Origin: Defluviitaleaceae bacterium
GTDB taxonomy: Bacteria > Bacillota > Clostridia > Lachnospirales > WQUN01
Length of the DNA stretch: 64,000 nt
Assembly (NCBI GenBank): GCA_009780315.1
Contig: WRAH01000003.1
Location: 62,001-126,000, forward strand
Direction: 5' to 3'
Part shown: positions 1-64,000 of the stretch, piece after piece
How the letters are laid out: every line of letters begins with the position of its first letter
How positions within the stretch are numbered: position 1 is the first letter of the stretch
Notes under the pieces: model-generated
The model's input: the letters and a program-made list of their open reading frames with translations, nothing else
Database searches by the model: none
What the model was told of the DNA's origin: nothing
Translations under genes and position numbers: made by a program

Positions 1-1185
1 TTTATAGAGTTTAAGAATTTAGGACATAAAATTGCAACCAGTTGGACGCTTTCTTGGGATACAAAACCCTATGAGATGAAAAATAACAAGCGAATTTGCA
101 TATTGGTTCATTCTTTTTTAAGCGGTCCTCTAGCTCCCATTATTTCACAAATAGCGAATGGGCTTATTAACAAGGGCTATGAATTACACATTGTAAATAT
201 TGAATCTTTGGTGCATGAAAAAGATTCAAATTTCCTTGCTCATTCTATCGTATCTACAAGCAACAGCAATTCTCCTTCAAGCAGAACGTCTATTATTGAT
301 TATGCCTCTAGTCACGTTATTTATCATGAAGCGACAAATCACCACCTTCGAGATCGTCAACAGGAATTATTAAATATCATTGCATCAACTCATCCTTTAT
401 GCGTGATTGACTATTCTATAAGCTTTGGGCTTGTCACCTATTATGTATCTCAACATTATCCTGTAATTGAACTTCCTGGGCGCAAAAGTGGTTATTCCAG
501 CTCATTTTTTCATAAGCATCTATCCTATAACGATGATGGTTTTCATGCACCCATTGCAGCCAATCAAGCTATCACACAAGTTCCTCCGCATTATGAAATG
601 CAAGAAATTAAACGTATACATTCCCGATCCGAATACGGATTTGACGACGATGATATTATTTGCATCACAGTGGGAAATCGGCTTGATTTTGATTTGTCAA
701 AAAATTTATTCGACTCAATGCTTAGTATCCTGAACAAAAATAGGACTCTTAAATGGTTGATTGTAGGGACAGAATCATTGCCATGGATTAAACCATCATC
801 ACTAGGTGAAATAAGCAGATCTATTCACTTTATACCTTATGAAGAAGATTTAACAGGGCTTTATCAAATTTGTGATATTTATATTAATCCGCTAAGAACT
901 GGTGGAGGCACATCTGTTGCGTGGGCTGCACTGTCTGGAGTTGCAGTTGTTACTCCAGCAGAAGCATGTGATGCATGTACGATAGTTGGAAGCGTTAATT
1001 GCGTAGAAAATGAAAGTGATATATCAGCAAGAGTTTATGAACTGTCAATAACGCCTGCTTTATTAAGCCAGCAAAAATCTATTATGAAAAATATATCTTC
1101 TACATGGGGCATGAAAAAACTTGTTGCCCGAATTGAAGAGGAAGTGCTAAAGCTAGTGAATGAATTTTCAGAGGGGACAATATGA
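1..1185 (+). CDS. GT-B fold glycosyltransferase, 5' end outside window
   Basis: Probable nucleotide-sugar-dependent glycosyltransferase of the GT-B fold. From the first ATG (76) it has a hydrophobic start 'ICILVHSFLSGP' typical of the first beta strand. Near residue 275 the motif 'NPLRTGGGTSVAWAALSG' matches the sugar-nucleotide-binding loop of glycosyltransferase families 1 and 4. The frame stays open from base 1 to 75, the other two forward frames have early stops, and the ATG at 76 has no Shine-Dalgarno sequence. I therefore call the coding region from the window edge and expect the true start to the left. Its stop overlaps the start of the next gene (ATGA), so it belongs to the operon running to 7627. 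Donor and acceptor are unknown; a role in building a modified sugar for flagellin or an envelope glycan is inferred from the neighbours. Confidence 0.7.
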   Translation, partial: FIEFKNLGHKIATSWTLSWDTKPYEMKNNKRICILVHSFLSGPLAPIISQIANGLINKGYELHIVNIESLVHEKDSNFLAHSIVSTSNSNSPSSRTSIIDYASSHVIYHEATNHHLRDRQQELLNIIASTHPLCVIDYSISFGLVTYYVSQHYPVIELPGRKSGYSSSFFHKHLSYNDDGFHAPIAANQAITQVPPHYEMQEIKRIHSRSEYGFDDDDIICITVGNRLDFDLSKNLFDSMLSILNKNRTLKWLIVGTESLPWIKPSSLGEISRSIHFIPYEEDLTGLYQICDIYINPLRTGGGTSVAWAALSGVAVVTPAEACDACTIVGSVNCVENESDISARVYELSITPALLSQQKSIMKNISSTWGMKKLVARIEEEVLKLVNEFSEGTI

Positions 1186-2315
1186 TTCCATTTAATCTTC
1201 CACCATATTTAGGACTTGAAACTGAATATATTGCCAGAGCTATACAAAACCGTAAGTTGTGCGGCGATGGTAGCTTTACATTTCAGTGCAGTGAACTATT
1301 AGAAGCCCAAACTAACGTAAAAAAAGCTCTGCTTACTACATCATGCACTCATGCTCTAGAAATAGCGGCAATACTATGCGATATTCAGCATGGGGATGAG
1401 GTCATTATGCCTTCTTACACCTTCGTATCCACGGCAAATGCATTTGCGCTTCGTGGCGCAAATATCGTGTTTGTAGACATTCGCCCAGATACAATGAACA
1501 TTAATGAGCAGTTGATTGAAACTGCCATCACAAAAAACACAAAAGCAATTGTTCCTGTTCATATTGCGGGCGTTTCATGTGAAATGGATACAATTCTTGA
1601 TATAGCCGACAGGTATAATCTTACCATTGTGGAGGACGCTGCTCAAGGTATCGGCGCAACATACAAGGGGATACCGCTTGGAACAATGGGCATTGGCTCA
1701 TTTAGTTTTCACGAAACCAAGAATATCTCTTGCGGAGAAGGCGGTGCGCTGTTACTTAAAGATGAAACATATATTTCCCGAGCAGAAATTATTCGTGAAA
1801 AAGGAACAAATAGGAGCAGCTTATTCCGCGGAGAAGTTGATAAATATTCATGGCATGACATTGGGTCTTCATATTTGCCCAGCGAACTAAATGCTGCATA
1901 TTTATTAGCCCAGTTGGAAAATGTTGAGCATATAAATCAAAACCGCATAAATACTTGGAAATTCTATAACCAGAGCCTTTGTTCCTTAGTATCAGACGGA
2001 CATATTGAAATAATGACCGTTCCCAAAGAATGCAAACACAATGGTCATATGTTCTGGCTAAAAGTAAAGGATTTAGATGAACGTACAAATTTTATAAACT
2101 TTTTAAAGGAAAATAATGTATATGGGGTATTTCACTATGTGCCTTTACACTCTTCTGTTGCAGGGCTAAAATTTGGACGATTTAATGGTGAAGATGTGTA
2201 CACTACCAAGGAAAGTGAACGTCTTGTACGACTTCCTCTTTATTATGACATGCAAAAAGCTGATAGAGAACAGGTAGTAAGTGTTGTAAAAAAATTTTAT
2301 TCACAAGGAGCGTAA
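1182..2315 (+). CDS. wecE: DegT/DnrJ/EryC1/StrS aminotransferase, WecE-like
   Basis: PLP-dependent sugar aminotransferase. Length (377 aa) and sequence resemble dTDP-4-amino-4,6-dideoxygalactose transaminase (WecE/RffA), which aminates a dTDP-4-keto-6-deoxyhexose using glutamate. Visible landmarks are 'NLPPYLG' at the N-terminus, the 'TTSCTHALE' phosphate-binding segment near residue 52, 'EDAAQG' near 151 with the PLP-pyridine Asp, and the Schiff-base lysine K180 in 'FHETKNISCGEGGAL'. The start overlaps the upstream stop by four bases and the stop is two bases before the next start, so translation is probably coupled. It is the clearest sign that the locus makes an aminated deoxysugar. The symbol reflects family similarity; exact substrate stereochemistry cannot be read from sequence. 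Confidence 0.85.
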   Translation: MIPFNLPPYLGLETEYIARAIQNRKLCGDGSFTFQCSELLEAQTNVKKALLTTSCTHALEIAAILCDIQHGDEVIMPSYTFVSTANAFALRGANIVFVDIRPDTMNINEQLIETAITKNTKAIVPVHIAGVSCEMDTILDIADRYNLTIVEDAAQGIGATYKGIPLGTMGIGSFSFHETKNISCGEGGALLLKDETYISRAEIIREKGTNRSSLFRGEVDKYSWHDIGSSYLPSELNAAYLLAQLENVEHINQNRINTWKFYNQSLCSLVSDGHIEIMTVPKECKHNGHMFWLKVKDLDERTNFINFLKENNVYGVFHYVPLHSSVAGLKFGRFNGEDVYTTKESERLVRLPLYYDMQKADREQVVSVVKKFYSQGA

Positions 2316-2317
2316 AT

Positions 2318-3028
2318 ATGTGGAGTAAAGAGGATAAACAAATAAATTATGATATCTTTAATAAGACTTACAACGAGCATGGATACTCTCATGATGGCTT
2401 GGGATGGGCAAAAGGCAAACAAGCCATTAGATTTGACATGCTTACAGAGGATTTTGGGCTTAATACCAAAGGGAAAGATATTTCTATTCTTGATATTGGC
2501 TGTGGTTTTGCACAGCTTGGTGTTTTCTTAAAGCATAAATATAAGGATACTTTCATTAAATATACTGGGATAGAAACCGTTGCCTCTATTTATCAAGAAG
2601 CAGTAAATCAAACACAGGAATATGACTTTATCCTTCTAAACGATGATTTTTTTGATACAAAATTAAGCAATTTTGATATTTGTGTGGCCTCTGGAATATT
2701 TAACGCGAAACTGTCCACTGACGACAATTATAACCAAATTGAACAATCTATGCAGAAAGCGTTCAATCTTTGTAATATTGGAATAGCTTATGATTTTTTG
2801 TCTGATACAGCATCCATTCAGCATGAAATAAATCACTATGCATCGGCATCAGAAATTCTTAAAATTTCGCAAAAACTTTCTAAAAATGTGCTGCTAAAGC
2901 ATAACTATATGCCTTTTGAGTTCTCCGTTATTATTTTCAAAGATGACTCTTTTAAAAGAGAAACCACGTTGTTTCAAAAATATGAGCGAGAAAAAAATAT
3001 TACTGATATATATTCTATTGTACTTTAA
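2318..3028 (+). CDS. class I SAM-dependent methyltransferase
   Basis: Small (236 aa) SAM-dependent methyltransferase. The glycine-rich SAM loop is visible as 'ILDIGCGFAQLG' near residues 55-66, followed by an acidic end of strand 2 ('YTGIE', near 90) and 'FDICVASGIFNA' near 122 at the usual motif IV position. A clean ribosome site (AAGGAG) lies 7 bases before the ATG. It sits two bases after the WecE-like gene and before a sugar acyltransferase, so a plausible task is methylation of a sugar or its N-substituent. The acceptor is not identifiable from the sequence. Confidence 0.7.
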   Translation: MWSKEDKQINYDIFNKTYNEHGYSHDGLGWAKGKQAIRFDMLTEDFGLNTKGKDISILDIGCGFAQLGVFLKHKYKDTFIKYTGIETVASIYQEAVNQTQEYDFILLNDDFFDTKLSNFDICVASGIFNAKLSTDDNYNQIEQSMQKAFNLCNIGIAYDFLSDTASIQHEINHYASASEILKISQKLSKNVLLKHNYMPFEFSVIIFKDDSFKRETTLFQKYEREKNITDIYSIVL

Positions 3029-3058
3029 GAGCGTTTGATATATGGAGGGTTTTATAAA

Positions 3059-3691
3059 ATGACAGATGTATATCTTTTTGGAATCAATGCAGTATCAAAG
3101 ATAATATCTTTTTATCTTGAAAATGATGAACGATATAACTTGCTTGGATTTACTGTAAACCGTCAATATCTTGACGCAGATAATTTTTCTGGATACCCAG
3201 TAATTCCTGCCGAAGATTTAAAACAAAGGATAAATAGTTTTGGAATAATCAACGCTGTTGGATTTTCGCAACAATTAAGCGCAAGAGAGCAAGTAGGTTT
3301 ATGGATAAAAGAAAGAAAGTTAACGTTGATTTCTTATATTCATCCTACGGCGACTATTGGGGGTGTAGATATTGGTATCGGTTCCATTGCAATGCCAAGT
3401 GCAAATATTGAAACCTATTCAAAAACTGGCGAGGGAAATGTATTTTATTCGAGGAGTCACATTGGACACGATGCAAATATTGGAAATTATAATTGGTTTG
3501 GTGCTGGTTGCGTTGTTGCTGGCAGTGTGACTTTTGGCAATAGAAATTTTATTGGTATTAACTCTAGCATAAGAGAGTACACAGTAATCGGTTCACGTGC
3601 TACTACAGGAGCAGGAGCAGTTATTCTTAAAAATATACCTGACGATGTAGTGGTAGTTGGAAATCCTGCTCGTACTCTAGTGAAGAAATGA
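3059..3691 (+). CDS. NeuD/PglD-type sugar O/N-acyltransferase, left-handed beta-helix
   Basis: Acyltransferase of the NeuD/PglD hexapeptide-repeat family, which transfers acyl groups, usually acetyl from acetyl-CoA, to amino sugars or sialic-acid-like sugars. Residues 1-85 form a Rossmann-like N-terminal domain ('VYLFGINAVSKII'). From about residue 93 imperfect hexapeptides follow ('HPTATIGGVDIGIGS', 'HIGHDANIGNYNWFGAG'); the His in 'SHIGHDANIG' is at the family's catalytic position. It ends with the usual 'VVGNPARTL'. I start at 3059 because GGAGGG lies 8 bases upstream; an ATG at 3035 in the same frame has no ribosome site. With WecE it suggests an N-acylated 4-amino-4,6-dideoxyhexose. Confidence 0.8.
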   Translation: MTDVYLFGINAVSKIISFYLENDERYNLLGFTVNRQYLDADNFSGYPVIPAEDLKQRINSFGIINAVGFSQQLSAREQVGLWIKERKLTLISYIHPTATIGGVDIGIGSIAMPSANIETYSKTGEGNVFYSRSHIGHDANIGNYNWFGAGCVVAGSVTFGNRNFIGINSSIREYTVIGSRATTGAGAVILKNIPDDVVVVGNPARTLVKK

Positions 3692-3701
3692 GGTTTATTA
3701 T

Positions 3702-4409
3702 ATGAAAACTGTTGCTGCATCGCAATCTAATTACATTCCCTGGAAGGGATATTTTGATATTATAAATGACTCCGATGAATTTATTATTTGTGATGAAGTA
3801 CAGTATACAAGATGCGATTGGCGCAATAGAAATATCTTATATTTCCATGGACAAAAGAAGTGGATTACATTGCCTTGCGGAAATAATTTAAAAAGAACAA
3901 TAGACGAGGTGCGCTTTAGTGAATCGATACCATGGCAGCAAAAACATTGGGAAATGATTAAACTTGCATATAAAAAAGCCCCCTTTTACAATATTTACAG
4001 TCCATTTTTTGAAGATGTGTATTTGGGTAAAAAATGGGAATATTTATCACAGCTGAATGTGTATTTAATCAAACACATTGCCAATGTATTTTTAAAAATC
4101 CCCGCAATTATAACAGACAGCCGCAGCTATCAAACCCATGGTACAGCATCTGAAAGAGCGTTGTCTCTGCTTAAATCAGCAAAGGCAGATAGGTTTGTAT
4201 CTGGACCAGCAGCAAAAAATTATATTAAGCAAAATGAGTTTGAAGAAGCTGGGATTGAAATAATTTGGAAGGATTATTCTGGTTATCCAGAATATAAACA
4301 ACTACACACCCCTTTTATACACGAAGTTTCTATTTTGGATGTGTTGTTCAATACAGGTGCAGATGCACCTTATTATGTTTGGGATTGGCGTAAAAAAAAT
4401 AATAGTTGA
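3702..4409 (+). CDS. WbqC-like family protein
   Basis: Member of the WbqC-like family, found in O-antigen, capsule and flagellin glycosylation loci and often next to sugar aminotransferases. The protein (235 aa) opens with 'QSNYIPWKGYFDII', followed by 'DEVQYTRCDWRNRN' and a Gly/Pro stretch 'WITLPCG', all conserved landmarks of that family as I know it. The biochemical role is not established; some members are proposed to act in glycine or amino-acid addition to amino sugars. GAGG lies 6 bases before the ATG and the stop overlaps the region of the next gene's ribosome site. Genomic setting supports a role in the same amino-sugar pathway. Confidence 0.75.
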   Translation: MKTVAASQSNYIPWKGYFDIINDSDEFIICDEVQYTRCDWRNRNILYFHGQKKWITLPCGNNLKRTIDEVRFSESIPWQQKHWEMIKLAYKKAPFYNIYSPFFEDVYLGKKWEYLSQLNVYLIKHIANVFLKIPAIITDSRSYQTHGTASERALSLLKSAKADRFVSGPAAKNYIKQNEFEEAGIEIIWKDYSGYPEYKQLHTPFIHEVSILDVLFNTGADAPYYVWDWRKKNNS

Positions 4410-4420
4410 GGATGATTATA

Positions 4421-5647
4421 ATGGATAAACCGTTAGTGCTTTATGGTGCAGGTGGTAATTTAACCAAAGCTTATAAAAAATTTGCAGAAGAAGGACGTTT
4501 GCCTGTATGTATTTGTGACAGCAATGCGTCTAAAATTGATACTACAATATGCATAGATGGAAAATTCCCACCTTTAAAAATACTGCAATTAGATAACATT
4601 GGTAAACTATACCAAAATGCAGAATTTTTCGTTACACCTAAGCCTCCTGCGCGCTTTGAAATTATGCAAAATTTAATTGATTCTGGTATACCAAAAGAGA
4701 AAATTATTAACTATGAGCCTTTTATTAAAGGTTTACATTGTGAGTATCTAAAGAATGAGCTTATATATACTGGGGAGACATTAGACATTTGTTGCGCTGA
4801 TAGTGCTTACGACGTGAAGATTCCTCAGGTGAGAATTGCTGAGGGTATGAATTATGAGGATATGGTCACAGCTATTCACTCTATGCGAAAAAAAACGCTG
4901 TATGATTTAAGTAGCAACAAAGGCTGTTGTATCAATTGTCCAAAATTAGAAGAAGGATATTATCCTGTTACAAATAGTCTAAAGAAATTTACATTTGCAG
5001 AGATTTTTCATTGTCAATTTAGATGTATTTATTGCAATGCAAGATTATTACCAACATCACAGCTTCCCTATAAGCAACGTAAAGATACTACAAAAAAAGC
5101 ACTAGAATTTGCAAAGTATTTAAAAAGTGTACAAATTATAAATAAAGACACTATAATTGTTTTTGTAAATGGTGAAATTTCCATCAACCCTTTGCTTCAT
5201 GAAATTACTAAAGTCTTTATGGATTATCCGTGTCTCTTTTTAACAAATGCAGAAGTTTATAGTAATGAAATTGCAAAAATTCTTGATAAAGGGCGTAGTT
5301 ATATTAACGTATCGCTAGATAGCGGCACTGCGGAGACTTTTGAAAAAATAAAAGGTAAATCTTGCTTTGATAAAGTTTGTGAAAATATTAAGCGATATTC
5401 AATGCATGGTAAAGTATCGTTGAAATACATTCTTCTTGAAGATATAAATGATAATGAAGAAGATATTAGTAAGTTTCTTATATTTGCAAAGGATATCAAT
5501 GCTAGCGTTTCTTTGTCGAGAGATTATAGTAATGACCACACCAAAGCGTATGTTAAAAATCAAAAAACATTGGCAGCAATAGATTATTTTAAAAATACTT
5601 GTAGTCAAGAAAAGATACACTTTCATTTTGACTCTTATTTCAATTGA
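4421..5647 (+). CDS. radical SAM protein with N-terminal Rossmann-like module
   Basis: Radical SAM enzyme of 408 aa. Residues 1-110 form a Rossmann-like domain starting 'LVLYGAGGN', with an acidic strand end 'CICDSN'. The catalytic cluster motif C-x3-C-x2-C is at C198, C202 and C205 ('CQFRCIYC'), preceded by an additional cysteine group C169, C170 and C173 that might hold another iron-sulfur site. After it come 'VFVNGEISINP' and 'YINVSLDSGT', typical radical SAM barrel strands. The start at 4421 follows GAGG 9 bases upstream; a TTG at 4406 is in frame but lies on top of the previous stop. Substrate unknown. It resembles in layout the protein at 10828. Confidence 0.75.
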   Translation: MDKPLVLYGAGGNLTKAYKKFAEEGRLPVCICDSNASKIDTTICIDGKFPPLKILQLDNIGKLYQNAEFFVTPKPPARFEIMQNLIDSGIPKEKIINYEPFIKGLHCEYLKNELIYTGETLDICCADSAYDVKIPQVRIAEGMNYEDMVTAIHSMRKKTLYDLSSNKGCCINCPKLEEGYYPVTNSLKKFTFAEIFHCQFRCIYCNARLLPTSQLPYKQRKDTTKKALEFAKYLKSVQIINKDTIIVFVNGEISINPLLHEITKVFMDYPCLFLTNAEVYSNEIAKILDKGRSYINVSLDSGTAETFEKIKGKSCFDKVCENIKRYSMHGKVSLKYILLEDINDNEEDISKFLIFAKDINASVSLSRDYSNDHTKAYVKNQKTLAAIDYFKNTCSQEKIHFHFDSYFN

Positions 5648-5728
5648 TAATGAGGCGATGGATGTATAAACAGTGTCGATTGCTAATGACTTTTGATTAA
5701 GCGAATTTAGATAAAGTGAGTGATGGTA

Positions 5729-7627
5729 ATGAATCCAATCAATTTAGATAGTCTACCAATAATTCCTGAAAACTATGATTTTAAACATTTAGATTCTATT
5801 GATTTCAAACTGCTCCACAGTGAGATGATTGAAACAGAAAGACGATTTGTAAATGGATTAGTTAGGTACTATCAGCCCAAAAATATTATTGAGCTTGGTG
5901 TAAGTTATGGTGGAGGCACAGTAAATCTGTTAAATGCTATAAATGATATGCCGGATTCTAAGCTAACAAGTATAGATAGAATCAACCACTGGTATAAAGA
6001 TGAATCCATCCCCGTTGGTACTGCTGTTTCTACGGTATTTCCTACACTACAAGATGGCAAATGGCGGTTAATAGTTGGAAAAGACCCCAGTGAAGTGCTT
6101 GACGGATTAAAAGAGCGATTTGATTTTGCAATAATTGATACAGCCCATAGGCATCCTATAGAGAGCCTAAATTTTTTATGTCTTTTACCTCATTTAAAGG
6201 ATGGGGCAATTGTTATTTTGCACGATATATCCTTATTTGCATTGTACCCAGACAGTAATCCTACTTGTTTAGCTTCACGTATACTGGCATCCTCTGTAGT
6301 TGGTCCAAAGCTTTGTCCGCAAACAAAATCTATGCCTTATATTTCAGAATCTGAACCGGTTAATAATATTATTGCATTTCAGATAACAGTGGAAACACGG
6401 AAATATGTTAACAATGTATTTATGGTCTTATCTATGCCTTGGGAGATATTTCCTATGGACAGAGATATTCATCATATTAGACAATGCATTATCAATCACT
6501 ATCCTGCAAGTCTTGTGGATGAATTTAATGATGCAGTAATGTTAAATTTAGCGTGGATTTTTTCCAAAGGGAAAACCTTTTCTTTTAATGCACTAATGGA
6601 TAAATTTAATCTGCTGCCTAAAGACACTGTTTTTTATGGTGCAGGAAAAGGCATGATGCGTATAATTGACCTATACGAAGCTTCTAATAAACCATTCACC
6701 TATGAAATATGGGACGCAAATGCAGACAATATAAGTGATATTAGAGGATATAAAGTTTATATGCCTGATTTTGAAACTCACATCAGCAACAATCGTACTA
6801 TGGTAATAACAATTAAAGAAAAGTTTACGGCTGGCTTAGTTGCAAAAAAATTACGTGCCAAGGGTTGGCATGTTATTTTTGGTGATGAAGCACTTTGGGG
6901 TATTATACCAGTTGACTCCATTACATTTCCAGTCGAATTTTCAGATGCAGACAAGGAAATACTGTCCTATGTAAAAAGCAATAACTTAACCATGGTATCA
7001 GATGAACGGTTATTTGCAACTTTATCGGCTTGTAAGTATGCAGTACTTAACAATATTGAAGGTGATTTTGTTGAGTGTGGTGTATGGAGGGGTGGCAATG
7101 CCCTGATTGCTGCTGCTGTGTTTAAAGCCTATGGTGCAAATAAGAAAGTTTGGTTGTTTGATACATTTGAGGGTTTTGATGATATAAACCCAACAGAACA
7201 TGATACACTTACCTCAACAGGCAAACAGATTGATGCTGTAGATATGGATACAGCACTAGAAAAATATTATGACACATCCAATTGTGGTAACGCTATAGAA
7301 GATGTGCAAGAAAACTTTAGAGCTTATAATTTACTCTCTGAAAATGTTATTTTTGTCAAAGGAGATGTTTTAAAAACTCTGGAGGGTGATAATATTCCTG
7401 AAAAAATTTCTATTCTAAGATTGGATACAGACCTTTACGAATCTACAAAAAAAGAAGTGGAAATATTATATCCAAAGGTTGAAATGGGTGGCGTATTGAT
7501 AGTGGATGATTATGGTTATCATGATGGTGCCAGAATTGCTGTTGAAGAATATTTTAGTGATAGAACTAAGCCCATGTTACAATACATTGATAACACTGGC
7601 AGATTAGCAATAAAAATAGGCTCTTGA
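5729..7627 (+). CDS. bifunctional methyltransferase: class I domain plus TylF-like domain
   Basis: A fusion of about 630 aa with two SAM-dependent methyltransferase domains. Residues 20-180 carry 'IIELGVSYGGGTVNLL' and 'DFAIIDTAHRH', similar to CmcI/Methyltransf_24 proteins. Around residue 305 is a Rossmann-like linker module ('VFYGAGKGMM', 'EIWDAN'). The C-terminal 230 residues match the TylF/MycF macrocin O-methyltransferase family: 'GDFVECGVWRGGNALI', 'WLFDTFEGFDD', 'LRLDTDLYEST' and the metal-binding 'GGVLIVDDYG'. I choose the ATG at 5729; GTG 5720 and ATG 5723 are in frame but too close to the only purine-rich site (GTGAG). Two sugar O- or N-methylations are a reasonable guess. It is the last gene of the operon. 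Confidence 0.7.
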   Translation: MNPINLDSLPIIPENYDFKHLDSIDFKLLHSEMIETERRFVNGLVRYYQPKNIIELGVSYGGGTVNLLNAINDMPDSKLTSIDRINHWYKDESIPVGTAVSTVFPTLQDGKWRLIVGKDPSEVLDGLKERFDFAIIDTAHRHPIESLNFLCLLPHLKDGAIVILHDISLFALYPDSNPTCLASRILASSVVGPKLCPQTKSMPYISESEPVNNIIAFQITVETRKYVNNVFMVLSMPWEIFPMDRDIHHIRQCIINHYPASLVDEFNDAVMLNLAWIFSKGKTFSFNALMDKFNLLPKDTVFYGAGKGMMRIIDLYEASNKPFTYEIWDANADNISDIRGYKVYMPDFETHISNNRTMVITIKEKFTAGLVAKKLRAKGWHVIFGDEALWGIIPVDSITFPVEFSDADKEILSYVKSNNLTMVSDERLFATLSACKYAVLNNIEGDFVECGVWRGGNALIAAAVFKAYGANKKVWLFDTFEGFDDINPTEHDTLTSTGKQIDAVDMDTALEKYYDTSNCGNAIEDVQENFRAYNLLSENVIFVKGDVLKTLEGDNIPEKISILRLDTDLYESTKKEVEILYPKVEMGGVLIVDDYGYHDGARIAVEEYFSDRTKPMLQYIDNTGRLAIKIGS

Positions 7628-7640
7628 TGAGCCTATTTTT
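7612..7640. terminator. bidirectional Rho-independent terminator
   Basis: A perfect 12 bp stem (7612-7623 with 7629-7640) and a 5-base loop, flanked by A-run and T-run. It covers the stop codon of the plus-strand methyltransferase and reaches the stop of the minus-strand gene, so it can end transcription from both sides. Confidence 0.85.
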
Positions 7641-8658
7641 ATTGGTCATATTCTAATTCTTCTTCAAGGTCATACTCCTCATGTTCATAGCTAATTGGTT
7701 CATCATCATTGCCAGACTCAGAGTCACTTAGATAGTTATCCTCTTCATTAGACTTTTTGTCCTTATCAATTAAATCATCATTATCTGTTTCTTCATCATA
7801 CGCTATAGATTCATCATCTTCATCTGGGTTCTTTTCATCATAATAATCATATCCATTTTTCTCATTCGGAAGTGTAGGTGCCGGTAATATAATCGGATGA
7901 TAAATAATTTCAGGAGTAGAATCCACTCGTTCAAATGTGTAACTAACTTTTACTGTGACAAGGGTATTTGTCCAGCTCATGTCACCAAAAGCATTGATAT
8001 GACCATTAAAATAAAAGGCTATAGATTCCCCAGCTTCTAACTGAAATGCCTGCGTATCTATAGGAATCTCACACAATACATAATTTTTAGATGTTTCATG
8101 TTGAAGGACAACTAGAGCCATATGAATATGATTTCCGTCTTCCGGCAATATTTCATTAGAGGAAATAAAAAAATCAAATGAATTTGAAACTGCAATACTT
8201 ACATTCTCAAACGCCAAGAAGATAGCTTCTTCTTCATGATTGGTTATATAAAACTTATCAGATTCAATATATCCAATGCCCATATTTTCAAATATCATAA
8301 TCCTAAAGGGCAAATGGGTTGGAAATGTTATAGATATACTATCTTGATAGTATTCATATGACTCAAAATTGGAAGTGTATCCGTAATCAAGCGCGTCGTG
8401 TGACGGTATATATTCATCTTCAGATTTTGAATATTCACAATCTGATACATCGTACTCCGCATCATCATTTAATATTTCATTCTCTTGTTTATCGTTTACA
8501 GACACTTCATATTCAGGATAGTCATAGTCAATGATATTGTATGACTGCTCATCGTCTCGTGCCAACACTGCTACCTGTGTTGTATTTGTAAGTAGTACTA
8601 GCGATAATAATACTATTATCACGCCTTGGGATAAATTTTGAATATTCAAAACATTCAC
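7639..8658 (-). CDS. secreted acidic protein, unknown function
   Basis: Unrecognised 339-residue protein. A hydrophobic N-terminal segment ('VIIVLLSLVLL') and a following polar stretch look like a signal peptide or a membrane anchor. Residues about 40-90 and the last 70 are very rich in Asp, Glu, Ser and Tyr; between them lies a 170-residue beta-rich region without Cys. Such acidic tails suggest an extracellular, cation-binding or wall-exposed part. The start is GTG at 8658; a TTG at 8649 has better spacing to GAGG and would only remove three residues. It is downstream of two other secreted proteins on the same strand, with a hairpin region between. No enzyme motif was seen. Confidence 0.55.
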   Translation of the reverse strand: MNVLNIQNLSQGVIIVLLSLVLLTNTTQVAVLARDDEQSYNIIDYDYPEYEVSVNDKQENEILNDDAEYDVSDCEYSKSEDEYIPSHDALDYGYTSNFESYEYYQDSISITFPTHLPFRIMIFENMGIGYIESDKFYITNHEEEAIFLAFENVSIAVSNSFDFFISSNEILPEDGNHIHMALVVLQHETSKNYVLCEIPIDTQAFQLEAGESIAFYFNGHINAFGDMSWTNTLVTVKVSYTFERVDSTPEIIYHPIILPAPTLPNEKNGYDYYDEKNPDEDDESIAYDEETDNDDLIDKDKKSNEEDNYLSDSESGNDDEPISYEHEEYDLEEELEYDQ

Positions 8659-8663
8659 CTCGT

Positions 8664-8719
8664 CTCTTTAGTCTAAATAATCAAGTGATTAAATTACCCT
8701 GATTACTTAGACTAAAGAG
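8664..8719. repeat. 20 bp inverted repeat before the acidic secreted protein
   Basis: Arms 8664-8683 and 8700-8719 match in 19 of 20 positions (one A/C mismatch) with a 16-base spacer. In the minus-strand transcript it folds just before the start codon of the 8658 gene, and the arm nearest the gene includes AAAGAG next to the ribosome site. It may act as an attenuator, an RNA processing site or a protein operator. Confidence 0.6.
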
Positions 8720-8744
8720 GGGATAAGCAAAATCCTTACCCCTC
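8714..8744 (-). terminator. Rho-independent terminator after the 9971-8772 gene
   Basis: On the minus strand GAGGGG plus CTTA-type arms (8739-8744 and 8735-8738 with 8717-8722 and 8724-8727, one bulged base at 8723) enclose a 7-base loop and are followed by only three T. The short T run suggests partial readthrough to the next gene. Confidence 0.55.
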
Positions 8745-8771
8745 TCTATGTTACATCTTAATTATTATTGC

Positions 8772-9971
8772 TTATGGGTTTACAGTGTACTCAAATGTGA
8801 ATTGAGAAAACTGTCCAGCAATGGCAGTTTCTACCCAGATAGTTATTTCCCAATCACCTGCAAATGGGAAGCTAAAGAATACACCTGCAGGGAATGCTGG
8901 ATCGTCAAGATCCTCAGCGTCTTCAACAGACCAGTAGAGCCAGTCTGCTGCGCCTAAGAAGAAATCACCTTCAAAATTAGCACTTACAGCAGTAACATCA
9001 AAACCGCCACCAGTGAATGGTATGTGGATGCCTAAGCCTGCATTAGCTTGAGCTACAGTAGATGATACAGGTGCAATTACTCTGCGTAGTCTTTCAGTTG
9101 CACCTGTGCCGGTGATGAAACCAGCTGTTTCAACAATCCCAAGTGCGGCTCTGTCAAGTGTAAGGCTAGTTGGTTGGTTAGCAGCAGCAGCTCTTAAGAA
9201 ATCAGCAGCAGCAATAGCAGGATAAGCTTCTTGTGCAGTTGTGATGGTGCTTGTCATATTGAATACGATATCAAGTTCAATATTGTCAGTACCAGCTGCA
9301 AAATCAGCCCATGAAGCATGGTGATTGAGCAACCCACCTACTTGGAATTGTGTGCCAGTTGATGTGCCTTCAACTTGTTCAAGCGTAAAAACGCCAGCAT
9401 TATTTGTGATACTGTACTCAGCTGCATCAAGAATAAATGTAAGTGTTCTAGCTGTGTCATCAAGTGGAAATGCAATTTCTGCTGGTACGAAGTGGTCGTT
9501 AACAGTAGTCATACTATCCCTTGAAGGAACAACATAAAGCATAACATTGTTAGGTGTAGCAGTAGCAACATTTACGGCTGTTCTTGCAGCCGCGATATCT
9601 GCCGCTGCTGTAATAAATACGCCGTCTGAAGTAGCATCATAAAACTCTGCAGTAAAAGCAGCCGTTAACAAAACATCCATTGAACTATGGTTGAGTGCAA
9701 TTGCTGCTCTGCTTCTTGGTAAAATCAACCCGCCTTCGATATCTCCAATGGCGATGCTGTCACCGTCAGCTAAGTTAGACAAGCCTTGAGGGTCAAGAAG
9801 GAAGTCAAGTGTTTGGGTTGTGGAAAGGGTAACGTCAAAAATTTCGGTAGGTACATAATTTGTTTCACCTTCACCAGAACCAACTCCAGCTGATGTACCA
9901 AATACTGGTGCAGCCATAGACAAGGCTAAAACACCAGACAATAGCATTGTTGCAATTTTTTTTGCTTTCAT
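8772..9971 (-). CDS. secreted surface protein, unknown function
   Basis: A 399-residue protein with a textbook signal peptide: 'MKAKKIATMLLSG' then a hydrophobic core ending 'AAPVFG', cleavage expected near residue 25. The mature part is rich in Ala, Thr, Asp, Phe and Ile, has no cysteine and looks all-beta, ending in an aromatic strand 'FTFEYTVNP' without LPXTG or membrane anchor. I place the start at 9971 because AAAGGAG lies 9 bases upstream; an in-frame ATG at 10007 has no such site. The gene follows the membrane protein at 10549 by 41 bases and is probably co-transcribed with it. High Ala/Thr content and lack of Cys suit a self-assembling or polymeric surface protein, but this is inference. 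Confidence 0.6.
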   Translation of the reverse strand: MKAKKIATMLLSGVLALSMAAPVFGTSAGVGSGEGETNYVPTEIFDVTLSTTQTLDFLLDPQGLSNLADGDSIAIGDIEGGLILPRSRAAIALNHSSMDVLLTAAFTAEFYDATSDGVFITAAADIAAARTAVNVATATPNNVMLYVVPSRDSMTTVNDHFVPAEIAFPLDDTARTLTFILDAAEYSITNNAGVFTLEQVEGTSTGTQFQVGGLLNHHASWADFAAGTDNIELDIVFNMTSTITTAQEAYPAIAAADFLRAAAANQPTSLTLDRAALGIVETAGFITGTGATERLRRVIAPVSSTVAQANAGLGIHIPFTGGGFDVTAVSANFEGDFFLGAADWLYWSVEDAEDLDDPAFPAGVFFSFPFAGDWEITIWVETAIAGQFSQFTFEYTVNP

Positions 9972-10012
9972 AGTAGAAAACTCCTTTATAAATGTATTTT
10001 GTAGCATGTAAG

Positions 10013-10549
10013 CTATCCTTGAATGCTTAAGGTAACCCCTACAGAAACAGTAGTTTGCACCTCGTAATATTCATCTACCAAGTGGTAAATGACAATTGCC
10101 TCATACTCCCCAGGGGGTAATGCTGTATCAAGCGTAATATTTCGCAAACTCCCACCCAGTGGAATATATGGTGATGAAAAGACTAGCTCGTCCGTATCAG
10201 AAAGAACTACGTCAAAGAAAACTGTGCCTGGATTACTTTCATGATTTTCAACAAACATATTTGTTGAGGGGGAGGTTGCTGTGTTAAATACCCAATTATT
10301 GTTCATGCGTACCCGATAATGGTCGAATATGCTTGGTTCGTTCATTTGAGCAAGTAACTCTTCTACGTTTTCTTCAGTAACTACAGTACCTCTAGCACCG
10401 ACATGTGTCCGCTCTCTAACGATAGGGCCTTCAGGCTCGGATTCTCCCCCAACTAGCCAAACCCCTAAAAAGACTCCCCCAGCTACTAAAGCAACAACTC
10501 CTAGGCAAATTGCAGCTATTAGCGCAATCTTTGGATTTGTCTTTTTCAT
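10013..10549 (-). CDS. membrane-anchored extracytoplasmic beta protein
   Basis: A 178-residue protein with one N-terminal membrane segment (about residues 8-33, 'IALIAAICLGVVALVAGG') and an external domain. The domain contains 'GARGTVVTEENVEELL' near residue 52 and a C-terminal beta-sandwich-like segment 'PYIPLGGSLRNITLD' plus 'PPGEYEAIVIYHLVD'. I know similar small proteins as conserved hypotheticals from gut Clostridia, usually beside a large secreted protein as here, but no function. It is the first gene of a three-gene minus-strand group. It might anchor or assemble the secreted neighbour at 8772. Confidence 0.55.
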   Translation of the reverse strand: MKKTNPKIALIAAICLGVVALVAGGVFLGVWLVGGESEPEGPIVRERTHVGARGTVVTEENVEELLAQMNEPSIFDHYRVRMNNNWVFNTATSPSTNMFVENHESNPGTVFFDVVLSDTDELVFSSPYIPLGGSLRNITLDTALPPGEYEAIVIYHLVDEYYEVQTTVSVGVTLSIQG

Positions 10550-10605
10550 TATATTTTATGCCTCCTCACGAATAAATTTTCCACAAGACAGTTATCTTGA
10601 GTGCC

Positions 10606-10634
10606 AATATGGAAATGAAGTTTTAACAAGACAA
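10606..10634 (-). promoter_or_regulatory. candidate sigA promoter for the secreted-protein group
   Basis: On the minus strand TTGTCT (10634-10629), a 17-base spacer and CATATT (10611-10606). Each hexamer matches consensus in 4 of 6 positions. It lies 57 bases before the start of the membrane protein at 10549. Confidence 0.4.
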
Positions 10635-10727
10635 TTCATAAGATTTCATCCTGTTACTTTAATTATCGTTCCTTTCAAATAAAAACTTAACACTTTCTAA
10701 TAAAAAAGATTTTAACCAAGTATCAAT

Positions 10728-10757
10728 TTGACAGCATATGCCCCAACATGCTAATCT
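10728..10757 (+). promoter_or_regulatory. weak candidate sigA promoter for the 10828 operon
   Basis: A perfect -35 (TTGACA, 10728-10733) followed after 18 bases by TAATCT, a poor -10. It is the only promoter-like site I see in the divergent gap before the radical SAM gene. Confidence 0.3.
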
Positions 10758-10827
10758 GCAACAAGGTTAAAATAGGAGTGTGTCTTGGTATTTGTCAAAG
10801 TGGTTGAGTAAAGGAGTATATACATTT

Positions 10828-12006
10828 ATGGAAATACTAGTTTTTGGGGCAGGGCGTACAGGTGTAAAGATTGCAAAAGAAGCTGATATGTTTGGAATGA
10901 ACATTATTTATTTTGTTGATAATAATGCTAATAATGCTAGTAATCAAAAATTCTTTGACATAGAAGTGGTTAAACCTAATGATTATCGGTTAGAAAAACT
11001 CAAGAGCCTTCCTGTTTTTATTGCTATTGCAGGCAATCAAAACTCCGCTGTTAGTGTAAAGAGTCAACTTGAAGATTTAGGGTTTATAAACATCGCAGCC
11101 AATTTAGATGAACGAAAAAAATACTATCCTGATGCTATAGTCAATAGTAAGCGGAATCCTAAAATTTCACATGCATTTGCATCTATGGAAATTACTACAT
11201 CTATAGGTTGCCCTGTGGGTTGTAAATTTTGCCCTCAAAAGCTGTTTGTTAATAAATATAAAAGCATAGATAAAAATGCTCCCCTCAAATTCCCGCTTAA
11301 TGATTATAGAAAATGCCTTGATGCAATACCCACAACAGTTGAAATTTGTTTTAGTGGATTTTCAGAACCATTTTTAAATAAAAATTGCGCTGAAATGATA
11401 AAGTATGCTTTTGACAGAGGTCATCCTGTGTCACTTAATTCTACTTTGGTAGGTCTTACTGATAAATGCTTCAACTACATGCAAGATGTAATGTTCAGAA
11501 GGGTTCGCTTACATCTGCCTGACACCAATGATTATTGCAATATTAAGGTTACGGACGATTATTTAAAGTTGCTTGATAAGTTTCTATCAACGATTCAATC
11601 AGAAAAGTTTATATATGTATCTCATGACAATGACACGCCTGCTGCTGTCAAAAATACTATCAATAACTCGCCGTATCCATATGTTTATCCATATAAGCTT
11701 GAAAAAGAGATTCACGACCGCGCAGGAAATCTGGATAATGATTTAGCACCTTGCACACCGTTTCTAAAGGGGGCAATCTATTGCGGCAAAGGGGCAAGAA
11801 TGCCAAACTACAATATTTTACTGCCAAACGGAATGGTTCTTCTTTGTTGCATGGACTTTGATATGAAACATGTACTTGGCAATTTGCTTACTATGGGATA
11901 TGAAGAATTGTTTGAATGTGATGAGATGGAAAAGTTAAACCAAGCCTTTGATGATGATAAAATGGAATTGATATGCCGCACGTGTGCATGGGCGTGCAAT
12001 ATTTAG
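10828..12006 (+). CDS. radical SAM protein with Rossmann-like module and SPASM-like tail
   Basis: Radical SAM enzyme of 392 aa. Residues 1-105 are a Rossmann-like domain ('ILVFGAGRTG', then 'IIYFVDNN' with the acidic strand end). The [4Fe-4S] motif is C128-x3-C132-x2-C135 ('CPVGCKFC'). The C-terminal 80 residues have a cysteine set ('CTPF', 'YCGKG', 'LLCCMDF', 'CRTCAWAC') and the phrase 'LGNLLTMGYEELFE', typical of SPASM-type auxiliary cluster domains. The start at 10828 has AAAGGAG 11 bases upstream; GTG at 10780 is in frame but unsupported. It opens an operon with LicD, glycosyltransferase and glycerophosphotransferase genes. Substrate unknown; a sugar or a protein side chain is possible. 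Confidence 0.75.
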   Translation: MEILVFGAGRTGVKIAKEADMFGMNIIYFVDNNANNASNQKFFDIEVVKPNDYRLEKLKSLPVFIAIAGNQNSAVSVKSQLEDLGFINIAANLDERKKYYPDAIVNSKRNPKISHAFASMEITTSIGCPVGCKFCPQKLFVNKYKSIDKNAPLKFPLNDYRKCLDAIPTTVEICFSGFSEPFLNKNCAEMIKYAFDRGHPVSLNSTLVGLTDKCFNYMQDVMFRRVRLHLPDTNDYCNIKVTDDYLKLLDKFLSTIQSEKFIYVSHDNDTPAAVKNTINNSPYPYVYPYKLEKEIHDRAGNLDNDLAPCTPFLKGAIYCGKGARMPNYNILLPNGMVLLCCMDFDMKHVLGNLLTMGYEELFECDEMEKLNQAFDDDKMELICRTCAWACNI

Positions 12007-12028
12007 TAGAAGATTTGGAGCGTATGTA

Positions 12029-13207
12029 ATGGTTGAAATAAAAAACATCAATCTATTAACCAAACTTGCAGACACTATTTGCCATTTAATTGATTGCGGC
12101 AAAGTAAAGGGAAAGAAATTTATCTGGTTTGGCACTTTTGGATATATTGGTGCATTGCAGCAAGCGTTGACTTTGCGGGGAATGGGAATTGATTTTGTTA
12201 TTGACAATAGTGCCGACAAATGGGGTGCTATAATATGCAGTGACTTATTTGTTTTTCCGCCAGAACAAATTATCTCTAAGTATAAAGATACAGCACTGGT
12301 ACTCATATCATCCTCGCACAGCGCGGCAATGACTGCTCAATTAAAAAAACTTGGATTAGATGATAGCCAAATCGTACTATTGCCAACATCGGAAGAACTT
12401 TTAAAAACTGAAAGCAATGTATACAATCAACTGAATCAGCTGCAAAAAATTGAGCATAGAGATTTGCAGATGGTTTTGTTGGACATGCTTAAAGCAGTTA
12501 AAGTCTATTGCGAGGCAAACAATTTAAAATACTTTATCTCTAATGGAACATTGCTTGGGGCTGTTCGGCACAAGGGGTTTGTTCCGTGGGATGATGATTG
12601 TGATATATACATGCCTTATGAAGATTATGTTAAATTTTTTGAAGGATTTTCTGGTGATGGACGGTATGACACCTTATATTGGAAGAAAGACGCTGACTTT
12701 ACTAGACACATAGGGATTTTTACGGATACACACACAGTTCAGCTTCGGCTTAATAAACATCCCTATCTATGGTATTTAGGCGGTGTCTCAATAGGCATCG
12801 TGCCTCTTACTGGATTCCCAAGTTCTCCAGCTGAAATTACACGTAAGTTTGAACTTAATAAACGACTTACTGAACATTGGTTTTGGTATTATGCTATGCG
12901 AGACATCAACCCATCTATTTCTGATATGAGAGAAGAGTTGCTTGCAATGAAATACCCGCTGTCTTTTTATGATTCAGAATATATTGGAACTTCACATGTA
13001 ATTTATATAAAAGGGAAGGAATATCCAAGGTGGACATTGCCCTATAGTGATTTTTCCAAGTGTGTTCTTTTAGAATTTGAAGACGATTGTTTTTCTGCAC
13101 CTGCTGGATATGATGCATATTTGACACAGTTATATGGAAACTATATGCAACCTCCTCCAGAAAGTGAGCGGCGCGACCATAACTATGTTGCATATTGGAA
13201 GAAATAG
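12029..13207 (+). CDS. LicD-family phosphotransferase with Rossmann-like module
   Basis: LicD-type nucleotidyl/phospho-transferase (392 aa), a family that moves phosphocholine or another phospho-alcohol from a CDP-linked donor onto a glycan. The hallmark is at residues 173-192: 'GTLLGAVRH' followed by 'PWDDDCD', with the Asp cluster at the metal/active site. Residues 28-125 form an extra Rossmann-like domain ('KFIWFGTFGYIG', 'DFVIDNSAD') not needed for LicD activity. The start at 12029 follows TTTGGAG by 8 bases; the frame is open further upstream but overlaps the previous gene. With the CDP-glycerol transferase-like genes nearby it implies phosphodiester-linked decorations in the final glycan. 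Confidence 0.8.
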   Translation: MVEIKNINLLTKLADTICHLIDCGKVKGKKFIWFGTFGYIGALQQALTLRGMGIDFVIDNSADKWGAIICSDLFVFPPEQIISKYKDTALVLISSSHSAAMTAQLKKLGLDDSQIVLLPTSEELLKTESNVYNQLNQLQKIEHRDLQMVLLDMLKAVKVYCEANNLKYFISNGTLLGAVRHKGFVPWDDDCDIYMPYEDYVKFFEGFSGDGRYDTLYWKKDADFTRHIGIFTDTHTVQLRLNKHPYLWYLGGVSIGIVPLTGFPSSPAEITRKFELNKRLTEHWFWYYAMRDINPSISDMREELLAMKYPLSFYDSEYIGTSHVIYIKGKEYPRWTLPYSDFSKCVLLEFEDDCFSAPAGYDAYLTQLYGNYMQPPPESERRDHNYVAYWKK

Positions 13208-13221
13208 GGGTGAAAATTTTA

Positions 13222-14553
13222 ATGACCAACTCAACAGTAAGCATAGTCGTGACTTGTTACAACAAAGAACAGTTTATAAGTAAAACTTTTGAATCAATTT
13301 TATTGCAAGAATGGGATAATATAGAGCTTGTTCTTGTGAATGATGGCTCTACTGACAGTACACGGCATATAATTTCCGAATTTGAACCTAAGTTTACAAA
13401 GCGCGGGTACAGAATTATTGTTATAGATCAAGAAAATCAAGGCGTTGCCGCTGCGTTGCGTAATGGACTTATGCGAATTGGCGGTGAGTTTGTGTGCCAA
13501 GTTGATGCCGATGATGAGCTTGATAGAAGGTATGTATCTACAATGGCGGGATGGTTGTCTAAAAATCCAAGTTATATGTGGGCAGCATGTGATGCTCTTA
13601 AAGTTAGAGAAAATTCAACCGTATATCTTCAAACATTTCAAAATCCTTCTGATGCAGAATTAGACGGTTGCAAATTAGTAGAGCAATATATATTGAGAAG
13701 AATAAATACGTATTCTTGGATTTATATGATTAGGACGGACTATCTTAAACAATGTAAAGTAGTTGAATCATTTTATACAAAAATAAAGAGCGGGCAAGGA
13801 CCGCAATTTATTTTTCCATTGATGATTGGTGGGGGTAAGCTAAAGTATTTTCCCATTCCATTATATAAATATAATTACTTCGACCCTCAAACACATATCT
13901 CTCACAGCAATAGTTTTGCCATGTTAAAAGATAGAATAGAAGGAAAAATCAAAATTTTTATTGAAACAATAAATAACTTGCCAGTCAGTAGCAATAATAA
14001 AAACCGTTTAAATGCCTTATCGCGCCTGCGTTTATATTCACAATTGCTGATGAGCGGGTTAAGTAAACAGATGAGTATGGAAGAAACCTCTGATGTCGTT
14101 AACATACTGTTGGAATTAGCTAATGAATATTTTGATTCAACGCATTTGCTTGATAAGGAAATGGCTCACCACAACCCGATGCTTTTGTGTGCAACAATAG
14201 AGAGTTATACACTTGGGGATAATTCCCAAAAAATTGAAATTCCCAAAGGGCGAATAATAGCATGGGGGGTACTTGGGGAATATGGAACTTCATTACTTCC
14301 ATTTTTGAAAGGTACTATACTTGAGCCAAATGAATTATGGGATTCTGCTGGAGATGGTATGGCAGTAAAAAAACCTAACTTAGATAGCCTTACTGCTGAT
14401 GACATAGTGCTGGTTCTTATCTCACGTACCAAAGATATACCAGATTCCATAAGGGCTTCAGGATGTAATAATATAGTAACTTTAGATACTATTTTAACCT
14501 ATCTATCCTCTTTGATTTTCCCGTTAAAATTGAGTAGAGGTGATGAAATATGA
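13222..14553 (+). CDS. family 2 glycosyltransferase with C-terminal Rossmann-like module
   Basis: GT-A fold inverting glycosyltransferase. The N-terminal 230 residues show 'VSIVVTCYNKEQFI', 'ELVLVNDGSTD' and the metal-binding DxD region 'CQVDADDELD' near residue 95. After a helical section, the last 100 residues start with 'RIIAWGVLGEYG' and look like a Rossmann-type domain, again with an acidic strand end ('ELWDSAGDG'). ATG 13222 is preferred; GTG 13210 is in frame but sits on the only GGGG site. It overlaps the next gene by ATGA. Probable job: adding one sugar in the glycan assembled by this operon. Confidence 0.8.
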   Translation: MTNSTVSIVVTCYNKEQFISKTFESILLQEWDNIELVLVNDGSTDSTRHIISEFEPKFTKRGYRIIVIDQENQGVAAALRNGLMRIGGEFVCQVDADDELDRRYVSTMAGWLSKNPSYMWAACDALKVRENSTVYLQTFQNPSDAELDGCKLVEQYILRRINTYSWIYMIRTDYLKQCKVVESFYTKIKSGQGPQFIFPLMIGGGKLKYFPIPLYKYNYFDPQTHISHSNSFAMLKDRIEGKIKIFIETINNLPVSSNNKNRLNALSRLRLYSQLLMSGLSKQMSMEETSDVVNILLELANEYFDSTHLLDKEMAHHNPMLLCATIESYTLGDNSQKIEIPKGRIIAWGVLGEYGTSLLPFLKGTILEPNELWDSAGDGMAVKKPNLDSLTADDIVLVLISRTKDIPDSIRASGCNNIVTLDTILTYLSSLIFPLKLSRGDEI

Positions 14554-16187
14554 TAAGTAACAGAGCTGTGCTAAAAGCACGTCGGCTATATAAAAAACAG
14601 AGCAGCGTAGATAAATTCTATGCAAAATACAGGAGTTTTCCCATAATAGAAAATATGATTCTTTATGAGTCTTTTCTCGGACAAGGGCTTGTTTGTAATC
14701 CCTATGCATTGTTTAAAGAATTTATGCGAAGCAAAAATTTTAATGATTATAAGCATGTGTGGGTAATTTCCGATAGTGAAGAGTTGAAGCGGTTAGAAGT
14801 GGAATACAAAAATTATCCTTCCGTGTCTTTTATCTCAAGAACTGACGGAGAGGGCGAACAGTTCGCTTATCACATGGCTACAGCAAAATTCTTGATTAAA
14901 AATAGTACCTTTCCCCATTGTTTTTCTTGCAGACCAGCACAAATTGTTGTACACACTTGGCATAGTATAACAGCAAAAAAATTAGGCTTTGACACAGCTG
15001 ATGGCGGACTTTCTGCCGACACTGGCAGCCCGCTTCGCACTTTTTTACAAAGTAGCTATATTATCTCACCAAATGATTTTATGACGGATGTATACAAGAA
15101 TGCATATAAATTAGAAGGTATATACAATGGTGAGATTATACAAGAAGGATATCCGAGGACAGATTTGATATTGAATGCAGACTGTAGTGATGTTTTAGAA
15201 AGAATGAAAACGCGAGGTATTTCGGTTAACAGAGGTAAAAAAATTATTTTGTATGCACCCACATGGCGTGGGGTGACAGTAGGCAATACAATCAATGATG
15301 CAGAAGATTATTTGAAAATTTCTGATGTATTGCAAAAATATGATAAGGATTATCAAGTACTTATCAAACCGCATCAGCATGTGTATAAGAGGTTATCAGC
15401 CGAGCAGAAAAAAAGTGGAAAATATGTACCCCCTTATATAGATGCAAATGAACTATTATCCATAGTAGACATACTTATTACGGATTATTCCAGCATATAT
15501 TTTGATTTTCTTCATACGGAACGCCCAATTTTATTTTATGTACCTGACTTGGATAAGTATAATGCTGAACGAGGTGTGTGCTTTACTGCAAATGAATTGC
15601 CAGGGCCAAGTATACAAAATTTAGATAACCTATGCAGTATGATATCTAATATTGAACAAGTGCGTGAAGATTATAGTCAAGTATATGCACAAATAAAAGC
15701 ATGGGCATGTAAACATGATGACGGCAATGTAAGCCGCAAGGTTATTGATGTTGTTTTTTACGGAAATCGTGACTACAATGTATTTAAACTAAACAACAAT
15801 AAGATAAAATTGCTTGTTTACGTTGGTATGCTTAAAAATAATGACACAGCGTATGCGGATATGCTTGTTGAACAGGTGAATAAAATTGACTATACAAAAT
15901 TTGATGCCACTATATATTTCTTATACGGTAGCGATTTAGATGTGCTGTGCAGAATAGCCAATAATGCCCGCACATTTGTTCAAATTGGAGAATTTAAATC
16001 ATCTTTAGTCGGTCATACTAAGGCACAACGTGGGTTAAACTATAGACTAATAGAGAGCAAGCACTTTGAAGCAGAGGGCGCACGTTGCTTTGGGCTTGCA
16101 CGTTTTGACTACGTTTTTGATTTAACACGCGGAGATACAGCATTTTCATTAGCATTACCATATGTAGTAAATCACCCCTGCCTATGA
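14550..16187 (+). CDS. CDP-glycerol glycerophosphotransferase family protein
   Basis: TagB/TagF-like polyol-phosphate transferase of 545 aa. Seen motifs are 'VVHTWHSITAKKLGFD' near residue 130, 'ILYAPTWRG' near 230, 'VLIKPHQH' near 270 and 'ILITDYSSIYFDFLH' near 308, the last two containing the His and Ser/Asp residues typical of the family. The family moves glycerol-phosphate or ribitol-phosphate from a CDP carrier to teichoic-acid-like chains or, in some flagellin loci, to surface glycans. After residue 405 an extra 135-residue tail ('KLLVYVGMLKNNDTAYADML') resembles the beginning of a second transferase domain that stops early. Last gene of the plus-strand operon; a terminator follows at once. 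Confidence 0.75.
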   Translation: MISNRAVLKARRLYKKQSSVDKFYAKYRSFPIIENMILYESFLGQGLVCNPYALFKEFMRSKNFNDYKHVWVISDSEELKRLEVEYKNYPSVSFISRTDGEGEQFAYHMATAKFLIKNSTFPHCFSCRPAQIVVHTWHSITAKKLGFDTADGGLSADTGSPLRTFLQSSYIISPNDFMTDVYKNAYKLEGIYNGEIIQEGYPRTDLILNADCSDVLERMKTRGISVNRGKKIILYAPTWRGVTVGNTINDAEDYLKISDVLQKYDKDYQVLIKPHQHVYKRLSAEQKKSGKYVPPYIDANELLSIVDILITDYSSIYFDFLHTERPILFYVPDLDKYNAERGVCFTANELPGPSIQNLDNLCSMISNIEQVREDYSQVYAQIKAWACKHDDGNVSRKVIDVVFYGNRDYNVFKLNNNKIKLLVYVGMLKNNDTAYADMLVEQVNKIDYTKFDATIYFLYGSDLDVLCRIANNARTFVQIGEFKSSLVGHTKAQRGLNYRLIESKHFEAEGARCFGLARFDYVFDLTRGDTAFSLALPYVVNHPCL

Positions 16188-16207
16188 TAATAAACTAGGG
16201 GTGATTT
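16169..16207 (+). terminator. Rho-independent terminator
   Basis: An 11 bp perfect stem (16169-16179 with 16197-16207), 17-base loop and a following TTTTATTT. It spans the stop codon of the glycerophosphotransferase gene. The opposite strand has the hairpin but no T run. Confidence 0.75.
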
Positions 16208-16216
16208 TATTTGCAA

Positions 16217-17806
16217 TTACGCGTTTTTTACATATTCATATATTGCTTTGCCTGCCGTGCCAGCATTCGTTATCCTGCCAAGGTATATGTCCGAAGCCTC
16301 TTTGAAAAATCCAACCATTCGGTCATGTCCTACTATACGATGATAATTTACTTTGTTGTCTGCCTGCATATTTGGTAAGTGTTGTATTATCATCTCTACT
16401 ATCTCTTCATCTGTCATTATATCTGATAGGCGTTGATGAAACTCTGCTAATTTTTCATTTGTTATTACATCTGATAGGTGTTGTTTGAACGCTACTGAGT
16501 CTTCCTCTGCTAACAGGTCTAATATAAGCTGTTTCAATGCTAATATTGGTTCAGTACACTTAACCATGTTTCTGTATGGTTGGTTTATAACCACAAAAGG
16601 TTTCCCGGCAATTCTAAACATTGCATAAATGGAACTGCCGTCTCCATAATATGCATGTGAATATGCAATTGCTCGATGCAAATTAGCAGTATCATCATAT
16701 ATGCCATATCTTTCTTCTTTGTAGGCATTTACTATTTGAGTGTACTCATTTACAAGGTGTGGCATCATAGATGTTATTGCATTTTTAATCAATGGATGTG
16801 GTCGCCACCATAGGGCAATATCTTTACAGTTTCGTAAAACTTCTAAAGAAGAGCGTAATATTGTAAGATAATCCTTATCCCCTTTAAACAATGCCCCTAA
16901 TGAAGTATTATAAAATATCACTTTTTTATCCTTAATGATTTCCATCCAATCTGTTGGAATGTCGTAGTCCTCAGACTTTGCATTGAGTACTTTGTCGTAT
17001 TTTGGACTTCCTAAAGCAATAAACTTTTCATTAGGGTCTCCATATTGGTGTCCGCAATCCCGCTCAAATATGCTTATATAATCATTTCGTGCCTTTTCTC
17101 CAGATAGGATGACTTTATGGGCGAAGATGCATCCAGGCAAAGTACAATCACTTTCTTTTTTTACACCTACACCGCCTTGGTGGGGAAGAACTACTAGCAT
17201 ATCTGTCAATTCTCGCAATCGCTCGCAGTAAAAGTCTGGGTGTACACTTGTCATGAGATTTATTGCATCATACAATGCGAAAGTAAAAATAACATCTGGT
17301 TGTTGTGCTTCAATGTCATAGTCCCGCCAGCTTGTTATTTCTGGAATGTGAGGGTAATATTCAGCCCCTTCTAAGTGCATTGCACCAAAAGAACCGTTAG
17401 GATTTCTTTCATTGTATGGAATAGGAATCCAAAAAGCATCACAGTTGGGGTCAGCTTTTGCCGCAAAATAAATAGATTCTAAGCAATCGCTCATACTGGC
17501 TTTATAACTTAAAAATACGACTTCTAGTCTAGGCTGTAAGTCATTTTTTATGCTGTTTTCAATTTTTATTATATGTTTTTTAAGGGGCTTGTCATTTACT
17601 TCACCAGAATGGGCTTTAAATAATAATTCACAATACTTTTCTAGCAATTTAACTGTTTTCACACCTTCGCCATCTGTTGAAACTGCCTCAATAAAATCGC
17701 ATAGTGACAGTGCCGCAGTTTGACAATCGGCATAAAGTTTTGCCTCTTGGGCTTTAGTTATCGTTTTAAATATTTCTAGTATTTTATTATGATGACGCTT
17801 GTTCAT
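16217..17806 (-). CDS. CDP-glycerol glycerophosphotransferase-like protein
   Basis: A 529-residue protein distantly related to the TagB/TagF family. After a 90-residue helical start it has 'RLEVVFLSYKASMSDCLESIY', 'VLPHQGGV' near residue 215, 'KVIFYNTSLGAL' near 295, 'WWRPHPL' near 335 with the His at the donor-phosphate position, and 'YYGDGSSIYAMF' near 385, matching the Ser/Asp loop 'TDYSS' of the family in altered form. Last gene of the minus-strand operon that starts at 24537, 17 bases after the double glycosyltransferase. It probably adds a phospho-polyol to the same glycan. Family membership is fairly sure, the donor is not. Confidence 0.6.
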   Translation of the reverse strand: MNKRHHNKILEIFKTITKAQEAKLYADCQTAALSLCDFIEAVSTDGEGVKTVKLLEKYCELLFKAHSGEVNDKPLKKHIIKIENSIKNDLQPRLEVVFLSYKASMSDCLESIYFAAKADPNCDAFWIPIPYNERNPNGSFGAMHLEGAEYYPHIPEITSWRDYDIEAQQPDVIFTFALYDAINLMTSVHPDFYCERLRELTDMLVVLPHQGGVGVKKESDCTLPGCIFAHKVILSGEKARNDYISIFERDCGHQYGDPNEKFIALGSPKYDKVLNAKSEDYDIPTDWMEIIKDKKVIFYNTSLGALFKGDKDYLTILRSSLEVLRNCKDIALWWRPHPLIKNAITSMMPHLVNEYTQIVNAYKEERYGIYDDTANLHRAIAYSHAYYGDGSSIYAMFRIAGKPFVVINQPYRNMVKCTEPILALKQLILDLLAEEDSVAFKQHLSDVITNEKLAEFHQRLSDIMTDEEIVEMIIQHLPNMQADNKVNYHRIVGHDRMVGFFKEASDIYLGRITNAGTAGKAIYEYVKNA

Positions 17807-17823
17807 TAGATAACCTCATTCAA

Positions 17824-20151
17824 TTATTTTAATTTTTCCGACAACATAGGTATAAAACGACTATCGGTTCTCATTGCGGACTTAATATGTTTAATTGCCA
17901 ATGCTTTATCATGTTTTGAATCATCAGCCATTTGAGCATGGTATATGACTTGGTGCAGTTTTGACGTAAGCTTTTCTAGGGACATGTGTTTAATATAGTT
18001 AAAAATGATTTTTTGCCATATAGTAGCTGAAGAAAAATTTTTTAATACGACATGACATTCAAAGATTAATTCCGCTATTGCCAATAACCCTGTTTTACTT
18101 GCATAGGCAACATTAACCGTGCTTATTTCTGAAATATCTAATTGGCTATCAAGGAATAACTGAATAAGATTGTGGGCGTTTTCGTATGATTGTATTGCTT
18201 GTCCATATTCTTTTAAGTCTAAATGGCAGTTTCCCTTTTCAGCATACATATCTATTGCTGTAACAGATAGTTGTGGTCTAAGTGTAAAATATTCGTCTAC
18301 AGTAGATATTGCCATGCGTTGGCTTTCATTGGTACCAAGTTTTATATAGTATTCAACCAACATGAGGTAAAACGCTGGAAACAGATTGCTATTGGGATTT
18401 TCTTTTGTGATAGATAGCCCTTCATCAAGATAAGTTTTTGCTTTATCAAATTCCCTTAAAGATATATAGGTTTTAGCTAGATACCTCAGTGTATTTACAT
18501 CATTTGGATTTTCATTATACATACGATGCAATAACGGAAGATTACGTTGTTGCTTTTGCTCAATAATTCCTGGTTCAGAGGCATTGTCATATCCGTAATG
18601 GCGGAAATGGGAATTGAGTGCATAAATTTCACCGTCTATTGTAAGATGCTCATGAACATATCCTTCAAACTGTACATTTTCACTAATTCTACACAGGCGT
18701 ACTGCACTAAACTCGCCAAACGAAATACCGTCGGCTAAATAATTGTGTATTTTGTACGCTGCGCCTTGATATTTTTTATAATGTCCTTGAGTAAAAAACT
18801 TGATTATCTCTGTGCCATCTTCCATATACTCATCTGCATCAAGAAACATAAACCATTCGCCTTTAGCGGCTTTTAAAGTGTGATTTCGTGCCTGTGCAAA
18901 ATCATTATTCCATGGAATTTCTAAGATATTATTTGTGAATTGCTGTGCAATTTTTAAAGTATCATCAGTAGAACCTGTATCGGCTATGATTAGCTCACTT
19001 TTTACCCCATTCATAAGTGGTTGTAGGGCAGTTAGACAATTTTTAAGATGATGGGATTCATTTTTTACAATCATACCAATGGATAGCGTGGTTTTGACTT
19101 GTTGTTTACATTTTATGATATATTCATTTACCATTTTTAAATGATATGCACTTGTACAAGCATCTGTTAATGTACCCAGCTCTGAAATATCAAGCTTTTG
19201 TTTATTGTAAAGAACAAGTAAATCACGTGCCTTTTCAAAAGAAGACGCGGCAGCCTTATAATTTGTCAACACGAAATGGCTCATAGCAGCTTCAATATGC
19301 ATTTTTATAGCACCTACAGAAGGCGCAGGTTTTAGCATAAAATATTCATCTATAACTGCAAGGACTCTATGTGGAGCATTTGGTTTTTGGTCACTTGCAC
19401 AGTATTCAACACGCATATGATAAAAACAGACAAATGCATCATGCTGCATATTTTTGTCAATGATTGATAAGCCTTTATCCAGAAATACCTTTGCCTTTAT
19501 ACGCTCTCCTATTCCGTTATATGAATAAAATAAGTATCTGATAGTTAGTAAATCAGATGGATTCTTTTCATATTTTTTTAACAAAATAGGCAAATTACGT
19601 TGCATCTTTTTTTCAAAAAAATCTGAATCATTTGAATCCCTATACCCATGATGACGGACATAGGCGTTGAGTACAATAGCATTTTCGCCTTGAGGGAGTG
19701 ATTCATGAATACTGCCTGTAAATTTAGTGCATGGGGTTAACTTGCATAAGCGTGGCAACGCAGTTTCTGTGTAATCTGTAGGACTTGAATATTCGCGAAT
19801 ATAGTAGAAGGCATTTGTTGCCTTTTTGTATGCACCGCTTATGAAGAAATCAATAAGTTGCACAGAATCTTCCAAATATTCATCTGCATCTATAAACATA
19901 TACCATTCGCCCTTTGCGGCGCGGACGGTATGATTACGCGCTTCTGCAAAGTCATTATTCCATGAAATTTCAAGTACATTGTTTGTAAACTTTTTTGCAA
20001 TTTGTACTGTATCATCATCTGAGCCTGTATCGGCTATGATTAGCTCACTTTTTACAGCCCTCATGAGTGGTTGTAAAGCTGTGAGGCAGTTTTTAAGATG
20101 ATGGGATTCATTTTTTACAATCATGCCTATGGAAAGTATCAATCGACTCAA
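17824..20151 (-). CDS. double family 2 glycosyltransferase with helical repeats
   Basis: A 775-residue fusion of two copies of the same module. Each copy opens with 'LSIGMIVKNES', then a nucleotide-binding 'ELIIADTGS' and DxD-type 'DADEY' site, a His/Tyr segment and a stretch of TPR-like helices. The second copy begins near residue 356. The first copy lacks the C-terminal segment ('HQVVYHAQMA...HIKTAMR') that ends all other copies, so the fusion probably arose by loss of that part plus a stop and start. Start TTG 20151 is given by alignment with its paralogues; a second TTG three codons on has better spacing to GAGG. Paralogues fill the next 4.4 kb upstream. Likely acts on flagellin or a glycan intermediate in the cytoplasm. 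Confidence 0.7.
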   Translation of the reverse strand: MSRLILSIGMIVKNESHHLKNCLTALQPLMRAVKSELIIADTGSDDDTVQIAKKFTNNVLEISWNNDFAEARNHTVRAAKGEWYMFIDADEYLEDSVQLIDFFISGAYKKATNAFYYIREYSSPTDYTETALPRLCKLTPCTKFTGSIHESLPQGENAIVLNAYVRHHGYRDSNDSDFFEKKMQRNLPILLKKYEKNPSDLLTIRYLFYSYNGIGERIKAKVFLDKGLSIIDKNMQHDAFVCFYHMRVEYCASDQKPNAPHRVLAVIDEYFMLKPAPSVGAIKMHIEAAMSHFVLTNYKAAASSFEKARDLLVLYNKQKLDISELGTLTDACTSAYHLKMVNEYIIKCKQQVKTTLSIGMIVKNESHHLKNCLTALQPLMNGVKSELIIADTGSTDDTLKIAQQFTNNILEIPWNNDFAQARNHTLKAAKGEWFMFLDADEYMEDGTEIIKFFTQGHYKKYQGAAYKIHNYLADGISFGEFSAVRLCRISENVQFEGYVHEHLTIDGEIYALNSHFRHYGYDNASEPGIIEQKQQRNLPLLHRMYNENPNDVNTLRYLAKTYISLREFDKAKTYLDEGLSITKENPNSNLFPAFYLMLVEYYIKLGTNESQRMAISTVDEYFTLRPQLSVTAIDMYAEKGNCHLDLKEYGQAIQSYENAHNLIQLFLDSQLDISEISTVNVAYASKTGLLAIAELIFECHVVLKNFSSATIWQKIIFNYIKHMSLEKLTSKLHQVIYHAQMADDSKHDKALAIKHIKSAMRTDSRFIPMLSEKLK

Positions 20152-21632
20152 CCTCGCAATTTTGAAGATAATATGGACACAAAGCGACTATCTATACGCA
20201 TGGCAGTTTTTATATGATTCATGGCCGTAGTATTGTCCCCTTGTTTTTTGCACATGTCTGCTATGTGGACATGATATATGATTTGATGAACACTGGACAG
20301 ATTTTCTTTTAAATCGTGACGTATTAAATAGTCAGCCATGATGTCTTTGTATAAGTCAAAAAAGGGTTGAATAATTTTTGCCACATTTGAATAACTCCTC
20401 ACAATTAAATCAAAAGCCTCAATAAACTCATCACCTAGCGTAATTATGCGTTTAAATAGCTCCTCATATCTCTCAACTTGTTCACTTTTAGAAATAGCAT
20501 CTTGATAAAATCGTAAATCACTAATGCGTTGGATAGGCATATGACTTAGTGCAACAAAAGCACTATTATAGTCCTTCAACTGCATAAAACATTCAAATAT
20601 ATTGCTCATGATTAAATTATTAGTACGGTTACCTCTATAGATTGATGCAAACGTACCTGCTCCAGAAATGTCAAGCGTTCCAGTTTTGTGAAGCTGGATT
20701 AATTCATACGCCTTAATGTATGCTTCCGCGGCAAACCTATACGCTTTAAGTGCAAAATGGCTTTTTGCTTTCGCCATATTTACATCTATGTCTCCAATTG
20801 ACAGCTTTGGCTTTAATATAAAATATTCTTTGATGATTTCCAATATTTTTTGATGTGATTCTTGGGTGTTTATCCATTGATAGTATTCTATATGCAATAA
20901 ATAGACACTGGAAAAATTAGCATTATTTGGATTTGTTTTAACTATATTTAAACATTTATCTACATATGTTTTTGCCTTGTCTAACGCACCTAGTGCCATA
21001 TAATTTCGTGCAATAGTACGAGCCGCTGTTAAATTGTTAGGGTTTTCACTTAAATCTTTTTCTAGCAAGGAAAAGTTGCGTAACGCCTTTTTTTGACTAA
21101 GTTCTAAATCATTTTCACCCCAATATCCATAATGATGAACATAGGTGTTGATGATAACCGCTTTATCAACATGCGGTAGTGTTTCATGAACATGTCCGGT
21201 AAATTTTGCAATAGGTGTCATTTTATATAATCGGTATACTAATAATTCTGTAAAATCTACTTGGTTCCAATAATTGCGCTGAAAGTAAAGTGCGCCATCC
21301 CATTTATTGCAAATACCAGTATTAAAGAACTTTATAAACTCAGTAGCATCTGCCAAATATTCATCTGCATCTATAAACATATACCACTCCCCTTTAGCCG
21401 CATTGAGGGTATAATTCCTTGCTTCTGCAAAACTGTCATTCCAAGGGATTTCTATTACATTGCTTGTAAATGCTTTAGCTATTTGAACAGTGTCGTCTGT
21501 AGAGCCTGTATCTGCGATAATTAACTCACTTTCAACCGCTAACATTAAGGGCTGTAAAGCAGTTAAACAATTTCTAAGATGGCGAGATTCATTTTTTACA
21601 ATCATTCCAATGGAGAGTTTCAACGTATTCAA
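20148..21632 (-). CDS. family 2 glycosyltransferase with helical repeats, paralogue 2
   Basis: 494-residue copy of the module: GT-A domain in the first 200 residues ('ELIIADTGSTDDT', 'FIDADEY'), then TPR-like helices and the shared tail ending 'HIKTAMRIDSRFVSIL'. The combination resembles SunS-type protein glycosyltransferases and other GT2-TPR proteins that glycosylate proteins directly, so flagellin Ser/Thr is a possible acceptor. It starts with TTG at 21632, whose TTGA overlaps the stop of the gene before it; its own stop overlaps the next start the same way. A second in-frame TTG nine bases on has the better ribosome-site spacing. Confidence 0.7.
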   Translation of the reverse strand: MNTLKLSIGMIVKNESRHLRNCLTALQPLMLAVESELIIADTGSTDDTVQIAKAFTSNVIEIPWNDSFAEARNYTLNAAKGEWYMFIDADEYLADATEFIKFFNTGICNKWDGALYFQRNYWNQVDFTELLVYRLYKMTPIAKFTGHVHETLPHVDKAVIINTYVHHYGYWGENDLELSQKKALRNFSLLEKDLSENPNNLTAARTIARNYMALGALDKAKTYVDKCLNIVKTNPNNANFSSVYLLHIEYYQWINTQESHQKILEIIKEYFILKPKLSIGDIDVNMAKAKSHFALKAYRFAAEAYIKAYELIQLHKTGTLDISGAGTFASIYRGNRTNNLIMSNIFECFMQLKDYNSAFVALSHMPIQRISDLRFYQDAISKSEQVERYEELFKRIITLGDEFIEAFDLIVRSYSNVAKIIQPFFDLYKDIMADYLIRHDLKENLSSVHQIIYHVHIADMCKKQGDNTTAMNHIKTAMRIDSRFVSILSSKLRG

Positions 21633-23146
21633 CCTTTTGACCTCAATTTAGCAGATAAAATTGGTACAAAGCGGCTGTCTGCACGCATAGCCGTTTTTAT
21701 GTGTTGTACTGCGACGGTAGTATCATGTTGGGCCAAGTCTGCCATTTGTGCATAGTATACAACTTGATGTACACTTGGAAGGGATTTTATTTCATCATAT
21801 TTAAGGCCATTACGTATCAAAAAACCATATATTGTTTTCTGATATAGCTCAAAAAACGGTTGAATAAGTTTAACAATGAAACTGTAGTTTCTGATGGTTT
21901 TGTCAAAGGCGTTAATAAATTTATCCATAAGCTTTATATTAATATCACTAAGCTTTAGTATATGTTTAAGCAAATGTTCATATAGCTCAAGCTTGCCGCT
22001 TAGAGTAATGACCTCATTAAATCTTGTAAACTCTTTTATTCTTTGCAGTGGTTTTTTGAATAACCACACGAGCGCATTGTCATAATCATTTATAGTTATA
22101 TAACAACTGATTATATTTCCCATAATTATATTGTCTGTGCTTTCATTTGCCATTGGGGCAAGCAGTGTTGTGATTTCTGATGCATCCAATTCGCCTTTAT
22201 AATAAAGCTGTATTAAATCGTGCGTCGCAATATATGACAAAGCGGCGGCATGGTATTCTTTAAGGTCAAAGTGACTTGCGGCTTTTGTACACATTAAATC
22301 AATTGAGCCAATAGACGGCTTTTGTTTAATTTTATGAAACTCATCAACAATCGTTATAACTTTGCGATGGGCTTCAGGTGTATCAATTTTGCTATAATGC
22401 ACTGCATACATGATATAAAAACTTACAAACGAAGGATGGTTCACATTTTTTTGAGCAATAGCCAAACCCATATCCAAGTACCTCTTCGCATTATCAGGTT
22501 CATTGAGTGTCCAGCAAGTGTAGAATAAAGAGCGTATTGCTGTTAAATCATTTGGATTATCGGCTAATCGCTTTAGAAGCATTGGATAATTTCGAAGTGT
22601 TTTTTTTTTGATAAGCTCTGGGTCAGTATCGCTGACATGTCCATGGTGACGCACATGTGCATTAATTACAAATCCAACTTTCACAGGCGGCAAGCATTCA
22701 TGAACATATCCCGAATATTTTATATCTGGGGTTATTTTACATAAGCGAAATACCAAACATTGCTGATAAGTCACTTCATCTGAATAATTACGTTGATAAT
22801 ATGATGCACCGTCACATCGTTTATAGATGCCTTCTTTGAAGAATTTTATAAACTCCGTTGCATCTTCCAAGTATTCGTCTGCATCTATCGCCATAAACCA
22901 TTCACCTTTAGCGGCTTTAAGTGTATGATTTCGTGCCTCTGCAAAGTCATTATTCCAAGGAATTTCCATTACATTGTTTGTGAAGTCTTTGGCAATTTGA
23001 ATCGTATCGTCGGTAGAGCCTGTATCTGCTATGATGAGTTCACTTTCTACTGCATCCATTAGCGGGTGTAAGGCAATTAAACAGTTGCGTAAATGAGCAG
23101 ACTCATTTTTTACAATCATTCCAATAGAAAGCTTCAAATGACTCAA
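21629..23146 (-). CDS. family 2 glycosyltransferase with helical repeats, paralogue 3
   Basis: 505-residue copy. GT-A core with 'ELIIADTGSTDDT' and 'AIDADEY' near residue 85; the preceding residue pattern differs slightly from the other copies (AIDADEY against FIDADEY). The helical part is about 40 residues longer than in paralogue 4, mainly in the section before the shared tail 'HQVVYYAQMADLAQHD'. Start TTG 23146 with TTGA overlap to the gene before. The divergence of the helical part against the conserved GT core suggests that acceptor or partner recognition varies between copies. Confidence 0.7.
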   Translation of the reverse strand: MSHLKLSIGMIVKNESAHLRNCLIALHPLMDAVESELIIADTGSTDDTIQIAKDFTNNVMEIPWNNDFAEARNHTLKAAKGEWFMAIDADEYLEDATEFIKFFKEGIYKRCDGASYYQRNYSDEVTYQQCLVFRLCKITPDIKYSGYVHECLPPVKVGFVINAHVRHHGHVSDTDPELIKKKTLRNYPMLLKRLADNPNDLTAIRSLFYTCWTLNEPDNAKRYLDMGLAIAQKNVNHPSFVSFYIMYAVHYSKIDTPEAHRKVITIVDEFHKIKQKPSIGSIDLMCTKAASHFDLKEYHAAALSYIATHDLIQLYYKGELDASEITTLLAPMANESTDNIIMGNIISCYITINDYDNALVWLFKKPLQRIKEFTRFNEVITLSGKLELYEHLLKHILKLSDINIKLMDKFINAFDKTIRNYSFIVKLIQPFFELYQKTIYGFLIRNGLKYDEIKSLPSVHQVVYYAQMADLAQHDTTVAVQHIKTAMRADSRFVPILSAKLRSKG

Positions 23147-24537
23147 CCTTTCGAGGGTAGTTTAGTAGATAATATTGGCACAAAGCGGCTGTCAGCGCGC
23201 ATGGCTGTTTTGATATGGTTTATTGCGGCAGTGTTGTCACCTTGTTTTTTGCAAATATCAGCCATTTGTGCATGATATACAACTTGATGAAGACTAGGAA
23301 GATGCTCTTTCAAGTTATGACGCATGAGATAATCATATATCGCTTGCTGATATAAATCAAAAAATGGCTGGATTATTTTTGCGACCGACTTATGCCCTCG
23401 AATTATCTCATCAAAAACAATAAGAAGCTCGTCCTTTTGCTCAAGCTTAACGATGTGTTTTAACGCATTTTCATAGTCATTCATCCTCATGTAGCAACGT
23501 GCAATATTGCTCATTATCATATTTGCAGAATCATCATTGACATTATTTAATATTAGTGTGCCTATTTCTGAAATATCTAGTCTGCCAGCTTTGTATAATT
23601 GTATTGTTTCATATGCTTTAATCAGTGATATTACTGTATCTTGATATTCGCCCAATACAAAATGACTTTCTGCTTTTGCAATATACATATCTACCGCGCC
23701 AATAGAAAGCTGTTGTTTAAGGGTAAAATATTCATTAGCAATTTCTATAACTTTGTGATGTGCATCAATCGTGCCAATTTGATTATAAAGTTTTGCATGT
23801 AAAATATAAAAACTTGAGAAATCACCATGTTTTGCATTACCATCAATTATTTCAAGTCCTTTACAAATATATTTTTTTGCTTCATCATATGCCTTCATCC
23901 ATTTATAATCATAAGCTAATGCACGAATAACAATTAAATTATTAGGATTGTCTTGCACTTCCTTTATCAATATAGGCAGATTCCGCTCTGTCTTTTTTTT
24001 ACCAAACTCTGTCTCTTCATCCTGTACATATCCATAGTGATGGACATAGGTGTTTATCAAGTACATCGTACCATTCGCAGGTAATGTTTCATGAATACGC
24101 CCTGTAAATTTAGTTTCTGGCGTTATTTTTCGCAGGCGATATGCTGCACTTTGCGTATACCGTCCATCTTCTGCATAATTTCGCACATAATATCCTGCCG
24201 CAATATAGTGATTGCAAGTGCCCTGCTTGAAAAACTTAATAATTTCTTTTGCATCATGCAAGTATTCATCTGCATCTATAAACATAAACCACTCACCTTT
24301 TGCGGCACGCAATGTATGGTTTCGTGCTTCTGCAAAATCATCATTCCATGGAATTTCCATAACATGATCTGTAAACGCCTTGGCGATTTGAACAGTGTCA
24401 TCCGTAGAGCCTGTATCTGCTATGATAAGTTCGCTTTTTATGGCACTCAAAAGTGACTGAAGTGCTGTTAGGCAGTTTTTTAAATGTTTAGATTCATTCT
24501 TCACAATCATCCCAATAGAAAGTTTCAATAGGCTCAA
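23143..24537 (-). CDS. family 2 glycosyltransferase with helical repeats, paralogue 4
   Basis: 464-residue copy and the first gene of the minus-strand operon. It shows 'LSIGMIVKNESKHLKNC', 'ELIIADTGSTDDT', 'FIDADEY' and the C-terminal 'HQVVYHAQMADICKK' plus 'HIKTAMRADSRFVPIL'. TTG 24537 is the start by alignment, with AGAGG directly before it; TTG 24528 is 9 bases from GAGG and may be the real initiator. A promoter with an extended -10 lies at 24550-24558, immediately after the fliB terminator, giving a leader of only 10-20 bases. Confidence 0.7.
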   Translation of the reverse strand: MSLLKLSIGMIVKNESKHLKNCLTALQSLLSAIKSELIIADTGSTDDTVQIAKAFTDHVMEIPWNDDFAEARNHTLRAAKGEWFMFIDADEYLHDAKEIIKFFKQGTCNHYIAAGYYVRNYAEDGRYTQSAAYRLRKITPETKFTGRIHETLPANGTMYLINTYVHHYGYVQDEETEFGKKKTERNLPILIKEVQDNPNNLIVIRALAYDYKWMKAYDEAKKYICKGLEIIDGNAKHGDFSSFYILHAKLYNQIGTIDAHHKVIEIANEYFTLKQQLSIGAVDMYIAKAESHFVLGEYQDTVISLIKAYETIQLYKAGRLDISEIGTLILNNVNDDSANMIMSNIARCYMRMNDYENALKHIVKLEQKDELLIVFDEIIRGHKSVAKIIQPFFDLYQQAIYDYLMRHNLKEHLPSLHQVVYHAQMADICKKQGDNTAAINHIKTAMRADSRFVPILSTKLPSKG

Positions 24538-24549
24538 CCTCTTTCTTAG

Positions 24550-24558
24550 ATTATATCA
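24550..24558 (-). promoter_or_regulatory. extended -10 promoter for the glycosyltransferase operon
   Basis: Minus-strand TGATATAAT fits TGnTATAAT exactly. No good -35 is found 17 bases upstream because the fliB terminator lies there. Transcription would start near 24543. Confidence 0.55.
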
Positions 24559-24565
24559 GTATAAC

Positions 24566-24603
24566 AAAAAAACGCGTCTTGCAAAAGCAAGACGCGTTTT
24601 TTT
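24566..24603. terminator. strong bidirectional terminator after fliB
   Basis: Seventeen-base perfect arms (24566-24582 and 24587-24603) with an AAAA loop; the outer seven pairs are A/T and serve as T run on either strand. It begins three bases after the fliB stop. Confidence 0.9.
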
Positions 24604-24605
24604 GT

Positions 24606-25799
24606 CTAGTCAATGTTTCCCAGTATACCCAACATAATCGCTAGATTTGTACTTTGGAAAACTTGAGCTATTTCAGTACGAAAATCTGGATATCCTATGG
24701 TTTTTCTATGAAATAAATATATCGCAGCAGTCATTTCTTCATGGGTTAATTCTGTAGATGCATGAAATACACCAGCGGCAAAAAGCAATTGTGTAATAAA
24801 TTCACCCAAGAAAGCTGTATATGCACTAGCATAATCATCTGCACCTTTAGGGAATTTTTTATCGTGCAGGTTATACATCAAATAACTTGTAAATACATTT
24901 GTATTTGCATTGATATACGGTACTATCAATTTATCATATGCTTCTAAAAATTGAGTCGCAATGTTTTCATCATCAAGTGCTTTGCCAAAATTACTTACTA
25001 ACATATAGTACTCTGCATTTTCAATATCTTCTGTTGTATCTTTATGAGAAGCCGCCACAGATGCTGCAACTTTTAATATTTGTACCAAAGCATTGTTTCT
25101 AACGTCTGTATCCAAGCCCGTTAAGCTTTTGTGAAGTTCTCCCATGAGACCAGCTGTGCCCATTTGTTTGCGATAAGCACCAATAGTTGTATCAACACCT
25201 GCTGAAAAGTTATTATCTTTAGGCAGTTTTGCTAAAGTTCTCATAAATACACCCATGTAAACCAGCTTATCCTTTAAAGTGAACCAGTCATATTGGACGA
25301 TATCTAAAAGCATACTGCGTATTTTGTATTCATCTGCTTCAAAAGGTGCTGGGGCAGGTGAAGTTTGTCCTTCTGTTGGCATATGCGCTAATTCTAAACG
25401 ATTGTCACCAAATAAAAGACATTTGACCGCTTCTGGACAGGATAGATGTAAAGTAGGTTCTAATGTCCCATTAAAAAACGCTGCTTTTCTAGGGAAATTT
25501 TTGCAACTATTACATAAATACTCCTCACCCATTTGAATTTGTATATTACAAAAGCCATACTCATCCAAATGAGGACATCTACCATTTTCAAGTGCTTTGA
25601 ATTTTACGATATCATCAACTTCCTCTAGTGAGGCTCTGATAACCTCGCCAGATTCACCAGACAAATTTTTATATTTTTCATGGGTATCAGAGTCTACATA
25701 TAGTAAACGCACAGAATTGCGACAGCAATTATCCGAGCAAATTCCTGCCAGGCAGTTAAACTCGTTGACCGTTTTTGGAAAAAACATTGTATTTTTCAA
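24606..25799 (-). CDS. fliB: FliB-type flagellin lysine-N-methylase
   Basis: Homologue of FliB, the enzyme that methylates lysines of flagellin in Salmonella (397 aa here, FliB about 400). The cysteine-rich N-terminus expected for the YkgJ/FliB cluster is visible: C16, C21, C25 and C26 ('CLAGICSDNCC'), then 'GRCPHLD', 'GFCNIQ', 'YLCNSCKNFPR' and 'LSCPEAVKCLL', together a likely Fe-S cluster site. The rest is helical. Start TTG 25799 lies 9 bases after AGGAG; an ATG four codons later has no site. Own sigA promoter and terminator. Placed directly downstream of flagellin, but that flagellin has a single lysine, which questions the usual substrate. Confidence 0.8.
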   Translation of the reverse strand: MKNTMFFPKTVNEFNCLAGICSDNCCRNSVRLLYVDSDTHEKYKNLSGESGEVIRASLEEVDDIVKFKALENGRCPHLDEYGFCNIQIQMGEEYLCNSCKNFPRKAAFFNGTLEPTLHLSCPEAVKCLLFGDNRLELAHMPTEGQTSPAPAPFEADEYKIRSMLLDIVQYDWFTLKDKLVYMGVFMRTLAKLPKDNNFSAGVDTTIGAYRKQMGTAGLMGELHKSLTGLDTDVRNNALVQILKVAASVAASHKDTTEDIENAEYYMLVSNFGKALDDENIATQFLEAYDKLIVPYINANTNVFTSYLMYNLHDKKFPKGADDYASAYTAFLGEFITQLLFAAGVFHASTELTHEEMTAAIYLFHRKTIGYPDFRTEIAQVFQSTNLAIMLGILGNID

Positions 25800-25839
25800 T
25801 CACATCATCTCCTGTAAGTATGAAATATTTGAGAATTAA

Positions 25840-25868
25840 ATTGTATGTCATTTGCAGTTTTTTGTCAA
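25840..25868 (-). promoter_or_regulatory. sigA promoter of fliB
   Basis: Minus strand: perfect TTGACA (25868-25863), 17-base spacer, TACAAT (25845-25840). Forty bases before the TTG start. Confidence 0.75.
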
Positions 25869-25885
25869 TTATATAAATTTTAGTA

Positions 25886-25923
25886 AAAAGAAGAAGCTGC
25901 CCCTAGGGGCAGCTTCTTCTTTT
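25886..25923. terminator. flagellin terminator, 38-base perfect palindrome
   Basis: Arms of 19 bases (25886-25904 and 25905-25923) are exact complements around CCCCTAGGGG. The minus-strand copy ends in TTCTTCTTTTTA directly after the flagellin stop, so it ends the flagellin mRNA. Confidence 0.9.
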
Positions 25924-25938
25924 ACTTTAAGTTTTCGA

Positions 25939-27279
25939 TTAACGAAGTACTTGAAGCAAGTTGTTTGGCATTTGGTTTGCTTGAGAAAGCATAGACATTG
26001 AAGCTTGTTGAAGCACGTTTGACATGGTGAAGCGCATCATTTCGCGTGCCATATCAGCGTTTCTTACACGGCTTTCTGAATCTTGAAGATTCTCGCTGGA
26101 GACATCCAAGCTGCGCATGGTGTAATCCATACGGTTTTGTACAGCACCAAGGTTTGCACGAACGCTTGCAACGTCATCAAGTGCGCCTTGAATATTGGAA
26201 AGTAGTGGAGAAATTTCAACACCGCGTCCAATACCGCCACCAGAACCTGGGTTAGCTGTCATGATAGATGTAACATTAGCAATAGCAGATGCTGCTGTAA
26301 TAGCACGAGATACTTGCTCAAAGTCATAGGTGATACCTTGACCTGCGTTTGCACCTACTTGGAAGAATGCAACGTTGTTACCTGTTGATGTTGCGCCTCT
26401 AAAGCTAGCAATAGATGTAAAGACGTTGTTCGCAGCCATCATCATATTGGTTCTGATTTGGTTAAGGCTGGTTGTTGTGTTTTGAAGCTCTGTTAGACGG
26501 TCGCTCAACAAACCAAGAAGCTCTGTGGCTGTATTTGTGCCGTTAACTGTTGCAGCAGTAATGTTGCTTGGCATTGCGGAGATACCTTGACCTGAAATTG
26601 TAGATTGGAATGTTAATCCAAGATCTGAAGTTACAGTAGCCATATCTACGGTACCAAGTGCATCGCGAATTACAGCTTGCTCTCTAGCATTAAGAGAGTT
26701 CAGATGTGTTCCGCCAGCTACACGGTTAAGAATTTCACGGGCTTCTGTGATAAGCTCACGATTGCTGTCAAGCCTATTGAAAGCTTCTGTGATGATAGCT
26801 GAGTTTGTTTCCAAACGCGCCATGTTGTTGTTGATTTCTGAATCCATAGCAGGACCCATAGCAAGTACGCGGTTGGTGTTGAACTCTACGCGTTGTTGCA
26901 TAGATTGAATTTCGCTTGATAGTTGAGAAAGTTCTTGCTCAATCATCGCGCGTTGATCTTGTGTGTTTGTGTCGTTGGCTGATTGAACGGTAAGTTCGCG
27001 AACACGTTGAAGCATGTTACCGATTTCTTCTAAGCCACCTTCTGTTGTAAGAAGCATTGCTTGACCATCTTGTGCGTTACGGCTTGCTTGATCAAGACCG
27101 CGGATTTGTGCGCGCATGGTTTCAGAAATTGCTAGACCAGCTGCATCGTCAGCTGCGCTGTTGATTCTGTAACCACTAGAAAGACGGTTGCTAGCTGTGC
27201 GTTGCTCAAGGCCTACGTTTTTCATGTTTCTGTGGGCGTTGAGAGAGAAAATGTTTGTACGTACTACCATGTTAGACAT
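25939..27279 (-). CDS. flagellin
   Basis: Flagellar filament protein of 446 aa. The N-terminal D0/D1 region is classic ('VVRTNIFSLNAHRNM', 'RLSSGYRINSAADDAAGLAIS', 'NAQDGQAMLLTTEGG', 'RVRELTVQSAND'), as is the C-terminal D1/D0 ('LGAVQNRMDYT', 'ESRVRNADMAREMM', 'QASMSMLSQANQ', ending 'LLQVLR'). The central 170 residues are Thr/Ser/Asn-rich ('NTTTSLNQ', 'SFRGATSTGNN'), where O-glycosylation would be expected. It contains only one lysine (K20) and no Cys or Trp. GGAGG lies 7 bases before the ATG; a sig28 promoter lies at 27398-27424. The role in the filament is certain by similarity; modification is inferred from the neighbours. Confidence 0.95.
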   Translation of the reverse strand: MSNMVVRTNIFSLNAHRNMKNVGLEQRTASNRLSSGYRINSAADDAAGLAISETMRAQIRGLDQASRNAQDGQAMLLTTEGGLEEIGNMLQRVRELTVQSANDTNTQDQRAMIEQELSQLSSEIQSMQQRVEFNTNRVLAMGPAMDSEINNNMARLETNSAIITEAFNRLDSNRELITEAREILNRVAGGTHLNSLNAREQAVIRDALGTVDMATVTSDLGLTFQSTISGQGISAMPSNITAATVNGTNTATELLGLLSDRLTELQNTTTSLNQIRTNMMMAANNVFTSIASFRGATSTGNNVAFFQVGANAGQGITYDFEQVSRAITAASAIANVTSIMTANPGSGGGIGRGVEISPLLSNIQGALDDVASVRANLGAVQNRMDYTMRSLDVSSENLQDSESRVRNADMAREMMRFTMSNVLQQASMSMLSQANQMPNNLLQVLR

Positions 27280-27284
27280 AAAAT

Positions 27285-27327
27285 TACCTCCATGTAATTA
27301 TGTGTTCCGCAGCATCCTAGCTTGCGG
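27285..27327 (-). promoter_or_regulatory. flagellin leader hairpin and ribosome site, possible CsrA control
   Basis: In the mRNA a 7 bp hairpin with one bulge (27327-27320 with 27313-27307) presents the loop TAGGAT. Twenty bases on, the ribosome site ACATGGAGGT contains a second GGA. Two GGA sites, one in a hairpin loop and one in the Shine-Dalgarno, is the arrangement by which CsrA represses hag in Bacillus subtilis. No csrA or fliW gene is in the window. Confidence 0.4.
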
Positions 27328-27397
27328 GGAAGCTTCATTATTTTAGAATACCCTGCGCGTCCTGCGTCTTGGGTGGTTCTTGAGCTTCTCAATAAGT

Positions 27398-27424
27398 ATA
27401 TCGGAAGGCTGGGGGTAGACCTTA
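27398..27424 (-). promoter_or_regulatory. sig28 (SigD/FliA) promoter of flagellin
   Basis: Minus strand: TAAG (27424-27421), exactly 15 bases, TCCGATAT (27405-27398), against consensus TAAA-N15-GCCGATAT (two mismatches). It predicts a leader of about 110 bases. Confidence 0.75.
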
Positions 27425-27459
27425 ACACTTTTTTTAAACTTTATTTTTCCAAAATTCAA

Positions 27460-27488
27460 TTGACAAAATGACATCGTTGTCATAGAAT
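27460..27488 (+). promoter_or_regulatory. sigA promoter of the TetR operon
   Basis: TTGACA (27460-27465), 17 bases, TAGAAT (27483-27488). Nearly ideal. Confidence 0.8.
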
Positions 27489-27510
27489 ATTTCCAGTGAC
27501 ACTGACGTCA
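27469..27510 (+). promoter_or_regulatory. two candidate TetR operators
   Basis: The spacer of the promoter contains the inverted repeat TGACA-N4-TGTCA (27469-27482). A second related site, TGACACTGACGTCA (27497-27510), lies at the start of the transcript. The positions fit autorepression by the TetR protein encoded next. Confidence 0.6.
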
Positions 27511-27523
27511 TAATCGTTTATTG

Positions 27524-28129
27524 ATGAAGGAGGAGGATACTATTTCACGTCTCCATAATGAAAAGCAACGGAAGAACAAGATTAGAAAGATAGTAGATGC
27601 AGCGCGGGTGGTATTTTGCCGTAAGGGGTTCTTGGCTGTGACAATGCAAGATATCATTGACGAGTGCAGTATTAGCCGCGGGGGCATTTATATTTACTTT
27701 GCTTCTGTAGATGAAATTTTTTTAGAAGTCATGAAGCAACGTACTAAAGAAGATATACAACGTCCTGATGCTTTTGAAGATATGCTTGCGTCCTATCTAG
27801 CAAGGCAAAAGATGCGGCTTTTAAACTTTGAAAACAGCCTTTTTCGAGCCTATTGTGAGTATGTATTTTCTAAACCGAAAGCGGCAGTTGAAGCGTTCCG
27901 TGATATTCAACTTGGGCATCTGCGAAAATCTATCTCTACTATATTATTACGTGGAGTGAGTAGAAGGGTTATTCGTGATGAAGGACTTGAACAGCTCACC
28001 AACCATTTTATCGTGGTGATTGACGGGTTGAGTGTATTGGCTTTGGCGCAAGCACTTACAGAAGAAATTATTGATGGGCAATTTGCAATTTTAAATGAGT
28101 TAATCAACAAAATAAAAATAAATGCTTAG
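27524..28129 (+). CDS. TetR-family transcriptional regulator
   Basis: Ligand-responsive repressor with an N-terminal helix-turn-helix: 'IVDAARVVFCRKGFLAVTMQ' (roughly residues 22-41), 'IIDECSISRGGIYIYF' for the recognition helix, then an effector domain of about 130 residues. It precedes an ECF S component and pantothenate kinase with small gaps and probably controls them through the operators at 27469-27510. The start is uncertain: ATG 27524 has no upstream ribosome site, while a very strong AAGGAGGAGG at 27527-27536 lies inside the frame and points to an ATT codon at 27542. No ATG, GTG or TTG is in frame close after it. Confidence 0.85.
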   Translation: MKEEDTISRLHNEKQRKNKIRKIVDAARVVFCRKGFLAVTMQDIIDECSISRGGIYIYFASVDEIFLEVMKQRTKEDIQRPDAFEDMLASYLARQKMRLLNFENSLFRAYCEYVFSKPKAAVEAFRDIQLGHLRKSISTILLRGVSRRVIRDEGLEQLTNHFIVVIDGLSVLALAQALTEEIIDGQFAILNELINKIKINA

Positions 28130-28144
28130 AAAGGGGTCTTTCAA

Positions 28145-28819
28145 ATGACCACGAATTGGAGCAAAACACAGCGTATCGCACTGACTGGAATGTTTGGTGC
28201 AATCATCTTCTTACTTACGTTCACCCCTCTTGGTTTTTTGCCAACGCCTTTTGGGATTAGTGTCACCATTGTGCATATTCCTGTGATTATTGGTGCGATT
28301 ATACTTGGGCCTAAATATGGGGCTATTTTAGGATTCATGTTTGGCATGGCGAGTTTCATTTTTGCCAGTACATTATCGGTAATGCTTTCGGCGTTTATTT
28401 TTACGCCATTACGCCCTGTACCGGGTACGGACAGCGGAAGCCCATGGGCGTTACTGGTGGCTTTTGGCCCTAGAATTTTGGTGGGTATTGTTGCACCTCT
28501 TGTTTACTATGGCATGAAAAAGATTTTGCCTGCCAAACTAGATACAATGAGTTTGGCGGTTGCTGGAATTATTGGCTCTGCAACCAATACATTGCTTGTT
28601 TTACATCTTATGTACTTCATGTTTAGAGAGCCTTGGAGCTATGGACGTGCGGCGGCTGGGGTTGAAGGGGCGCAAATCACTTATACCTTTATTGCAGGCA
28701 TGATTTTTACAGGAGGTATACCAGAAGCTATTGCGGCTGCCATTATTGTACCTGCGGTATGTGTAGCATTGTTTGCAGTGTCAAAACGATTGACTTCCAC
28801 ACGTACAGCAAGAGGCTAA
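28145..28819 (+). CDS. ECF transporter S component, probably pantothenate (PanT-like)
   Basis: Substrate-binding membrane subunit of an energy-coupling-factor vitamin importer (224 aa, about six membrane segments, e.g. 'MFGAIIFLLTFTPLGFLP', 'IPVIIGAIILGPKYGAILGFMFGMASF', given here in part). The motif 'HIPVIIGAIILGPKYGA' is characteristic of S components. It would share the EcfA/T energising module encoded elsewhere. The gene for type II pantothenate kinase follows 19 bases later, which makes pantothenate the best substrate guess. Start ATG 28145 has GAAAGGGG upstream. Confidence 0.75.
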   Translation: MTTNWSKTQRIALTGMFGAIIFLLTFTPLGFLPTPFGISVTIVHIPVIIGAIILGPKYGAILGFMFGMASFIFASTLSVMLSAFIFTPLRPVPGTDSGSPWALLVAFGPRILVGIVAPLVYYGMKKILPAKLDTMSLAVAGIIGSATNTLLVLHLMYFMFREPWSYGRAAAGVEGAQITYTFIAGMIFTGGIPEAIAAAIIVPAVCVALFAVSKRLTSTRTARG

Positions 28820-28838
28820 TAATGAAGGGGAACTTTTT

Positions 28839-29651
28839 ATGGTACTTGGAATAGATGTGGGCGGCTCAACAACAAAAATTGTTGGGTTGAAAAATGACGA
28901 ATTAGTGGGCATGTTGCAAGTGCAAGCCAGTGACCAAACGACATCTGCCTTTGGTGCATTCGGGAAATTTATATCTGAATATGGTTTGCGCATGAGTGAT
29001 ATCCATAAGATTATGGTAACAGGGGTAGGTGCATCTTATTTAGGCGGGGATATGTATGATATTCCGACAGAGCGTGTGGACGAATTTTTAGCCATTGGGT
29101 TAGGCGGACTTAAAATGGCATCCTTATCTGAGGCACTCATCATTAGTGTAGGCACAGGGACGGCACTGGTTAAAGCTTGTGGTAAGCATATTCAGCATTT
29201 GGGTGGAAGCGGAGTAGGGGGCGGTACTTTGCTTAACTTGGCGGGAAGGTTTGCAGGGATTCATAGCTTTGCAGGAATTACAGAGATGGCAACCAAAGGT
29301 GATTTAGGCATGGTTGATTTGCGTCTTAGTGATATTTCACAAGAAAAAATCGGCAACCTTCCCCCTAGTGCCACAGTGTCCAATTTTGGAAATCTCCGTG
29401 ACCAAGCTGTTAACGCAGATATTTTATTAGGACTTATCAATATGATTTTTGAAAGCATAGGCATGATGGCGATTTTTGCAACACTAGGAGATAGGGTTAA
29501 GGATATTGTGCTAATTGGTTCACTGGCGGCTACGGAACAAGCGGGTTCGGTTTTTTCTACGCTTTCTAAGCTACACCCTGTAAAGTTTCACATCCCTAAA
29601 GACGCTATATTTGCAACGGCTGTTGGGGCGGCATTATCAAAAAAAGACTGA
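28839..29651 (+). CDS. coaW: type II pantothenate kinase
   Basis: ATP-dependent kinase that phosphorylates pantothenate in the first step of CoA synthesis. At 270 aa it has the length of Staphylococcus aureus CoaW. The ASKHA fold is shown by 'GIDVGGSTTKIVGL' at residues 4-17, 'ISVGTGTALV' near 105, the glycine-rich 'GGSGVGGGTLLNL' near 127 and 'TEMATKGD' near 150, all as in type II enzymes and unlike CoaA or CoaX. GAAGGGG lies 8 bases before the ATG. Last gene of the TetR operon. Confidence 0.85.
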   Translation: MVLGIDVGGSTTKIVGLKNDELVGMLQVQASDQTTSAFGAFGKFISEYGLRMSDIHKIMVTGVGASYLGGDMYDIPTERVDEFLAIGLGGLKMASLSEALIISVGTGTALVKACGKHIQHLGGSGVGGGTLLNLAGRFAGIHSFAGITEMATKGDLGMVDLRLSDISQEKIGNLPPSATVSNFGNLRDQAVNADILLGLINMIFESIGMMAIFATLGDRVKDIVLIGSLAATEQAGSVFSTLSKLHPVKFHIPKDAIFATAVGAALSKKD

Positions 29652-29671
29652 TTTATCATCAGTCTTTTTTT
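29639..29671 (+). terminator. Rho-independent terminator after coaW
   Basis: Thirteen bp stem (29639-29651 with 29659-29671), 7-base loop, ending in seven T. It overlaps the coaW stop codon. Confidence 0.85.
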
Positions 29672-29690
29672 ATAGTCATGAAAATGCTAC

Positions 29691-29719
29691 TTGAAAAATC
29701 CTTAGAAAATGGTCATAAT
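29691..29719 (+). promoter_or_regulatory. sigA promoter of the envelope cluster
   Basis: TTGAAA, 17 bases, CATAAT. It lies inside the longest open frame of the next gene, which supports the later start at 29750. Confidence 0.65.
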
Positions 29720-29749
29720 AGAAGTAGTATTTTTAAGGGGGTTACCCGT

Positions 29750-30244
29750 ATGGATGAAATGATTACCCATTTAAACGTGATGCTTGACGGGTTGAAGAAG
29801 AAAGAGCAAGCCCTCACGGAGATTTTGGCAATTAGCGAAAACCAAAAAACGGTTATTGAAAGTGAGCTTCCGCTGGATGCTGCACGTCAGCTTGTGTTTG
29901 AAATGAATGACGGAAAACAAGCGGCTATTCAAGTTGTAAAAGATTGCGACAACATGTTTGAGGCAATGCTAAAAGATATAGGGGCAGAGTTGGAAGCGAC
30001 ACAAGATAGATATACACCTCAAGTGAAGGTATTGCAAGAGCATATTCGCCGTGTCATGGCACTTGATGTGAAAATTCGCCTAGCTGAAGAAGAAAATAAC
30101 CGCTTGCTGGATACGAAGCGGGAAACGCCTTCAGTGCCAATGCACCCATTGCCACAAGGGAGCATAAAACCAAGAGTAAGCATTCAAACAAATAGCGCAA
30201 GTGTTATCAAAGCCTACAAGGAAGGTAGAAATTTTAAAGGGTGA
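29750..30244 (+). CDS. coiled-coil protein, FlgN-like
   Basis: A 164-residue, mostly helical, highly charged protein with two long amphipathic helices ('LNVMLDGLKKKEQALTEILA', then residues 45-120) and a short Pro-rich, unstructured tail ending 'KAYKEGRNFKG'. Size and layout resemble FlgN, the chaperone for the hook-associated proteins FlgK and FlgL, but sequence identity is too low to be sure. AAGGGGG lies 8 bases before ATG 29750. It directly precedes a penicillin-binding protein and the division genes rather than flagellar genes, so a cell-envelope role is equally possible. Confidence 0.5.
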   Translation: MDEMITHLNVMLDGLKKKEQALTEILAISENQKTVIESELPLDAARQLVFEMNDGKQAAIQVVKDCDNMFEAMLKDIGAELEATQDRYTPQVKVLQEHIRRVMALDVKIRLAEEENNRLLDTKRETPSVPMHPLPQGSIKPRVSIQTNSASVIKAYKEGRNFKG

Positions 30245-30248
30245 TTGT

Positions 30249-33131
30249 ATGGATTATTCAACTTTAGGCAATAAAAATCGTAGGCGTTCTCCTCATGCAA
30301 CGAGGGTACGCAATAAAATAAGCTTATTAACATTACGTATTGTGCTGGCAATTGTACTTATTGTGGGCTTTGCGGCTTTTGGCATGGGCATGGGCTTATA
30401 CTTAGGTATTCTACGCAATTCGCCCCCTCTCAATGTAGAAGCTTTATTTACAGGGGGTATGATTGACCGTACATCTGTCATTGTAAACCTGCATACAGGT
30501 GAAGAACTTGAGCGTTTACATGCAGGGCAAAATCACGAGTTTGTTACCATCGACCAAATTCCGTTACATGTGCAACATGCTTTTGTTGCCATTGAGGATG
30601 AACGGTTCTTTGAGCATAATGGGGTAGATATTCGCGCAATGGGGAGGGCTGCTCATGTTGTATTTACCGGTGGTGGGGTACAGGGTGCAAGCACAATTAC
30701 CCAACAGCTTATTAAAAACATGTTAGAGCGTTTTGATTCTAATTTGATTTACAAATTGCAAGAGCAATATCTGGCTGTCAACTTTGAACGTCATTTGGCA
30801 GAAATGTTTGAAGAAGCAGGGTACGAAAACCCACGCCAAAGAAGCAAGGATTTTATTCTTGAACATTATCTAAACATCATCAATCTAGGGCGTTCAAACC
30901 TTGGGGTTCAAGCGGCCGCAATGTTTTATTATGGTGTAGATGTTTCTGAGCTGACCATTGCACAGGCTGCAACCATTGCCGCCATTACGCAAAATCCATC
31001 ACGCTTCCCTCCCGATACGCGCCCCCAAAACAATTGGGAACGCGCCCAAGTTGTTTTGTATGTTATGCATCGGAATGGTTTTATTACAGACGCAGAGTTT
31101 GAAGAAGCCATGGAAGAAGTTGAACTTGAAGACGGTACAATGATTGGCGCAGTGTACAGCACAATCTTCCGTACAGAAGGTGGTGGATTACGCCCAATAC
31201 TATCCGAATTTGATTGCTTTACCGACGCGCTGCTTGACCAAGTCCGTGACGACCTTATGCGTGAGTTTAACATCACTCGTGAAATGGCAGACCAGCGTAT
31301 TTTCAGAGGTGGGCTAACGATTTATTCAAACCAAGACCTAGGCATTCAAGCCATTGTAGACCGTGCATTTTTAGATGATTCTTTATGGCCAGGGCCAAAT
31401 AGGGGCTTTAGCGTAGAAGTTGAATACCATATGACCGTATTTAACACTATCACACAGCAACGCCGTCATTATGAACGCCGTCACACTGCCAGTTCAATGG
31501 CGGCGGCAGAAGAGTTTATATATAACTTGCAGGCACAACTGTTGACTGCAAGTGATGAAATTGAATTTGAAAGACGATTCTTAATGCCCCAACCACAGGG
31601 CGCATTTGTTTTAATCGACCATCATACAGGGGATGTGGTTGCACTTAGGGGAATCCGCGGGCCAAAAGAGGGCAATCGCGTATTTAACCGTGCCACCCAA
31701 GCCACACGCTCACCTGGCTCACAATTGAAACCACTTGCATTTGCAGCCGCTTTCGACCTTGGTATCATGCAACCAGGAACGATTATTGATGATGTTCCAT
31801 TTACTTTGGTGAATACTGGTGGTGCGCCTTGGACACCAGGCAATCACTGGGGTAGTACCTTTGAAGGGCATATGTCTGTCCGCCGTGCCATTTACCGCTC
31901 TGCCAATGTGGTGTCTGCACGTGCTGTTGCAGACACTACCATTCCTCATTTGGGTGTACCTGCTTTCCATGCCTATCTTACAAACATGGGCATTTCCACC
32001 CTTCATGAAAATGACGGTGCCGCTGTTGTACTTGGCGGAATGACCAATGGGGTTCACCTCATAGAGCTTACTGGAGCATATGCTGCTGTAGCGAATTTAG
32101 GCGAATTTAACCGCCCTATGTTATATTCAAGAGTCCTTGATTATGATGGAAATATTTTGCTTGAAAATCGAGAAGGCCCTCAACGGGTACTTAGCCGTAA
32201 TGCCGCATATCTTACGATTCACTCTATGTTAGACACGGTAACGGTAGGTACTGGCGGACGCGCCAACTGGAGCAGTACCCAACTGCGCCGTGATATTCCT
32301 ATTGCAGGCAAAACAGGAACATCTCAACGTAACACAGACCTTGGTTTTGTTGGTTCAACACCTTACTTTACCGCGGCATTTTGGATTGGTAATGATAATA
32401 GCCAAGGTATGCACCGTCAAACTAACCAATACCATACGCCTTTATGGCGACATATCATGGAGGAAATTCATACGGATTTACCGCCGCGCCAGTTTGAACG
32501 TCCTGACACAATTCGTACAGCTACAGTTTGCCGTGACTCGGGGCATCTGGCTGGTGAGCTTTGCCGTCACGACCCAAGAGGAAACCGTACCCGCACAGAA
32601 GTTTTTGCCGCAGGACTTGCACCAACGCAAGTTTGTCAAGTTCACCAGCAATTTACTTTTTGTACAATCAGCGAACGTCTTGCAGGACATTTCTGTCCGC
32701 CCCAAGTGGTTTCAACCCGTGTTGGGTTGGTTCGCGTGCAACCTATTGACCATTTAACAGGGGCTGTTGCCGACCGCGCTCATGAAGTTCCCCTTGCCGT
32801 GCGTCAAGGTTTGGTTTGCCATATTCATGATGCATTTTATACGGGCAATTGGTATGACGATATGCCTAATGATTTCGACAATGGCTATGGTGAAGATTAT
32901 CCAGAAACGACTGCGCCTGGGGACTGGGTAAGCCCGTTCCCAAATCTTAATCAACCGCCGTCACAGGGCAACCAAGAAAATAATCAAACAATACCTCCAT
33001 CAAATGGCAATGACACTCAAACACAAGCACCGCCGCCGGAAGCGCCAGTTGTACCCCTTCCTCCAGCAGATACCACGACCCCACCAGAAGATGTTGACGA
33101 TGACCACGATAGTTCGTGGGTAACGGGGTAA
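30249..33131 (+). CDS. class A penicillin-binding protein (PBP1A type)
   Basis: Bifunctional peptidoglycan synthase of 960 aa. A basic cytoplasmic tail and one membrane segment (about residues 27-52) are followed by the GT51 glycosyltransferase domain ('AIEDERFFEHNGVD' with the catalytic Glu, 'GASTITQQLIKN'). The transpeptidase domain has the active Ser in 'SPGSQLKP' (SxxK), 'RSAN' (SxN) and 'GKTGTSQ' (KTG). After it come a Cys-containing segment ('CRDSGHLAGELC', 'CTISERLAGHFC') and a disordered tail rich in Pro, Asn and Asp. The start at 30249 is set by AAAGGG; earlier in-frame codons overlap the previous gene. Confidence 0.9.
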   Translation: MDYSTLGNKNRRRSPHATRVRNKISLLTLRIVLAIVLIVGFAAFGMGMGLYLGILRNSPPLNVEALFTGGMIDRTSVIVNLHTGEELERLHAGQNHEFVTIDQIPLHVQHAFVAIEDERFFEHNGVDIRAMGRAAHVVFTGGGVQGASTITQQLIKNMLERFDSNLIYKLQEQYLAVNFERHLAEMFEEAGYENPRQRSKDFILEHYLNIINLGRSNLGVQAAAMFYYGVDVSELTIAQAATIAAITQNPSRFPPDTRPQNNWERAQVVLYVMHRNGFITDAEFEEAMEEVELEDGTMIGAVYSTIFRTEGGGLRPILSEFDCFTDALLDQVRDDLMREFNITREMADQRIFRGGLTIYSNQDLGIQAIVDRAFLDDSLWPGPNRGFSVEVEYHMTVFNTITQQRRHYERRHTASSMAAAEEFIYNLQAQLLTASDEIEFERRFLMPQPQGAFVLIDHHTGDVVALRGIRGPKEGNRVFNRATQATRSPGSQLKPLAFAAAFDLGIMQPGTIIDDVPFTLVNTGGAPWTPGNHWGSTFEGHMSVRRAIYRSANVVSARAVADTTIPHLGVPAFHAYLTNMGISTLHENDGAAVVLGGMTNGVHLIELTGAYAAVANLGEFNRPMLYSRVLDYDGNILLENREGPQRVLSRNAAYLTIHSMLDTVTVGTGGRANWSSTQLRRDIPIAGKTGTSQRNTDLGFVGSTPYFTAAFWIGNDNSQGMHRQTNQYHTPLWRHIMEEIHTDLPPRQFERPDTIRTATVCRDSGHLAGELCRHDPRGNRTRTEVFAAGLAPTQVCQVHQQFTFCTISERLAGHFCPPQVVSTRVGLVRVQPIDHLTGAVADRAHEVPLAVRQGLVCHIHDAFYTGNWYDDMPNDFDNGYGEDYPETTAPGDWVSPFPNLNQPPSQGNQENNQTIPPSNGNDTQTQAPPPEAPVVPLPPADTTTPPEDVDDDHDSSWVTG

Positions 33132-33135
33132 TGGG

Positions 33136-34065
33136 GTGGTAGATTTTCAACATGTATCTGTATTGCCAAAAGAATCCATTTTGGCATTGAACATTAAGCC
33201 AACAGGAATATATGTAGACGGAACTTTAGGCGGCGGTGGGCATTCGGCTTTGATTTTACAAAGTCTAACCACTGGCCGCCTAATAGGCATAGACCAAGAT
33301 AAAAGTGCAATTGAGGCTGCATCGGAAAAATTGAAGACGTTTGACAATTTTCAAGGGATTCATGGTAACTTTCATGACATGGCAAACATTTTGAAATCGC
33401 TGGATATTTCTCAAGTCGATGGTGTACTGCTTGACCTAGGCATTTCTTCTCACCAAATAGACACGCCTGATAGGGGATTTTCCTTTCGGTTTGAGGGCCC
33501 ATTGGATATGCGGATGGACAAAAATAAAAGTTTAACTGCCCGTGAAATAGTGAACACATATGAAGAAAAAGAAATCGCTGATATTTTATTTACTTATGGA
33601 GAAGAGCGAAATTCTCGCAAAATAGCCCGTGGGATTTGTGAAGCAAGAAAAACTGCGGCAATAGAAACCACTCTTGAACTTTCCAGTATTATAGAGCGGA
33701 CAAGCCCGCCATATCATGGGGTAGGCTTGCACCCGTCCACCCGTTCATTTATGGCATTGCGCATTGCTGTCAATGATGAACTTACCCCTCTTGAGGGCGT
33801 CTTGAGAGAGGTTACGCCATTATTGTCTGCTGGTGGACGTTTTGCCATTATTACATTTCATTCATTGGAAGATAGAATCGTGAAAAAAACATTTGCATCT
33901 ATGGCAAACCCTTGTGAATGTCCAAGAGATATTCCATATTGTGTGTGTGGTAAAGAGCCTTCTGTTAAAGTCGTTACACGCAAGCCAATGCTTCCTACAA
34001 AAGACGAACTTTTACAAAATCGCCGCGCCCATAGCGCGAAACTTCGCATTGCGGAGAAGATATAA
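33136..34065 (+). CDS. rsmH: 16S rRNA (cytosine-1402-N4)-methyltransferase
   Basis: RsmH (MraW), 309 aa, methylates N4 of C1402 in the ribosomal P site. Characteristic: 'HVSVLPKESI' at the start, SAM loop 'VDGTLGGGGHS' near residue 30, 'GVLLDLGISSHQID' near 97, 'GFSFRFEGPLDMRMD' near 112 and the end 'RRAHSAKLRIAEK'. GTG start with CGGGG 7 bases upstream. Gene order rsmH-ftsL-PBP is the conserved head of the division and cell wall cluster; no mraZ precedes it. Confidence 0.95.
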   Translation: MVDFQHVSVLPKESILALNIKPTGIYVDGTLGGGGHSALILQSLTTGRLIGIDQDKSAIEAASEKLKTFDNFQGIHGNFHDMANILKSLDISQVDGVLLDLGISSHQIDTPDRGFSFRFEGPLDMRMDKNKSLTAREIVNTYEEKEIADILFTYGEERNSRKIARGICEARKTAAIETTLELSSIIERTSPPYHGVGLHPSTRSFMALRIAVNDELTPLEGVLREVTPLLSAGGRFAIITFHSLEDRIVKKTFASMANPCECPRDIPYCVCGKEPSVKVVTRKPMLPTKDELLQNRRAHSAKLRIAEKI

Positions 34066-34077
34066 GGAGGAGTTACT

Positions 34078-34614
34078 ATGGCAGAAAGAAAACGCCGTAC
34101 AGATATTTCTCGTGCGCCAAGAAAGTCTAAGCCAAGGGGCGAAATCATCCCTTTTCGTCAAAACATTCCTAAGAAACTTTCGCGGCGTAATGAAAACTTG
34201 GTTATTTACTATGACCAGCTTCGCACAGTGATTACCCTTGAAATGATTTTAACTTTTGTATTGATTGCAGTGGCAGCAATTTTTGTCACGGCAATTCATG
34301 CGTACAACGCAAATGTTTCAACTGAAATAAGTAGCAGAAATCAATACCTTCGTAATCTTCAATCCCAAGTTTTCAGTTTAGAAGAACAACTTTCGGACAG
34401 GTACACTTCTTATGAAATAGAACGTATTGCCACCCAACAGTTAGGCATGGCATTTCCAGACCAGTCTCAAATTCATCTCATTGAAGTACATCGTCAAGGC
34501 ACAGTGGGTATGAGTGTTGCCGAGTATATTCTTCCGCCGGAAAATCATTTTTGGCAGGATGTGACAAGCTTTGTAAGAAGTACTGTAAATAATATTTTTG
34601 GAGGCGGTAGTTAA
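34078..34614 (+). CDS. ftsL: FtsL-like division protein
   Basis: Bitopic septum protein of 178 aa. A basic cytoplasmic part of about 55 residues is followed by a membrane segment ('MILTFVLIAVAAIFVTAIHA') and an external coiled coil ('RNQYLRNLQSQVFSLEEQL'), then the phrase 'ERIATQQLGMAFPDQSQIHLIEV', trimmed here to its core 'IATQQLGMAFPDQSQI', typical for FtsL. Position between rsmH and a class B PBP gives the assignment. A clean AAGGAGG precedes ATG 34078. It would join DivIC/FtsB and DivIB in the divisome. Confidence 0.8.
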   Translation: MAERKRRTDISRAPRKSKPRGEIIPFRQNIPKKLSRRNENLVIYYDQLRTVITLEMILTFVLIAVAAIFVTAIHAYNANVSTEISSRNQYLRNLQSQVFSLEEQLSDRYTSYEIERIATQQLGMAFPDQSQIHLIEVHRQGTVGMSVAEYILPPENHFWQDVTSFVRSTVNNIFGGGS

Positions 34615-34651
34615 AATGATTGCCGACCCAGTCGTGAAAGGAGCATGTTAA

Positions 34652-37027
34652 GTGAGAAGAAAAAATCGCCGCCGCAGACCAAAGGGGGCTTCTGTAAGAC
34701 AGCTTATAGAACGCCGCCGTCATATACGCGCAATTTTTATGGGAATAATTTTTACGGGTGCATTGGTCGTTTTATTGCACCAGATTTGGTATTATCAAAC
34801 CGTTTGGGGGGATGAATATACCCGCTTGGTTGCACAGCAAGCCGCAAGACACCAAATTGGACTGATTGCGCGGGATATTGCACCTAGCCGTGGTATCATC
34901 ACTGACAGAAATATGCAACCCATTGCAAGTAGCCGTCAAGTATTTACAGTTTTTTTAGACCCTGTAGCACTGCACCATCGTCATAGACGGGATTCGCGTC
35001 TTGATGAGGGTATAGATATTAGGGATGATGTGTTGAGCACTATCACGCGTACCTTTGGTATACCACGCTTTCAGTTGGACGAGCTTTTTGTTGAGGATTT
35101 TCTTGATGGCTCTGTACTGACGACCAGCCGTCACTTTATTTTAGAGCGCAATGTACCACCAGAAATTGCAATGCCCTTAGTTGAGGCATTTCCAGAGATT
35201 CATGCCAATGAAGAATCTTTACGCTGGCACCAAGACCCGTTTTTTGCTCCGCAAGTTTTAGGTTTCCAATGGGGTGATTCTATTTGGGGGTTAGAAGCCC
35301 AGTATAATAGTGACCTTAGTGGTGAAGCAGGACGCACTGTTTGGATTCAAGGCGGTGAAGTTGAGGAGGTCATGGTTCGGGATGGATACACACTGGTTAC
35401 TACTTTTGACAGTGATATTCAACGGCTGGCACAGCGCAGTGTTGACCAAGCGTTTGGAGAAATAGAAAGCTTACATGCAGGTATCATTGTAATGAATCCT
35501 CACACAGGAGAAATTCTTGCGATGGCACAAGCCCCAAGCTTTAGTTTAGCAGAGCCTATGAATCCACGATATTTTACTTGTGAAGATACAGTTGAAGCAT
35601 GGGACGGGTTAAGCGGTCAAGAGCGTACAGACGCAGTTATGCGTATGTGGCGTAATTTTCACACAACACGTAGTAATGAACCTGGCTCAACGTTTAAGCC
35701 CTTTGTTATTGCGGCGGCAATTGAAGAGGGGATTATCAATATGCATACCCCTTTCTATTGTGAGGGGGTTCGCTTGATTTATGATAGATACGTCTCCTGT
35801 TGGAATCGGTGGGGGCATGGGTCTATCAATACCCGTGAAGCACTGTACATGTCCTGCAATTTAGCCATGGTTGACATTAACAGAATGCTTGGTGTTGACA
35901 CATTCTATAGATATCGTAACTATTTTGGGTTTGGTAATCATACAGGCATTGATTTGCCTGGTGAAATGGATGTTTCTCATCCATCAGTCATGTATCCGCG
36001 CTGGCGTTTAGGTTTGGTTGAGATGGCTACATCTTCTATGGGGCAAGGCTTTAACACCACGAGTTTGCAAATGATTAACGGACATGCTGCTCTTATCAAT
36101 GGCGGAAACATTATGGAACCGTTTTTTGTATCCCAGATTGTGGACAGTAGCGGAAATGTTGTGTATGACCGCCAACCTACGGTTGTACGACGTGCAATTT
36201 CCCAGTATACATCGGATTTGCTGCGTCGAGAGATGGCACTTTCTATCTCTGCTGACCGCGGTACAGGGCGCGCCCTTGCCATTCCCGGTCATGCCATTGG
36301 TGGTAAAACAGGAACAGGGCAACAAGGTGTTCGTGCAAATCAAATTTATACCGTAACCTTAGTGGCATATACTCCCGTTGAAAATCCTGAGTTTTTGGTA
36401 CTTATGACCATTGACCATATTCATGGCCCTGATGGGGGTACAACGGCAGGGGCTTTGGTTGCCCCAAGATTGCGTGTTTTCCTTGAAGAACTCATTAGAA
36501 TGCGCAATCTCCAACCAGGCGGCAATATGGATATGAACGACTGGCAACTTGCTATGGGTGCGCCTACCATGCCAGATTACAGCGGGCAGCGTTTAGCCGA
36601 TGTTGTACGTGACTTTAATCGTGCAGACACCAGTGGATTTCAAGTGGTAGGGGCAGGAACGATTGTTTCCCATCACTTCCCCGAAGCAGGCGCACCCATG
36701 CCAGAAAATGTGCCTGTTATTTTCCACATGCAACCTGACACACGCATTGACGGGCTAATGACTTTTATGCCTGATGTGGAGGGGCTATCTGTTGAACAAG
36801 CCCAGTTCTTACTAGAAGAAATGGGACTACCTCATGTAACATTTGCCAGCGCACGGCCACAAACAGGCGATGGGAATTTCCATCCCCACACTGCAAACGC
36901 AGTCCCAAGAGATGAATATGAAAATGGGCTTGCCCCAACAGCACCTGTTACTTATGTATACAGCCAATTTCCTAGGGCTGGTACGGAACTTGAAATGGGT
37001 ACACAGGTTATTATTAGAATACGATAA
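34652..37027 (+). CDS. class B penicillin-binding protein with PASTA domain (FtsI/SpoVD type)
   Basis: Monofunctional transpeptidase of 791 aa. Order: basic tail, membrane segment near residues 27-47, dimerisation domain ('IAPSRGIITDRNMQPIASS'), transpeptidase with 'EPGSTFKPF' (SxxK), 'MSCNLAM' (SxN) and 'GKTGTGQQG' (KTG), then C-terminal PASTA repeats ('MPDVEGLSVEQAQFLLEEM', closing 'GTQVIIRIR'). PASTA-containing FtsI-like enzymes at this locus are either division PBP2B/PBPX or the spore cortex enzyme SpoVD; both fit. GTG start is 9 bases after GAAAGGAG. Last gene of the cluster before the terminator. Confidence 0.9.
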   Translation: MRRKNRRRRPKGASVRQLIERRRHIRAIFMGIIFTGALVVLLHQIWYYQTVWGDEYTRLVAQQAARHQIGLIARDIAPSRGIITDRNMQPIASSRQVFTVFLDPVALHHRHRRDSRLDEGIDIRDDVLSTITRTFGIPRFQLDELFVEDFLDGSVLTTSRHFILERNVPPEIAMPLVEAFPEIHANEESLRWHQDPFFAPQVLGFQWGDSIWGLEAQYNSDLSGEAGRTVWIQGGEVEEVMVRDGYTLVTTFDSDIQRLAQRSVDQAFGEIESLHAGIIVMNPHTGEILAMAQAPSFSLAEPMNPRYFTCEDTVEAWDGLSGQERTDAVMRMWRNFHTTRSNEPGSTFKPFVIAAAIEEGIINMHTPFYCEGVRLIYDRYVSCWNRWGHGSINTREALYMSCNLAMVDINRMLGVDTFYRYRNYFGFGNHTGIDLPGEMDVSHPSVMYPRWRLGLVEMATSSMGQGFNTTSLQMINGHAALINGGNIMEPFFVSQIVDSSGNVVYDRQPTVVRRAISQYTSDLLRREMALSISADRGTGRALAIPGHAIGGKTGTGQQGVRANQIYTVTLVAYTPVENPEFLVLMTIDHIHGPDGGTTAGALVAPRLRVFLEELIRMRNLQPGGNMDMNDWQLAMGAPTMPDYSGQRLADVVRDFNRADTSGFQVVGAGTIVSHHFPEAGAPMPENVPVIFHMQPDTRIDGLMTFMPDVEGLSVEQAQFLLEEMGLPHVTFASARPQTGDGNFHPHTANAVPRDEYENGLAPTAPVTYVYSQFPRAGTELEMGTQVIIRIR

Positions 37028-37031
37028 TATG

Positions 37032-37078
37032 TAAAAAGCACTTGTCATTTCACTATCATAGTGTAGACAAGTGCTTTT
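37032..37078 (+). terminator. Rho-independent terminator of the envelope cluster
   Basis: A 14 bp outer stem (37032-37045 with 37065-37078) with five T at its end and a second small hairpin (CACTA/TAGTG) in the loop. Confidence 0.85.
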
Positions 37079-37157
37079 TATTTATTTTTTTTGATTTTTC
37101 TACTATTTTATTAAGCTTATCAATATACTCGGACAATGCTCTTATTAAGTCATCCAT
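37077..37157 (-). CDS. small ORF coupled to the DNA methyltransferase
   Basis: A 26-residue frame 'MDDLIRALSEYIDKLNKIVE' plus a basic tail, predicted as one amphipathic helix. Its ATG overlaps the last codons of the methyltransferase gene and GAGGAG lies 10 bases upstream, so it could be translated by coupling. The stop falls in the T run of the opposite terminator. No homologue known to me; could be chance. Confidence 0.3.
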
Positions 37158-38850
37158 TACATAAAAACTCCTCAATATGGTTTATCTGCTTGCTAGAAAG
37201 TGCGTAATAGTCAAAAATCATTTTTTGGGCGACACTTAGCGAATTTATACAACCATCAATAATTTTTTTAGCAATCGCTGTAAACGCCTCATCCTCTTTT
37301 GGTGTCAGATGAGGAAAAGGTAAATCATTGAGATTGCCTTTTAGTATCTTTATTTCACCAAATTGCTTCATATATGCAAATTGAAATAGCTCTGAATTTA
37401 AAAATAATAGAACGGTTTGTATACTCATGTGGGGAATGTTAGGGATAAGAATATTGGCACTGTTGAGAAATAGCTGACCATTACCATCATAGGCAAAGAC
37501 TAATTTTTTAGAGATAAATTTATACACAAGCTTTTCTTTGGCTCTATATATTTCCTCCTTTGCAACCTGTTGAAGTTGTGAGCGGTCATAGATGATATGT
37601 TTTTGGGGGCGCAGTAACTTAAATGCACAAATTTCTTTGCCTGTGTATATGGGTTCAGTTTCTTTAGATGGCGTATCAAGTAATTTTTCAGCATTGTTTC
37701 CAGTGACTATACCCAATGCCCATGTGCTATTGGATAAGTAAAATTGCCCTTTTTTATATAATTTGTCTAAAATTTCTTTATCTGTAGTTTCTATAAATGA
37801 AAAGGTATAGTTTGCAGTTTTTATATACATGCTTGGACTCACCTTAAACTGCTTTTTTCCATCAAAAATAGATATGTCATCCTTCGTTTTTTTATTTAAA
37901 ACAGTCAATGCAACTGTTTTGGTTGTAACACCTGTAAAGAAATTTGAAAATAGCTGTATATTTGTAATTGAATATTGCTGTAATAATTTTTGCCGTAAAT
38001 GGGTATGTGCTTTTACATTTAAGATGGATTCTGGTAAAAGGAAATTTAAAACACCGCCATCTTTAAGCACTTCTAACGATTTATACAAAAAAAGAGCAAA
38101 TGATTCGCCCGAACCAAGGCTAGAATACGTATTTCTGGCGACAGCTCCCCATGGTGGATTTGTGGAAACATAATCAAATGACATGGATGTTAATGGGGCG
38201 TGCTGTGCTAGAAAATCTGCACAGTATACATTGGGCGTAAAATCAATATCTTTAAAATGCATGATAAGATTCGCTTTGCATAACATAACGGCGATAGGGT
38301 CGCAATCTATTCCATATAACTGTGTTGGATGTGCTGATGTATTGATTAAAAAGCTTCCGCTACCGCAACAAGGGTCTAAGAAATTTTGCCCCAATGAAAA
38401 ATCTAATGTTTTGTTTAGCTGTTTAGCTGTGTTTGCAGGTGTATAATATAAACCTTGCTTGTTCTTGTCTCCTTCTAAGTGTAGGGATTGGTATAGTAGC
38501 CCAAGCAGGTCAGATTCGTCCATTGGCAATGGAAAAGATAAAAGTTGCGGATTAAGTGTATGGTTTGAATATTCTAATAAAAAACATTGTACATTTGTCT
38601 TATGCATTAACCCCAGCGTATTAAAATAGTTTATTACGATAGTGTACATTGCATTAAAAATATCACCGTCATATAACTTTATTTCATTAAGTAAGGTTTC
38701 GATTACAGCTAGATTTTTTATGTTTGAAAAATATTCGAGAGGTAGGATTCTTTTTTTTGAATTAATTTTATTGGCACGTGTGGTTAATTTACTATGATTG
38801 TCAGAGACATTCAACCTGTCCCAATTTCGTTTTGTTGCTTTAGAAATCAT
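37150..38850 (-). CDS. orphan N6-adenine DNA methyltransferase
   Basis: DNA methyltransferase (566 aa) with the gamma-class amino-methyltransferase order: helical N-terminus, 'GLYYTPANTAKQL' near residue 127, SAM motif I 'FLDPCCGSGSFLI' near 147, catalytic motif IV 'STNPPWGAV' near 218, then 'GGVLNFLLPESIL'. The C-terminal half looks like a TaqI-type target recognition domain ('YTGKEICAFKL', 'ILKGNLNDLPFP'). No restriction subunit is nearby. It begins with an ATGA overlap on the sigH stop, an unusual place. Length and layout are similar to CamA, the solitary methyltransferase tied to sporulation in Clostridioides difficile; orthology cannot be claimed. Confidence 0.8.
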   Translation of the reverse strand: MISKATKRNWDRLNVSDNHSKLTTRANKINSKKRILPLEYFSNIKNLAVIETLLNEIKLYDGDIFNAMYTIVINYFNTLGLMHKTNVQCFLLEYSNHTLNPQLLSFPLPMDESDLLGLLYQSLHLEGDKNKQGLYYTPANTAKQLNKTLDFSLGQNFLDPCCGSGSFLINTSAHPTQLYGIDCDPIAVMLCKANLIMHFKDIDFTPNVYCADFLAQHAPLTSMSFDYVSTNPPWGAVARNTYSSLGSGESFALFLYKSLEVLKDGGVLNFLLPESILNVKAHTHLRQKLLQQYSITNIQLFSNFFTGVTTKTVALTVLNKKTKDDISIFDGKKQFKVSPSMYIKTANYTFSFIETTDKEILDKLYKKGQFYLSNSTWALGIVTGNNAEKLLDTPSKETEPIYTGKEICAFKLLRPQKHIIYDRSQLQQVAKEEIYRAKEKLVYKFISKKLVFAYDGNGQLFLNSANILIPNIPHMSIQTVLLFLNSELFQFAYMKQFGEIKILKGNLNDLPFPHLTPKEDEAFTAIAKKIIDGCINSLSVAQKMIFDYYALSSKQINHIEEFLCNG

Positions 38851-39428
38851 TTCATCATCCTTATCATCTTTTTGCGGATTCTTTGAATTGTATTGTCTAT
38901 AGATTTTAAATTCTTGTTAAGGGATTCAGCTATTTGAGCATGGGTTTTACCGTCCATGTGATGGGTGAGTACACTTTGCTCTAAAGGGGTTAGGTTTTGA
39001 TTTATAAAAATATCAATATCTTTGATGGCTTCATGACTTAGAAATAGAGCCTCAGGGTCATTGATTTTGTGGTCTGGGATTTTATTGAGATAGGCTTCGG
39101 TTTCATTGTCCGCTTCGTTGTTTAAGGATAAGGACGTGTTTAGGGGCAGATGTTTTTTTCGGGCGGCGGCTTTTATTGCTGTTTGAATTTGACGTACAAT
39201 ACATACAGACGCAAAGGCTATGAATTTAACATTTTTTTGCGGGTCAAAATCTAAAACAGCTTTGTAAAGCCCAATCATACCCTCTTGAATCAAGTCTTCT
39301 GGGTCGCCAGAGGTTAGATAGTAAGGCTTGGCTTTGGATTTTACAAGGGGTTTTAGGCGTTGAAGTAAAGCGTCTAGGGATACGGTGTCTCCTTCACGTG
39401 CCTTTTTTACTAATTGTTCATCCGTCAT
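38847..39428 (-). CDS. sigH: RNA polymerase sigma-H factor
   Basis: Sigma-70 family factor of 193 aa with region 2 ('DPEDLIQEGMIGLYKAVLDFD', core 'EDLIQEGMIGLYKAV') near residues 42-62, 'FIAFASVCIVRQIQTAIK' and region 4 ('LTPLEQSVLTHHMDGKTHAQIAE', core 'LEQSVLTHHMDG') near 150. Position after rlmB and yacP is the canonical place of sigH (spo0H) in Firmicutes, which drives entry into sporulation and stationary phase. Start overlaps the yacP stop (ATGA). At 193 residues it is slightly shorter than the Bacillus protein. Confidence 0.85.
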   Translation of the reverse strand: MTDEQLVKKAREGDTVSLDALLQRLKPLVKSKAKPYYLTSGDPEDLIQEGMIGLYKAVLDFDPQKNVKFIAFASVCIVRQIQTAIKAAARKKHLPLNTSLSLNNEADNETEAYLNKIPDHKINDPEALFLSHEAIKDIDIFINQNLTPLEQSVLTHHMDGKTHAQIAESLNKNLKSIDNTIQRIRKKMIRMMK

Positions 39429-39949
39429 TTGCCATACCTCATTTCGTCTAGTTTTTTTGCAGTTTCAGGGTCTAATAGACTTTCAAAGGGATTCTTTTTT
39501 ATGGGACGGTTTTCTACATATTTTTCACGCATTTCTTGACGGGTAGATTCTATTTCCTTCCATAGGTCTTCAGCAGAAATTCTGCCTGCGCCATGGGCTA
39601 GAATAATTAACTGCTCTAGTGTGTCCGATGTGGCTACGGTTATTTTGTCGCGTACATTGGAACGCGATAACTTGTATGCGGCGCGCTCTATGTACTGGTC
39701 GGCAGTTTCGGCTTCTTTTGTAAAAACCATAGTAATATTGCGGTATTTTTGTACACTGCCTTCGCCGCCTGCAACAAGATGTGCGTCGAACACCACAATA
39801 ACTCTATAACGGCTTAAAGCACGAAATTCGCAAAGTGCGTCTGCAAGTTGCTTTCGCGCCCCGTCTAGGGAATCTGCGGCGATAGCGGCTAAAGCGGCGT
39901 TGGCATAAATGACATTGTAGCCATCTACAATAAGATAATGAGAACGCAC
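39425..39949 (-). CDS. yacP: NYN-domain ribonuclease, YacP/Rae1 type
   Basis: PIN-like NYN domain protein of 174 aa; in Bacillus subtilis YacP (Rae1) cuts mRNA in the ribosomal A site. The first strand 'YLIVDGYNVI' carries the catalytic Asp, followed by 'VVFDAHLV', 'EAETADQYIERAA' with acidic residues, and 'ITVATSDTLEQ' with the distal Asp. GTG start 39949 without clear ribosome site, two bases after rlmB, so coupling is likely. Confidence 0.85.
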   Translation of the reverse strand: MRSHYLIVDGYNVIYANAALAAIAADSLDGARKQLADALCEFRALSRYRVIVVFDAHLVAGGEGSVQKYRNITMVFTKEAETADQYIERAAYKLSRSNVRDKITVATSDTLEQLIILAHGAGRISAEDLWKEIESTRQEMREKYVENRPIKKNPFESLLDPETAKKLDEMRYGK

Positions 39950-39951
39950 GA

Positions 39952-40758
39952 TTATGCTTTTTGACTTAGGCGAGTGCGAACCACCTCGTATACAAGGACA
40001 CCTGCCGCAACAGATACATTAAGAGAACCGATTTGCCCAAGCATTGGAATGCTTACAGAAAAGTCAGACTTTTCAGACACTAAGCGGCTGATGCCCTCAC
40101 CCTCTGCACCAAGCACTATGGCAACTGGGCCGCTAAGGTCGGTTTCGTATAGGGTTTTTCCCCCCATTTCGGCACAGGCAATCCACAAACCTTGTTTTTT
40201 AAGTGCATCCAAAGTACGAGGGATATTGCTTACACGGCATACTGCCATGTGGTTAATTGCCCCGGCAGAAGTTTTCGCCACTGTGCCTGTCAAACCAACT
40301 GCACGGCGTTTTGGAATGATTACGCCATGCACACCGCCTGCTTCTGCCGAGCGCAGGACTGCGCCTAAGTTGTGCGGGTCGGTTACGCCATCCAGCACAA
40401 TAATAAAAGGCGGTTCGTTTCGGTCTTTTGCAATTTGTAAAATTTCATCCACACTAAAATATGGGACAGCAGGGCATAAAGCAATAACACCTTGATGATG
40501 TCCTGTTTCAGATGTATTGTCTAATTTTATGCGTTCAACTTCTTGCACCACTATTTTAAGTTCGCGGGCTTTTGCGGCAATTAAGCGCAAAGTACCTTCT
40601 ATAGGCTTGTCCCCATCACGGCGCAGAAGGATTCTGTCAATTGGTTTTTCGTGATTTAAGGCTTCTAGGACAGCTTTACGTCCTTCTAAAACGAGATTTT
40701 GCGGTTCATCAAAGTCATTATCACGGTTGGGTTGAGGGGTTCTGTATTTTTGCTTCAT
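39952..40758 (-). CDS. rlmB: 23S rRNA (guanosine-2251-2'-O)-methyltransferase
   Basis: SpoU-family (SPOUT knot) methyltransferase of 268 aa. N-terminal substrate domain ('LVLEGRKAVLEAL'), then knot motifs 'VLDGVTDPHNLGAVLRSAEA' (Asn and Arg of motif 1), 'AIVLGAEGEGIS' (motif 2) and 'SLNVSVAAGVLVYE' (motif 3). GGAGAG precedes the ATG; the first 38 bases lie inside the mrnC gene. Place in cysS-mrnC-rlmB-yacP is conserved in Firmicutes. Confidence 0.93.
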   Translation of the reverse strand: MKQKYRTPQPNRDNDFDEPQNLVLEGRKAVLEALNHEKPIDRILLRRDGDKPIEGTLRLIAAKARELKIVVQEVERIKLDNTSETGHHQGVIALCPAVPYFSVDEILQIAKDRNEPPFIIVLDGVTDPHNLGAVLRSAEAGGVHGVIIPKRRAVGLTGTVAKTSAGAINHMAVCRVSNIPRTLDALKKQGLWIACAEMGGKTLYETDLSGPVAIVLGAEGEGISRLVSEKSDFSVSIPMLGQIGSLNVSVAAGVLVYEVVRTRLSQKA

Positions 40759-41134
40759 CGTTTTTCTCTCCTATACATAACGCAAATATTTCGGATATTC
40801 TGGCTTTTTCATTGCTTTGATACAGCCAGCCAAAGAGGGTTTCCAGCCCTGTAGCGTGACGATATTCAGATACATCTGCATTTTTTGCACGGGAATTGTT
40901 ATGCAAATTGCGCCCGCGCTTCATAATGGCTTGTTCTGCTTCCGTAAGGGCTGGAAAAATTTTGTGATACATGGCGGCTTGGGCAGGTGCGGCAACATAA
41001 CTGCGGGCGCGTGTATTTAAAGTGCGGAATTGGATATTTTCAGACAAAAGCTTTTCACGCACCATCAGTTCAAAAACTGCATCGCCAAGATATGCAAGTT
41101 CTGCCACACCGCTAGTGCTTATGCCCTGTGCCAA
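40721..41134 (-). CDS. mrnC: Mini-ribonuclease 3 (23S rRNA maturation)
   Basis: Mini-III, a dimeric RNase III-like nuclease lacking the dsRNA-binding domain; it matures 23S rRNA ends. 137 aa, with 'AYLGDAVFELMVRE' (catalytic Asp near residue 18), 'AAPAQAAMYHKIFP', 'RGRNLHNNSRAKNADVSEYRHATGLE' (core 'KNADVSEYRHATGLE') and 'FGWLYQ'. TTG start with AAGG 6 bases upstream, located in the last 16 bases of cysS. Confidence 0.92.
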   Translation of the reverse strand: MAQGISTSGVAELAYLGDAVFELMVREKLLSENIQFRTLNTRARSYVAAPAQAAMYHKIFPALTEAEQAIMKRGRNLHNNSRAKNADVSEYRHATGLETLFGWLYQSNEKARISEIFALCIGEKNDEAKIQNPSTQP

Positions 41135-42513
41135 CGTACACCTTGACGCGTATCTTCTAATACAATGCCTTTTGCCAAAAGTGCGTCACGGATTCTGTCT
41201 GCTTCGGCAAAGTTTTTTGCTTTTTTTGCAGCTTGTCTGGCTTCTATCTGCGTCTCTATTTCTGTATCATCTGCGCCAGCCTTTGCTGGAGCTTGTGCTA
41301 AGGGTATTCCCAAAATATCGCAAAGTTTGACCAATTCATCCCGTAATGCAGATAACATTTGTTTTGCGTGATTGGCTGGGTCTGTAAGCCCTGTGTTAAT
41401 ATATTTAACCAATTCAAAGATGGCAGTAATGGCATCTGCTGTATTAAAATCATCATCCATAGCCGTTTCAAATTGGTGACTAAATGCTTGACTGTCCCAA
41501 GAGTGTGCTGGACTGACGGAAGATTTTTCTATTGCGTCAAGCAGGTTTTTATAACAATTTTTAATGCGCTGTAAACCCTGTGCGGCGGCATTTAACACCT
41601 CGTCAGTAAACTCCATAGGCATTCTATAATGTCCGCTGATAAAGTAGAAACGAATCACGTCATGGGGATACTTTTCTGCAACTTCACGCAAGGTGGCAAA
41701 GTTACCACGGGACTTTGACATTTTTTTATGCTCAACAGTAAGGGTGCCGCAGTGCATCCAGTGACGGGCAAAATCTTTTCCTGTGATGGCTTCGGTTTGT
41801 GCAATTTCATTTTCGTGATGGGGAAAGACCAGGTCGCCGCCACCCCCATGAATGTCAATGCTGTCACCAAGGTATTTGCGAATCATTGCCGAACATTCTA
41901 TATGCCAGCCAGGACGGCCATCCCCCCATGGGCTTGCCCATTTAGGTTCATCTGGCTTGGCTGGTTTCCATAATACAAAATCTGCTGGATTGCGTTTGCC
42001 GCTTTCAACTTCCACACGGGCACCTGCTTCAAGGTCATCTACATTTTTATGAGAAAGCTTACCGTAATTTTTAAACTTTGATACTTCATAATAAACTGTG
42101 CCGTTATTTTCATAAGCAAAGCCTTTTTCAATGAGCGTCGTAATCATGGAAAGTATTTCGGGAATTTCCTCTGTGGCGCGTGGGTTGACTGTGGCACGCT
42201 TGACATTTAAATTATCCAAGTCTTCTAGTGTACGGTCGATGTATCTTTGGGCAATTGCTTCTGATGTTACACCTTCTTCATTGGCTTTTTGAATAATCTT
42301 GTCGTCTATATCCGTAAAGTTTTGGACGTATTTTACATCGTATTTTTTATACTCTAAATAACGGCGAATTGCGTCAAATACTACATAAAACCGCGCATTC
42401 CCCATATGAATATCGTTGTATGTTGTTTGACCACAGGTGTACATCTTTAATTCTCCTGGGGTTAGTGGAGTTAGGGTTTCTTTTTGCCGTGCCAAAGTAT
42501 TATATATTTTCAT
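41119..42513 (-). CDS. cysS: cysteinyl-tRNA synthetase
   Basis: Class I aminoacyl-tRNA synthetase, 464 aa, usual length. Zinc-site and HIGH region 'MYTCGQTTYNDIHMGNAR' at the start, 'NFTDIDDKII', 'PGWHIECSAM', 'HHENEIAQTEA' and the KMSKS loop 'KKMSKSRGNF'. The HIGH motif reads HMGN, a common CysS variant. AGAGG lies 6 bases before ATG 42513. Second gene of the ispF operon. Confidence 0.96.
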   Translation of the reverse strand: MKIYNTLARQKETLTPLTPGELKMYTCGQTTYNDIHMGNARFYVVFDAIRRYLEYKKYDVKYVQNFTDIDDKIIQKANEEGVTSEAIAQRYIDRTLEDLDNLNVKRATVNPRATEEIPEILSMITTLIEKGFAYENNGTVYYEVSKFKNYGKLSHKNVDDLEAGARVEVESGKRNPADFVLWKPAKPDEPKWASPWGDGRPGWHIECSAMIRKYLGDSIDIHGGGGDLVFPHHENEIAQTEAITGKDFARHWMHCGTLTVEHKKMSKSRGNFATLREVAEKYPHDVIRFYFISGHYRMPMEFTDEVLNAAAQGLQRIKNCYKNLLDAIEKSSVSPAHSWDSQAFSHQFETAMDDDFNTADAITAIFELVKYINTGLTDPANHAKQMLSALRDELVKLCDILGIPLAQAPAKAGADDTEIETQIEARQAAKKAKNFAEADRIRDALLAKGIVLEDTRQGVRWHRA

Positions 42514-42538
42514 GTCTTACCTCTTTCTATGCTTTAAT

Positions 42539-43021
42539 CTATAGCCCTATTGAAATGAGACATACTGCATGGGCGGCTATCCCTTTGCCAGTGCCTGTGA
42601 AACCTAGACCTTCTTCAGTGGTTGCTTTTATGTTCACTGTCGAAACTGAAGTGCCTATGGCGGTTGCAATGTTTTCAATCATTTGAACTTTATAAGGTGC
42701 AAGTTTTGGTGCTTGGGCAAGGATTGTTGCGTCAATACTTTCTACCATCCAACTATTTTCACTTAGTTTTTCATAAACTTTTTTGAGTAAGTCAATGCTA
42801 CATGCACCTTTATACGCTGTATCTGTGTCAGGAAACGATTGTCCTATATCGCCAAGCCCTGCTGCGCCAAGCAGTGCGTCCATGATGGCATGGGTCAGTA
42901 CATCTGCGTCTGAATGCCCCAGTAATCCTTTTTCAAAGGGTATTTCTACCCCGCCAAGTATCAATGGTCTATTTTCCACCAGTTTATGCACATCATATCC
43001 ATGCCCAATGCTAAATCTCAT
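42539..43021 (-). CDS. ispF: 2-C-methyl-D-erythritol 2,4-cyclodiphosphate synthase
   Basis: IspF, 160 aa, fifth step of the MEP isoprenoid pathway. Metal ligands in 'GHGYDVHKL' (D10 and H12) and '[12 protein letters not shown]', plus the signature '[22 protein letters not shown]' (core '[11 protein letters not shown]'). ATG 43021 follows AAGGGG by 6 bases; an in-frame start 7 codons earlier has no ribosome site and lies at the transcription start. First gene of the operon from the promoter at 43042-43070. Confidence 0.95.
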
Positions 43022-43041
43022 GGCACACCCCTTTTGTATCA

Positions 43042-43070
43042 ATTATACATCATGGGAATTTCCTTGACAA
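43042..43070 (-). promoter_or_regulatory. sigA promoter of the ispF-sigH operon
   Basis: Minus strand TTGTCA (43070-43065), 17 bases, perfect TATAAT (43047-43042); start near 43035, only about 15 bases before the ispF ATG. Confidence 0.8.
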
Positions 43071-43092
43071 ATCCTTAGAATCAGTGCGTAAT
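43064..43092 (+). promoter_or_regulatory. sigA promoter of the lipoprotein-MFS operon
   Basis: TTGACA (43064-43069), 17 bases, CGTAAT (43087-43092). Its -35 box shares five bases with the -35 of the divergent ispF promoter. Confidence 0.6.
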
Positions 43093-43128
43093 AGAGTATA
43101 TAAAAATTTGAGAGGGATGACTGTAGGA

Positions 43129-44229
43129 ATGATAAGAAAATTTGGATTTATTTTCTTGATTATTGCCATACTAGCGGTGATTGCCGCTTGCGGGCGTAAT
43201 GATAATACAGAAATGACCACAGACGCAGAAGTGCAAGGGGATGAACCTAGATTCACAGTGATAAATGACCCCATTGAAGCAATAGCGGAAGATGTAGAAA
43301 CCGAACAATACGAGGATGATTACGAATCAGAGGATGTATTGGAAGGCTATGAAGAAGAAACATATGTTACAGATGAAGACATTGAGGACGAAGACGCATA
43401 TGACATCAGCGAACCTGCCGCAGTAGCCCAGTCTGTTCCAGTCACCTTTTCATCAATAACCGACCCTTTGGAAATGTACATGTATGGTTTAACCTTCTTA
43501 ACAGAAAATATATACGCAGTGGATACAGCCCTCACCCTTGGCATAGGTATGCATTTGGTGGGTATTCCCATGCTTAATGTGACTTTTAACGGGGACATAC
43601 AGTTAATCGAAGATGGTAACGAAACCCGCGTGGCAATGACAATAGACATAAATCCACTGGCTGAAGCACTGGAAGACGCACCCTTTGCAGAAGTTGGCGC
43701 GATTGAAACATATGCTGTTTTTCAAAATGGCAACATCGCTCGCGGGTGGGCTCGTGAGAATGGACAGCTCACATCGTTCAGTGGTGCAGAATTAGCAGGT
43801 ATAGGCGGCTTGGGCATTCCTATTGACTTGCGTACGTTATTTTTCGCGCCTATGCTGGAGGAGGCCATCATTTTAGATGCAGGACTTCCCATTACAAGAG
43901 ACACAAATGATACTTATATTGAAATAATTATTGATGGAGATTCACTGCCGGGGGGCGTGGATGTAATGCTTAATGACACAATTTTAGGGATGATACCCAG
44001 CGACTTTTTAAGTGAGTCAGAAGTTGCTGGTATCACCACTACAATAGATGACCTGTCTATGATGATGGGCATAAGCCCTGATGGAATACCTCAGTCAAAA
44101 CTCATGAGACTGCGCATGACAATACTTGTGGACGGTTTGCCTATGGGCATTAACCTTTCTGTAAACTATCGTATCAATGCTTTTGACAACGCTGTCAGCA
44201 TCACACTGCCAAATGAGTTAGACTCATGA
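43129..44229 (+). CDS. lipoprotein of unknown function
   Basis: Exported lipoprotein of 366 aa. The signal 'MIRKFGFIFLIIAILAVIAAC' shortens to lipobox 'VIAAC' with the acylated Cys at residue 21. Residues 45-110 are very acidic (Glu, Asp, Tyr); the rest is beta-rich with a repeated 'PMLEEAIILD' and 'GLPMGINLSV' style, similar to LolA/DUF-type lipid-binding barrels, but I do not recognise the family. Starts at 43117 and 43129 are possible; 43084 lies before the promoter's start site. Overlaps the MFS gene by ATGA, so the two may work together in sensing or export. Confidence 0.6.
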   Translation: MIRKFGFIFLIIAILAVIAACGRNDNTEMTTDAEVQGDEPRFTVINDPIEAIAEDVETEQYEDDYESEDVLEGYEEETYVTDEDIEDEDAYDISEPAAVAQSVPVTFSSITDPLEMYMYGLTFLTENIYAVDTALTLGIGMHLVGIPMLNVTFNGDIQLIEDGNETRVAMTIDINPLAEALEDAPFAEVGAIETYAVFQNGNIARGWARENGQLTSFSGAELAGIGGLGIPIDLRTLFFAPMLEEAIILDAGLPITRDTNDTYIEIIIDGDSLPGGVDVMLNDTILGMIPSDFLSESEVAGITTTIDDLSMMMGISPDGIPQSKLMRLRMTILVDGLPMGINLSVNYRINAFDNAVSITLPNELDS

Positions 44230-45386
44230 AGAATAGGCTAGGGCTTTTTTATGTAGTAACCACCTTTTTTTGGTTCTCTCTATATGCTTATGTGCCATAT
44301 GTTACACCCTTTGCTGACGAAATGGGTGCAGATTTGCGACTGGTTGGACTCATTGCAGGTGCATATGGCTTTACACAAATGGCGTTGCGCTTCCCTCTTG
44401 GCATTTTTTCCGACCGCATTGGTAAACGCAAAATCTTTGTGTTGCTGGGCATGGCATTTGCAGCGGCAAGTGGATTTATTGTATTCTTTTTTCCCAGCCC
44501 GCACACACTGCTTATATCCCGCGCATTAGGCGGTGTGGCGGCATCTGCATGGGTTACTTTTACGATTTTAGGGACAAGCTATTTCCCTCAAAATGAAACC
44601 ACCAAAGCCATGGGACATATGAGTGCGTTAAGCGGACTTGGCAGAATGTCTGCCCTGCTTGCAGGGGGGCTGATTGCGCAATGGCTTGGTTTACAACACG
44701 CTTTTTTATTGGGTGGCATTGGCGGGCTGATTGGACTTGTGCTTGGGCTTGGCACAAAAGAAAATGTCCCTCATGTGAATGAAAAAGTACATCCAAATAT
44801 TACAGAACTCCTTGGTGTGGTAAAAAATCGTCAACTGCTTTGTTGCTCAATACTTAGTATTTTAATCATGTTCATTTCCTTTGCAACTGCCTTTGGGTTT
44901 ACACCATTGGCAGCACAACAACTGGGTGCAAGCCAGTTTCAACTAGGGCTTTTGGGCGTGTTTGCCACATTGCCTGCAATTTTTATTTCCCCCATTGCAA
45001 GCACCACCATGCCTCAAAAACTGGGCATAAGCACCACGCTTGTTATCGGTTTTATTTTTGCAGGTATCGGAAGCATAGCCATTGCATTCAGTCATAATCT
45101 TACGTCACTGTTCATTGTACAAATTGTGGGTGCAATTGGTGCAGCCATTGGGAATGCACTGCTTCTTGGTTTATGTATACGCGACATACCGCCCCAAAGA
45201 CGTGCCACTGCAATGGGTTTCTTCCAAGCGGTTTATGGATTAGGCATGTTTCTTGGGCCATTCGCCATGGGGTGGGTCAGTCATGGCTTTGGGCTTATGA
45301 CCGCTTTTGTGGTTATTGGCTTGGTTGGCGCACTTGGCGCGATAGGTTCAGTTTTGTCTGTCCGTCAAGGTTGGATAAATCATTAG
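44226..45386 (+). CDS. major facilitator superfamily transporter
   Basis: Twelve-segment MFS permease of 386 aa. Signature between segments 2 and 3: 'RFPLGIFSDRIGKRK' with the G-x3-D-R-x-G-R-K pattern; a second weaker copy is at 'QKLGISTTL'. The N-terminus 'LFYVVTTFFWFSLYAYVP' begins segment 1. Direction and substrate cannot be told; it looks like the drug or metabolite efflux group. Translationally coupled to the lipoprotein upstream. Confidence 0.8.
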   Translation: MKNRLGLFYVVTTFFWFSLYAYVPYVTPFADEMGADLRLVGLIAGAYGFTQMALRFPLGIFSDRIGKRKIFVLLGMAFAAASGFIVFFFPSPHTLLISRALGGVAASAWVTFTILGTSYFPQNETTKAMGHMSALSGLGRMSALLAGGLIAQWLGLQHAFLLGGIGGLIGLVLGLGTKENVPHVNEKVHPNITELLGVVKNRQLLCCSILSILIMFISFATAFGFTPLAAQQLGASQFQLGLLGVFATLPAIFISPIASTTMPQKLGISTTLVIGFIFAGIGSIAIAFSHNLTSLFIVQIVGAIGAAIGNALLLGLCIRDIPPQRRATAMGFFQAVYGLGMFLGPFAMGWVSHGFGLMTAFVVIGLVGALGAIGSVLSVRQGWINH

Positions 45387-45474
45387 ACTGTAATCAAGTC
45401 GCCTATTGCGCACTTTTTACCCTCGATATACTATAACATATCCTTATTATATAATCTGCCAGGAGTGGAATGAG

Positions 45475-46569
45475 ATGTCCGATTTATTAAAAGACTTAAT
45501 TACCCGAGAATATCTACAGGAAATTGCAGTAGATATCCAATCTGCTTATCCTCCTTTTCAAGTGGAAGCATTTTTAAATGCCACATTTTCATCCCCTTGG
45601 GATGCACTTGAACTCAAAGGACGCATGAAGCATATCGCAATGACTTTAGGAAAATTTCTTCCCCAAGACTATCCCGAAGCCATTTCTATCATCGACAAAA
45701 CCATAGTCAATCAAGGAAACTGGCGAGATAGCCTATGTTGGTTCTTTCTTGACTTTATAGAGATTTTTGGGCAAGACGAGGAGTATTGGGATGTTTCAAT
45801 ATCTGCCATGGCGCGATACACCCGTTATGCTTCGGCAGAATTTGCTGTGCGTCCATTCATTATAAATCACCAAGAGCGTATGATGGCACAAATGTATGAA
45901 TGGTCAAAAAATGAATGTGAGCATATTCGCAGGCTTTCCAGCGAAGGTTGCCGTCCAGCCTTGCCATGGGGACAAGCTTTAAATGCATTTAAAAAAGACC
46001 CCGCCCCAGTGTTGCCAATACTAGCGCAACTAAAAACCGACCCTGCAATATATGTAAGGAAAAGCGTAGCCAACAATCTAAACGATATCTCCAAAACGCA
46101 CCCAGACTTAGTGGCTAAAATCGCCAAAGACTGGTATGGTGAAAACGAACACACAAACTGGATTGTAAAACATGGCTGCCGAACCTTACTGAAAAAGGGC
46201 AATGCAGAAGTGCTTTCACTCTTTGGCTTTGATAACGCTGAATCAATAGACTTTGATGGGTTTAGTTTACAACCTTCTGCTGTCAACATTGGCGAAGAGA
46301 TTACATTCTCCTTTACAATTCACTTAAAATCCCCAACAAAAGTAAGGTTGGAATACGCAATAGACTTTGTAAAAGCCAATGGTAAGCGTAACCGTAAAAT
46401 CTTTCAAATTTCAGAAATAGCCATGAAGGAAAATGAAAAGAAAACCTATACAAAAAAGCATTCCCTCGCAGACCTTAGCACAAGAAAGCACTACGGGGGA
46501 ATGCACTCACTTTCAATAATCATCAACGGAGCAGAGCGGGGTACATTAGACTTTGAATTAAATAACTAA
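45475..46569 (+). CDS. alkC: AlkC-like DNA alkylation repair protein
   Basis: HEAT-like repeat DNA glycosylase related to AlkC/AlkD, which remove alkylated bases. 364 aa. Helical pairs occupy residues 1-250; 'LPWGQALNAFKKDPAPVLPIL' (core 'LPWGQALNAFKKDP') and 'YVRKSVANNLNDISKTHP' are typical of the family's DNA-binding repeats. The last 100 residues ('SLQPSAVNIGEEITFSF') form an immunoglobulin-like domain, as described for the AlkC-alpha group. ATG 45475 follows AGGAG by 9 bases; an earlier in-frame ATG at 45406 has no site. A TATAAT (45450-45455) just upstream may be its -10. Confidence 0.7.
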   Translation: MSDLLKDLITREYLQEIAVDIQSAYPPFQVEAFLNATFSSPWDALELKGRMKHIAMTLGKFLPQDYPEAISIIDKTIVNQGNWRDSLCWFFLDFIEIFGQDEEYWDVSISAMARYTRYASAEFAVRPFIINHQERMMAQMYEWSKNECEHIRRLSSEGCRPALPWGQALNAFKKDPAPVLPILAQLKTDPAIYVRKSVANNLNDISKTHPDLVAKIAKDWYGENEHTNWIVKHGCRTLLKKGNAEVLSLFGFDNAESIDFDGFSLQPSAVNIGEEITFSFTIHLKSPTKVRLEYAIDFVKANGKRNRKIFQISEIAMKENEKKTYTKKHSLADLSTRKHYGGMHSLSIIINGAERGTLDFELNN

Positions 46570-47702
46570 CCAAATAAACGCGCTGCATCTTTTATGTTCT
46601 TGATAATGGGAACACTAAAGGGGCAGCGTTTTTCACAATTGCCGCATTCTATGCATTCTGCGGTGTTTAAAGCAGTATAATGCTGATGCATTGAAGGCGG
46701 AATATTGTTTTCATCCAAGCGGGCAATGTCGTAATAACGGGTCACAGCGGCAATGTCAATTTCTACAGGGCAAGGCTGGCAGTGACTGCAATAAACACAG
46801 CTTCCCTTAAAGTCATTTTGTATACTGCTGATGACCTCTGCATAGTCTTTTTCTGTATCTGTGGCGGTGAAATACTGCATTACATCCCGCACTTCTTGAA
46901 CAGAGCGGCAACCAGGCAGAACACTTGCTACAGCAGGGCGGGTTAAGGCATAGTGTACACATTGGGATAATGTTAGCGGTTTTGCATAGGGCGTATGGTC
47001 TGGGGAGAGAAGTTTTCCACTGCCAAAGGTTTTCATGACGGTGATACCAATGTTTTTTTGTGTACATATTTTATAAAGCTCGGCACGCTTGGGGTCTATG
47101 CCATGGTAAATGTCACCTTCAAAATCATTGCTATACAGATGTTCAAGTACATCGTAGTCCACAGGCAACATATCAAAGGCAGGGTTTATAGAAAACATCA
47201 TCATTTCAGGCACTTCTGTTTCAATGACTTTTATTGCCATGATAGGGTTGTGAGAACTAAATCCGATATGATGAATGTCACCCTGCTGTTTTAACTTTTG
47301 CACATAGGTGATAAATTCCGTCTCAAATATGCCTTTGTAATCATCCTCCGAGTCGATGAAAAACATCATTCCAAAGTCGATATAACCATACAAGCGCAGC
47401 ATTTGTTCAAAGTATTTTTTCACCGTAGGTATATCGCGGCTGATGTCATACTGCTTATTCACATCTGTTGAGCCAATATGCCCTTGAATCATGACATTTT
47501 TACGGCGGTTGCCCAGTGCTTTTGCAATATGCTCCCGTACCTCTGTGCGGGGCATAAACACGTCAAGAATGTTTACGTTATACCCCAGTGCTTCGTCAAT
47601 GGTTGCCTTGCACAGCGCATATGGAAGTCCGTCTAAAAATTCACACCCAAGCCCAATTTCACTCACGCGCTTTCCTGTTTTGCCAAGTACCCTATAGTTC
47701 AT
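46566..47702 (-). CDS. aldo/keto reductase with C-terminal 4Fe-4S domain
   Basis: NADPH-dependent reductase fused to a ferredoxin-type domain, 378 aa. The barrel begins 'MNYRVLGKTGKRVSEIGLGC' and has 'NILDVFMPRTEVR' and 'GDIHHIGFSSHNP'. The tail has two cysteine groups, 'CVYCSHCQPCP' and 'CIECGNCEKRCPF', for iron-sulfur clusters. Physiological substrate unknown. The start at 47702 aligns with the family; the open frame extends 50 codons further into the guaB-like gene. Weak GAGA ribosome site. Convergent with alkC, overlapping by four bases. Confidence 0.85.
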   Translation of the reverse strand: MNYRVLGKTGKRVSEIGLGCEFLDGLPYALCKATIDEALGYNVNILDVFMPRTEVREHIAKALGNRRKNVMIQGHIGSTDVNKQYDISRDIPTVKKYFEQMLRLYGYIDFGMMFFIDSEDDYKGIFETEFITYVQKLKQQGDIHHIGFSSHNPIMAIKVIETEVPEMMMFSINPAFDMLPVDYDVLEHLYSNDFEGDIYHGIDPKRAELYKICTQKNIGITVMKTFGSGKLLSPDHTPYAKPLTLSQCVHYALTRPAVASVLPGCRSVQEVRDVMQYFTATDTEKDYAEVISSIQNDFKGSCVYCSHCQPCPVEIDIAAVTRYYDIARLDENNIPPSMHQHYTALNTAECIECGNCEKRCPFSVPIIKNIKDAARLFG

Positions 47703-47718
47703 GTAGCTGTTCTCTTTT

Positions 47719-49155
47719 CTACCCCATATTATAATTCGGTGCTTCCCTTGTGATTTGAATGTCGTGAGGATGACTTTCACGCAGTCCCGAGGGGGTGACT
47801 TGTAAGAATTGAGTAGTGGTGTGCATGTCTGCAATTGTTTTACATCCAGCATAACTCATGCCCACAGTTAGCCCACCCAACAGTTGGGGCAAGACATCAC
47901 TTAAATTGCCCTTGTAGGTTATACGTCCTTCTACACCACGAGAAATTTTTGTGTCGGAAAAGAAAGGATTGTCATTTTCTACTGATTTGTCACAAGATTC
48001 CATGCCGCGGTAAACTTTATACTTGCGCCCTTGATAAAGTTCGGTTGTACCTGGGCTTTCTTCGCAACCAGCAAAGAGATTACCCATCATACATGCACTT
48101 GCACCAGCGGCAAGGGCTTTGGTTATATCGCCTGAATAACGAATGCCTCCATCGGCTATAAGGGGGATATTTTTTTTGCGGGCAGCTGCACTACAGTTTA
48201 GAATGGCTGTGATTTGTGGCACGCCAACCCCTGCAATCATTCGTTTGGTTGAAACAGAAGACGCACCCATGCCTACCTTGATAACATCTGCACCTGCATC
48301 AATGAGGGCCGTGGTAGCGGCGGCAGTGGCTACATTGCCAACAATCAAAGTCATTTCAGGATAGTCTGACTTGATTTTTTCAATGGCGGCTAAGATTTCT
48401 TTTGCGTGGCCTTGGGTGACTTCCAAAACAATTGCATCCACTTTTCTTTTGGCAAGGGCATGGATACGCTCTATATAGTCGTCTTTTATCCCCACGGTTG
48501 CCCCCACGAGTAAACGGCCTTGAGAGTCCTTGGCTGAAAGGGGGTATTTTACTGCTTTGTTTATATCCTTGATGGTGATGAGTCCTTTTAAAAGTCCGTT
48601 TTCATCAATGATGGGTAGTTTTTCTACTTTGTGGCGGGTTAAAATTTTCTTGGCATCTTCAAGTGTTGTGCCAACGGGTGCAGTGATTAAATTTTCCTTT
48701 GTCATGACTTCATAGATTTTTTTACTATAGTCTGTTTCAAAGCGCAGGTCACGGTTGGTGATAATGCCTACAAGCTTGTCATGCTCGATAATTGGCACAC
48801 CGGAAATTTTATACTTGCCCATGAGCTTATCTGCTTCATATACATAATGATTTGGCGAAAGAAAAAATGGGTCTGTTATTACACCGTTTTCACTGCGCTT
48901 TACACGGTCAACTTCAGTGGCTTGCATTTCAATGGACATATGGCGGTGGATGATACCTAACCCGCCATATCTTGCAATGGCTATAGCCATCTGGCTTTCT
49001 GTGACCGTATCCATCCCTGCTGAAAGCAGGGGGATTTTTAACATAATATTTTTTGATAATCTCACAGATGTGTCAACATGTGAAGGTTGCACATCTGAAA
49101 AGGCTGGCTCGATAATAACATCATCAAATGTCAGCCCTTGTAGGATATTAACCAT
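47719..49155 (-). CDS. guaB: IMP dehydrogenase homologue with altered active site
   Basis: Protein of 478 aa with the full IMP dehydrogenase layout: barrel, inserted pair of CBS domains (about 95-205), barrel, C-terminal '[16 protein letters not shown]'. Several functional residues are changed. The loop that carries the catalytic Cys reads '[14 protein letters not shown]', with Ser302 in place of Cys. The Asp of 'DTAHGHS' is Glu245 in 'LEVTQGHA'. The Arg-Tyr pair of the mobile flap ('DRYFQ') is missing in 'ENDNPFFSD'. It may be inactive, regulatory, or carry another reaction. AGGAGG lies 6 bases before ATG 49155. Third gene of a four-gene operon. The symbol marks homology only. Confidence 0.75.
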
Positions 49156-49168
49156 GTTGTGCCTCCTT

Positions 49169-49696
49169 TTACTGAACAAGCACTACGCCAGGGCGCAGGT
49201 GCAGTTTGCGGCGAGTAATACTTCCTGCAATGGCTTTTAGCATTTTTTCATTTGGCTCAATGATAAGCTTCACTTTTTTGCCCTTGAGGGTCAGCATACA
49301 CATGTAAGTATCTTGCCCATGAACACCGCTGGAGTAGTCACGGGTTTCTTGCGCCATGGTGAATACCGACTCGTGGTTTTTATCATCAATATGCGCCATG
49401 ATTTCAAAATCATTCACTTTTGTGGAAAGTTGACGCTTGCGGCGAGACTTATTGTAGATAATATCAATATCCAGTTCGCCATTTGTAAAGATATACTCAT
49501 ATTCCACACTTAAAAAACTCATGAGATAAAATGCGCCAAATGCTGCCACTGCGGTAATGACCACGGCAAGGGCTTGCACAAGCAGTGCTGACGCAAAGAA
49601 AATGAGAATAACCAGTACAATCAACAATACACGAATCACAGTATCTTTTACGGTTGGTTTCCGTTTTACGATTTGTTCTTTAAATACATCTCCCAA
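49169..49696 (-). CDS. DUF6106-like membrane protein
   Basis: Unknown 175-residue protein with two adjacent membrane segments (about residues 20-62, 'VIRVLLIVLVILIFFASALL' and the following 'AVVITAVAAFGAFYL') and a beta-rich cytoplasmic domain containing 'VEYEYIFTNGELDIDIIY' and 'RKRQLSTKV'. I know this as a conserved hypothetical of Clostridia (DUF6106-like). TTG start with AAGGA 10 bases upstream. It is 13 bases before the IMP dehydrogenase homologue, so the pairing may be meaningful. Confidence 0.55.
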   Translation of the reverse strand: MGDVFKEQIVKRKPTVKDTVIRVLLIVLVILIFFASALLVQALAVVITAVAAFGAFYLMSFLSVEYEYIFTNGELDIDIIYNKSRRKRQLSTKVNDFEIMAHIDDKNHESVFTMAQETRDYSSGVHGQDTYMCMLTLKGKKVKLIIEPNEKMLKAIAGSITRRKLHLRPGVVLVQ

Positions 49697-49709
49697 TGTT
49701 TACACGTCC

Positions 49710-50255
49710 TTATACATAACTTACTTTATTAAAGTCTAGCTCATGGGGCGTTTTGCCTTTGTTTGCCTTACCTACCAGTACACTCATTCCAAAGGTATAC
49801 CCTTCTGGAAATTGTAGTTGTTTTGTAAATTCTGCACCTTTCGCGCCTTCAAATGGAATGCGTGCCATGCCACAAATCACATTGCCTAACCCCATTGCAT
49901 GAGCCGCTAATGCAATGTTTTGACTAACAATTCCGCAGTCATGGGTTGCATAGTTTGTTTCATTTTTTGCAATAAAAATCATGCAGGGTGCATCATATAG
50001 GGCTTTTCCGCCGCGCTCTTGCATTGTTTTGTACCAGTTTTCATCCTTTTTGACAAACTCCATAATTTCTGCGTCAAAGGCTTCAATGAAGCTTTTATCT
50101 GTCACCACGGTGATGTACCATGGTTGCAAGTTCATTGCACTGGGTGCAGCCAACGCAGCTTTTACCAATATTTCTATTTGCTCTTTGGTAAGAGGCTCTG
50201 GAGAAAAATCTCGGCAGGAATTGCGCTCTGCAATGGCTTTTAATACTTCGTTCAT
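49710..50255 (-). CDS. nitroreductase-family FMN oxidoreductase
   Basis: NAD(P)H-dependent flavoenzyme of 181 aa. FMN-binding landmarks: 'RNSCRDFSPEPL' at residues 11-22, 'APSAMNLQPWYITVV' near 37, 'DCGIVSQNIALAAHAMGLG' near 115 and 'FGMSVLVGKA' near 155. ATG 50255 follows AAGGGG by 9 bases. First gene of the operon to 46566; promoter at 50287-50315. Probable function: reduction of nitro compounds or quinones. Confidence 0.85.
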   Translation of the reverse strand: MNEVLKAIAERNSCRDFSPEPLTKEQIEILVKAALAAPSAMNLQPWYITVVTDKSFIEAFDAEIMEFVKKDENWYKTMQERGGKALYDAPCMIFIAKNETNYATHDCGIVSQNIALAAHAMGLGNVICGMARIPFEGAKGAEFTKQLQFPEGYTFGMSVLVGKANKGKTPHELDFNKVSYV

Positions 50256-50286
50256 AAAAATCAACCCCTTAGAATTAGTCCTTACA

Positions 50287-50315
50287 ATTGTATACTTATA
50301 AATACGTTTCCGCAA
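50287..50315 (-). promoter_or_regulatory. candidate sigA promoter of the nitroreductase operon
   Basis: Minus strand TTGCGG (50315-50310), 17 bases, TACAAT (50292-50287). Confidence 0.5.
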
Positions 50316-50332
50316 GAAAAAAGAATGAAGGG

Positions 50333-50361
50333 TTGACAAGAGAATGTCTAGCCTGTTATAT
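50333..50361 (+). promoter_or_regulatory. candidate sigA promoter of the GntR-ABC operon
   Basis: TTGACA (50333-50338), 17 bases, TTATAT (50356-50361). Confidence 0.55.
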
Positions 50362-50368
50362 TGTGCTT

Positions 50369-50388
50369 ATGCAATATATACATTGCAT
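50369..50388 (+). promoter_or_regulatory. candidate GntR/YtrA operator
   Basis: Perfect inverted repeat ATGCAA-N8-TTGCAT directly after the -10 and 21 bases before the regulator's ATG, where a bound YtrA-type repressor would block transcription. Confidence 0.55.
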
Positions 50389-50408
50389 GTCAAAAAAGGA
50401 TGATTCAT

Positions 50409-50786
50409 ATGGATATCATTATCAGCAGTAACACCAGTAAACCAATTTATGAGCAAATTACATTGCAGATTAAAGCCATGATTATGAATGGGGAACTGCA
50501 AACGGGTGCGCCTCTGCCGTCTATGCGCGCACTGGCTAAGTCTATTCACGTGAGTGTTATCACAGTGCAAACGGCTTATGAAAATTTGCAAAGGGATGGA
50601 TTTATTGAAACAACCGTTGGGCGTGGAAGCTTTGTATCGGCGCAAAATAAGGACTTTGTGCAGGAAGAGCGGCAACGCCGTGCAGAGGAACATCTGCAAG
50701 AAGCCGCAGAAATTGGGCGAACCTATGGCATTCCTGTGGAAAAACTTGTAGAGCTTTTAAAAATTTTTTATGCAGGAGATGATTAA
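50409..50786 (+). CDS. GntR-family regulator, YtrA type
   Basis: Short GntR repressor (125 aa) with a winged helix-turn-helix only: 'KPIYEQITLQIKAMIMNGEL' (core 'PIYEQITLQIKAMI'), 'LPSMRALAKSIHVSVITVQ' and 'GFIETTVGRGSFV'. The 45-residue helical tail is typical of YtrA proteins that control ABC transporters encoded right behind them, as here. AAGGA upstream of ATG 50409. Confidence 0.85.
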   Translation: MDIIISSNTSKPIYEQITLQIKAMIMNGELQTGAPLPSMRALAKSIHVSVITVQTAYENLQRDGFIETTVGRGSFVSAQNKDFVQEERQRRAEEHLQEAAEIGRTYGIPVEKLVELLKIFYAGDD

Positions 50787-50788
50787 CA

Positions 50789-51664
50789 TTGGATACAATT
50801 TTGGAAGTGCAAAGCTTGTGTAAGCAATATAAAAAATCAGACTTTAGCTTACATGATGTTTCATTTTCGTTGCCCCGTGGGGCAATCATGGGCTTTGTAG
50901 GGGAAAATGGCGCAGGTAAAAGTACAACGATTGGCTGTATACTTAACACACTGATTAAAGATGGCGGGTCGATTAAAGTCTTTGGAAAAGAAATGGCAGA
51001 CGATAGGGTCGATATTCGCAATGACATTGGTGTGGTTTATGAAACGAATAGCTTTCCTGAACATTTAACTGCAACGCAGATTACTTCTGCCATGGGTTAT
51101 ATATATTCTGAATGGGATGATAAGCTTTTTGGGGAATATTTGGCGAAGTTTAGGCTTCCTAAAAATAAGCGGATAAAAACTTTCTCACGAGGAATGACAA
51201 TGAAGCTTGCCATTGCTGTTGCACTGTCTCACCGTCCAAAGTTATTGATATTGGACGAAGCCACAAGCGGGCTTGACCCGATTGCACGGGATGAGATTTT
51301 AGACGTGTTTTTGGACTTTGTGCAGGATGAAAACCATTCTATTTTTCTTTCATCTCACATTACATCTGACCTTGAAAAAGTTGCAGATTACATTACTTTC
51401 ATCCACGAGGGTAAAATTATTTTTAGCGAAAAGAAAGATGTATTGAAATATCACTATGGTATCATGCGGTTAAAAGCGGCGCAGTTTGATGGGGTGGAAA
51501 AGCAGGATATACTTGCAGTGAGAAGACATGACTATCAAATTGATGTGCTTGTTGCTGACAAACAAGGGGCAGAAAAGAAATATTTTGGCGTTGTTATTGA
51601 CAATATTACCATAGATGAAATTATGCTAATGCTTGTGAAAGGAGAGAATACTAATGCAGGCTAG
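50789..51664 (+). CDS. ABC transporter ATP-binding protein
   Basis: 291 aa ATPase. Walker A 'GENGAGKST' near residue 38, signature loop in the variant 'FSRGMTMKLAIAVALS' instead of LSGGQ, Walker B 'LLILDEATSGLD' near 152 and the switch His in 'IFLSSHI'. The C-terminal 80 residues are the regulatory tail typical of YtrB/EcsA-like exporters. TTG start, AGGAG 10 bases upstream, two bases after the regulator. Works with the permease encoded next. Confidence 0.88.
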   Translation: MDTILEVQSLCKQYKKSDFSLHDVSFSLPRGAIMGFVGENGAGKSTTIGCILNTLIKDGGSIKVFGKEMADDRVDIRNDIGVVYETNSFPEHLTATQITSAMGYIYSEWDDKLFGEYLAKFRLPKNKRIKTFSRGMTMKLAIAVALSHRPKLLILDEATSGLDPIARDEILDVFLDFVQDENHSIFLSSHITSDLEKVADYITFIHEGKIIFSEKKDVLKYHYGIMRLKAAQFDGVEKQDILAVRRHDYQIDVLVADKQGAEKKYFGVVIDNITIDEIMLMLVKGENTNAG

Positions 51665-52304
51665 AAGTCCATTAAAGGGATTATTGATATTTACTTTTTA
51701 TTGTGCTAAACAGTATTTGGCATTTTCCGTATTAACCAGTATGATGTTGGGTATTGCATGGTTAGTGACTTGGAATAATATTGCATTTTCATTTTTTATG
51801 TATAGCGCAGTGGCTGTTTTACCCTATATAGTGTTAATAAGTATTGGCGGAAAAGTTGCCTCACGGTGGGAAAAGCTGCAAATTTCTATGCCTGTGAAGC
51901 GAAAAAGCCTAGCCAATGCGCAATATCTTTCTGTGCTTCTTGCTTCACTTTTTGGCGTGTTCATTTTTTTAATGGTTTTTGGTGTAGGGTTCTTTCTCCA
52001 TGATGGTATAATGGAATTTGCTGAAGCAGTGGCACTGACTTTGTTGACATTCTCTTTTGGCACTGTAATGCTTGCGGTAGCATTGGCTTTTCCCATTGCC
52101 TGTACAAAAATTGGAAATGGAGAAGTGGGTCTTACCCTAGCCATATTGATTTCGGTTGGTGTTTTTGTAGGTATTTCAACGGCAATGACTCATTTTGAAG
52201 TGTCACATGTCATGAGCGCGTTGGTGTTTATTGTATTGGGTGGGATTCCGTTTGTTATTTCACTATTTATCACAAGGGCAATTTACGCCAGACTAGATTT
52301 TTAA
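51654..52304 (+). CDS. ABC-2 type permease
   Basis: Membrane subunit of 216 aa with about six hydrophobic segments ('LAFSVLTSMMLGIAWLVTW', 'VAVLPYIVLISIGG', 'LLASLFGVFIFLMVFGVG', 'VALTLLTFSFGTVMLAVAL'). Overlaps the ATPase gene by 11 bases with GAAAGGAG in front. Probably exports an antibiotic, peptide or lipid; the substrate is unknown. Confidence 0.75.
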   Translation: MQARSPLKGLLIFTFYCAKQYLAFSVLTSMMLGIAWLVTWNNIAFSFFMYSAVAVLPYIVLISIGGKVASRWEKLQISMPVKRKSLANAQYLSVLLASLFGVFIFLMVFGVGFFLHDGIMEFAEAVALTLLTFSFGTVMLAVALAFPIACTKIGNGEVGLTLAILISVGVFVGISTAMTHFEVSHVMSALVFIVLGGIPFVISLFITRAIYARLDF

Positions 52305-52370
52305 CACAAACTTAATTTTAATTGCATCGTATATTTTATACGTTGACAACTTCTAAGGAGGAATATATTT

Positions 52371-54200
52371 ATGCACAAATTTTTAAAGAAAGCCGTTTCA
52401 CTTGCTTTGGCAAGCGCAATGGTTTTATCCAGCTTTTCATTGGTTTTTGCTAACGAAGCCGTATATGAAGAAGCACCTATTCTGTTTACAGATACCTTTG
52501 ACTTCTTGTCGGACACAAAAACAGCGGCACTTACCCAAGCCTATCAGGCTATGGAAACCATGGATGTATCGGGGCTTTCCTTTGCAGTGGTTCACCGTGA
52601 CACAAATCACACATGGACACGGGGTGTAGGATTTGCAGATGTAGAAAACGAACGTGGTGTAACAGAGGATACACTCTTTGACATTGGCTCTGTGACAAAA
52701 CTTTTCACGGCTATTTCAATTATGCAATTGGTTGAACAGGGCGTACTTGACCTTGACGAACCAATCACCACGTATTTACCAGACTTTTCTGTTTTGTCTC
52801 ACCCTGTCAATGGTGGGGATTACCGCAATATTACAACCAGAATGTTGCTTGCCCATGTGGCGGGTTTGCCTGGAGACATGTTTGGTGGTTTTGGCACAAT
52901 AGGGGCGCATTACCCTGCATTTATGAACAACATGCTTCCACGGCTTGCAGGGGTACACATGTACAATGTAGAGACTGACCGTATGGCATACTCTAATGTG
53001 GGATATACGGTTTTGGGCATACTTGTAGCAGAAGTTTCAGGCTTTGCAGCAGACGGTGATTTTTTCCATGGCTTTGCAAACTATATACAAGAAAATATTT
53101 TTGACCCGCTGGATATGGCTTCTACCACCTTCTTTCCAAATGAAGATGAAGTAGATGTTTCTTTGCCCTATATCACCGCTTCCCTTCCAGCGGCTGACCG
53201 TGTGTTTGCCAACGCAACATCCGTAGGCGGGCTTTACAGTAACGCGTATGATATGGCACGGTTTATGCATATGCTTTTAAACTTTGGGGAACTTGACGGC
53301 AACCGCATTCTGTCAGAAGCATATTTTGCACAAATGGTTGAAGTACAGGATTTTGACTTCTCACTTTCACCAATGATGCAGTATGCCCTTGGGTTTATCT
53401 ACTGGACTTGGATAGACGGCACTTCACACATGGGGCATGACGGCGGATGGATAAATTATTTTACAGGCTTAGTTTTAGATTTCGAGCATGGCATTGGCGT
53501 TTTTGGAACGACCAATAGCGTAAGCGGTGCGTCGGTGTCTTTGCAAGCACCTATTACCATGTTGGCTGACGCAAGATATGAGTTAGAGGGTATTGCGTCT
53601 CCAGTTGGGCCATTGCCTGAAAGAGAGCCGATTGAACTGTCACTAGAAGCACTGGAGGTTTTCACTGGATACTATGTAGGGCTTGGACATCTTCGTATTT
53701 CAGAAGAAGGTAAGTTATACTTTGCAGATACACTAGGCCCAGATGCCCACTTAGAATTTACACCATACTCTGACGGTAGCTTTGATTCAATACTTGGTCG
53801 TTTTTGGTTTAAAGAAATTGCAGGACGTATGATTCTTATGCAGGGCGAATTGGGTATCATTCCTGGCCCAGAGCGCATAGACTTGTGGCAAGCAGATGAA
53901 AGCCTAGACCGTTGGATTGGCGACACATGGCGTTATCAAACCACTGTGCCTAACAGTATTTTTAATGTGCCAGAGGCAACAATCACTGTTGGTGTAGACG
54001 AAGATGGTTATGCATTTTTGACAAGTTTAGCAGGGTCAGTACGCATTGGAATGATTGACGAATACACCTTCTATGTATTAGGCACAAGCCGAGGGCTTGG
54101 TGGCGTTATTCAATTTGGTATCGAAGAAGACGGCACAAAATGGCTGCAAGGCTGGGGTACAAGATATGTAATGGATGTAGAAAGTGATTTAGACGCATAA
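52371..54200 (+). CDS. secreted serine hydrolase, beta-lactamase class C fold
   Basis: 609-residue exported protein. Signal peptide 'FLKKAVSLALASAMVLSSF' with cleavage near 'VFA'. The hydrolase domain has the nucleophile in 'DIGSVTKLF' (SxxK, near residue 104), 'YSNVGYTVLG' (YxN) and 'SHMGHDGG' (HxG, third motif). From residue 420 two beta-rich domains follow ('FTGYYVGLGHLRI'), as in class C esterases and D-aminopeptidases. Likely acts on peptidoglycan peptides or esters outside the cell. AAGGAGG lies before the ATG. No clear promoter; a small hairpin CGTATA/TATACG stands at 52328-52342. Confidence 0.85.
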   Translation: MHKFLKKAVSLALASAMVLSSFSLVFANEAVYEEAPILFTDTFDFLSDTKTAALTQAYQAMETMDVSGLSFAVVHRDTNHTWTRGVGFADVENERGVTEDTLFDIGSVTKLFTAISIMQLVEQGVLDLDEPITTYLPDFSVLSHPVNGGDYRNITTRMLLAHVAGLPGDMFGGFGTIGAHYPAFMNNMLPRLAGVHMYNVETDRMAYSNVGYTVLGILVAEVSGFAADGDFFHGFANYIQENIFDPLDMASTTFFPNEDEVDVSLPYITASLPAADRVFANATSVGGLYSNAYDMARFMHMLLNFGELDGNRILSEAYFAQMVEVQDFDFSLSPMMQYALGFIYWTWIDGTSHMGHDGGWINYFTGLVLDFEHGIGVFGTTNSVSGASVSLQAPITMLADARYELEGIASPVGPLPEREPIELSLEALEVFTGYYVGLGHLRISEEGKLYFADTLGPDAHLEFTPYSDGSFDSILGRFWFKEIAGRMILMQGELGIIPGPERIDLWQADESLDRWIGDTWRYQTTVPNSIFNVPEATITVGVDEDGYAFLTSLAGSVRIGMIDEYTFYVLGTSRGLGGVIQFGIEEDGTKWLQGWGTRYVMDVESDLDA

Positions 54201-54215
54201 TAAAATAAAAAAAGT

Positions 54216-54254
54216 AGCGGTCTTGGGTTTTTAAACCCGAGGCCGCTCTTTTTT
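54216..54254. terminator. bidirectional terminator shared by convergent genes
   Basis: Fifteen bp stem (54216-54230 with 54233-54247, two G-T pairs) with a two-base TT loop and T runs on both outer sides. It also encodes the last residues and stop of the minus-strand fhlB gene. Confidence 0.85.
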
Positions 54255-54536
54255 TGCTGTTTCTTGTTTGTCCAAATCGTTGATAAAAACTAAAATTTGT
54301 GCAACGACTTCATAAAGGTCTGGGGGAATATGGTCGCCAATATCTAGGCGGGTGAGGTCTTCGGCAAGGGCCGCATCTTTGTGTATGACCACATCAGAAT
54401 TTTGGGCATTCTCAAGGATTTTTTCCGCAATGAAGCCTGCGCCTTTGGCTAGGATTTTAGGCGCGACTTCATCTGGATTATATTTGATTGCGACAGCCTT
54501 TTGCCTTGGGTTCAAGGGCTTTTTAAAATTATCCAT
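54231..54536 (-). CDS. fhlB: FlhB C-terminal-domain-like protein (YlqH/FhlB)
   Basis: 101-residue protein equal to the cytoplasmic C-terminal domain of the flagellar export switch FlhB without its membrane part. 'RQKAVAIKYNPDEVAPKILA' (core 'AVAIKYNPDEVAPKI') and 'IPPDLYEVVAQILVFIND' match. The NPTH autocleavage site is absent because the fragment begins after it. Bacillus subtilis has the same gene (ylqH) after rnhB and ylqG, as here. May substitute for or modulate FlhB. AAGGAG 6 bases before the ATG. Confidence 0.85.
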   Translation of the reverse strand: MDNFKKPLNPRQKAVAIKYNPDEVAPKILAKGAGFIAEKILENAQNSDVVIHKDAALAEDLTRLDIGDHIPPDLYEVVAQILVFINDLDKQETAKKERPRV

Positions 54537-54546
54537 CAGGTTCTCC

Positions 54547-55605
54547 TTAAACGCGCATGTCGAATGTATAACGCTTTGGCACGGGGGTAGGTTTTTGCTG
54601 ATTATTTGGCAGGGCAGAGCGTATGGTAAATGGTTCGGTTATGGGTTTAAATTCGGTCATTGTAAGGGAAATGCCCTTTTGATTTAACAAGGCAGTTAGA
54701 CGTGGTGTGTTTTGTTTTAGACATTGTAAAGTGGTATCTTTTGCGGCATGAAAGGCTAATGTACCATTTTGAATAGATACTTCCACCCGCCCTAGTGTAG
54801 GGGTTTCAACAGCAATGATAGCGGTGTTTGATACATGGGTGCTGGAATGAACTTCTGCAACCAATGATGCATAAGGTATTTGAAAATATTTACGGTGTTT
54901 CAAATGTGCCATAAATAATATCATGTCCCGTGCTTTTTCTAATGCTTCTTTTTTATAAGCTTCTTTTACAGTTGCCACATTTTTTAATGGAATGAGTTGC
55001 TCGTAAATTTTTGCATATAATTGACGGTAAAAATGTAGGATACCCTTGGGTGAAGGGTGAGGGTGGGCAACAGATGAACATTCGCTTAATAAAAGTTGAG
55101 GATTGTGCAAAATTTGGTTGAGTGCTTGAATGGTGTCTAATGACACAGGCATGTCTTCACCCAGTAGAAAAATGACGCTGTCAATATTTAATGCCTGTGC
55201 TTCTTTACTGGCATGGGCAAAAAATGTGACTTTGTGTAAAACTTGTGCGTCAACAGGGATACCCCTGTCTATAATGCCCCGCCCAAGGGCAAGCATTTCA
55301 GGGGTCACAGAAAGCCCCGCATTGGTTATTGCGTCAGTAAGCATATTATTTTTCTTTGTGTCTGGGTCAGCCTTTACCATTTCCAATACAATTTTGCCTT
55401 CAAAGTCATTTTCCCGTACAGAAAATAAACTCACTTCCCCAATACGTGCATCAGGTAAAACCATTGACCGTGCTGTATAAAGTTCACCGCCACTAAAGCG
55501 AATAACAACTTCCCCTGGGCGTATATCGTGAATCATTGCACGAAAAATATCCCCTGGGTGAAGTTCATGAAATCGGCGAATTGCCACGACTGAAAGATTT
55601 TTCAT
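54547..55605 (-). CDS. ylqG: YlqG-like protein, unknown function
   Basis: 352-residue protein located between rnhB and fhlB, the position of ylqG in Bacillus. Residues 10-60 have a beta region ('GDIFRAMIHDIRPGEVVIRF'), the middle is helical, and the end ('LGRVEVSIQNGTLAFHAA') is similar in style to the C-terminal domain of hook-length control protein FliK. A role in flagellar export with FhlB is possible but unproven. The start ATG 55605 overlaps the rnhB stop (ATGA); the open frame extends 16 codons further. Confidence 0.6.
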   Translation of the reverse strand: MKNLSVVAIRRFHELHPGDIFRAMIHDIRPGEVVIRFSGGELYTARSMVLPDARIGEVSLFSVRENDFEGKIVLEMVKADPDTKKNNMLTDAITNAGLSVTPEMLALGRGIIDRGIPVDAQVLHKVTFFAHASKEAQALNIDSVIFLLGEDMPVSLDTIQALNQILHNPQLLLSECSSVAHPHPSPKGILHFYRQLYAKIYEQLIPLKNVATVKEAYKKEALEKARDMILFMAHLKHRKYFQIPYASLVAEVHSSTHVSNTAIIAVETPTLGRVEVSIQNGTLAFHAAKDTTLQCLKQNTPRLTALLNQKGISLTMTEFKPITEPFTIRSALPNNQQKPTPVPKRYTFDMRV

Positions 55606-56231
55606 AACTGATGGTTCACCTTTCTGCAAAAACTTCTGCGATGTTCGGGACAAAGCCCATACTTTTCAATTGCATGTTTGTGTGCAACTGTACCATAACC
55701 CTTGTGTTGGTCAAAGCCATATTCAGGATACTGCTTATGCATAGTCTCCATCATAGTATCCCGTTCTACTTTAGCCAGTATACTTGCCGCCCCAATTAAA
55801 TGACTGAAAAAATCGCCCTTGACAATGGAAATTGTGGGACACCCGCAGAGTGGGGCAGTTGTGCCGTCAATCAGCGCGACAGCCTGTTTGGTTTCATTTA
55901 AAACACCATCAATCGCCTGTCCCATGGCAAGCATGGTGGCTTGTAAAATATTTATTCTATCAATTTCAGCTGCATGAACGATGCCAAAAGCGTAAGCTAT
56001 GGCGGCAGTCTTTATTTCAGCCGCCAATTGCCCACGCTTTAAAGGGGATAACTTTTTAGAATCCGTTACCCCTTCAATCACTAACTCCTTTGGAAGTATT
56101 AGCGCGCAAGCAACAACAGGCCCAACAAGGGGGCCGCGCCCTGCTTCATCCACGCCAATGACAGGGGAAAATCCGCTCTTGTACAAAAGGCCTTCAAAGA
56201 TATTTGGCGCAGTTTTAACCGCCCTAGGCAT
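55602..56231 (-). CDS. rnhB: ribonuclease HII
   Basis: 209 aa enzyme that cuts RNA in RNA-DNA hybrids and single misincorporated ribonucleotides. Catalytic residues in 'VIGVDEAGRGPLVGPVVA' (Asp, Glu), 'VALIDG' (Asp) and 'GAASILAKVERD' (Asp); ends with 'HKGYGTVAHKHAIEKYGLC' (core 'HKGYGTVAHKHAI'). Start overlaps the spoIIM-like gene by eight bases. Confidence 0.95.
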   Translation of the reverse strand: MPRAVKTAPNIFEGLLYKSGFSPVIGVDEAGRGPLVGPVVACALILPKELVIEGVTDSKKLSPLKRGQLAAEIKTAAIAYAFGIVHAAEIDRINILQATMLAMGQAIDGVLNETKQAVALIDGTTAPLCGCPTISIVKGDFFSHLIGAASILAKVERDTMMETMHKQYPEYGFDQHKGYGTVAHKHAIEKYGLCPEHRRSFCRKVNHQL

Positions 56232-57192
56232 CTTTATGGATTCTCATGGAGTAAACAATAAATCCAATGCCTGTCAATGCAGCAAAAGTCAGCTTTAACC
56301 AAGGGTTAATCCCAAGAGGGGTAAAAAAACCTTCAATAACAGCTGCAATCACCAGCATAGCCACAACACCAGGCATAAGTACAGCGGCTTGCTTTGCACT
56401 GGCAATTAAAGCATGTCGTCGTGTTAAATCTCCTGGGATTAGCAAACCCTTACCTATCATAAGCCCGCCGCCGCCGCAAAGGAAAATAGCCATAAGTTCC
56501 AGCACCCCGTGGGGAAGAATGAGTGAATAGGCTATCAGCATGTCCGCACCGCTTTGATGAAAAAATCCCATGAGTGCGCCAACAATAAGCCCGTTGTAAA
56601 CTAAAATAAAAATTGTGCCAATGCCGCCTAAAATACCAAAAGCAAAGGTCATAAACGCCACTCTAACATTATTTGTTCCAATCACAGCGGTCATGTAGGC
56701 ATAATCCCAAGCAACACCACCGTCACCCCAATCAGGGGTTTCCCCTTCTAAAGTACCATCCCCTATCCAGCCAGGCATGATGGTTTGCAAATTTGCAGGG
56801 TCACTTGAAACATAAAACCCTGCAAAAACAACACCCAACGCAAAAAAAGCCGCGGCAACAGCCCAAAAACGCCAAGTATCACGCACGGCTTGGGGGAAGG
56901 TGTAGGCAAAGTATTCCCAAACTTGCCCAAACCCGCCTTTTTCTCTGACATAGAAAAAATTATGGGCTACGCCAACAATTCTGTTTAAGTAAGGCAATGC
57001 ATTGCCTGTGGGAAAATGTGTCTTGGCGTAGGCAAGATGATGGCTGGCAAGCCGAAAAAGTCGAGAAAACTCTCGAACTTCATCAACTGCCAGCCCTTTA
57101 ACGCCCCTTCTGCTTTTAGCCAAATGATGATTAAAAGCTTCTAGGGTCTTCCATGTCTCTTCATTTTTTGCAATAAACTTTACTTCTGTCAT
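56224..57192 (-). CDS. stage II sporulation protein M-like membrane protein
   Basis: SpoIIM/DUF95 family protein, 322 aa. An 85-residue cytoplasmic helical part is followed by about five or six membrane segments ('FWAVAAAFFALGVVFAGFYV', 'GGIGTIFILVYNGLIVGALM', 'ILPHGVLELMAIFLCGGGG', with 'LPHGVLEL' typical). Proteins of this longer form usually sit beside RDD-family membrane proteins; SpoIIM itself drives membrane engulfment in sporulation. Here it is in an operon with rnhB, so a direct sporulation role is uncertain. Confidence 0.8.
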   Translation of the reverse strand: MTEVKFIAKNEETWKTLEAFNHHLAKSRRGVKGLAVDEVREFSRLFRLASHHLAYAKTHFPTGNALPYLNRIVGVAHNFFYVREKGGFGQVWEYFAYTFPQAVRDTWRFWAVAAAFFALGVVFAGFYVSSDPANLQTIMPGWIGDGTLEGETPDWGDGGVAWDYAYMTAVIGTNNVRVAFMTFAFGILGGIGTIFILVYNGLIVGALMGFFHQSGADMLIAYSLILPHGVLELMAIFLCGGGGLMIGKGLLIPGDLTRRHALIASAKQAAVLMPGVVAMLVIAAVIEGFFTPLGINPWLKLTFAALTGIGFIVYSMRIHKDA

Positions 57193-57200
57193 TCCCTATC

Positions 57201-58454
57201 CTAAATTTCGCTTTCGTTGACAGTAATGTTAATTAAGTCACTATACCAAATCATGGCTTCTTTGTAGGCATAGTGAATTTGGTCAATGGTAATATTGCGC
57301 ACCAATGCCACCCGTGAAATTTCTTTCCAATGTCCTAGTTCGTATTGCTGTACGAAGAATAGCACACTAAAGAAATCACCACTGCCATCTACCAGCGCGT
57401 TATGGATTGGGGGTGGAACAAACACGAGTTTAAAGGCTTCTTGAATAGGCATATCCAGCACAACGTCAAGGACAGAAAACAGACCTAAAAGGAATAGGTT
57501 TTCCTGTACAATCGCCATTTCAAAATGCCGTGCTAAATTTTCGCAAAACTTTGCACGGATAAGGGACAGCCTTGTAATTTCAGAAGGACTATCAACACAA
57601 AGGGCGTTTGAAACGGCTGTGCTTACCCATTTTTTAATTTCTTTTTGCCCAAGCATTGCCGCGGCTTGGTTAAGGTTTTTAACTTCTGTGCGGGATTTGC
57701 TGGAGGTGTTGACTAGGCGCATGAACTGAATCGCAAGGGCAGTATCCTGCCGAACAGTGCGTGTAAAGGTTTGAAAATCAAAATCATCTTGATTGACGAT
57801 ATTAAGCAATTGAATATAGTTGGTTTTGAGGGGAGAAAGGGCGTTTTGCTTGGCATTAGAAGGCATATGTACCTTATAAAATGCACCGTCAAACAGGCTT
57901 ATTTTTGCATTGGCAGAGTTTTTAATATTATCAAAAATCGTCTTTTCACCAATATCTGTTGCAACTACTGTGACTTTAGGCAACGCAGTTTTGATGGCTA
58001 TAGAGCTTTCTATAAGCTTTTCTGTACTTACCTTTAAAAACACATGGCTGATATAAGGGGTAAATGATTCCACATAGTTCATGTTTCCTGTGAAATATAC
58101 CGCAAATTTGTAGCCTCGCCCTGTAAGTTCTTTACACCTTTGAATCACCAATGGGTCAGGGGTGGTTGACGCGTCTAGTAAGAAGATAATTTTTTCTGGC
58201 TCTTCTGTAATATTGCGCGTCAGGTCTGTCACCAGTTGAATTTGGGTGATGGGAATAAAGATGTCTTTATCCTGAGTGAGCGCGTCTAGCCCCACTTCAT
58301 TCATAAAATCTATAAAAGGCGAATCCATTGCCCTGTCTAATGGGTTGGACTTTGTAGATTCTAAAATGGCATTGCCATATTGGGCAGCCATATAGTACCC
58401 TTTCACTTTCATGTCACTATTAAATAGAGGTTTGGATACAATCAATAAATTCAT
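57201..58454 (-). CDS. EAL-like and HDOD domain signalling protein, YuxH type
   Basis: 417 aa. The N-terminal 195 residues have the layout of a degenerate EAL domain ('KIIFLLDASTT', 'ATDIGEKTIFDN', 'LFDGAFY') without the EAL motif itself. The C-terminal half is an HDOD domain ('LAIQFMRLVNTSS', 'NLNQAAAMLGQKEIKKWVS', core 'AAAMLGQKEIKKW'). Such YuxH-type proteins are thought to be c-di-GMP or stress signalling adaptors. Nine bases before the SpoIIM-like gene; promoter 58508-58536. Confidence 0.8.
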   Translation of the reverse strand: MNLLIVSKPLFNSDMKVKGYYMAAQYGNAILESTKSNPLDRAMDSPFIDFMNEVGLDALTQDKDIFIPITQIQLVTDLTRNITEEPEKIIFLLDASTTPDPLVIQRCKELTGRGYKFAVYFTGNMNYVESFTPYISHVFLKVSTEKLIESSIAIKTALPKVTVVATDIGEKTIFDNIKNSANAKISLFDGAFYKVHMPSNAKQNALSPLKTNYIQLLNIVNQDDFDFQTFTRTVRQDTALAIQFMRLVNTSSKSRTEVKNLNQAAAMLGQKEIKKWVSTAVSNALCVDSPSEITRLSLIRAKFCENLARHFEMAIVQENLFLLGLFSVLDVVLDMPIQEAFKLVFVPPPIHNALVDGSGDFFSVLFFVQQYELGHWKEISRVALVRNITIDQIHYAYKEAMIWYSDLINITVNESEI

Positions 58455-58507
58455 GAATACCCCGCTCCTGGCGCAAATTTTAGTGTTTTGATAATTAGTA
58501 TTAACTC

Positions 58508-58536
58508 ATTATACAGTAGTCGTGAGCGGTATTCAA
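58508..58536 (-). promoter_or_regulatory. sigA promoter of the yuxH-rnhB-fhlB operon
   Basis: Minus strand TTGAAT (58536-58531), 17 bases, perfect TATAAT (58513-58508). The -35 box covers the stop of the deacetylase gene. Confidence 0.75.
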
Positions 58537-59378
58537 GGGTTTTTCTTCGGAAGCTTTCCAAGTATTTCTTCAACAGTGCGTTTGTTGGCACGATTGACCC
58601 GTTTAATTCGGAAAAGCCCGTCCAAATCTCCTCTGGAAAATAGATTCATTCCTTCCTCGCAACCGAAGCTTGCAACCATGCCTAGTTCCTCCAGCACTTT
58701 TTGTGAACCTTCTCCAATAACCCCTAGGGGATAAATAAATGCTGTGGGAATATGCCCAATATTTTCACTGCAAGCGTCTTGAAGTTTTTTTAAATCTTCA
58801 CGTAAGCGTATATGATAGGCTTCGTCAGATTCCCCTTTGCGCCGTCCGCTTCCATTTTTGCCGTGGAGGTCATAGCTGTGGTTTTGAATTTCTACAAGCC
58901 CTGACTCATGAAGTGCCAACACTTGCCCCCATGTTAAATTAGGATACTTTGCTTTGGGGTTTTCTTCTGCCAAGGGTGTATACTGGTCTGCCGTTGCCCC
59001 AATAATGGCTACGATTGCCCGCATGTTGTACTTTTGCAAAAGGGGCAAAACATATTCATAGTCGCCTGAATTGCCGTCGTCAAAAGTAAGCATGATGGGT
59101 TTTTCGGGGAGTTGACCCATGTTGTTGACAAAGTTGAATAAATCTTCCATGACAATGGGTGTGTATCCATTATCCCGCAAATACACCAAGTCTGTCTCAA
59201 AGTCATCAGGGCGAATGCCGTACTTGCCAATGTACTTAGACTGTTCTGTAACCAAATGATACATAATCACAGGCACTTCTATTTCTACTGATTCCAGTAC
59301 TTCCAATACTTCTACTGCCTGAACCCGCACCCCAAAAGCCATCATTGCCACAAAAAAAAGCATAAAAAAATTCCGCAT
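58533..59378 (-). CDS. secreted polysaccharide deacetylase
   Basis: NodB-fold carbohydrate esterase of about 281 aa with a signal peptide ('FFMLFFVAMMAFGVRVQA'). Motif 1 'MLTFDDGNS' with the catalytic base and metal Asp, motif 2 'EIQNHSYDLH' with H-x3-H, and 'AFIYPLG' as motif 3. Substrate probably N-acetyl groups of peptidoglycan or a surface polysaccharide. Start is uncertain: AAAGGAG stands 15 bases before ATG 59378 and inside the longer frame from 59420. Confidence 0.85.
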   Translation of the reverse strand: MRNFFMLFFVAMMAFGVRVQAVEVLEVLESVEIEVPVIMYHLVTEQSKYIGKYGIRPDDFETDLVYLRDNGYTPIVMEDLFNFVNNMGQLPEKPIMLTFDDGNSGDYEYVLPLLQKYNMRAIVAIIGATADQYTPLAEENPKAKYPNLTWGQVLALHESGLVEIQNHSYDLHGKNGSGRRKGESDEAYHIRLREDLKKLQDACSENIGHIPTAFIYPLGVIGEGSQKVLEELGMVASFGCEEGMNLFSRGDLDGLFRIKRVNRANKRTVEEILGKLPKKNP

Positions 59379-59450
59379 GATTTTAGAAACACTCTCCTTT
59401 GGAGATAGTATTCCAATCATGCAGAAAAATTAGTGATGTAAATTATTGGT

Positions 59451-59924
59451 CTAGCCTAATATAAAAGATTCAAGTGTTTTACCAAACATTTGCTCTTGAC
59501 CCACATGGCGAAAACCTACTTTTTTTATGACGCTGATAGATGCGAGATTTTCTGGGTATGATATGGCAATAAGGGGGCGGGGGCTGTGTGTGTCCAGTAT
59601 AGCTTTTGCGGCTTCGGTGGCGTATCCTTTGCCCCAAGCATTTTCCCCGTAAGCATACATAAGTTCTTTTCTGCCATCAGGCAAACCGCGTACACCGCTG
59701 TATCCCAGCAATTGACCCCTTTCACGCTCAACGACAGCATATACCCCAAGTCCATGACCCCATGTAGATTCAAGTGAGTCAATAAACCGCTTGATATTTT
59801 CTCTTAGTATGGCTTGACCTGTGCCTAAGTAGCGGTATACGTTGGGGTTGGTCATAATATCCGCAAATGCCTGTTCGTCTTCTGATGTAAAGCGTCTTAA
59901 AATAAGTCTTTCTGTGTCAAGCAT
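59451..59924 (-). CDS. GNAT acetyltransferase, RimJ/RimL type
   Basis: 157 aa N-acetyltransferase. 'LDTERLILRRFTSEDEQAF' (core 'TERLILRRF') at the start, acetyl-CoA loop 'ENAWGKGYATEAAKAI' near residue 92 and 'NLASISVIKKVGFRHVG' near 130 are the usual RimL-type motifs. ATG 59924 follows GGAGG by 7 bases. Could modify a protein N-terminus or a small metabolite. Confidence 0.85.
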   Translation of the reverse strand: MLDTERLILRRFTSEDEQAFADIMTNPNVYRYLGTGQAILRENIKRFIDSLESTWGHGLGVYAVVERERGQLLGYSGVRGLPDGRKELMYAYGENAWGKGYATEAAKAILDTHSPRPLIAISYPENLASISVIKKVGFRHVGQEQMFGKTLESFILG

Positions 59925-59959
59925 TGTACATCCTCCTATAATTTCACTTGCTAAAGTGT

Positions 59960-60022
59960 AAAAAAATTCCCCATACATTAGAATATCCTCCATTTAAGGC
60001 AACACTTCAATGTATGGGGAAA
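59960..60022 (-). terminator. terminator of the AbrB-like gene
   Basis: Thirteen perfect pairs (60021-60009 with 59979-59967) with a loop of 29 bases, followed on the minus strand by seven T. Weaker pairing extends outward (CTAAAGT on both sides at 59951 and 60033). Confidence 0.75.
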
Positions 60023-60035
60023 ATAATACTTTAGC

Positions 60036-60344
60036 TTATGCTGATTTTAATATGATAATGTTATCATTAACATAAAGTGCAACGGTACTGCCTGCTTTCC
60101 AGCCTTGTTGACTTAATAGTTCATGAGAAAATGTTACCCTGTGCAGTTCGTCTAGGGTGCTGGTGTAGTTGTAACAGGTACATGCGGGGATGGGCTCACC
60201 GTCTACACGCTGTAAAATGACAATCGTGTCTATTGGGGTGAGGGAAACCTGCATGTTTGCTCTTAAATTAAGTTTGGTTCTAATCTCGACGGGCAAAACC
60301 ATCCGTCCTAGTTCGTCAATACCTCTGGAGCTGTATCGTTCCAT
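60036..60344 (-). CDS. AbrB-like regulator with two swapped-hairpin halves
   Basis: 102 aa. The N-terminal 45 residues ('RGIDELGRMVLPVEIRTKL') match the SpoVT/AbrB DNA-binding fold of transition-state regulators. The second half ('STLDELHRVTFSHELLSQQG') has the same spacing and looks like a second, diverged copy, where AbrB itself has a different C-terminal domain. AGGAGG 9 bases before ATG. It probably regulates stationary-phase genes; a palindrome upstream at 60361-60386 may be its own site. Confidence 0.8.
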   Translation of the reverse strand: MERYSSRGIDELGRMVLPVEIRTKLNLRANMQVSLTPIDTIVILQRVDGEPIPACTCYNYTSTLDELHRVTFSHELLSQQGWKAGSTVALYVNDNIIILKSA

Positions 60345-60360
60345 GGCTTAACGCCTCCTT

Positions 60361-60386
60361 ATAATTTATTTGCCGAAATAAATTAT
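60361..60386. repeat. 11 bp AT-rich inverted repeat before the AbrB-like gene
   Basis: ATAATTTATTT (60361-60371) and AAATAAATTAT (60376-60386) are perfect complements around GCCG. It lies between the start of the AbrB-like gene and the candidate noncoding RNA and could control either. Confidence 0.55.
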
Positions 60387-60389
60387 GCA

Positions 60390-60395
60390 TATAAG
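60390..60395 (+). promoter_or_regulatory. candidate -10 box of the noncoding RNA
   Basis: TATAAG, five of six to consensus, would start transcription near 60402, one base before the first stem of the RNA. No convincing -35 box is present. Confidence 0.35.
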
Positions 60396-60401
60396 GATGG
60401 C

Positions 60402-60698
60402 CGCCATCACCTAAGTTAAACAGGTTCGCCATAACACACACAACATTTGCATTGTATCGCTATCGCATAGGTTAATTAAAAACATCTCAAGGCGGGGGAT
60501 GCTTGAAAATGTGAGGTGATTGTTGTAAAATAAAATTGCCGTGGTGGCAGGTGAACCTGTTTATATTAGGCGATGGCTAAGTGCATCCCTATATAAGCTG
60601 ACGGGTGGGCTAACACCTGTTCAGCTACTGCGGTACTTCCACTTTATTTCCGCACCTGTATTTTACCATATGACTTCCTCTAGGGGAAGCTTTTTTTT
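60402..60698 (+). ncRNA. candidate structured noncoding RNA, unknown class
   Basis: No convincing protein gene exists between 60345 and 60706. The plus strand folds well: a long closing stem pairs 60403-60427 with 60553-60577 (22 of 25 positions), extended by GCCA 60428-60431 with 60545-60548. Inside lie ACAACA/TGTTGT (60440-60445 with 60521-60526) and a 7 bp hairpin 60483-60489 with 60512-60518. After the closing stem come a 12 bp hairpin with one bulge (60596-60626), a 5 bp hairpin (60629-60654, 16-base loop) and a terminator. CAGGTG (60548-60553) can also pair with either of two CACCTG copies (60614, 60653), allowing an alternative fold. SRP RNA, RNase P RNA and tmRNA signatures were not found; 6S or a raiA-like RNA cannot be judged. 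Confidence 0.55.
60674..60698 (+). terminator. Rho-independent terminator of the noncoding RNA
   Basis: CTTCC (60674-60678) pairs with GGAAG (60685-60689), followed by C and eight T (60691-60698). Confidence 0.65.
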
Positions 60699-60706
60699 GA
60701 CAAATT

Positions 60707-60787
60707 TTATTGTTTTTCTTTGGGTGCAACATAAAACGCGCTTTTCAAATAACGGAAAATAACATTGGTATCAAGTGCGTGTTTCAT
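60707..60787 (-). pseudogene. truncated PIN-domain toxin (VapC-like) remnant
   Basis: A 26-residue frame opens with 'MKHALDTNVIFRYLK', the first strand and helix of VapC-type PIN toxins with the catalytic Asp, then runs into 'SAFYVAPKEKQ' and a stop. A PIN toxin needs about 130 residues, so most of the gene is lost; the candidate noncoding RNA occupies the place where it would continue. GGAGG lies 11 bases before the ATG, directly after the partner gene's stop. Confidence 0.6.
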
Positions 60788-60803
60788 TGAAGCACTCGCC
60801 TCC

Positions 60804-61076
60804 TCAATTATCGAAATTTAATGGCGGCCGCATATCTTTTGAACGGGTAAAATAAATCTCGGGTAACGCTTCGTCCATTGAAAGGGCAAGGGCTTCTTTC
60901 ATGCGCTTATGCCACGCAGAAAAATCCTCATCATCTTGTGAAAAATCATCAGTAATCTGCGCTTGATTTATCGCAAAATCAAGAATGGTGACGATGGCGT
61001 GACTACCCTTTGGAATCACAACGGGTTCAAAAGGCACAAATGTACCTTCGCTATAATAGGCTTTGATTGCTTGCAT
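60804..61076 (-). CDS. antitoxin-like small protein
   Basis: 90 aa protein. The N-terminus 'MQAIKAYYSEGTFVPFEPV' (core 'IKAYYSEGTFVPFEPV') and 'GSHAIVTIL' resemble DUF104/AF2212-like and related antitoxins that begin with a short beta DNA-binding or dimerisation part; the acidic, helical C-terminus would bind the toxin. AGGAG 8 bases before the ATG. The PIN toxin remnant 16 bases downstream supports a type II toxin-antitoxin pair whose toxin has been destroyed. Confidence 0.65.
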   Translation of the reverse strand: MQAIKAYYSEGTFVPFEPVVIPKGSHAIVTILDFAINQAQITDDFSQDDEDFSAWHKRMKEALALSMDEALPEIYFTRSKDMRPPLNFDN

Positions 61077-61147
61077 AGGCTCAACTCCTGTCTAATGGCG
61101 CGCCTTACGAAATCTATCCGCTTTTACATGAATGGATACGCTAACTT

Positions 61148-62947
61148 TTATTGGTAAGTCTTTTCCATTTCTGTAACAAGGGATTCAAATACTTTTAAAG
61201 CTTCGCGGATGGGTTCTGGAGTGGACATGTCTACGCCGGCTTTTTTTAGGATGTTGATGGAGTAATCACTACTGCCGCTTTTTAGAAATTCAAGATAATC
61301 CTTCACCGCAGGTTCGCCCATTTCTTTTATCCGTTTTGTAAAAGCAATTGCCGCAGAATATCCTGTAGAGTACTGGAATACATAGAATGCACGATAGAAA
61401 TGAGAAATACGCGCCCATTCTAGGTCGATTTTTTCATCAATCACAACATCTGCACCATAATATTTTACGTTTAAGTCACGATAGACTTGGTTTATGGTGT
61501 CAAGAATCAGTGGTTTGCCTTCTTCTGCCATGGTGTGCAAAATATGCTCAAATTCTGCAAACATGGTTTGGCGAAAGACGGTGGTGCGGAACTGCTCAAT
61601 ATATTCTCCAAGCAAATACATGCGGATTTTTGGGTCAGTTGTGGTTTTTAACATGTGTTCCATCAACAGGGTTTCATTGACGGTGGACGCGACTTCTGCA
61701 AGAAAAGTCGTGTAACTGCTATAAACCATGGGCTGGTTACTGCGGGAGTAGAAGCTGTGCATGGCGTGACCCATTTCGTGGGCTAGGGTGAATAAGTCGC
61801 CTAGTTTATCACTATAGTTCAACAGTACATATGGCGATGTGCCATACGTACCCCATGCGTATGCGCCGCCTGTTTTGCCCTCGTTGTTGTATACGTCTAT
61901 CCAGCCGCTTTCCATGCCTTTTGACATTTCATCTAAATAGGCTTTGCCAAGGGGCTCAAGCCCTTCAACTAAAATTTTCTTGGCTTCATCATAGGGCATT
62001 TTTGTATCGGCTTCTTCTACAATGGGCGTGTACAGGTCGTACATATGCAGTTCATCTACTTTTAATGCTTTTTTACGCAAAGCCATATAGCGATGCATGA
62101 CAGGTAAGAACTCATGCACTGCTTGAATCAAATTGTCGTAAACAGAGATGGGGATATTGCTGGTATTTAATGACGCACCACGGGCAGAATCATATTTTTT
62201 TGTGCGGGCAACAAAAATATCATTTTTAATGCTGGCGTTAAGCATTGCCGCAAAGGTGTTTTTAAGCTTCCAAAATTCATCATAGAAGGTGTTAAAAGTG
62301 TCTTCCCGTACACGGCGGTTTGAGGATTCCATGAGAGAAATAAAATTGCCGCTGGTGACTTCTACTGTATTGCCGTTTTCGTCGGTGATACTGGCAAATT
62401 TCATGTCTGCATCGGTGAGCATATCGTTGATATTTTTTGCACCGTCGCCTATTTCTGATACAGCGGCAAGTATTCCTTCAACCTCCGCGCTTAAAGTGTG
62501 GGCTTTTTTGCGTAAAATATTGTTGAGATATTGGGTGTATACTTCCAATCCAGCCGTGGTTTCTATAAAGCCTTTGACGGTTGCTTCGTCAAGCTCTAAA
62601 ATTTCTGGCGTGATAAATGAAACGGCGGCTAAAAATTTTGCGTATTGGCTGGCAATGACATTTGCCATGCCTTGGGATTCTGAAACATTGCTGTCTTCGT
62701 GGAGCCGCATATTGGCATAAACATATAGCTTGAAAACCAAGTTGGCAACATTGTGATATGTTTTTAAACCCTCAAGCAAAGTTTTTCCGTCTTTTAGCTT
62801 GCCGCGGAAGGCTTCTATTTTTGCAATTTCACTGGGAATGGAATCCACGCCTTTTTGCCAATCGGCATTGGTGGCGAAAATGTCTTCCAGCTTCCATTTA
62901 AACTCGGCAGGAATTTCACTGCGTTTTTTTTGCTTTATGGTTGCCAT
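61148..62947 (-). CDS. pepF: oligoendopeptidase F
   Basis: Cytoplasmic M3-family zinc peptidase of 599 aa that degrades oligopeptides of about 7-17 residues. Zinc motif 'LAHEMGHAMHSFYS' (HExxH near residue 380) with the third ligand Glu in 'FLAEVASTVNETLL'. N-terminus 'FKWKLEDIF' and end 'RISHFYRAFYVFQYSTG' (core 'HFYRAFYVFQYSTG') are typical. Start 62947 is five bases after the kinase stop; the ribosome site AAAGG is 13 bases away, so coupling or the earlier ATG 62977 is possible. Confidence 0.92.
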   Translation of the reverse strand: MATIKQKKRSEIPAEFKWKLEDIFATNADWQKGVDSIPSEIAKIEAFRGKLKDGKTLLEGLKTYHNVANLVFKLYVYANMRLHEDSNVSESQGMANVIASQYAKFLAAVSFITPEILELDEATVKGFIETTAGLEVYTQYLNNILRKKAHTLSAEVEGILAAVSEIGDGAKNINDMLTDADMKFASITDENGNTVEVTSGNFISLMESSNRRVREDTFNTFYDEFWKLKNTFAAMLNASIKNDIFVARTKKYDSARGASLNTSNIPISVYDNLIQAVHEFLPVMHRYMALRKKALKVDELHMYDLYTPIVEEADTKMPYDEAKKILVEGLEPLGKAYLDEMSKGMESGWIDVYNNEGKTGGAYAWGTYGTSPYVLLNYSDKLGDLFTLAHEMGHAMHSFYSRSNQPMVYSSYTTFLAEVASTVNETLLMEHMLKTTTDPKIRMYLLGEYIEQFRTTVFRQTMFAEFEHILHTMAEEGKPLILDTINQVYRDLNVKYYGADVVIDEKIDLEWARISHFYRAFYVFQYSTGYSAAIAFTKRIKEMGEPAVKDYLEFLKSGSSDYSINILKKAGVDMSTPEPIREALKVFESLVTEMEKTYQ

Positions 62948-62952
62948 AGGTT

Positions 62953-64000
62953 TTAGTCTACCTTTCCATCGCCCCATGCTTGGGCAAATTCAATCACTTG
63001 TTCAAATGTAGGGCTTTTTGCGTTGCGTACATAAAATCCAGAGGTGGATACACCCAAAGTCAATGAAGCAAGGGGGTCAAGCCCAAGTGCTTGCCCTAGG
63101 CAAAATCCTGCGTTGAAATTGTCGCCTGCGCCTGTTGTAAGCTTTGGTTTTTCACAGTATGGGCCATCTGTAGAGAAATATTCACCGCCAATGGCACAAC
63201 ATGCACTGCGTACAGGATGTACCACTAGGCAATAGATATTCATTGCCTTATGCACTGCCATGACGGCACTTTGTAATTTGTCAGTGTCATTTTCAGGCAG
63301 TGCAATGTCAAGGGCGGCGGCGATTTGATAGACTTCGCTTTCATTAAGCCCTAAAACTGCACGGAATTTTTCTTCAAAGCGTCCAATCAGTTTCATGGCG
63401 TGGCTGATGTCTGCTTTGGTGCGTTTTTCTGGGTCTGCCAAGTCAAAGAATGCAAGGGGCTTTTCTGCTGGGGTGTCAAGGAGTGGGAACACTTCGTCAA
63501 TCAACCCTTGCCAGATGTCACTCATGTGGGGCATCATTGTCCAGTTTTCCATGCCGAACAACTGATTTTCTTGAATTAACTTTGCAATGCCTTCTGCACC
63601 GCCAAGGGCGTTTTTGAAAACATCCCATGTAATATCCACTAAGGTAGAATGCTTACCAATCATAATTTTACCGTCTTCAAATTCTACAGCGTCAGTAAAC
63701 CCTGGGTTGCCTAGGCTGTAGATGGCTTTTGCTTTTTCTACCATGGGTTTAAAAACAGGGTGAATATCAGGCTTGCCAAGAATGCCTGCATAGGTTAAAT
63801 CAACACCATATTCTAAGAGTGCATTGGAAAGAATCGGCCCATTTCCTCCAAGTTTTGTTTGGATACTGACCATTTCTACATTGGCACTAAGCCCTGATGC
63901 TGCAACGATACGCTCGCCAAACTCTTTAATGGTGGGGATACGTGTGTAGTTGGCATAGTCTTGCCGCTTGTCTACTGGATGGACAATTTCGTCTACAAAG
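62953..64000 (-). CDS. PfkB-family carbohydrate kinase, 5' end outside window
   Basis: Ribokinase-like sugar kinase. The frame is open to the right edge (the segment before the internal Met at 63873 reads 'FVDEIVHPVDK' and 'TRIPTIKEFGERIVAASG'), so the true start is outside. Visible: 'GGNGPILSNALLEYG' (substrate region), 'AVLGLNESEVYQI' and the catalytic anion hole 'TTGAGDNFNAGFC'. The sugar cannot be told from the motifs. Followed by pepF with a five-base gap. Confidence 0.85.
   Translation of the reverse strand, partial: FVDEIVHPVDKRQDYANYTRIPTIKEFGERIVAASGLSANVEMVSIQTKLGGNGPILSNALLEYGVDLTYAGILGKPDIHPVFKPMVEKAKAIYSLGNPGFTDAVEFEDGKIMIGKHSTLVDITWDVFKNALGGAEGIAKLIQENQLFGMENWTMMPHMSDIWQGLIDEVFPLLDTPAEKPLAFFDLADPEKRTKADISHAMKLIGRFEEKFRAVLGLNESEVYQIAAALDIALPENDTDKLQSAVMAVHKAMNIYCLVVHPVRSACCAIGGEYFSTDGPYCEKPKLTTGAGDNFNAGFCLGQALGLDPLASLTLGVSTSGFYVRNAKSPTFEQVIEFAQAWGDGKVD

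Follow-up and report, generated by a model that had tools for sequence, protein, structure and literature searches.

Antisense-RNA attenuation is known above all from the copy control of plasmids. In the attenuator of pT181, the 5' part of the terminator is kept paired to an anti-terminator, except when antisense RNA occupies the latter (PMC4878617), and both pT181 and pIP501 have been listed among the antisense-RNA transcriptional attenuators (PMC5415839). A further relative is SymE-SymR, in which a cis-encoded antisense RNA lies opposite the message of an AbrB-superfamily protein; the SymE family is reported to be nearly confined to proteobacteria (PMC1891008). In the present study, we followed up the stretch 60402-60698 of the window (the whole 64,000 nt of Defluviitaleaceae DNA that was analysed), which the first-pass annotation had described as an independent structured RNA of about 300 nt next to an AbrB-type regulator. 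We consider it probable that the window carries one copy of a dispersed chromosomal cassette, in which an antisense RNA controls the leader of a gene through a switch between two elements, P3 and P3' (Table 1). The copies seem to make up a chromosomal family of on/off switches run by antisense RNA, a kind best known from plasmids.

Table 1. Features of the cassette copy in the window (window coordinates).
Feature	Position	Strand	Basis
AbrB/MazE/SpoVT-type regulator, 102 aa, predicted controlled gene	60036..60344	-	PF04014, TIGR01439
Predicted 5' leader of the AbrB-type gene, antisense to the entire plus RNA	60345..60653	-	Copy comparison, folding
Hairpin at the Shine-Dalgarno site (AAGGAGG, 60360-60354) of the AbrB gene	60354..60384	-	Folding
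P3' element: 5' arm GGCGAACCTGTTTAACTTAGGTGATGG, repeating P2/P3, then GCGGCCATCC; without U-tract	60392..60430	-	Copy comparison
Predicted promoter of the antisense RNA: -35 TTGAAA 60503-60508, 17-nt spacer, -10 TAAAAT 60526-60531	60503..60531	+	Conserved in copies
Candidate structured antisense RNA, about 108 nt	60538..60645	+	Consensus fold, covariation, z -3.95
Stems of the RNA	P1 60538-60544/60628-60634; P2 60547-60559; P3 60561-60596; P4 60597-60625	+	Window copy
Anti-P2/P3 segment of the leader, antiterminator-like arm	60550..60576	-	Complementary to 60404-60430 on the minus transcript
Predicted convergent leader promoter: -10 TAAAAT 60665-60660, 17 nt, -35 TTCCCC 60688-60683, A8 tract 60698-60690	60660..60698	-	Copy comparison

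As had been noted before, no credible protein gene is present within 60402-60698. The folding energy of the stretch was -103.8 kcal/mol as plus RNA (z -5.9, matched by 0 of 200 shuffles) and -92.5 kcal/mol as minus RNA (z -5.0 against shuffles). When 24 copies were aligned with MAFFT, with no structure given and before any model was built, a consensus with P1, P2 and P3 emerged, in which P1 was paired in 100% of cells and carried two-sided changes in 4 of its 7 pairs. The consensus folding energy was -13.9 kcal/mol on the plus strand versus -4.1 kcal/mol on the minus strand, and the plus strand is therefore the one that folds. The comparison with homologues, which had been proposed earlier as a check, gave strong compensatory change: among 90 aligned copies, 91.3% of cells pair, two-sided changes are seen in 25 of 30 pairs, and the covariation score was 0.414 compared with 0.204 after shuffling and at most 0.151 after sliding. 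This larger alignment was fitted to the covariance model and so leans towards the structure, which the alignment of 24 copies does not. The fold is a four-way junction in which P1 closes P2, P3 and P4; single members form the same junction with small local differences only, followed usually by U-rich sequence, and the window copy folded by itself gave the z-score listed in Table 1. In addition to the conserved fold, the RNA holds conserved unpaired bases. These findings make the existence of a structured RNA family close to certain.

The limits of the RNA differ from those first proposed. The plus RNA comes to about 108 nt in place of 300, and its start, at about 60538, lies behind a conserved promoter of the form TTGAAA-17-TAAAAT and not at the TATAAG box to which it had been assigned; comparison of the copies lends no support to a 300-nt RNA from that box. 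The 3' end is uncertain, and the RNA could extend to 60698. The copies of CACCTG and CAGGTG, formerly taken to allow competing folds, are the arms of P2 and P4, and no conserved competing fold was found. A riboswitch or cis leader of a plus-strand gene was rejected, since the RNA in most copies terminates in its own P1 and a U-rich tail, and every AbrB-type neighbour is encoded on the strand opposite to the RNA. The idea of an independent plus-strand RNA of a class outside Rfam was supported: in Rfam 15, at the gathering score, 0 families matched the whole window, and searches at lenient thresholds, run on the region and on 16 member loci, linked the element to no RNA family, the lenient matches to SgrS (E 0.75) and Vax2os1 (E 2.3) being chance. 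ARAGORN likewise found nothing relevant. The RNA resembles the structured RNAs of Rfam (6S, SRP, raiA) in being of similar size, structured and promoter-driven, yet it matches none in Rfam 15. In the open-access literature searched, no paper was recognised as describing the element; an earlier description elsewhere is possible.

The window copy has many relatives. A DNA search of its own genome gave, besides the query, 8 diverged partial copies, mostly of the middle part only (about 60521-60597). A common core was read from the copies, GCYGYGGTGGCAGGT..ACCTG....GGYGATGG....CATCC, behind a promoter like TTGAA-17-TATAMT, and a pattern search detected this core in the genomes of several members of the same family. 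The scan of the GTDB collection with the core pattern gave matches that include Defluviitaleaceae MAGs with the isolate labels Lab288 and Emb289, from which we infer that the core-bearing family is one of termite-gut bacteria; the pattern matches outside this family (L041-L043, L046, L053-L055, L063) were set aside as apparent chance matches in coding sequence. With a covariance model built from the alignment (cut-off E<=0.01, the E-values being rough), 192 copies, related by descent, were found in 23 of the 38 family genomes, the assemblies being MAGs. Single genomes hold up to 37 copies, others 21, 20 and 15, the last number being that of the window's genome. Among the sampled genomes of the order, 11 of 146 matched, all of them from the same family and none from outside it. 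In the class and phylum, matches were rare (G250, G183, G729, G691 and, doubtfully, G321), and in the family of G729 the RNA was found in 9 of 46 genomes. The doubtful match (L121 of G321) was excluded from the promoter counts. The distant members L118 and L119 (G250), L120 (G183) and L186-L197 (family of G729) belong to other families and another class of the phylum, and convergent promoters are visible in those that were read.

Inside one genome the RNAs are 61-95% identical, so that cross-talk is likely limited to the closest pairs. Two cassettes 10 kb apart on one contig (L107 and L110, G000:C1) are about 95% identical and in opposite orientation; their similarity reaches from P3' as far as the minus promoter, so duplication seems to involve the cassette as a whole. 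In the genome with 37 copies (G010), five near-identical cassettes (L018, L027, L032, L036, L039) sit no more than a few hundred bases from the end of a contig, a position expected of recent copies that interrupt the assembly, which suggests ongoing spread. Such multiplicity, together with this pair and with P3 and P3' being inverted repeats around a promoter, could point to a MITE-like mobile repeat or to a promoter segment that inverts, any RNA activity then being a by-product. We regard this as highly improbable and rejected it on two grounds, the compensatory change throughout the RNA stems and the arms within a copy, which are short and imperfect (GTAGGCTTGG versus GTAGGCAAGG in L118). 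Furthermore, the AbrB-type gene lies on one side only, and an unsystematic look revealed neither shared ends nor a recombinase. A plasmid or phage origin is likewise unsupported: one RNA copy compared with the PLSDB plasmids and with a phage collection had no match in either, and the core pattern had none in viral contigs.

The cassette is framed by two convergent promoters, both called by consensus. The plus promoter reached a consensus score of at least 8/12 in 89 of 89 copies compared with 14% of shuffles. The minus promoter sits a few to a few tens of bases, most often 5-20 nt, beyond the 3' end of the RNA; an extended -10 was found in 56% of copies versus 6% of shuffles, and by the plain consensus score (at least 8/12) the promoter was called in 73% versus 40% of shuffles, which is a modest enrichment. 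Both promoters and the complete overlap of the predicted transcripts are present in nearly all of the 89 copies. As in pT181 and pIP501, an antisense RNA with its own predicted promoter would be complementary along its whole length to the 5' portion of a leader, and as far as sequence tells it is very likely that a cassette with an antisense RNA against a leader is a real arrangement.

This arrangement changes the reading of several elements that had been noticed before. The region had been declared not to be a leader, with all its elements on one strand; we find instead that it is the predicted 5' leader of the AbrB gene on the minus strand and that the RNA is antisense to that leader. The stem of 25 positions and 22 pairs does exist as a pairing (60404-60430 with 60550-60576), but it belongs to the opposite-strand leader, as P3' and anti-P3; as the plus RNA begins at about 60538 and lacks the 5' arm, the minus transcript is the only one in which this stem can form. 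Of the proper terminator, the hairpin with T8 at 60674-60698 stands, but the same sequence is the -35 region and A-tract of the conserved minus promoter. Among the copies of this genome, the A/T tract is conserved there and the 6-bp hairpin is kept in some only; in the window copy, the hairpin may act as a backup terminator.

The P3' element lies about 80-230 nt past the plus promoter, read on the minus strand. Its 5' arm is a near-identical repeat of the P3 arm of the RNA, GTGTAGGYGATG, which makes P3' complementary to the anti-P3 segment that the leader itself contains. In about 65 copies P3' runs into a T-tract as an intrinsic terminator (for example AAGGTGTGTAGGTGATGGCAAAATTTTTGCCGTCCTTACACACCTTTTTT in L147), which in these copies would correspond to the leader terminator of pT181 and pIP501, whereas the hairpin of the window copy, unlike that of most others, has no U-tract. 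When a leader ending midway through P3' was folded, its P3' arm paired with the antisense region (P>0.5) in 39 of 65 copies and, with the upstream part shuffled, in 0 of 65. The antiterminator thus resembles that of pT181 and pIP501, as it lies inside the antisense-bound region and is complementary to the 5' arm of the terminator. The median probability of the terminator was 0.95 with the antisense region masked, as if bound by the RNA, and 0.88 unmasked. At equilibrium the antiterminator exceeded the terminator in just 11 of 65 copies; since the terminator wins there without antisense RNA, the switch, if real, must be kinetic in most copies. The P3 and P3' arms of one copy match weakly better than arms of different copies (p 0.35 in G016, 0.015-0.07 in three groups).

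On the basis of these models, the following switching mechanism is probable. The minus promoter would give a leader that is complementary to the whole plus RNA and continues through P3' into a gene with a ribosome-binding site. Without antisense RNA, anti-P3 would capture the emerging 5' arm of P3', no terminator would form, and the gene would be read (ON). Pairing of the antisense RNA with the first part of the leader would occupy anti-P3, so that P3' would fold and transcription would stop (OFF). In the window copy, whose P3' ends without a U-tract, the same exchange is predicted to open or close the ribosome-binding site in front of the AbrB-type gene. Folding of this copy gave an unpaired probability of the Shine-Dalgarno site of 0.59 in the free leader and 0.01 with the antisense region occupied; such closure was clear in 3 of the 7 AbrB copies of the window's genome (the window copy and two others) and absent in four. 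In a side observation on the AbrB-linked genus, G016 (L122-L140) and G025 (L020, L034, L057), the 5' end of the leader, AAAGGYCAGCGGC, pairs with GCCGCUGRCCUUU between the terminator and the Shine-Dalgarno site, and both sides vary together between copies. The mean energy of this pairing in G016 was -26.8 kcal/mol versus -17.7 kcal/mol when shuffled, and in the other groups tested pairing of this type was absent.

Two other explanations bear on the same elements. Transcriptional interference, or cleavage of the sense-antisense duplex by RNase III, could be the main action, with the alternation of P3 and P3' incidental, since the promoters face each other across the RNA, the transcripts overlap completely, and the terminator is stable at equilibrium without antisense RNA. 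We think this improbable, as P3' together with its shared arm is found again in distant genomes of the phylum, and the pairing in the nascent leader lies far above the shuffled controls. In the other explanation, a single trans-acting factor, either a protein or a further RNA, binds both the RNA and the P3' hairpin; abundant plus RNA would act as a decoy, freeing or blocking the leader hairpin, and the antisense overlap would be secondary. A stem motif common to P3 and P3' in most copies (GUGUAGGYGAUG..CAUCCCUACAC) as well as the conserved unpaired bases and four-way fold of the RNA would suit such a factor. However, the arm shifts with the subgroup, being GUAGG, GAAGG or GCAGG in both P3 and P3', for which pairing is a simpler explanation than a fixed site; moreover the RNA is always antisense to the leader, and both promoters are kept. 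This explanation is accordingly judged unlikely.

With the relevant sequence features present in most copies, we infer that the cassette works like an attenuator of the pT181/pIP501 type. It differs from those systems in being chromosomal, in up to 37 copies per genome and before many unrelated genes, where theirs controls a plasmid rep gene; its antisense RNA also has a conserved four-way junction, with no Rfam match and, for the one copy compared, no PLSDB match. If true, this would be a distributed regulatory system of attenuation logic with its own RNA fold, two conserved promoters and many copies per genome. The natural variants of the cassette would then be ready for specificity studies and for RNA circuit design. 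Annotation gains a new RNA family. A point against the antisense switch as the best explanation is that the conserved unpaired bases and the fold exceed the needs of mere antisense pairing. There is a small chance that the plus RNA is an antisense regulator and a sensor at once, with a ligand or protein bound at its conserved four-way junction deciding whether the RNA can pair with its leader. If this were true, the many copies would add up to a single chromosomal network, a regulon of the "antisense riboswitch" type that acts on AbrB-type regulators in one branch and on secreted or surface proteins elsewhere.

The genes behind the cassette were called by a simple rule of open reading frame and Shine-Dalgarno site. 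After P3', a same-strand gene with such a site was found in 70 of 81 copies, and no downstream gene was detectable in 11 of 81; in L107, L103 and L113 a convergent gene follows the cassette in place of a target gene. The AbrB-type regulator reported next to the stretch was confirmed, as the 102-aa protein scored 40.1 bits with TIGR01439 (cut-off 28.3) and 30.9 bits with PF04014, over the cut-off. Its position is not incidental: a phmmer search with five AbrB-type proteins, which covered the minus strand towards P3' and, on the opposite flank, both strands, placed AbrB-type genes at 25 copies, without exception on the minus strand of the P3' side. In other genera different genes stand behind the cassette, many with apparent signal peptides.

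Like SymE-SymR, the cassette has, at the level of sequence, a cis antisense RNA that faces the 5' portion of an AbrB-fold gene's message, and one distant copy (in G729) precedes a gene of the SymE family. It differs in that most targets are MazE/AbrB-type or other genes; the window protein belongs to PF04014/TIGR01439 and had no SymE_toxin match. Furthermore, the cassette RNA overlaps an upstream leader with a terminator, and its proteins are not known to be toxic. The sole SymE gene of G729 (PF08845, 45 bits) lies about 280 bp from that genome's one RNA copy; there, at L182 (G729:C1:1753307-1753833), the SymE_toxin gene stands directly after the distant antisense cassette, and a seemingly decayed SymE follows the same cassette at L183 (G691). 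The family thereby ties antisense RNA to AbrB-superfamily genes (AbrB/MazE, SymE) outside proteobacteria. Many AbrB-type proteins of G016 (L127, L130, L135, L138, L139) have a C-terminal CxxC...CxxC tail like a zinc ribbon, which in L127 gave weak matches to Gin and DZR_2. On the other side of the window copy, the oligoendopeptidase F gene (pepF, 61148-62977, minus strand, TIGR00181 626 bits) is an ordinary neighbour.
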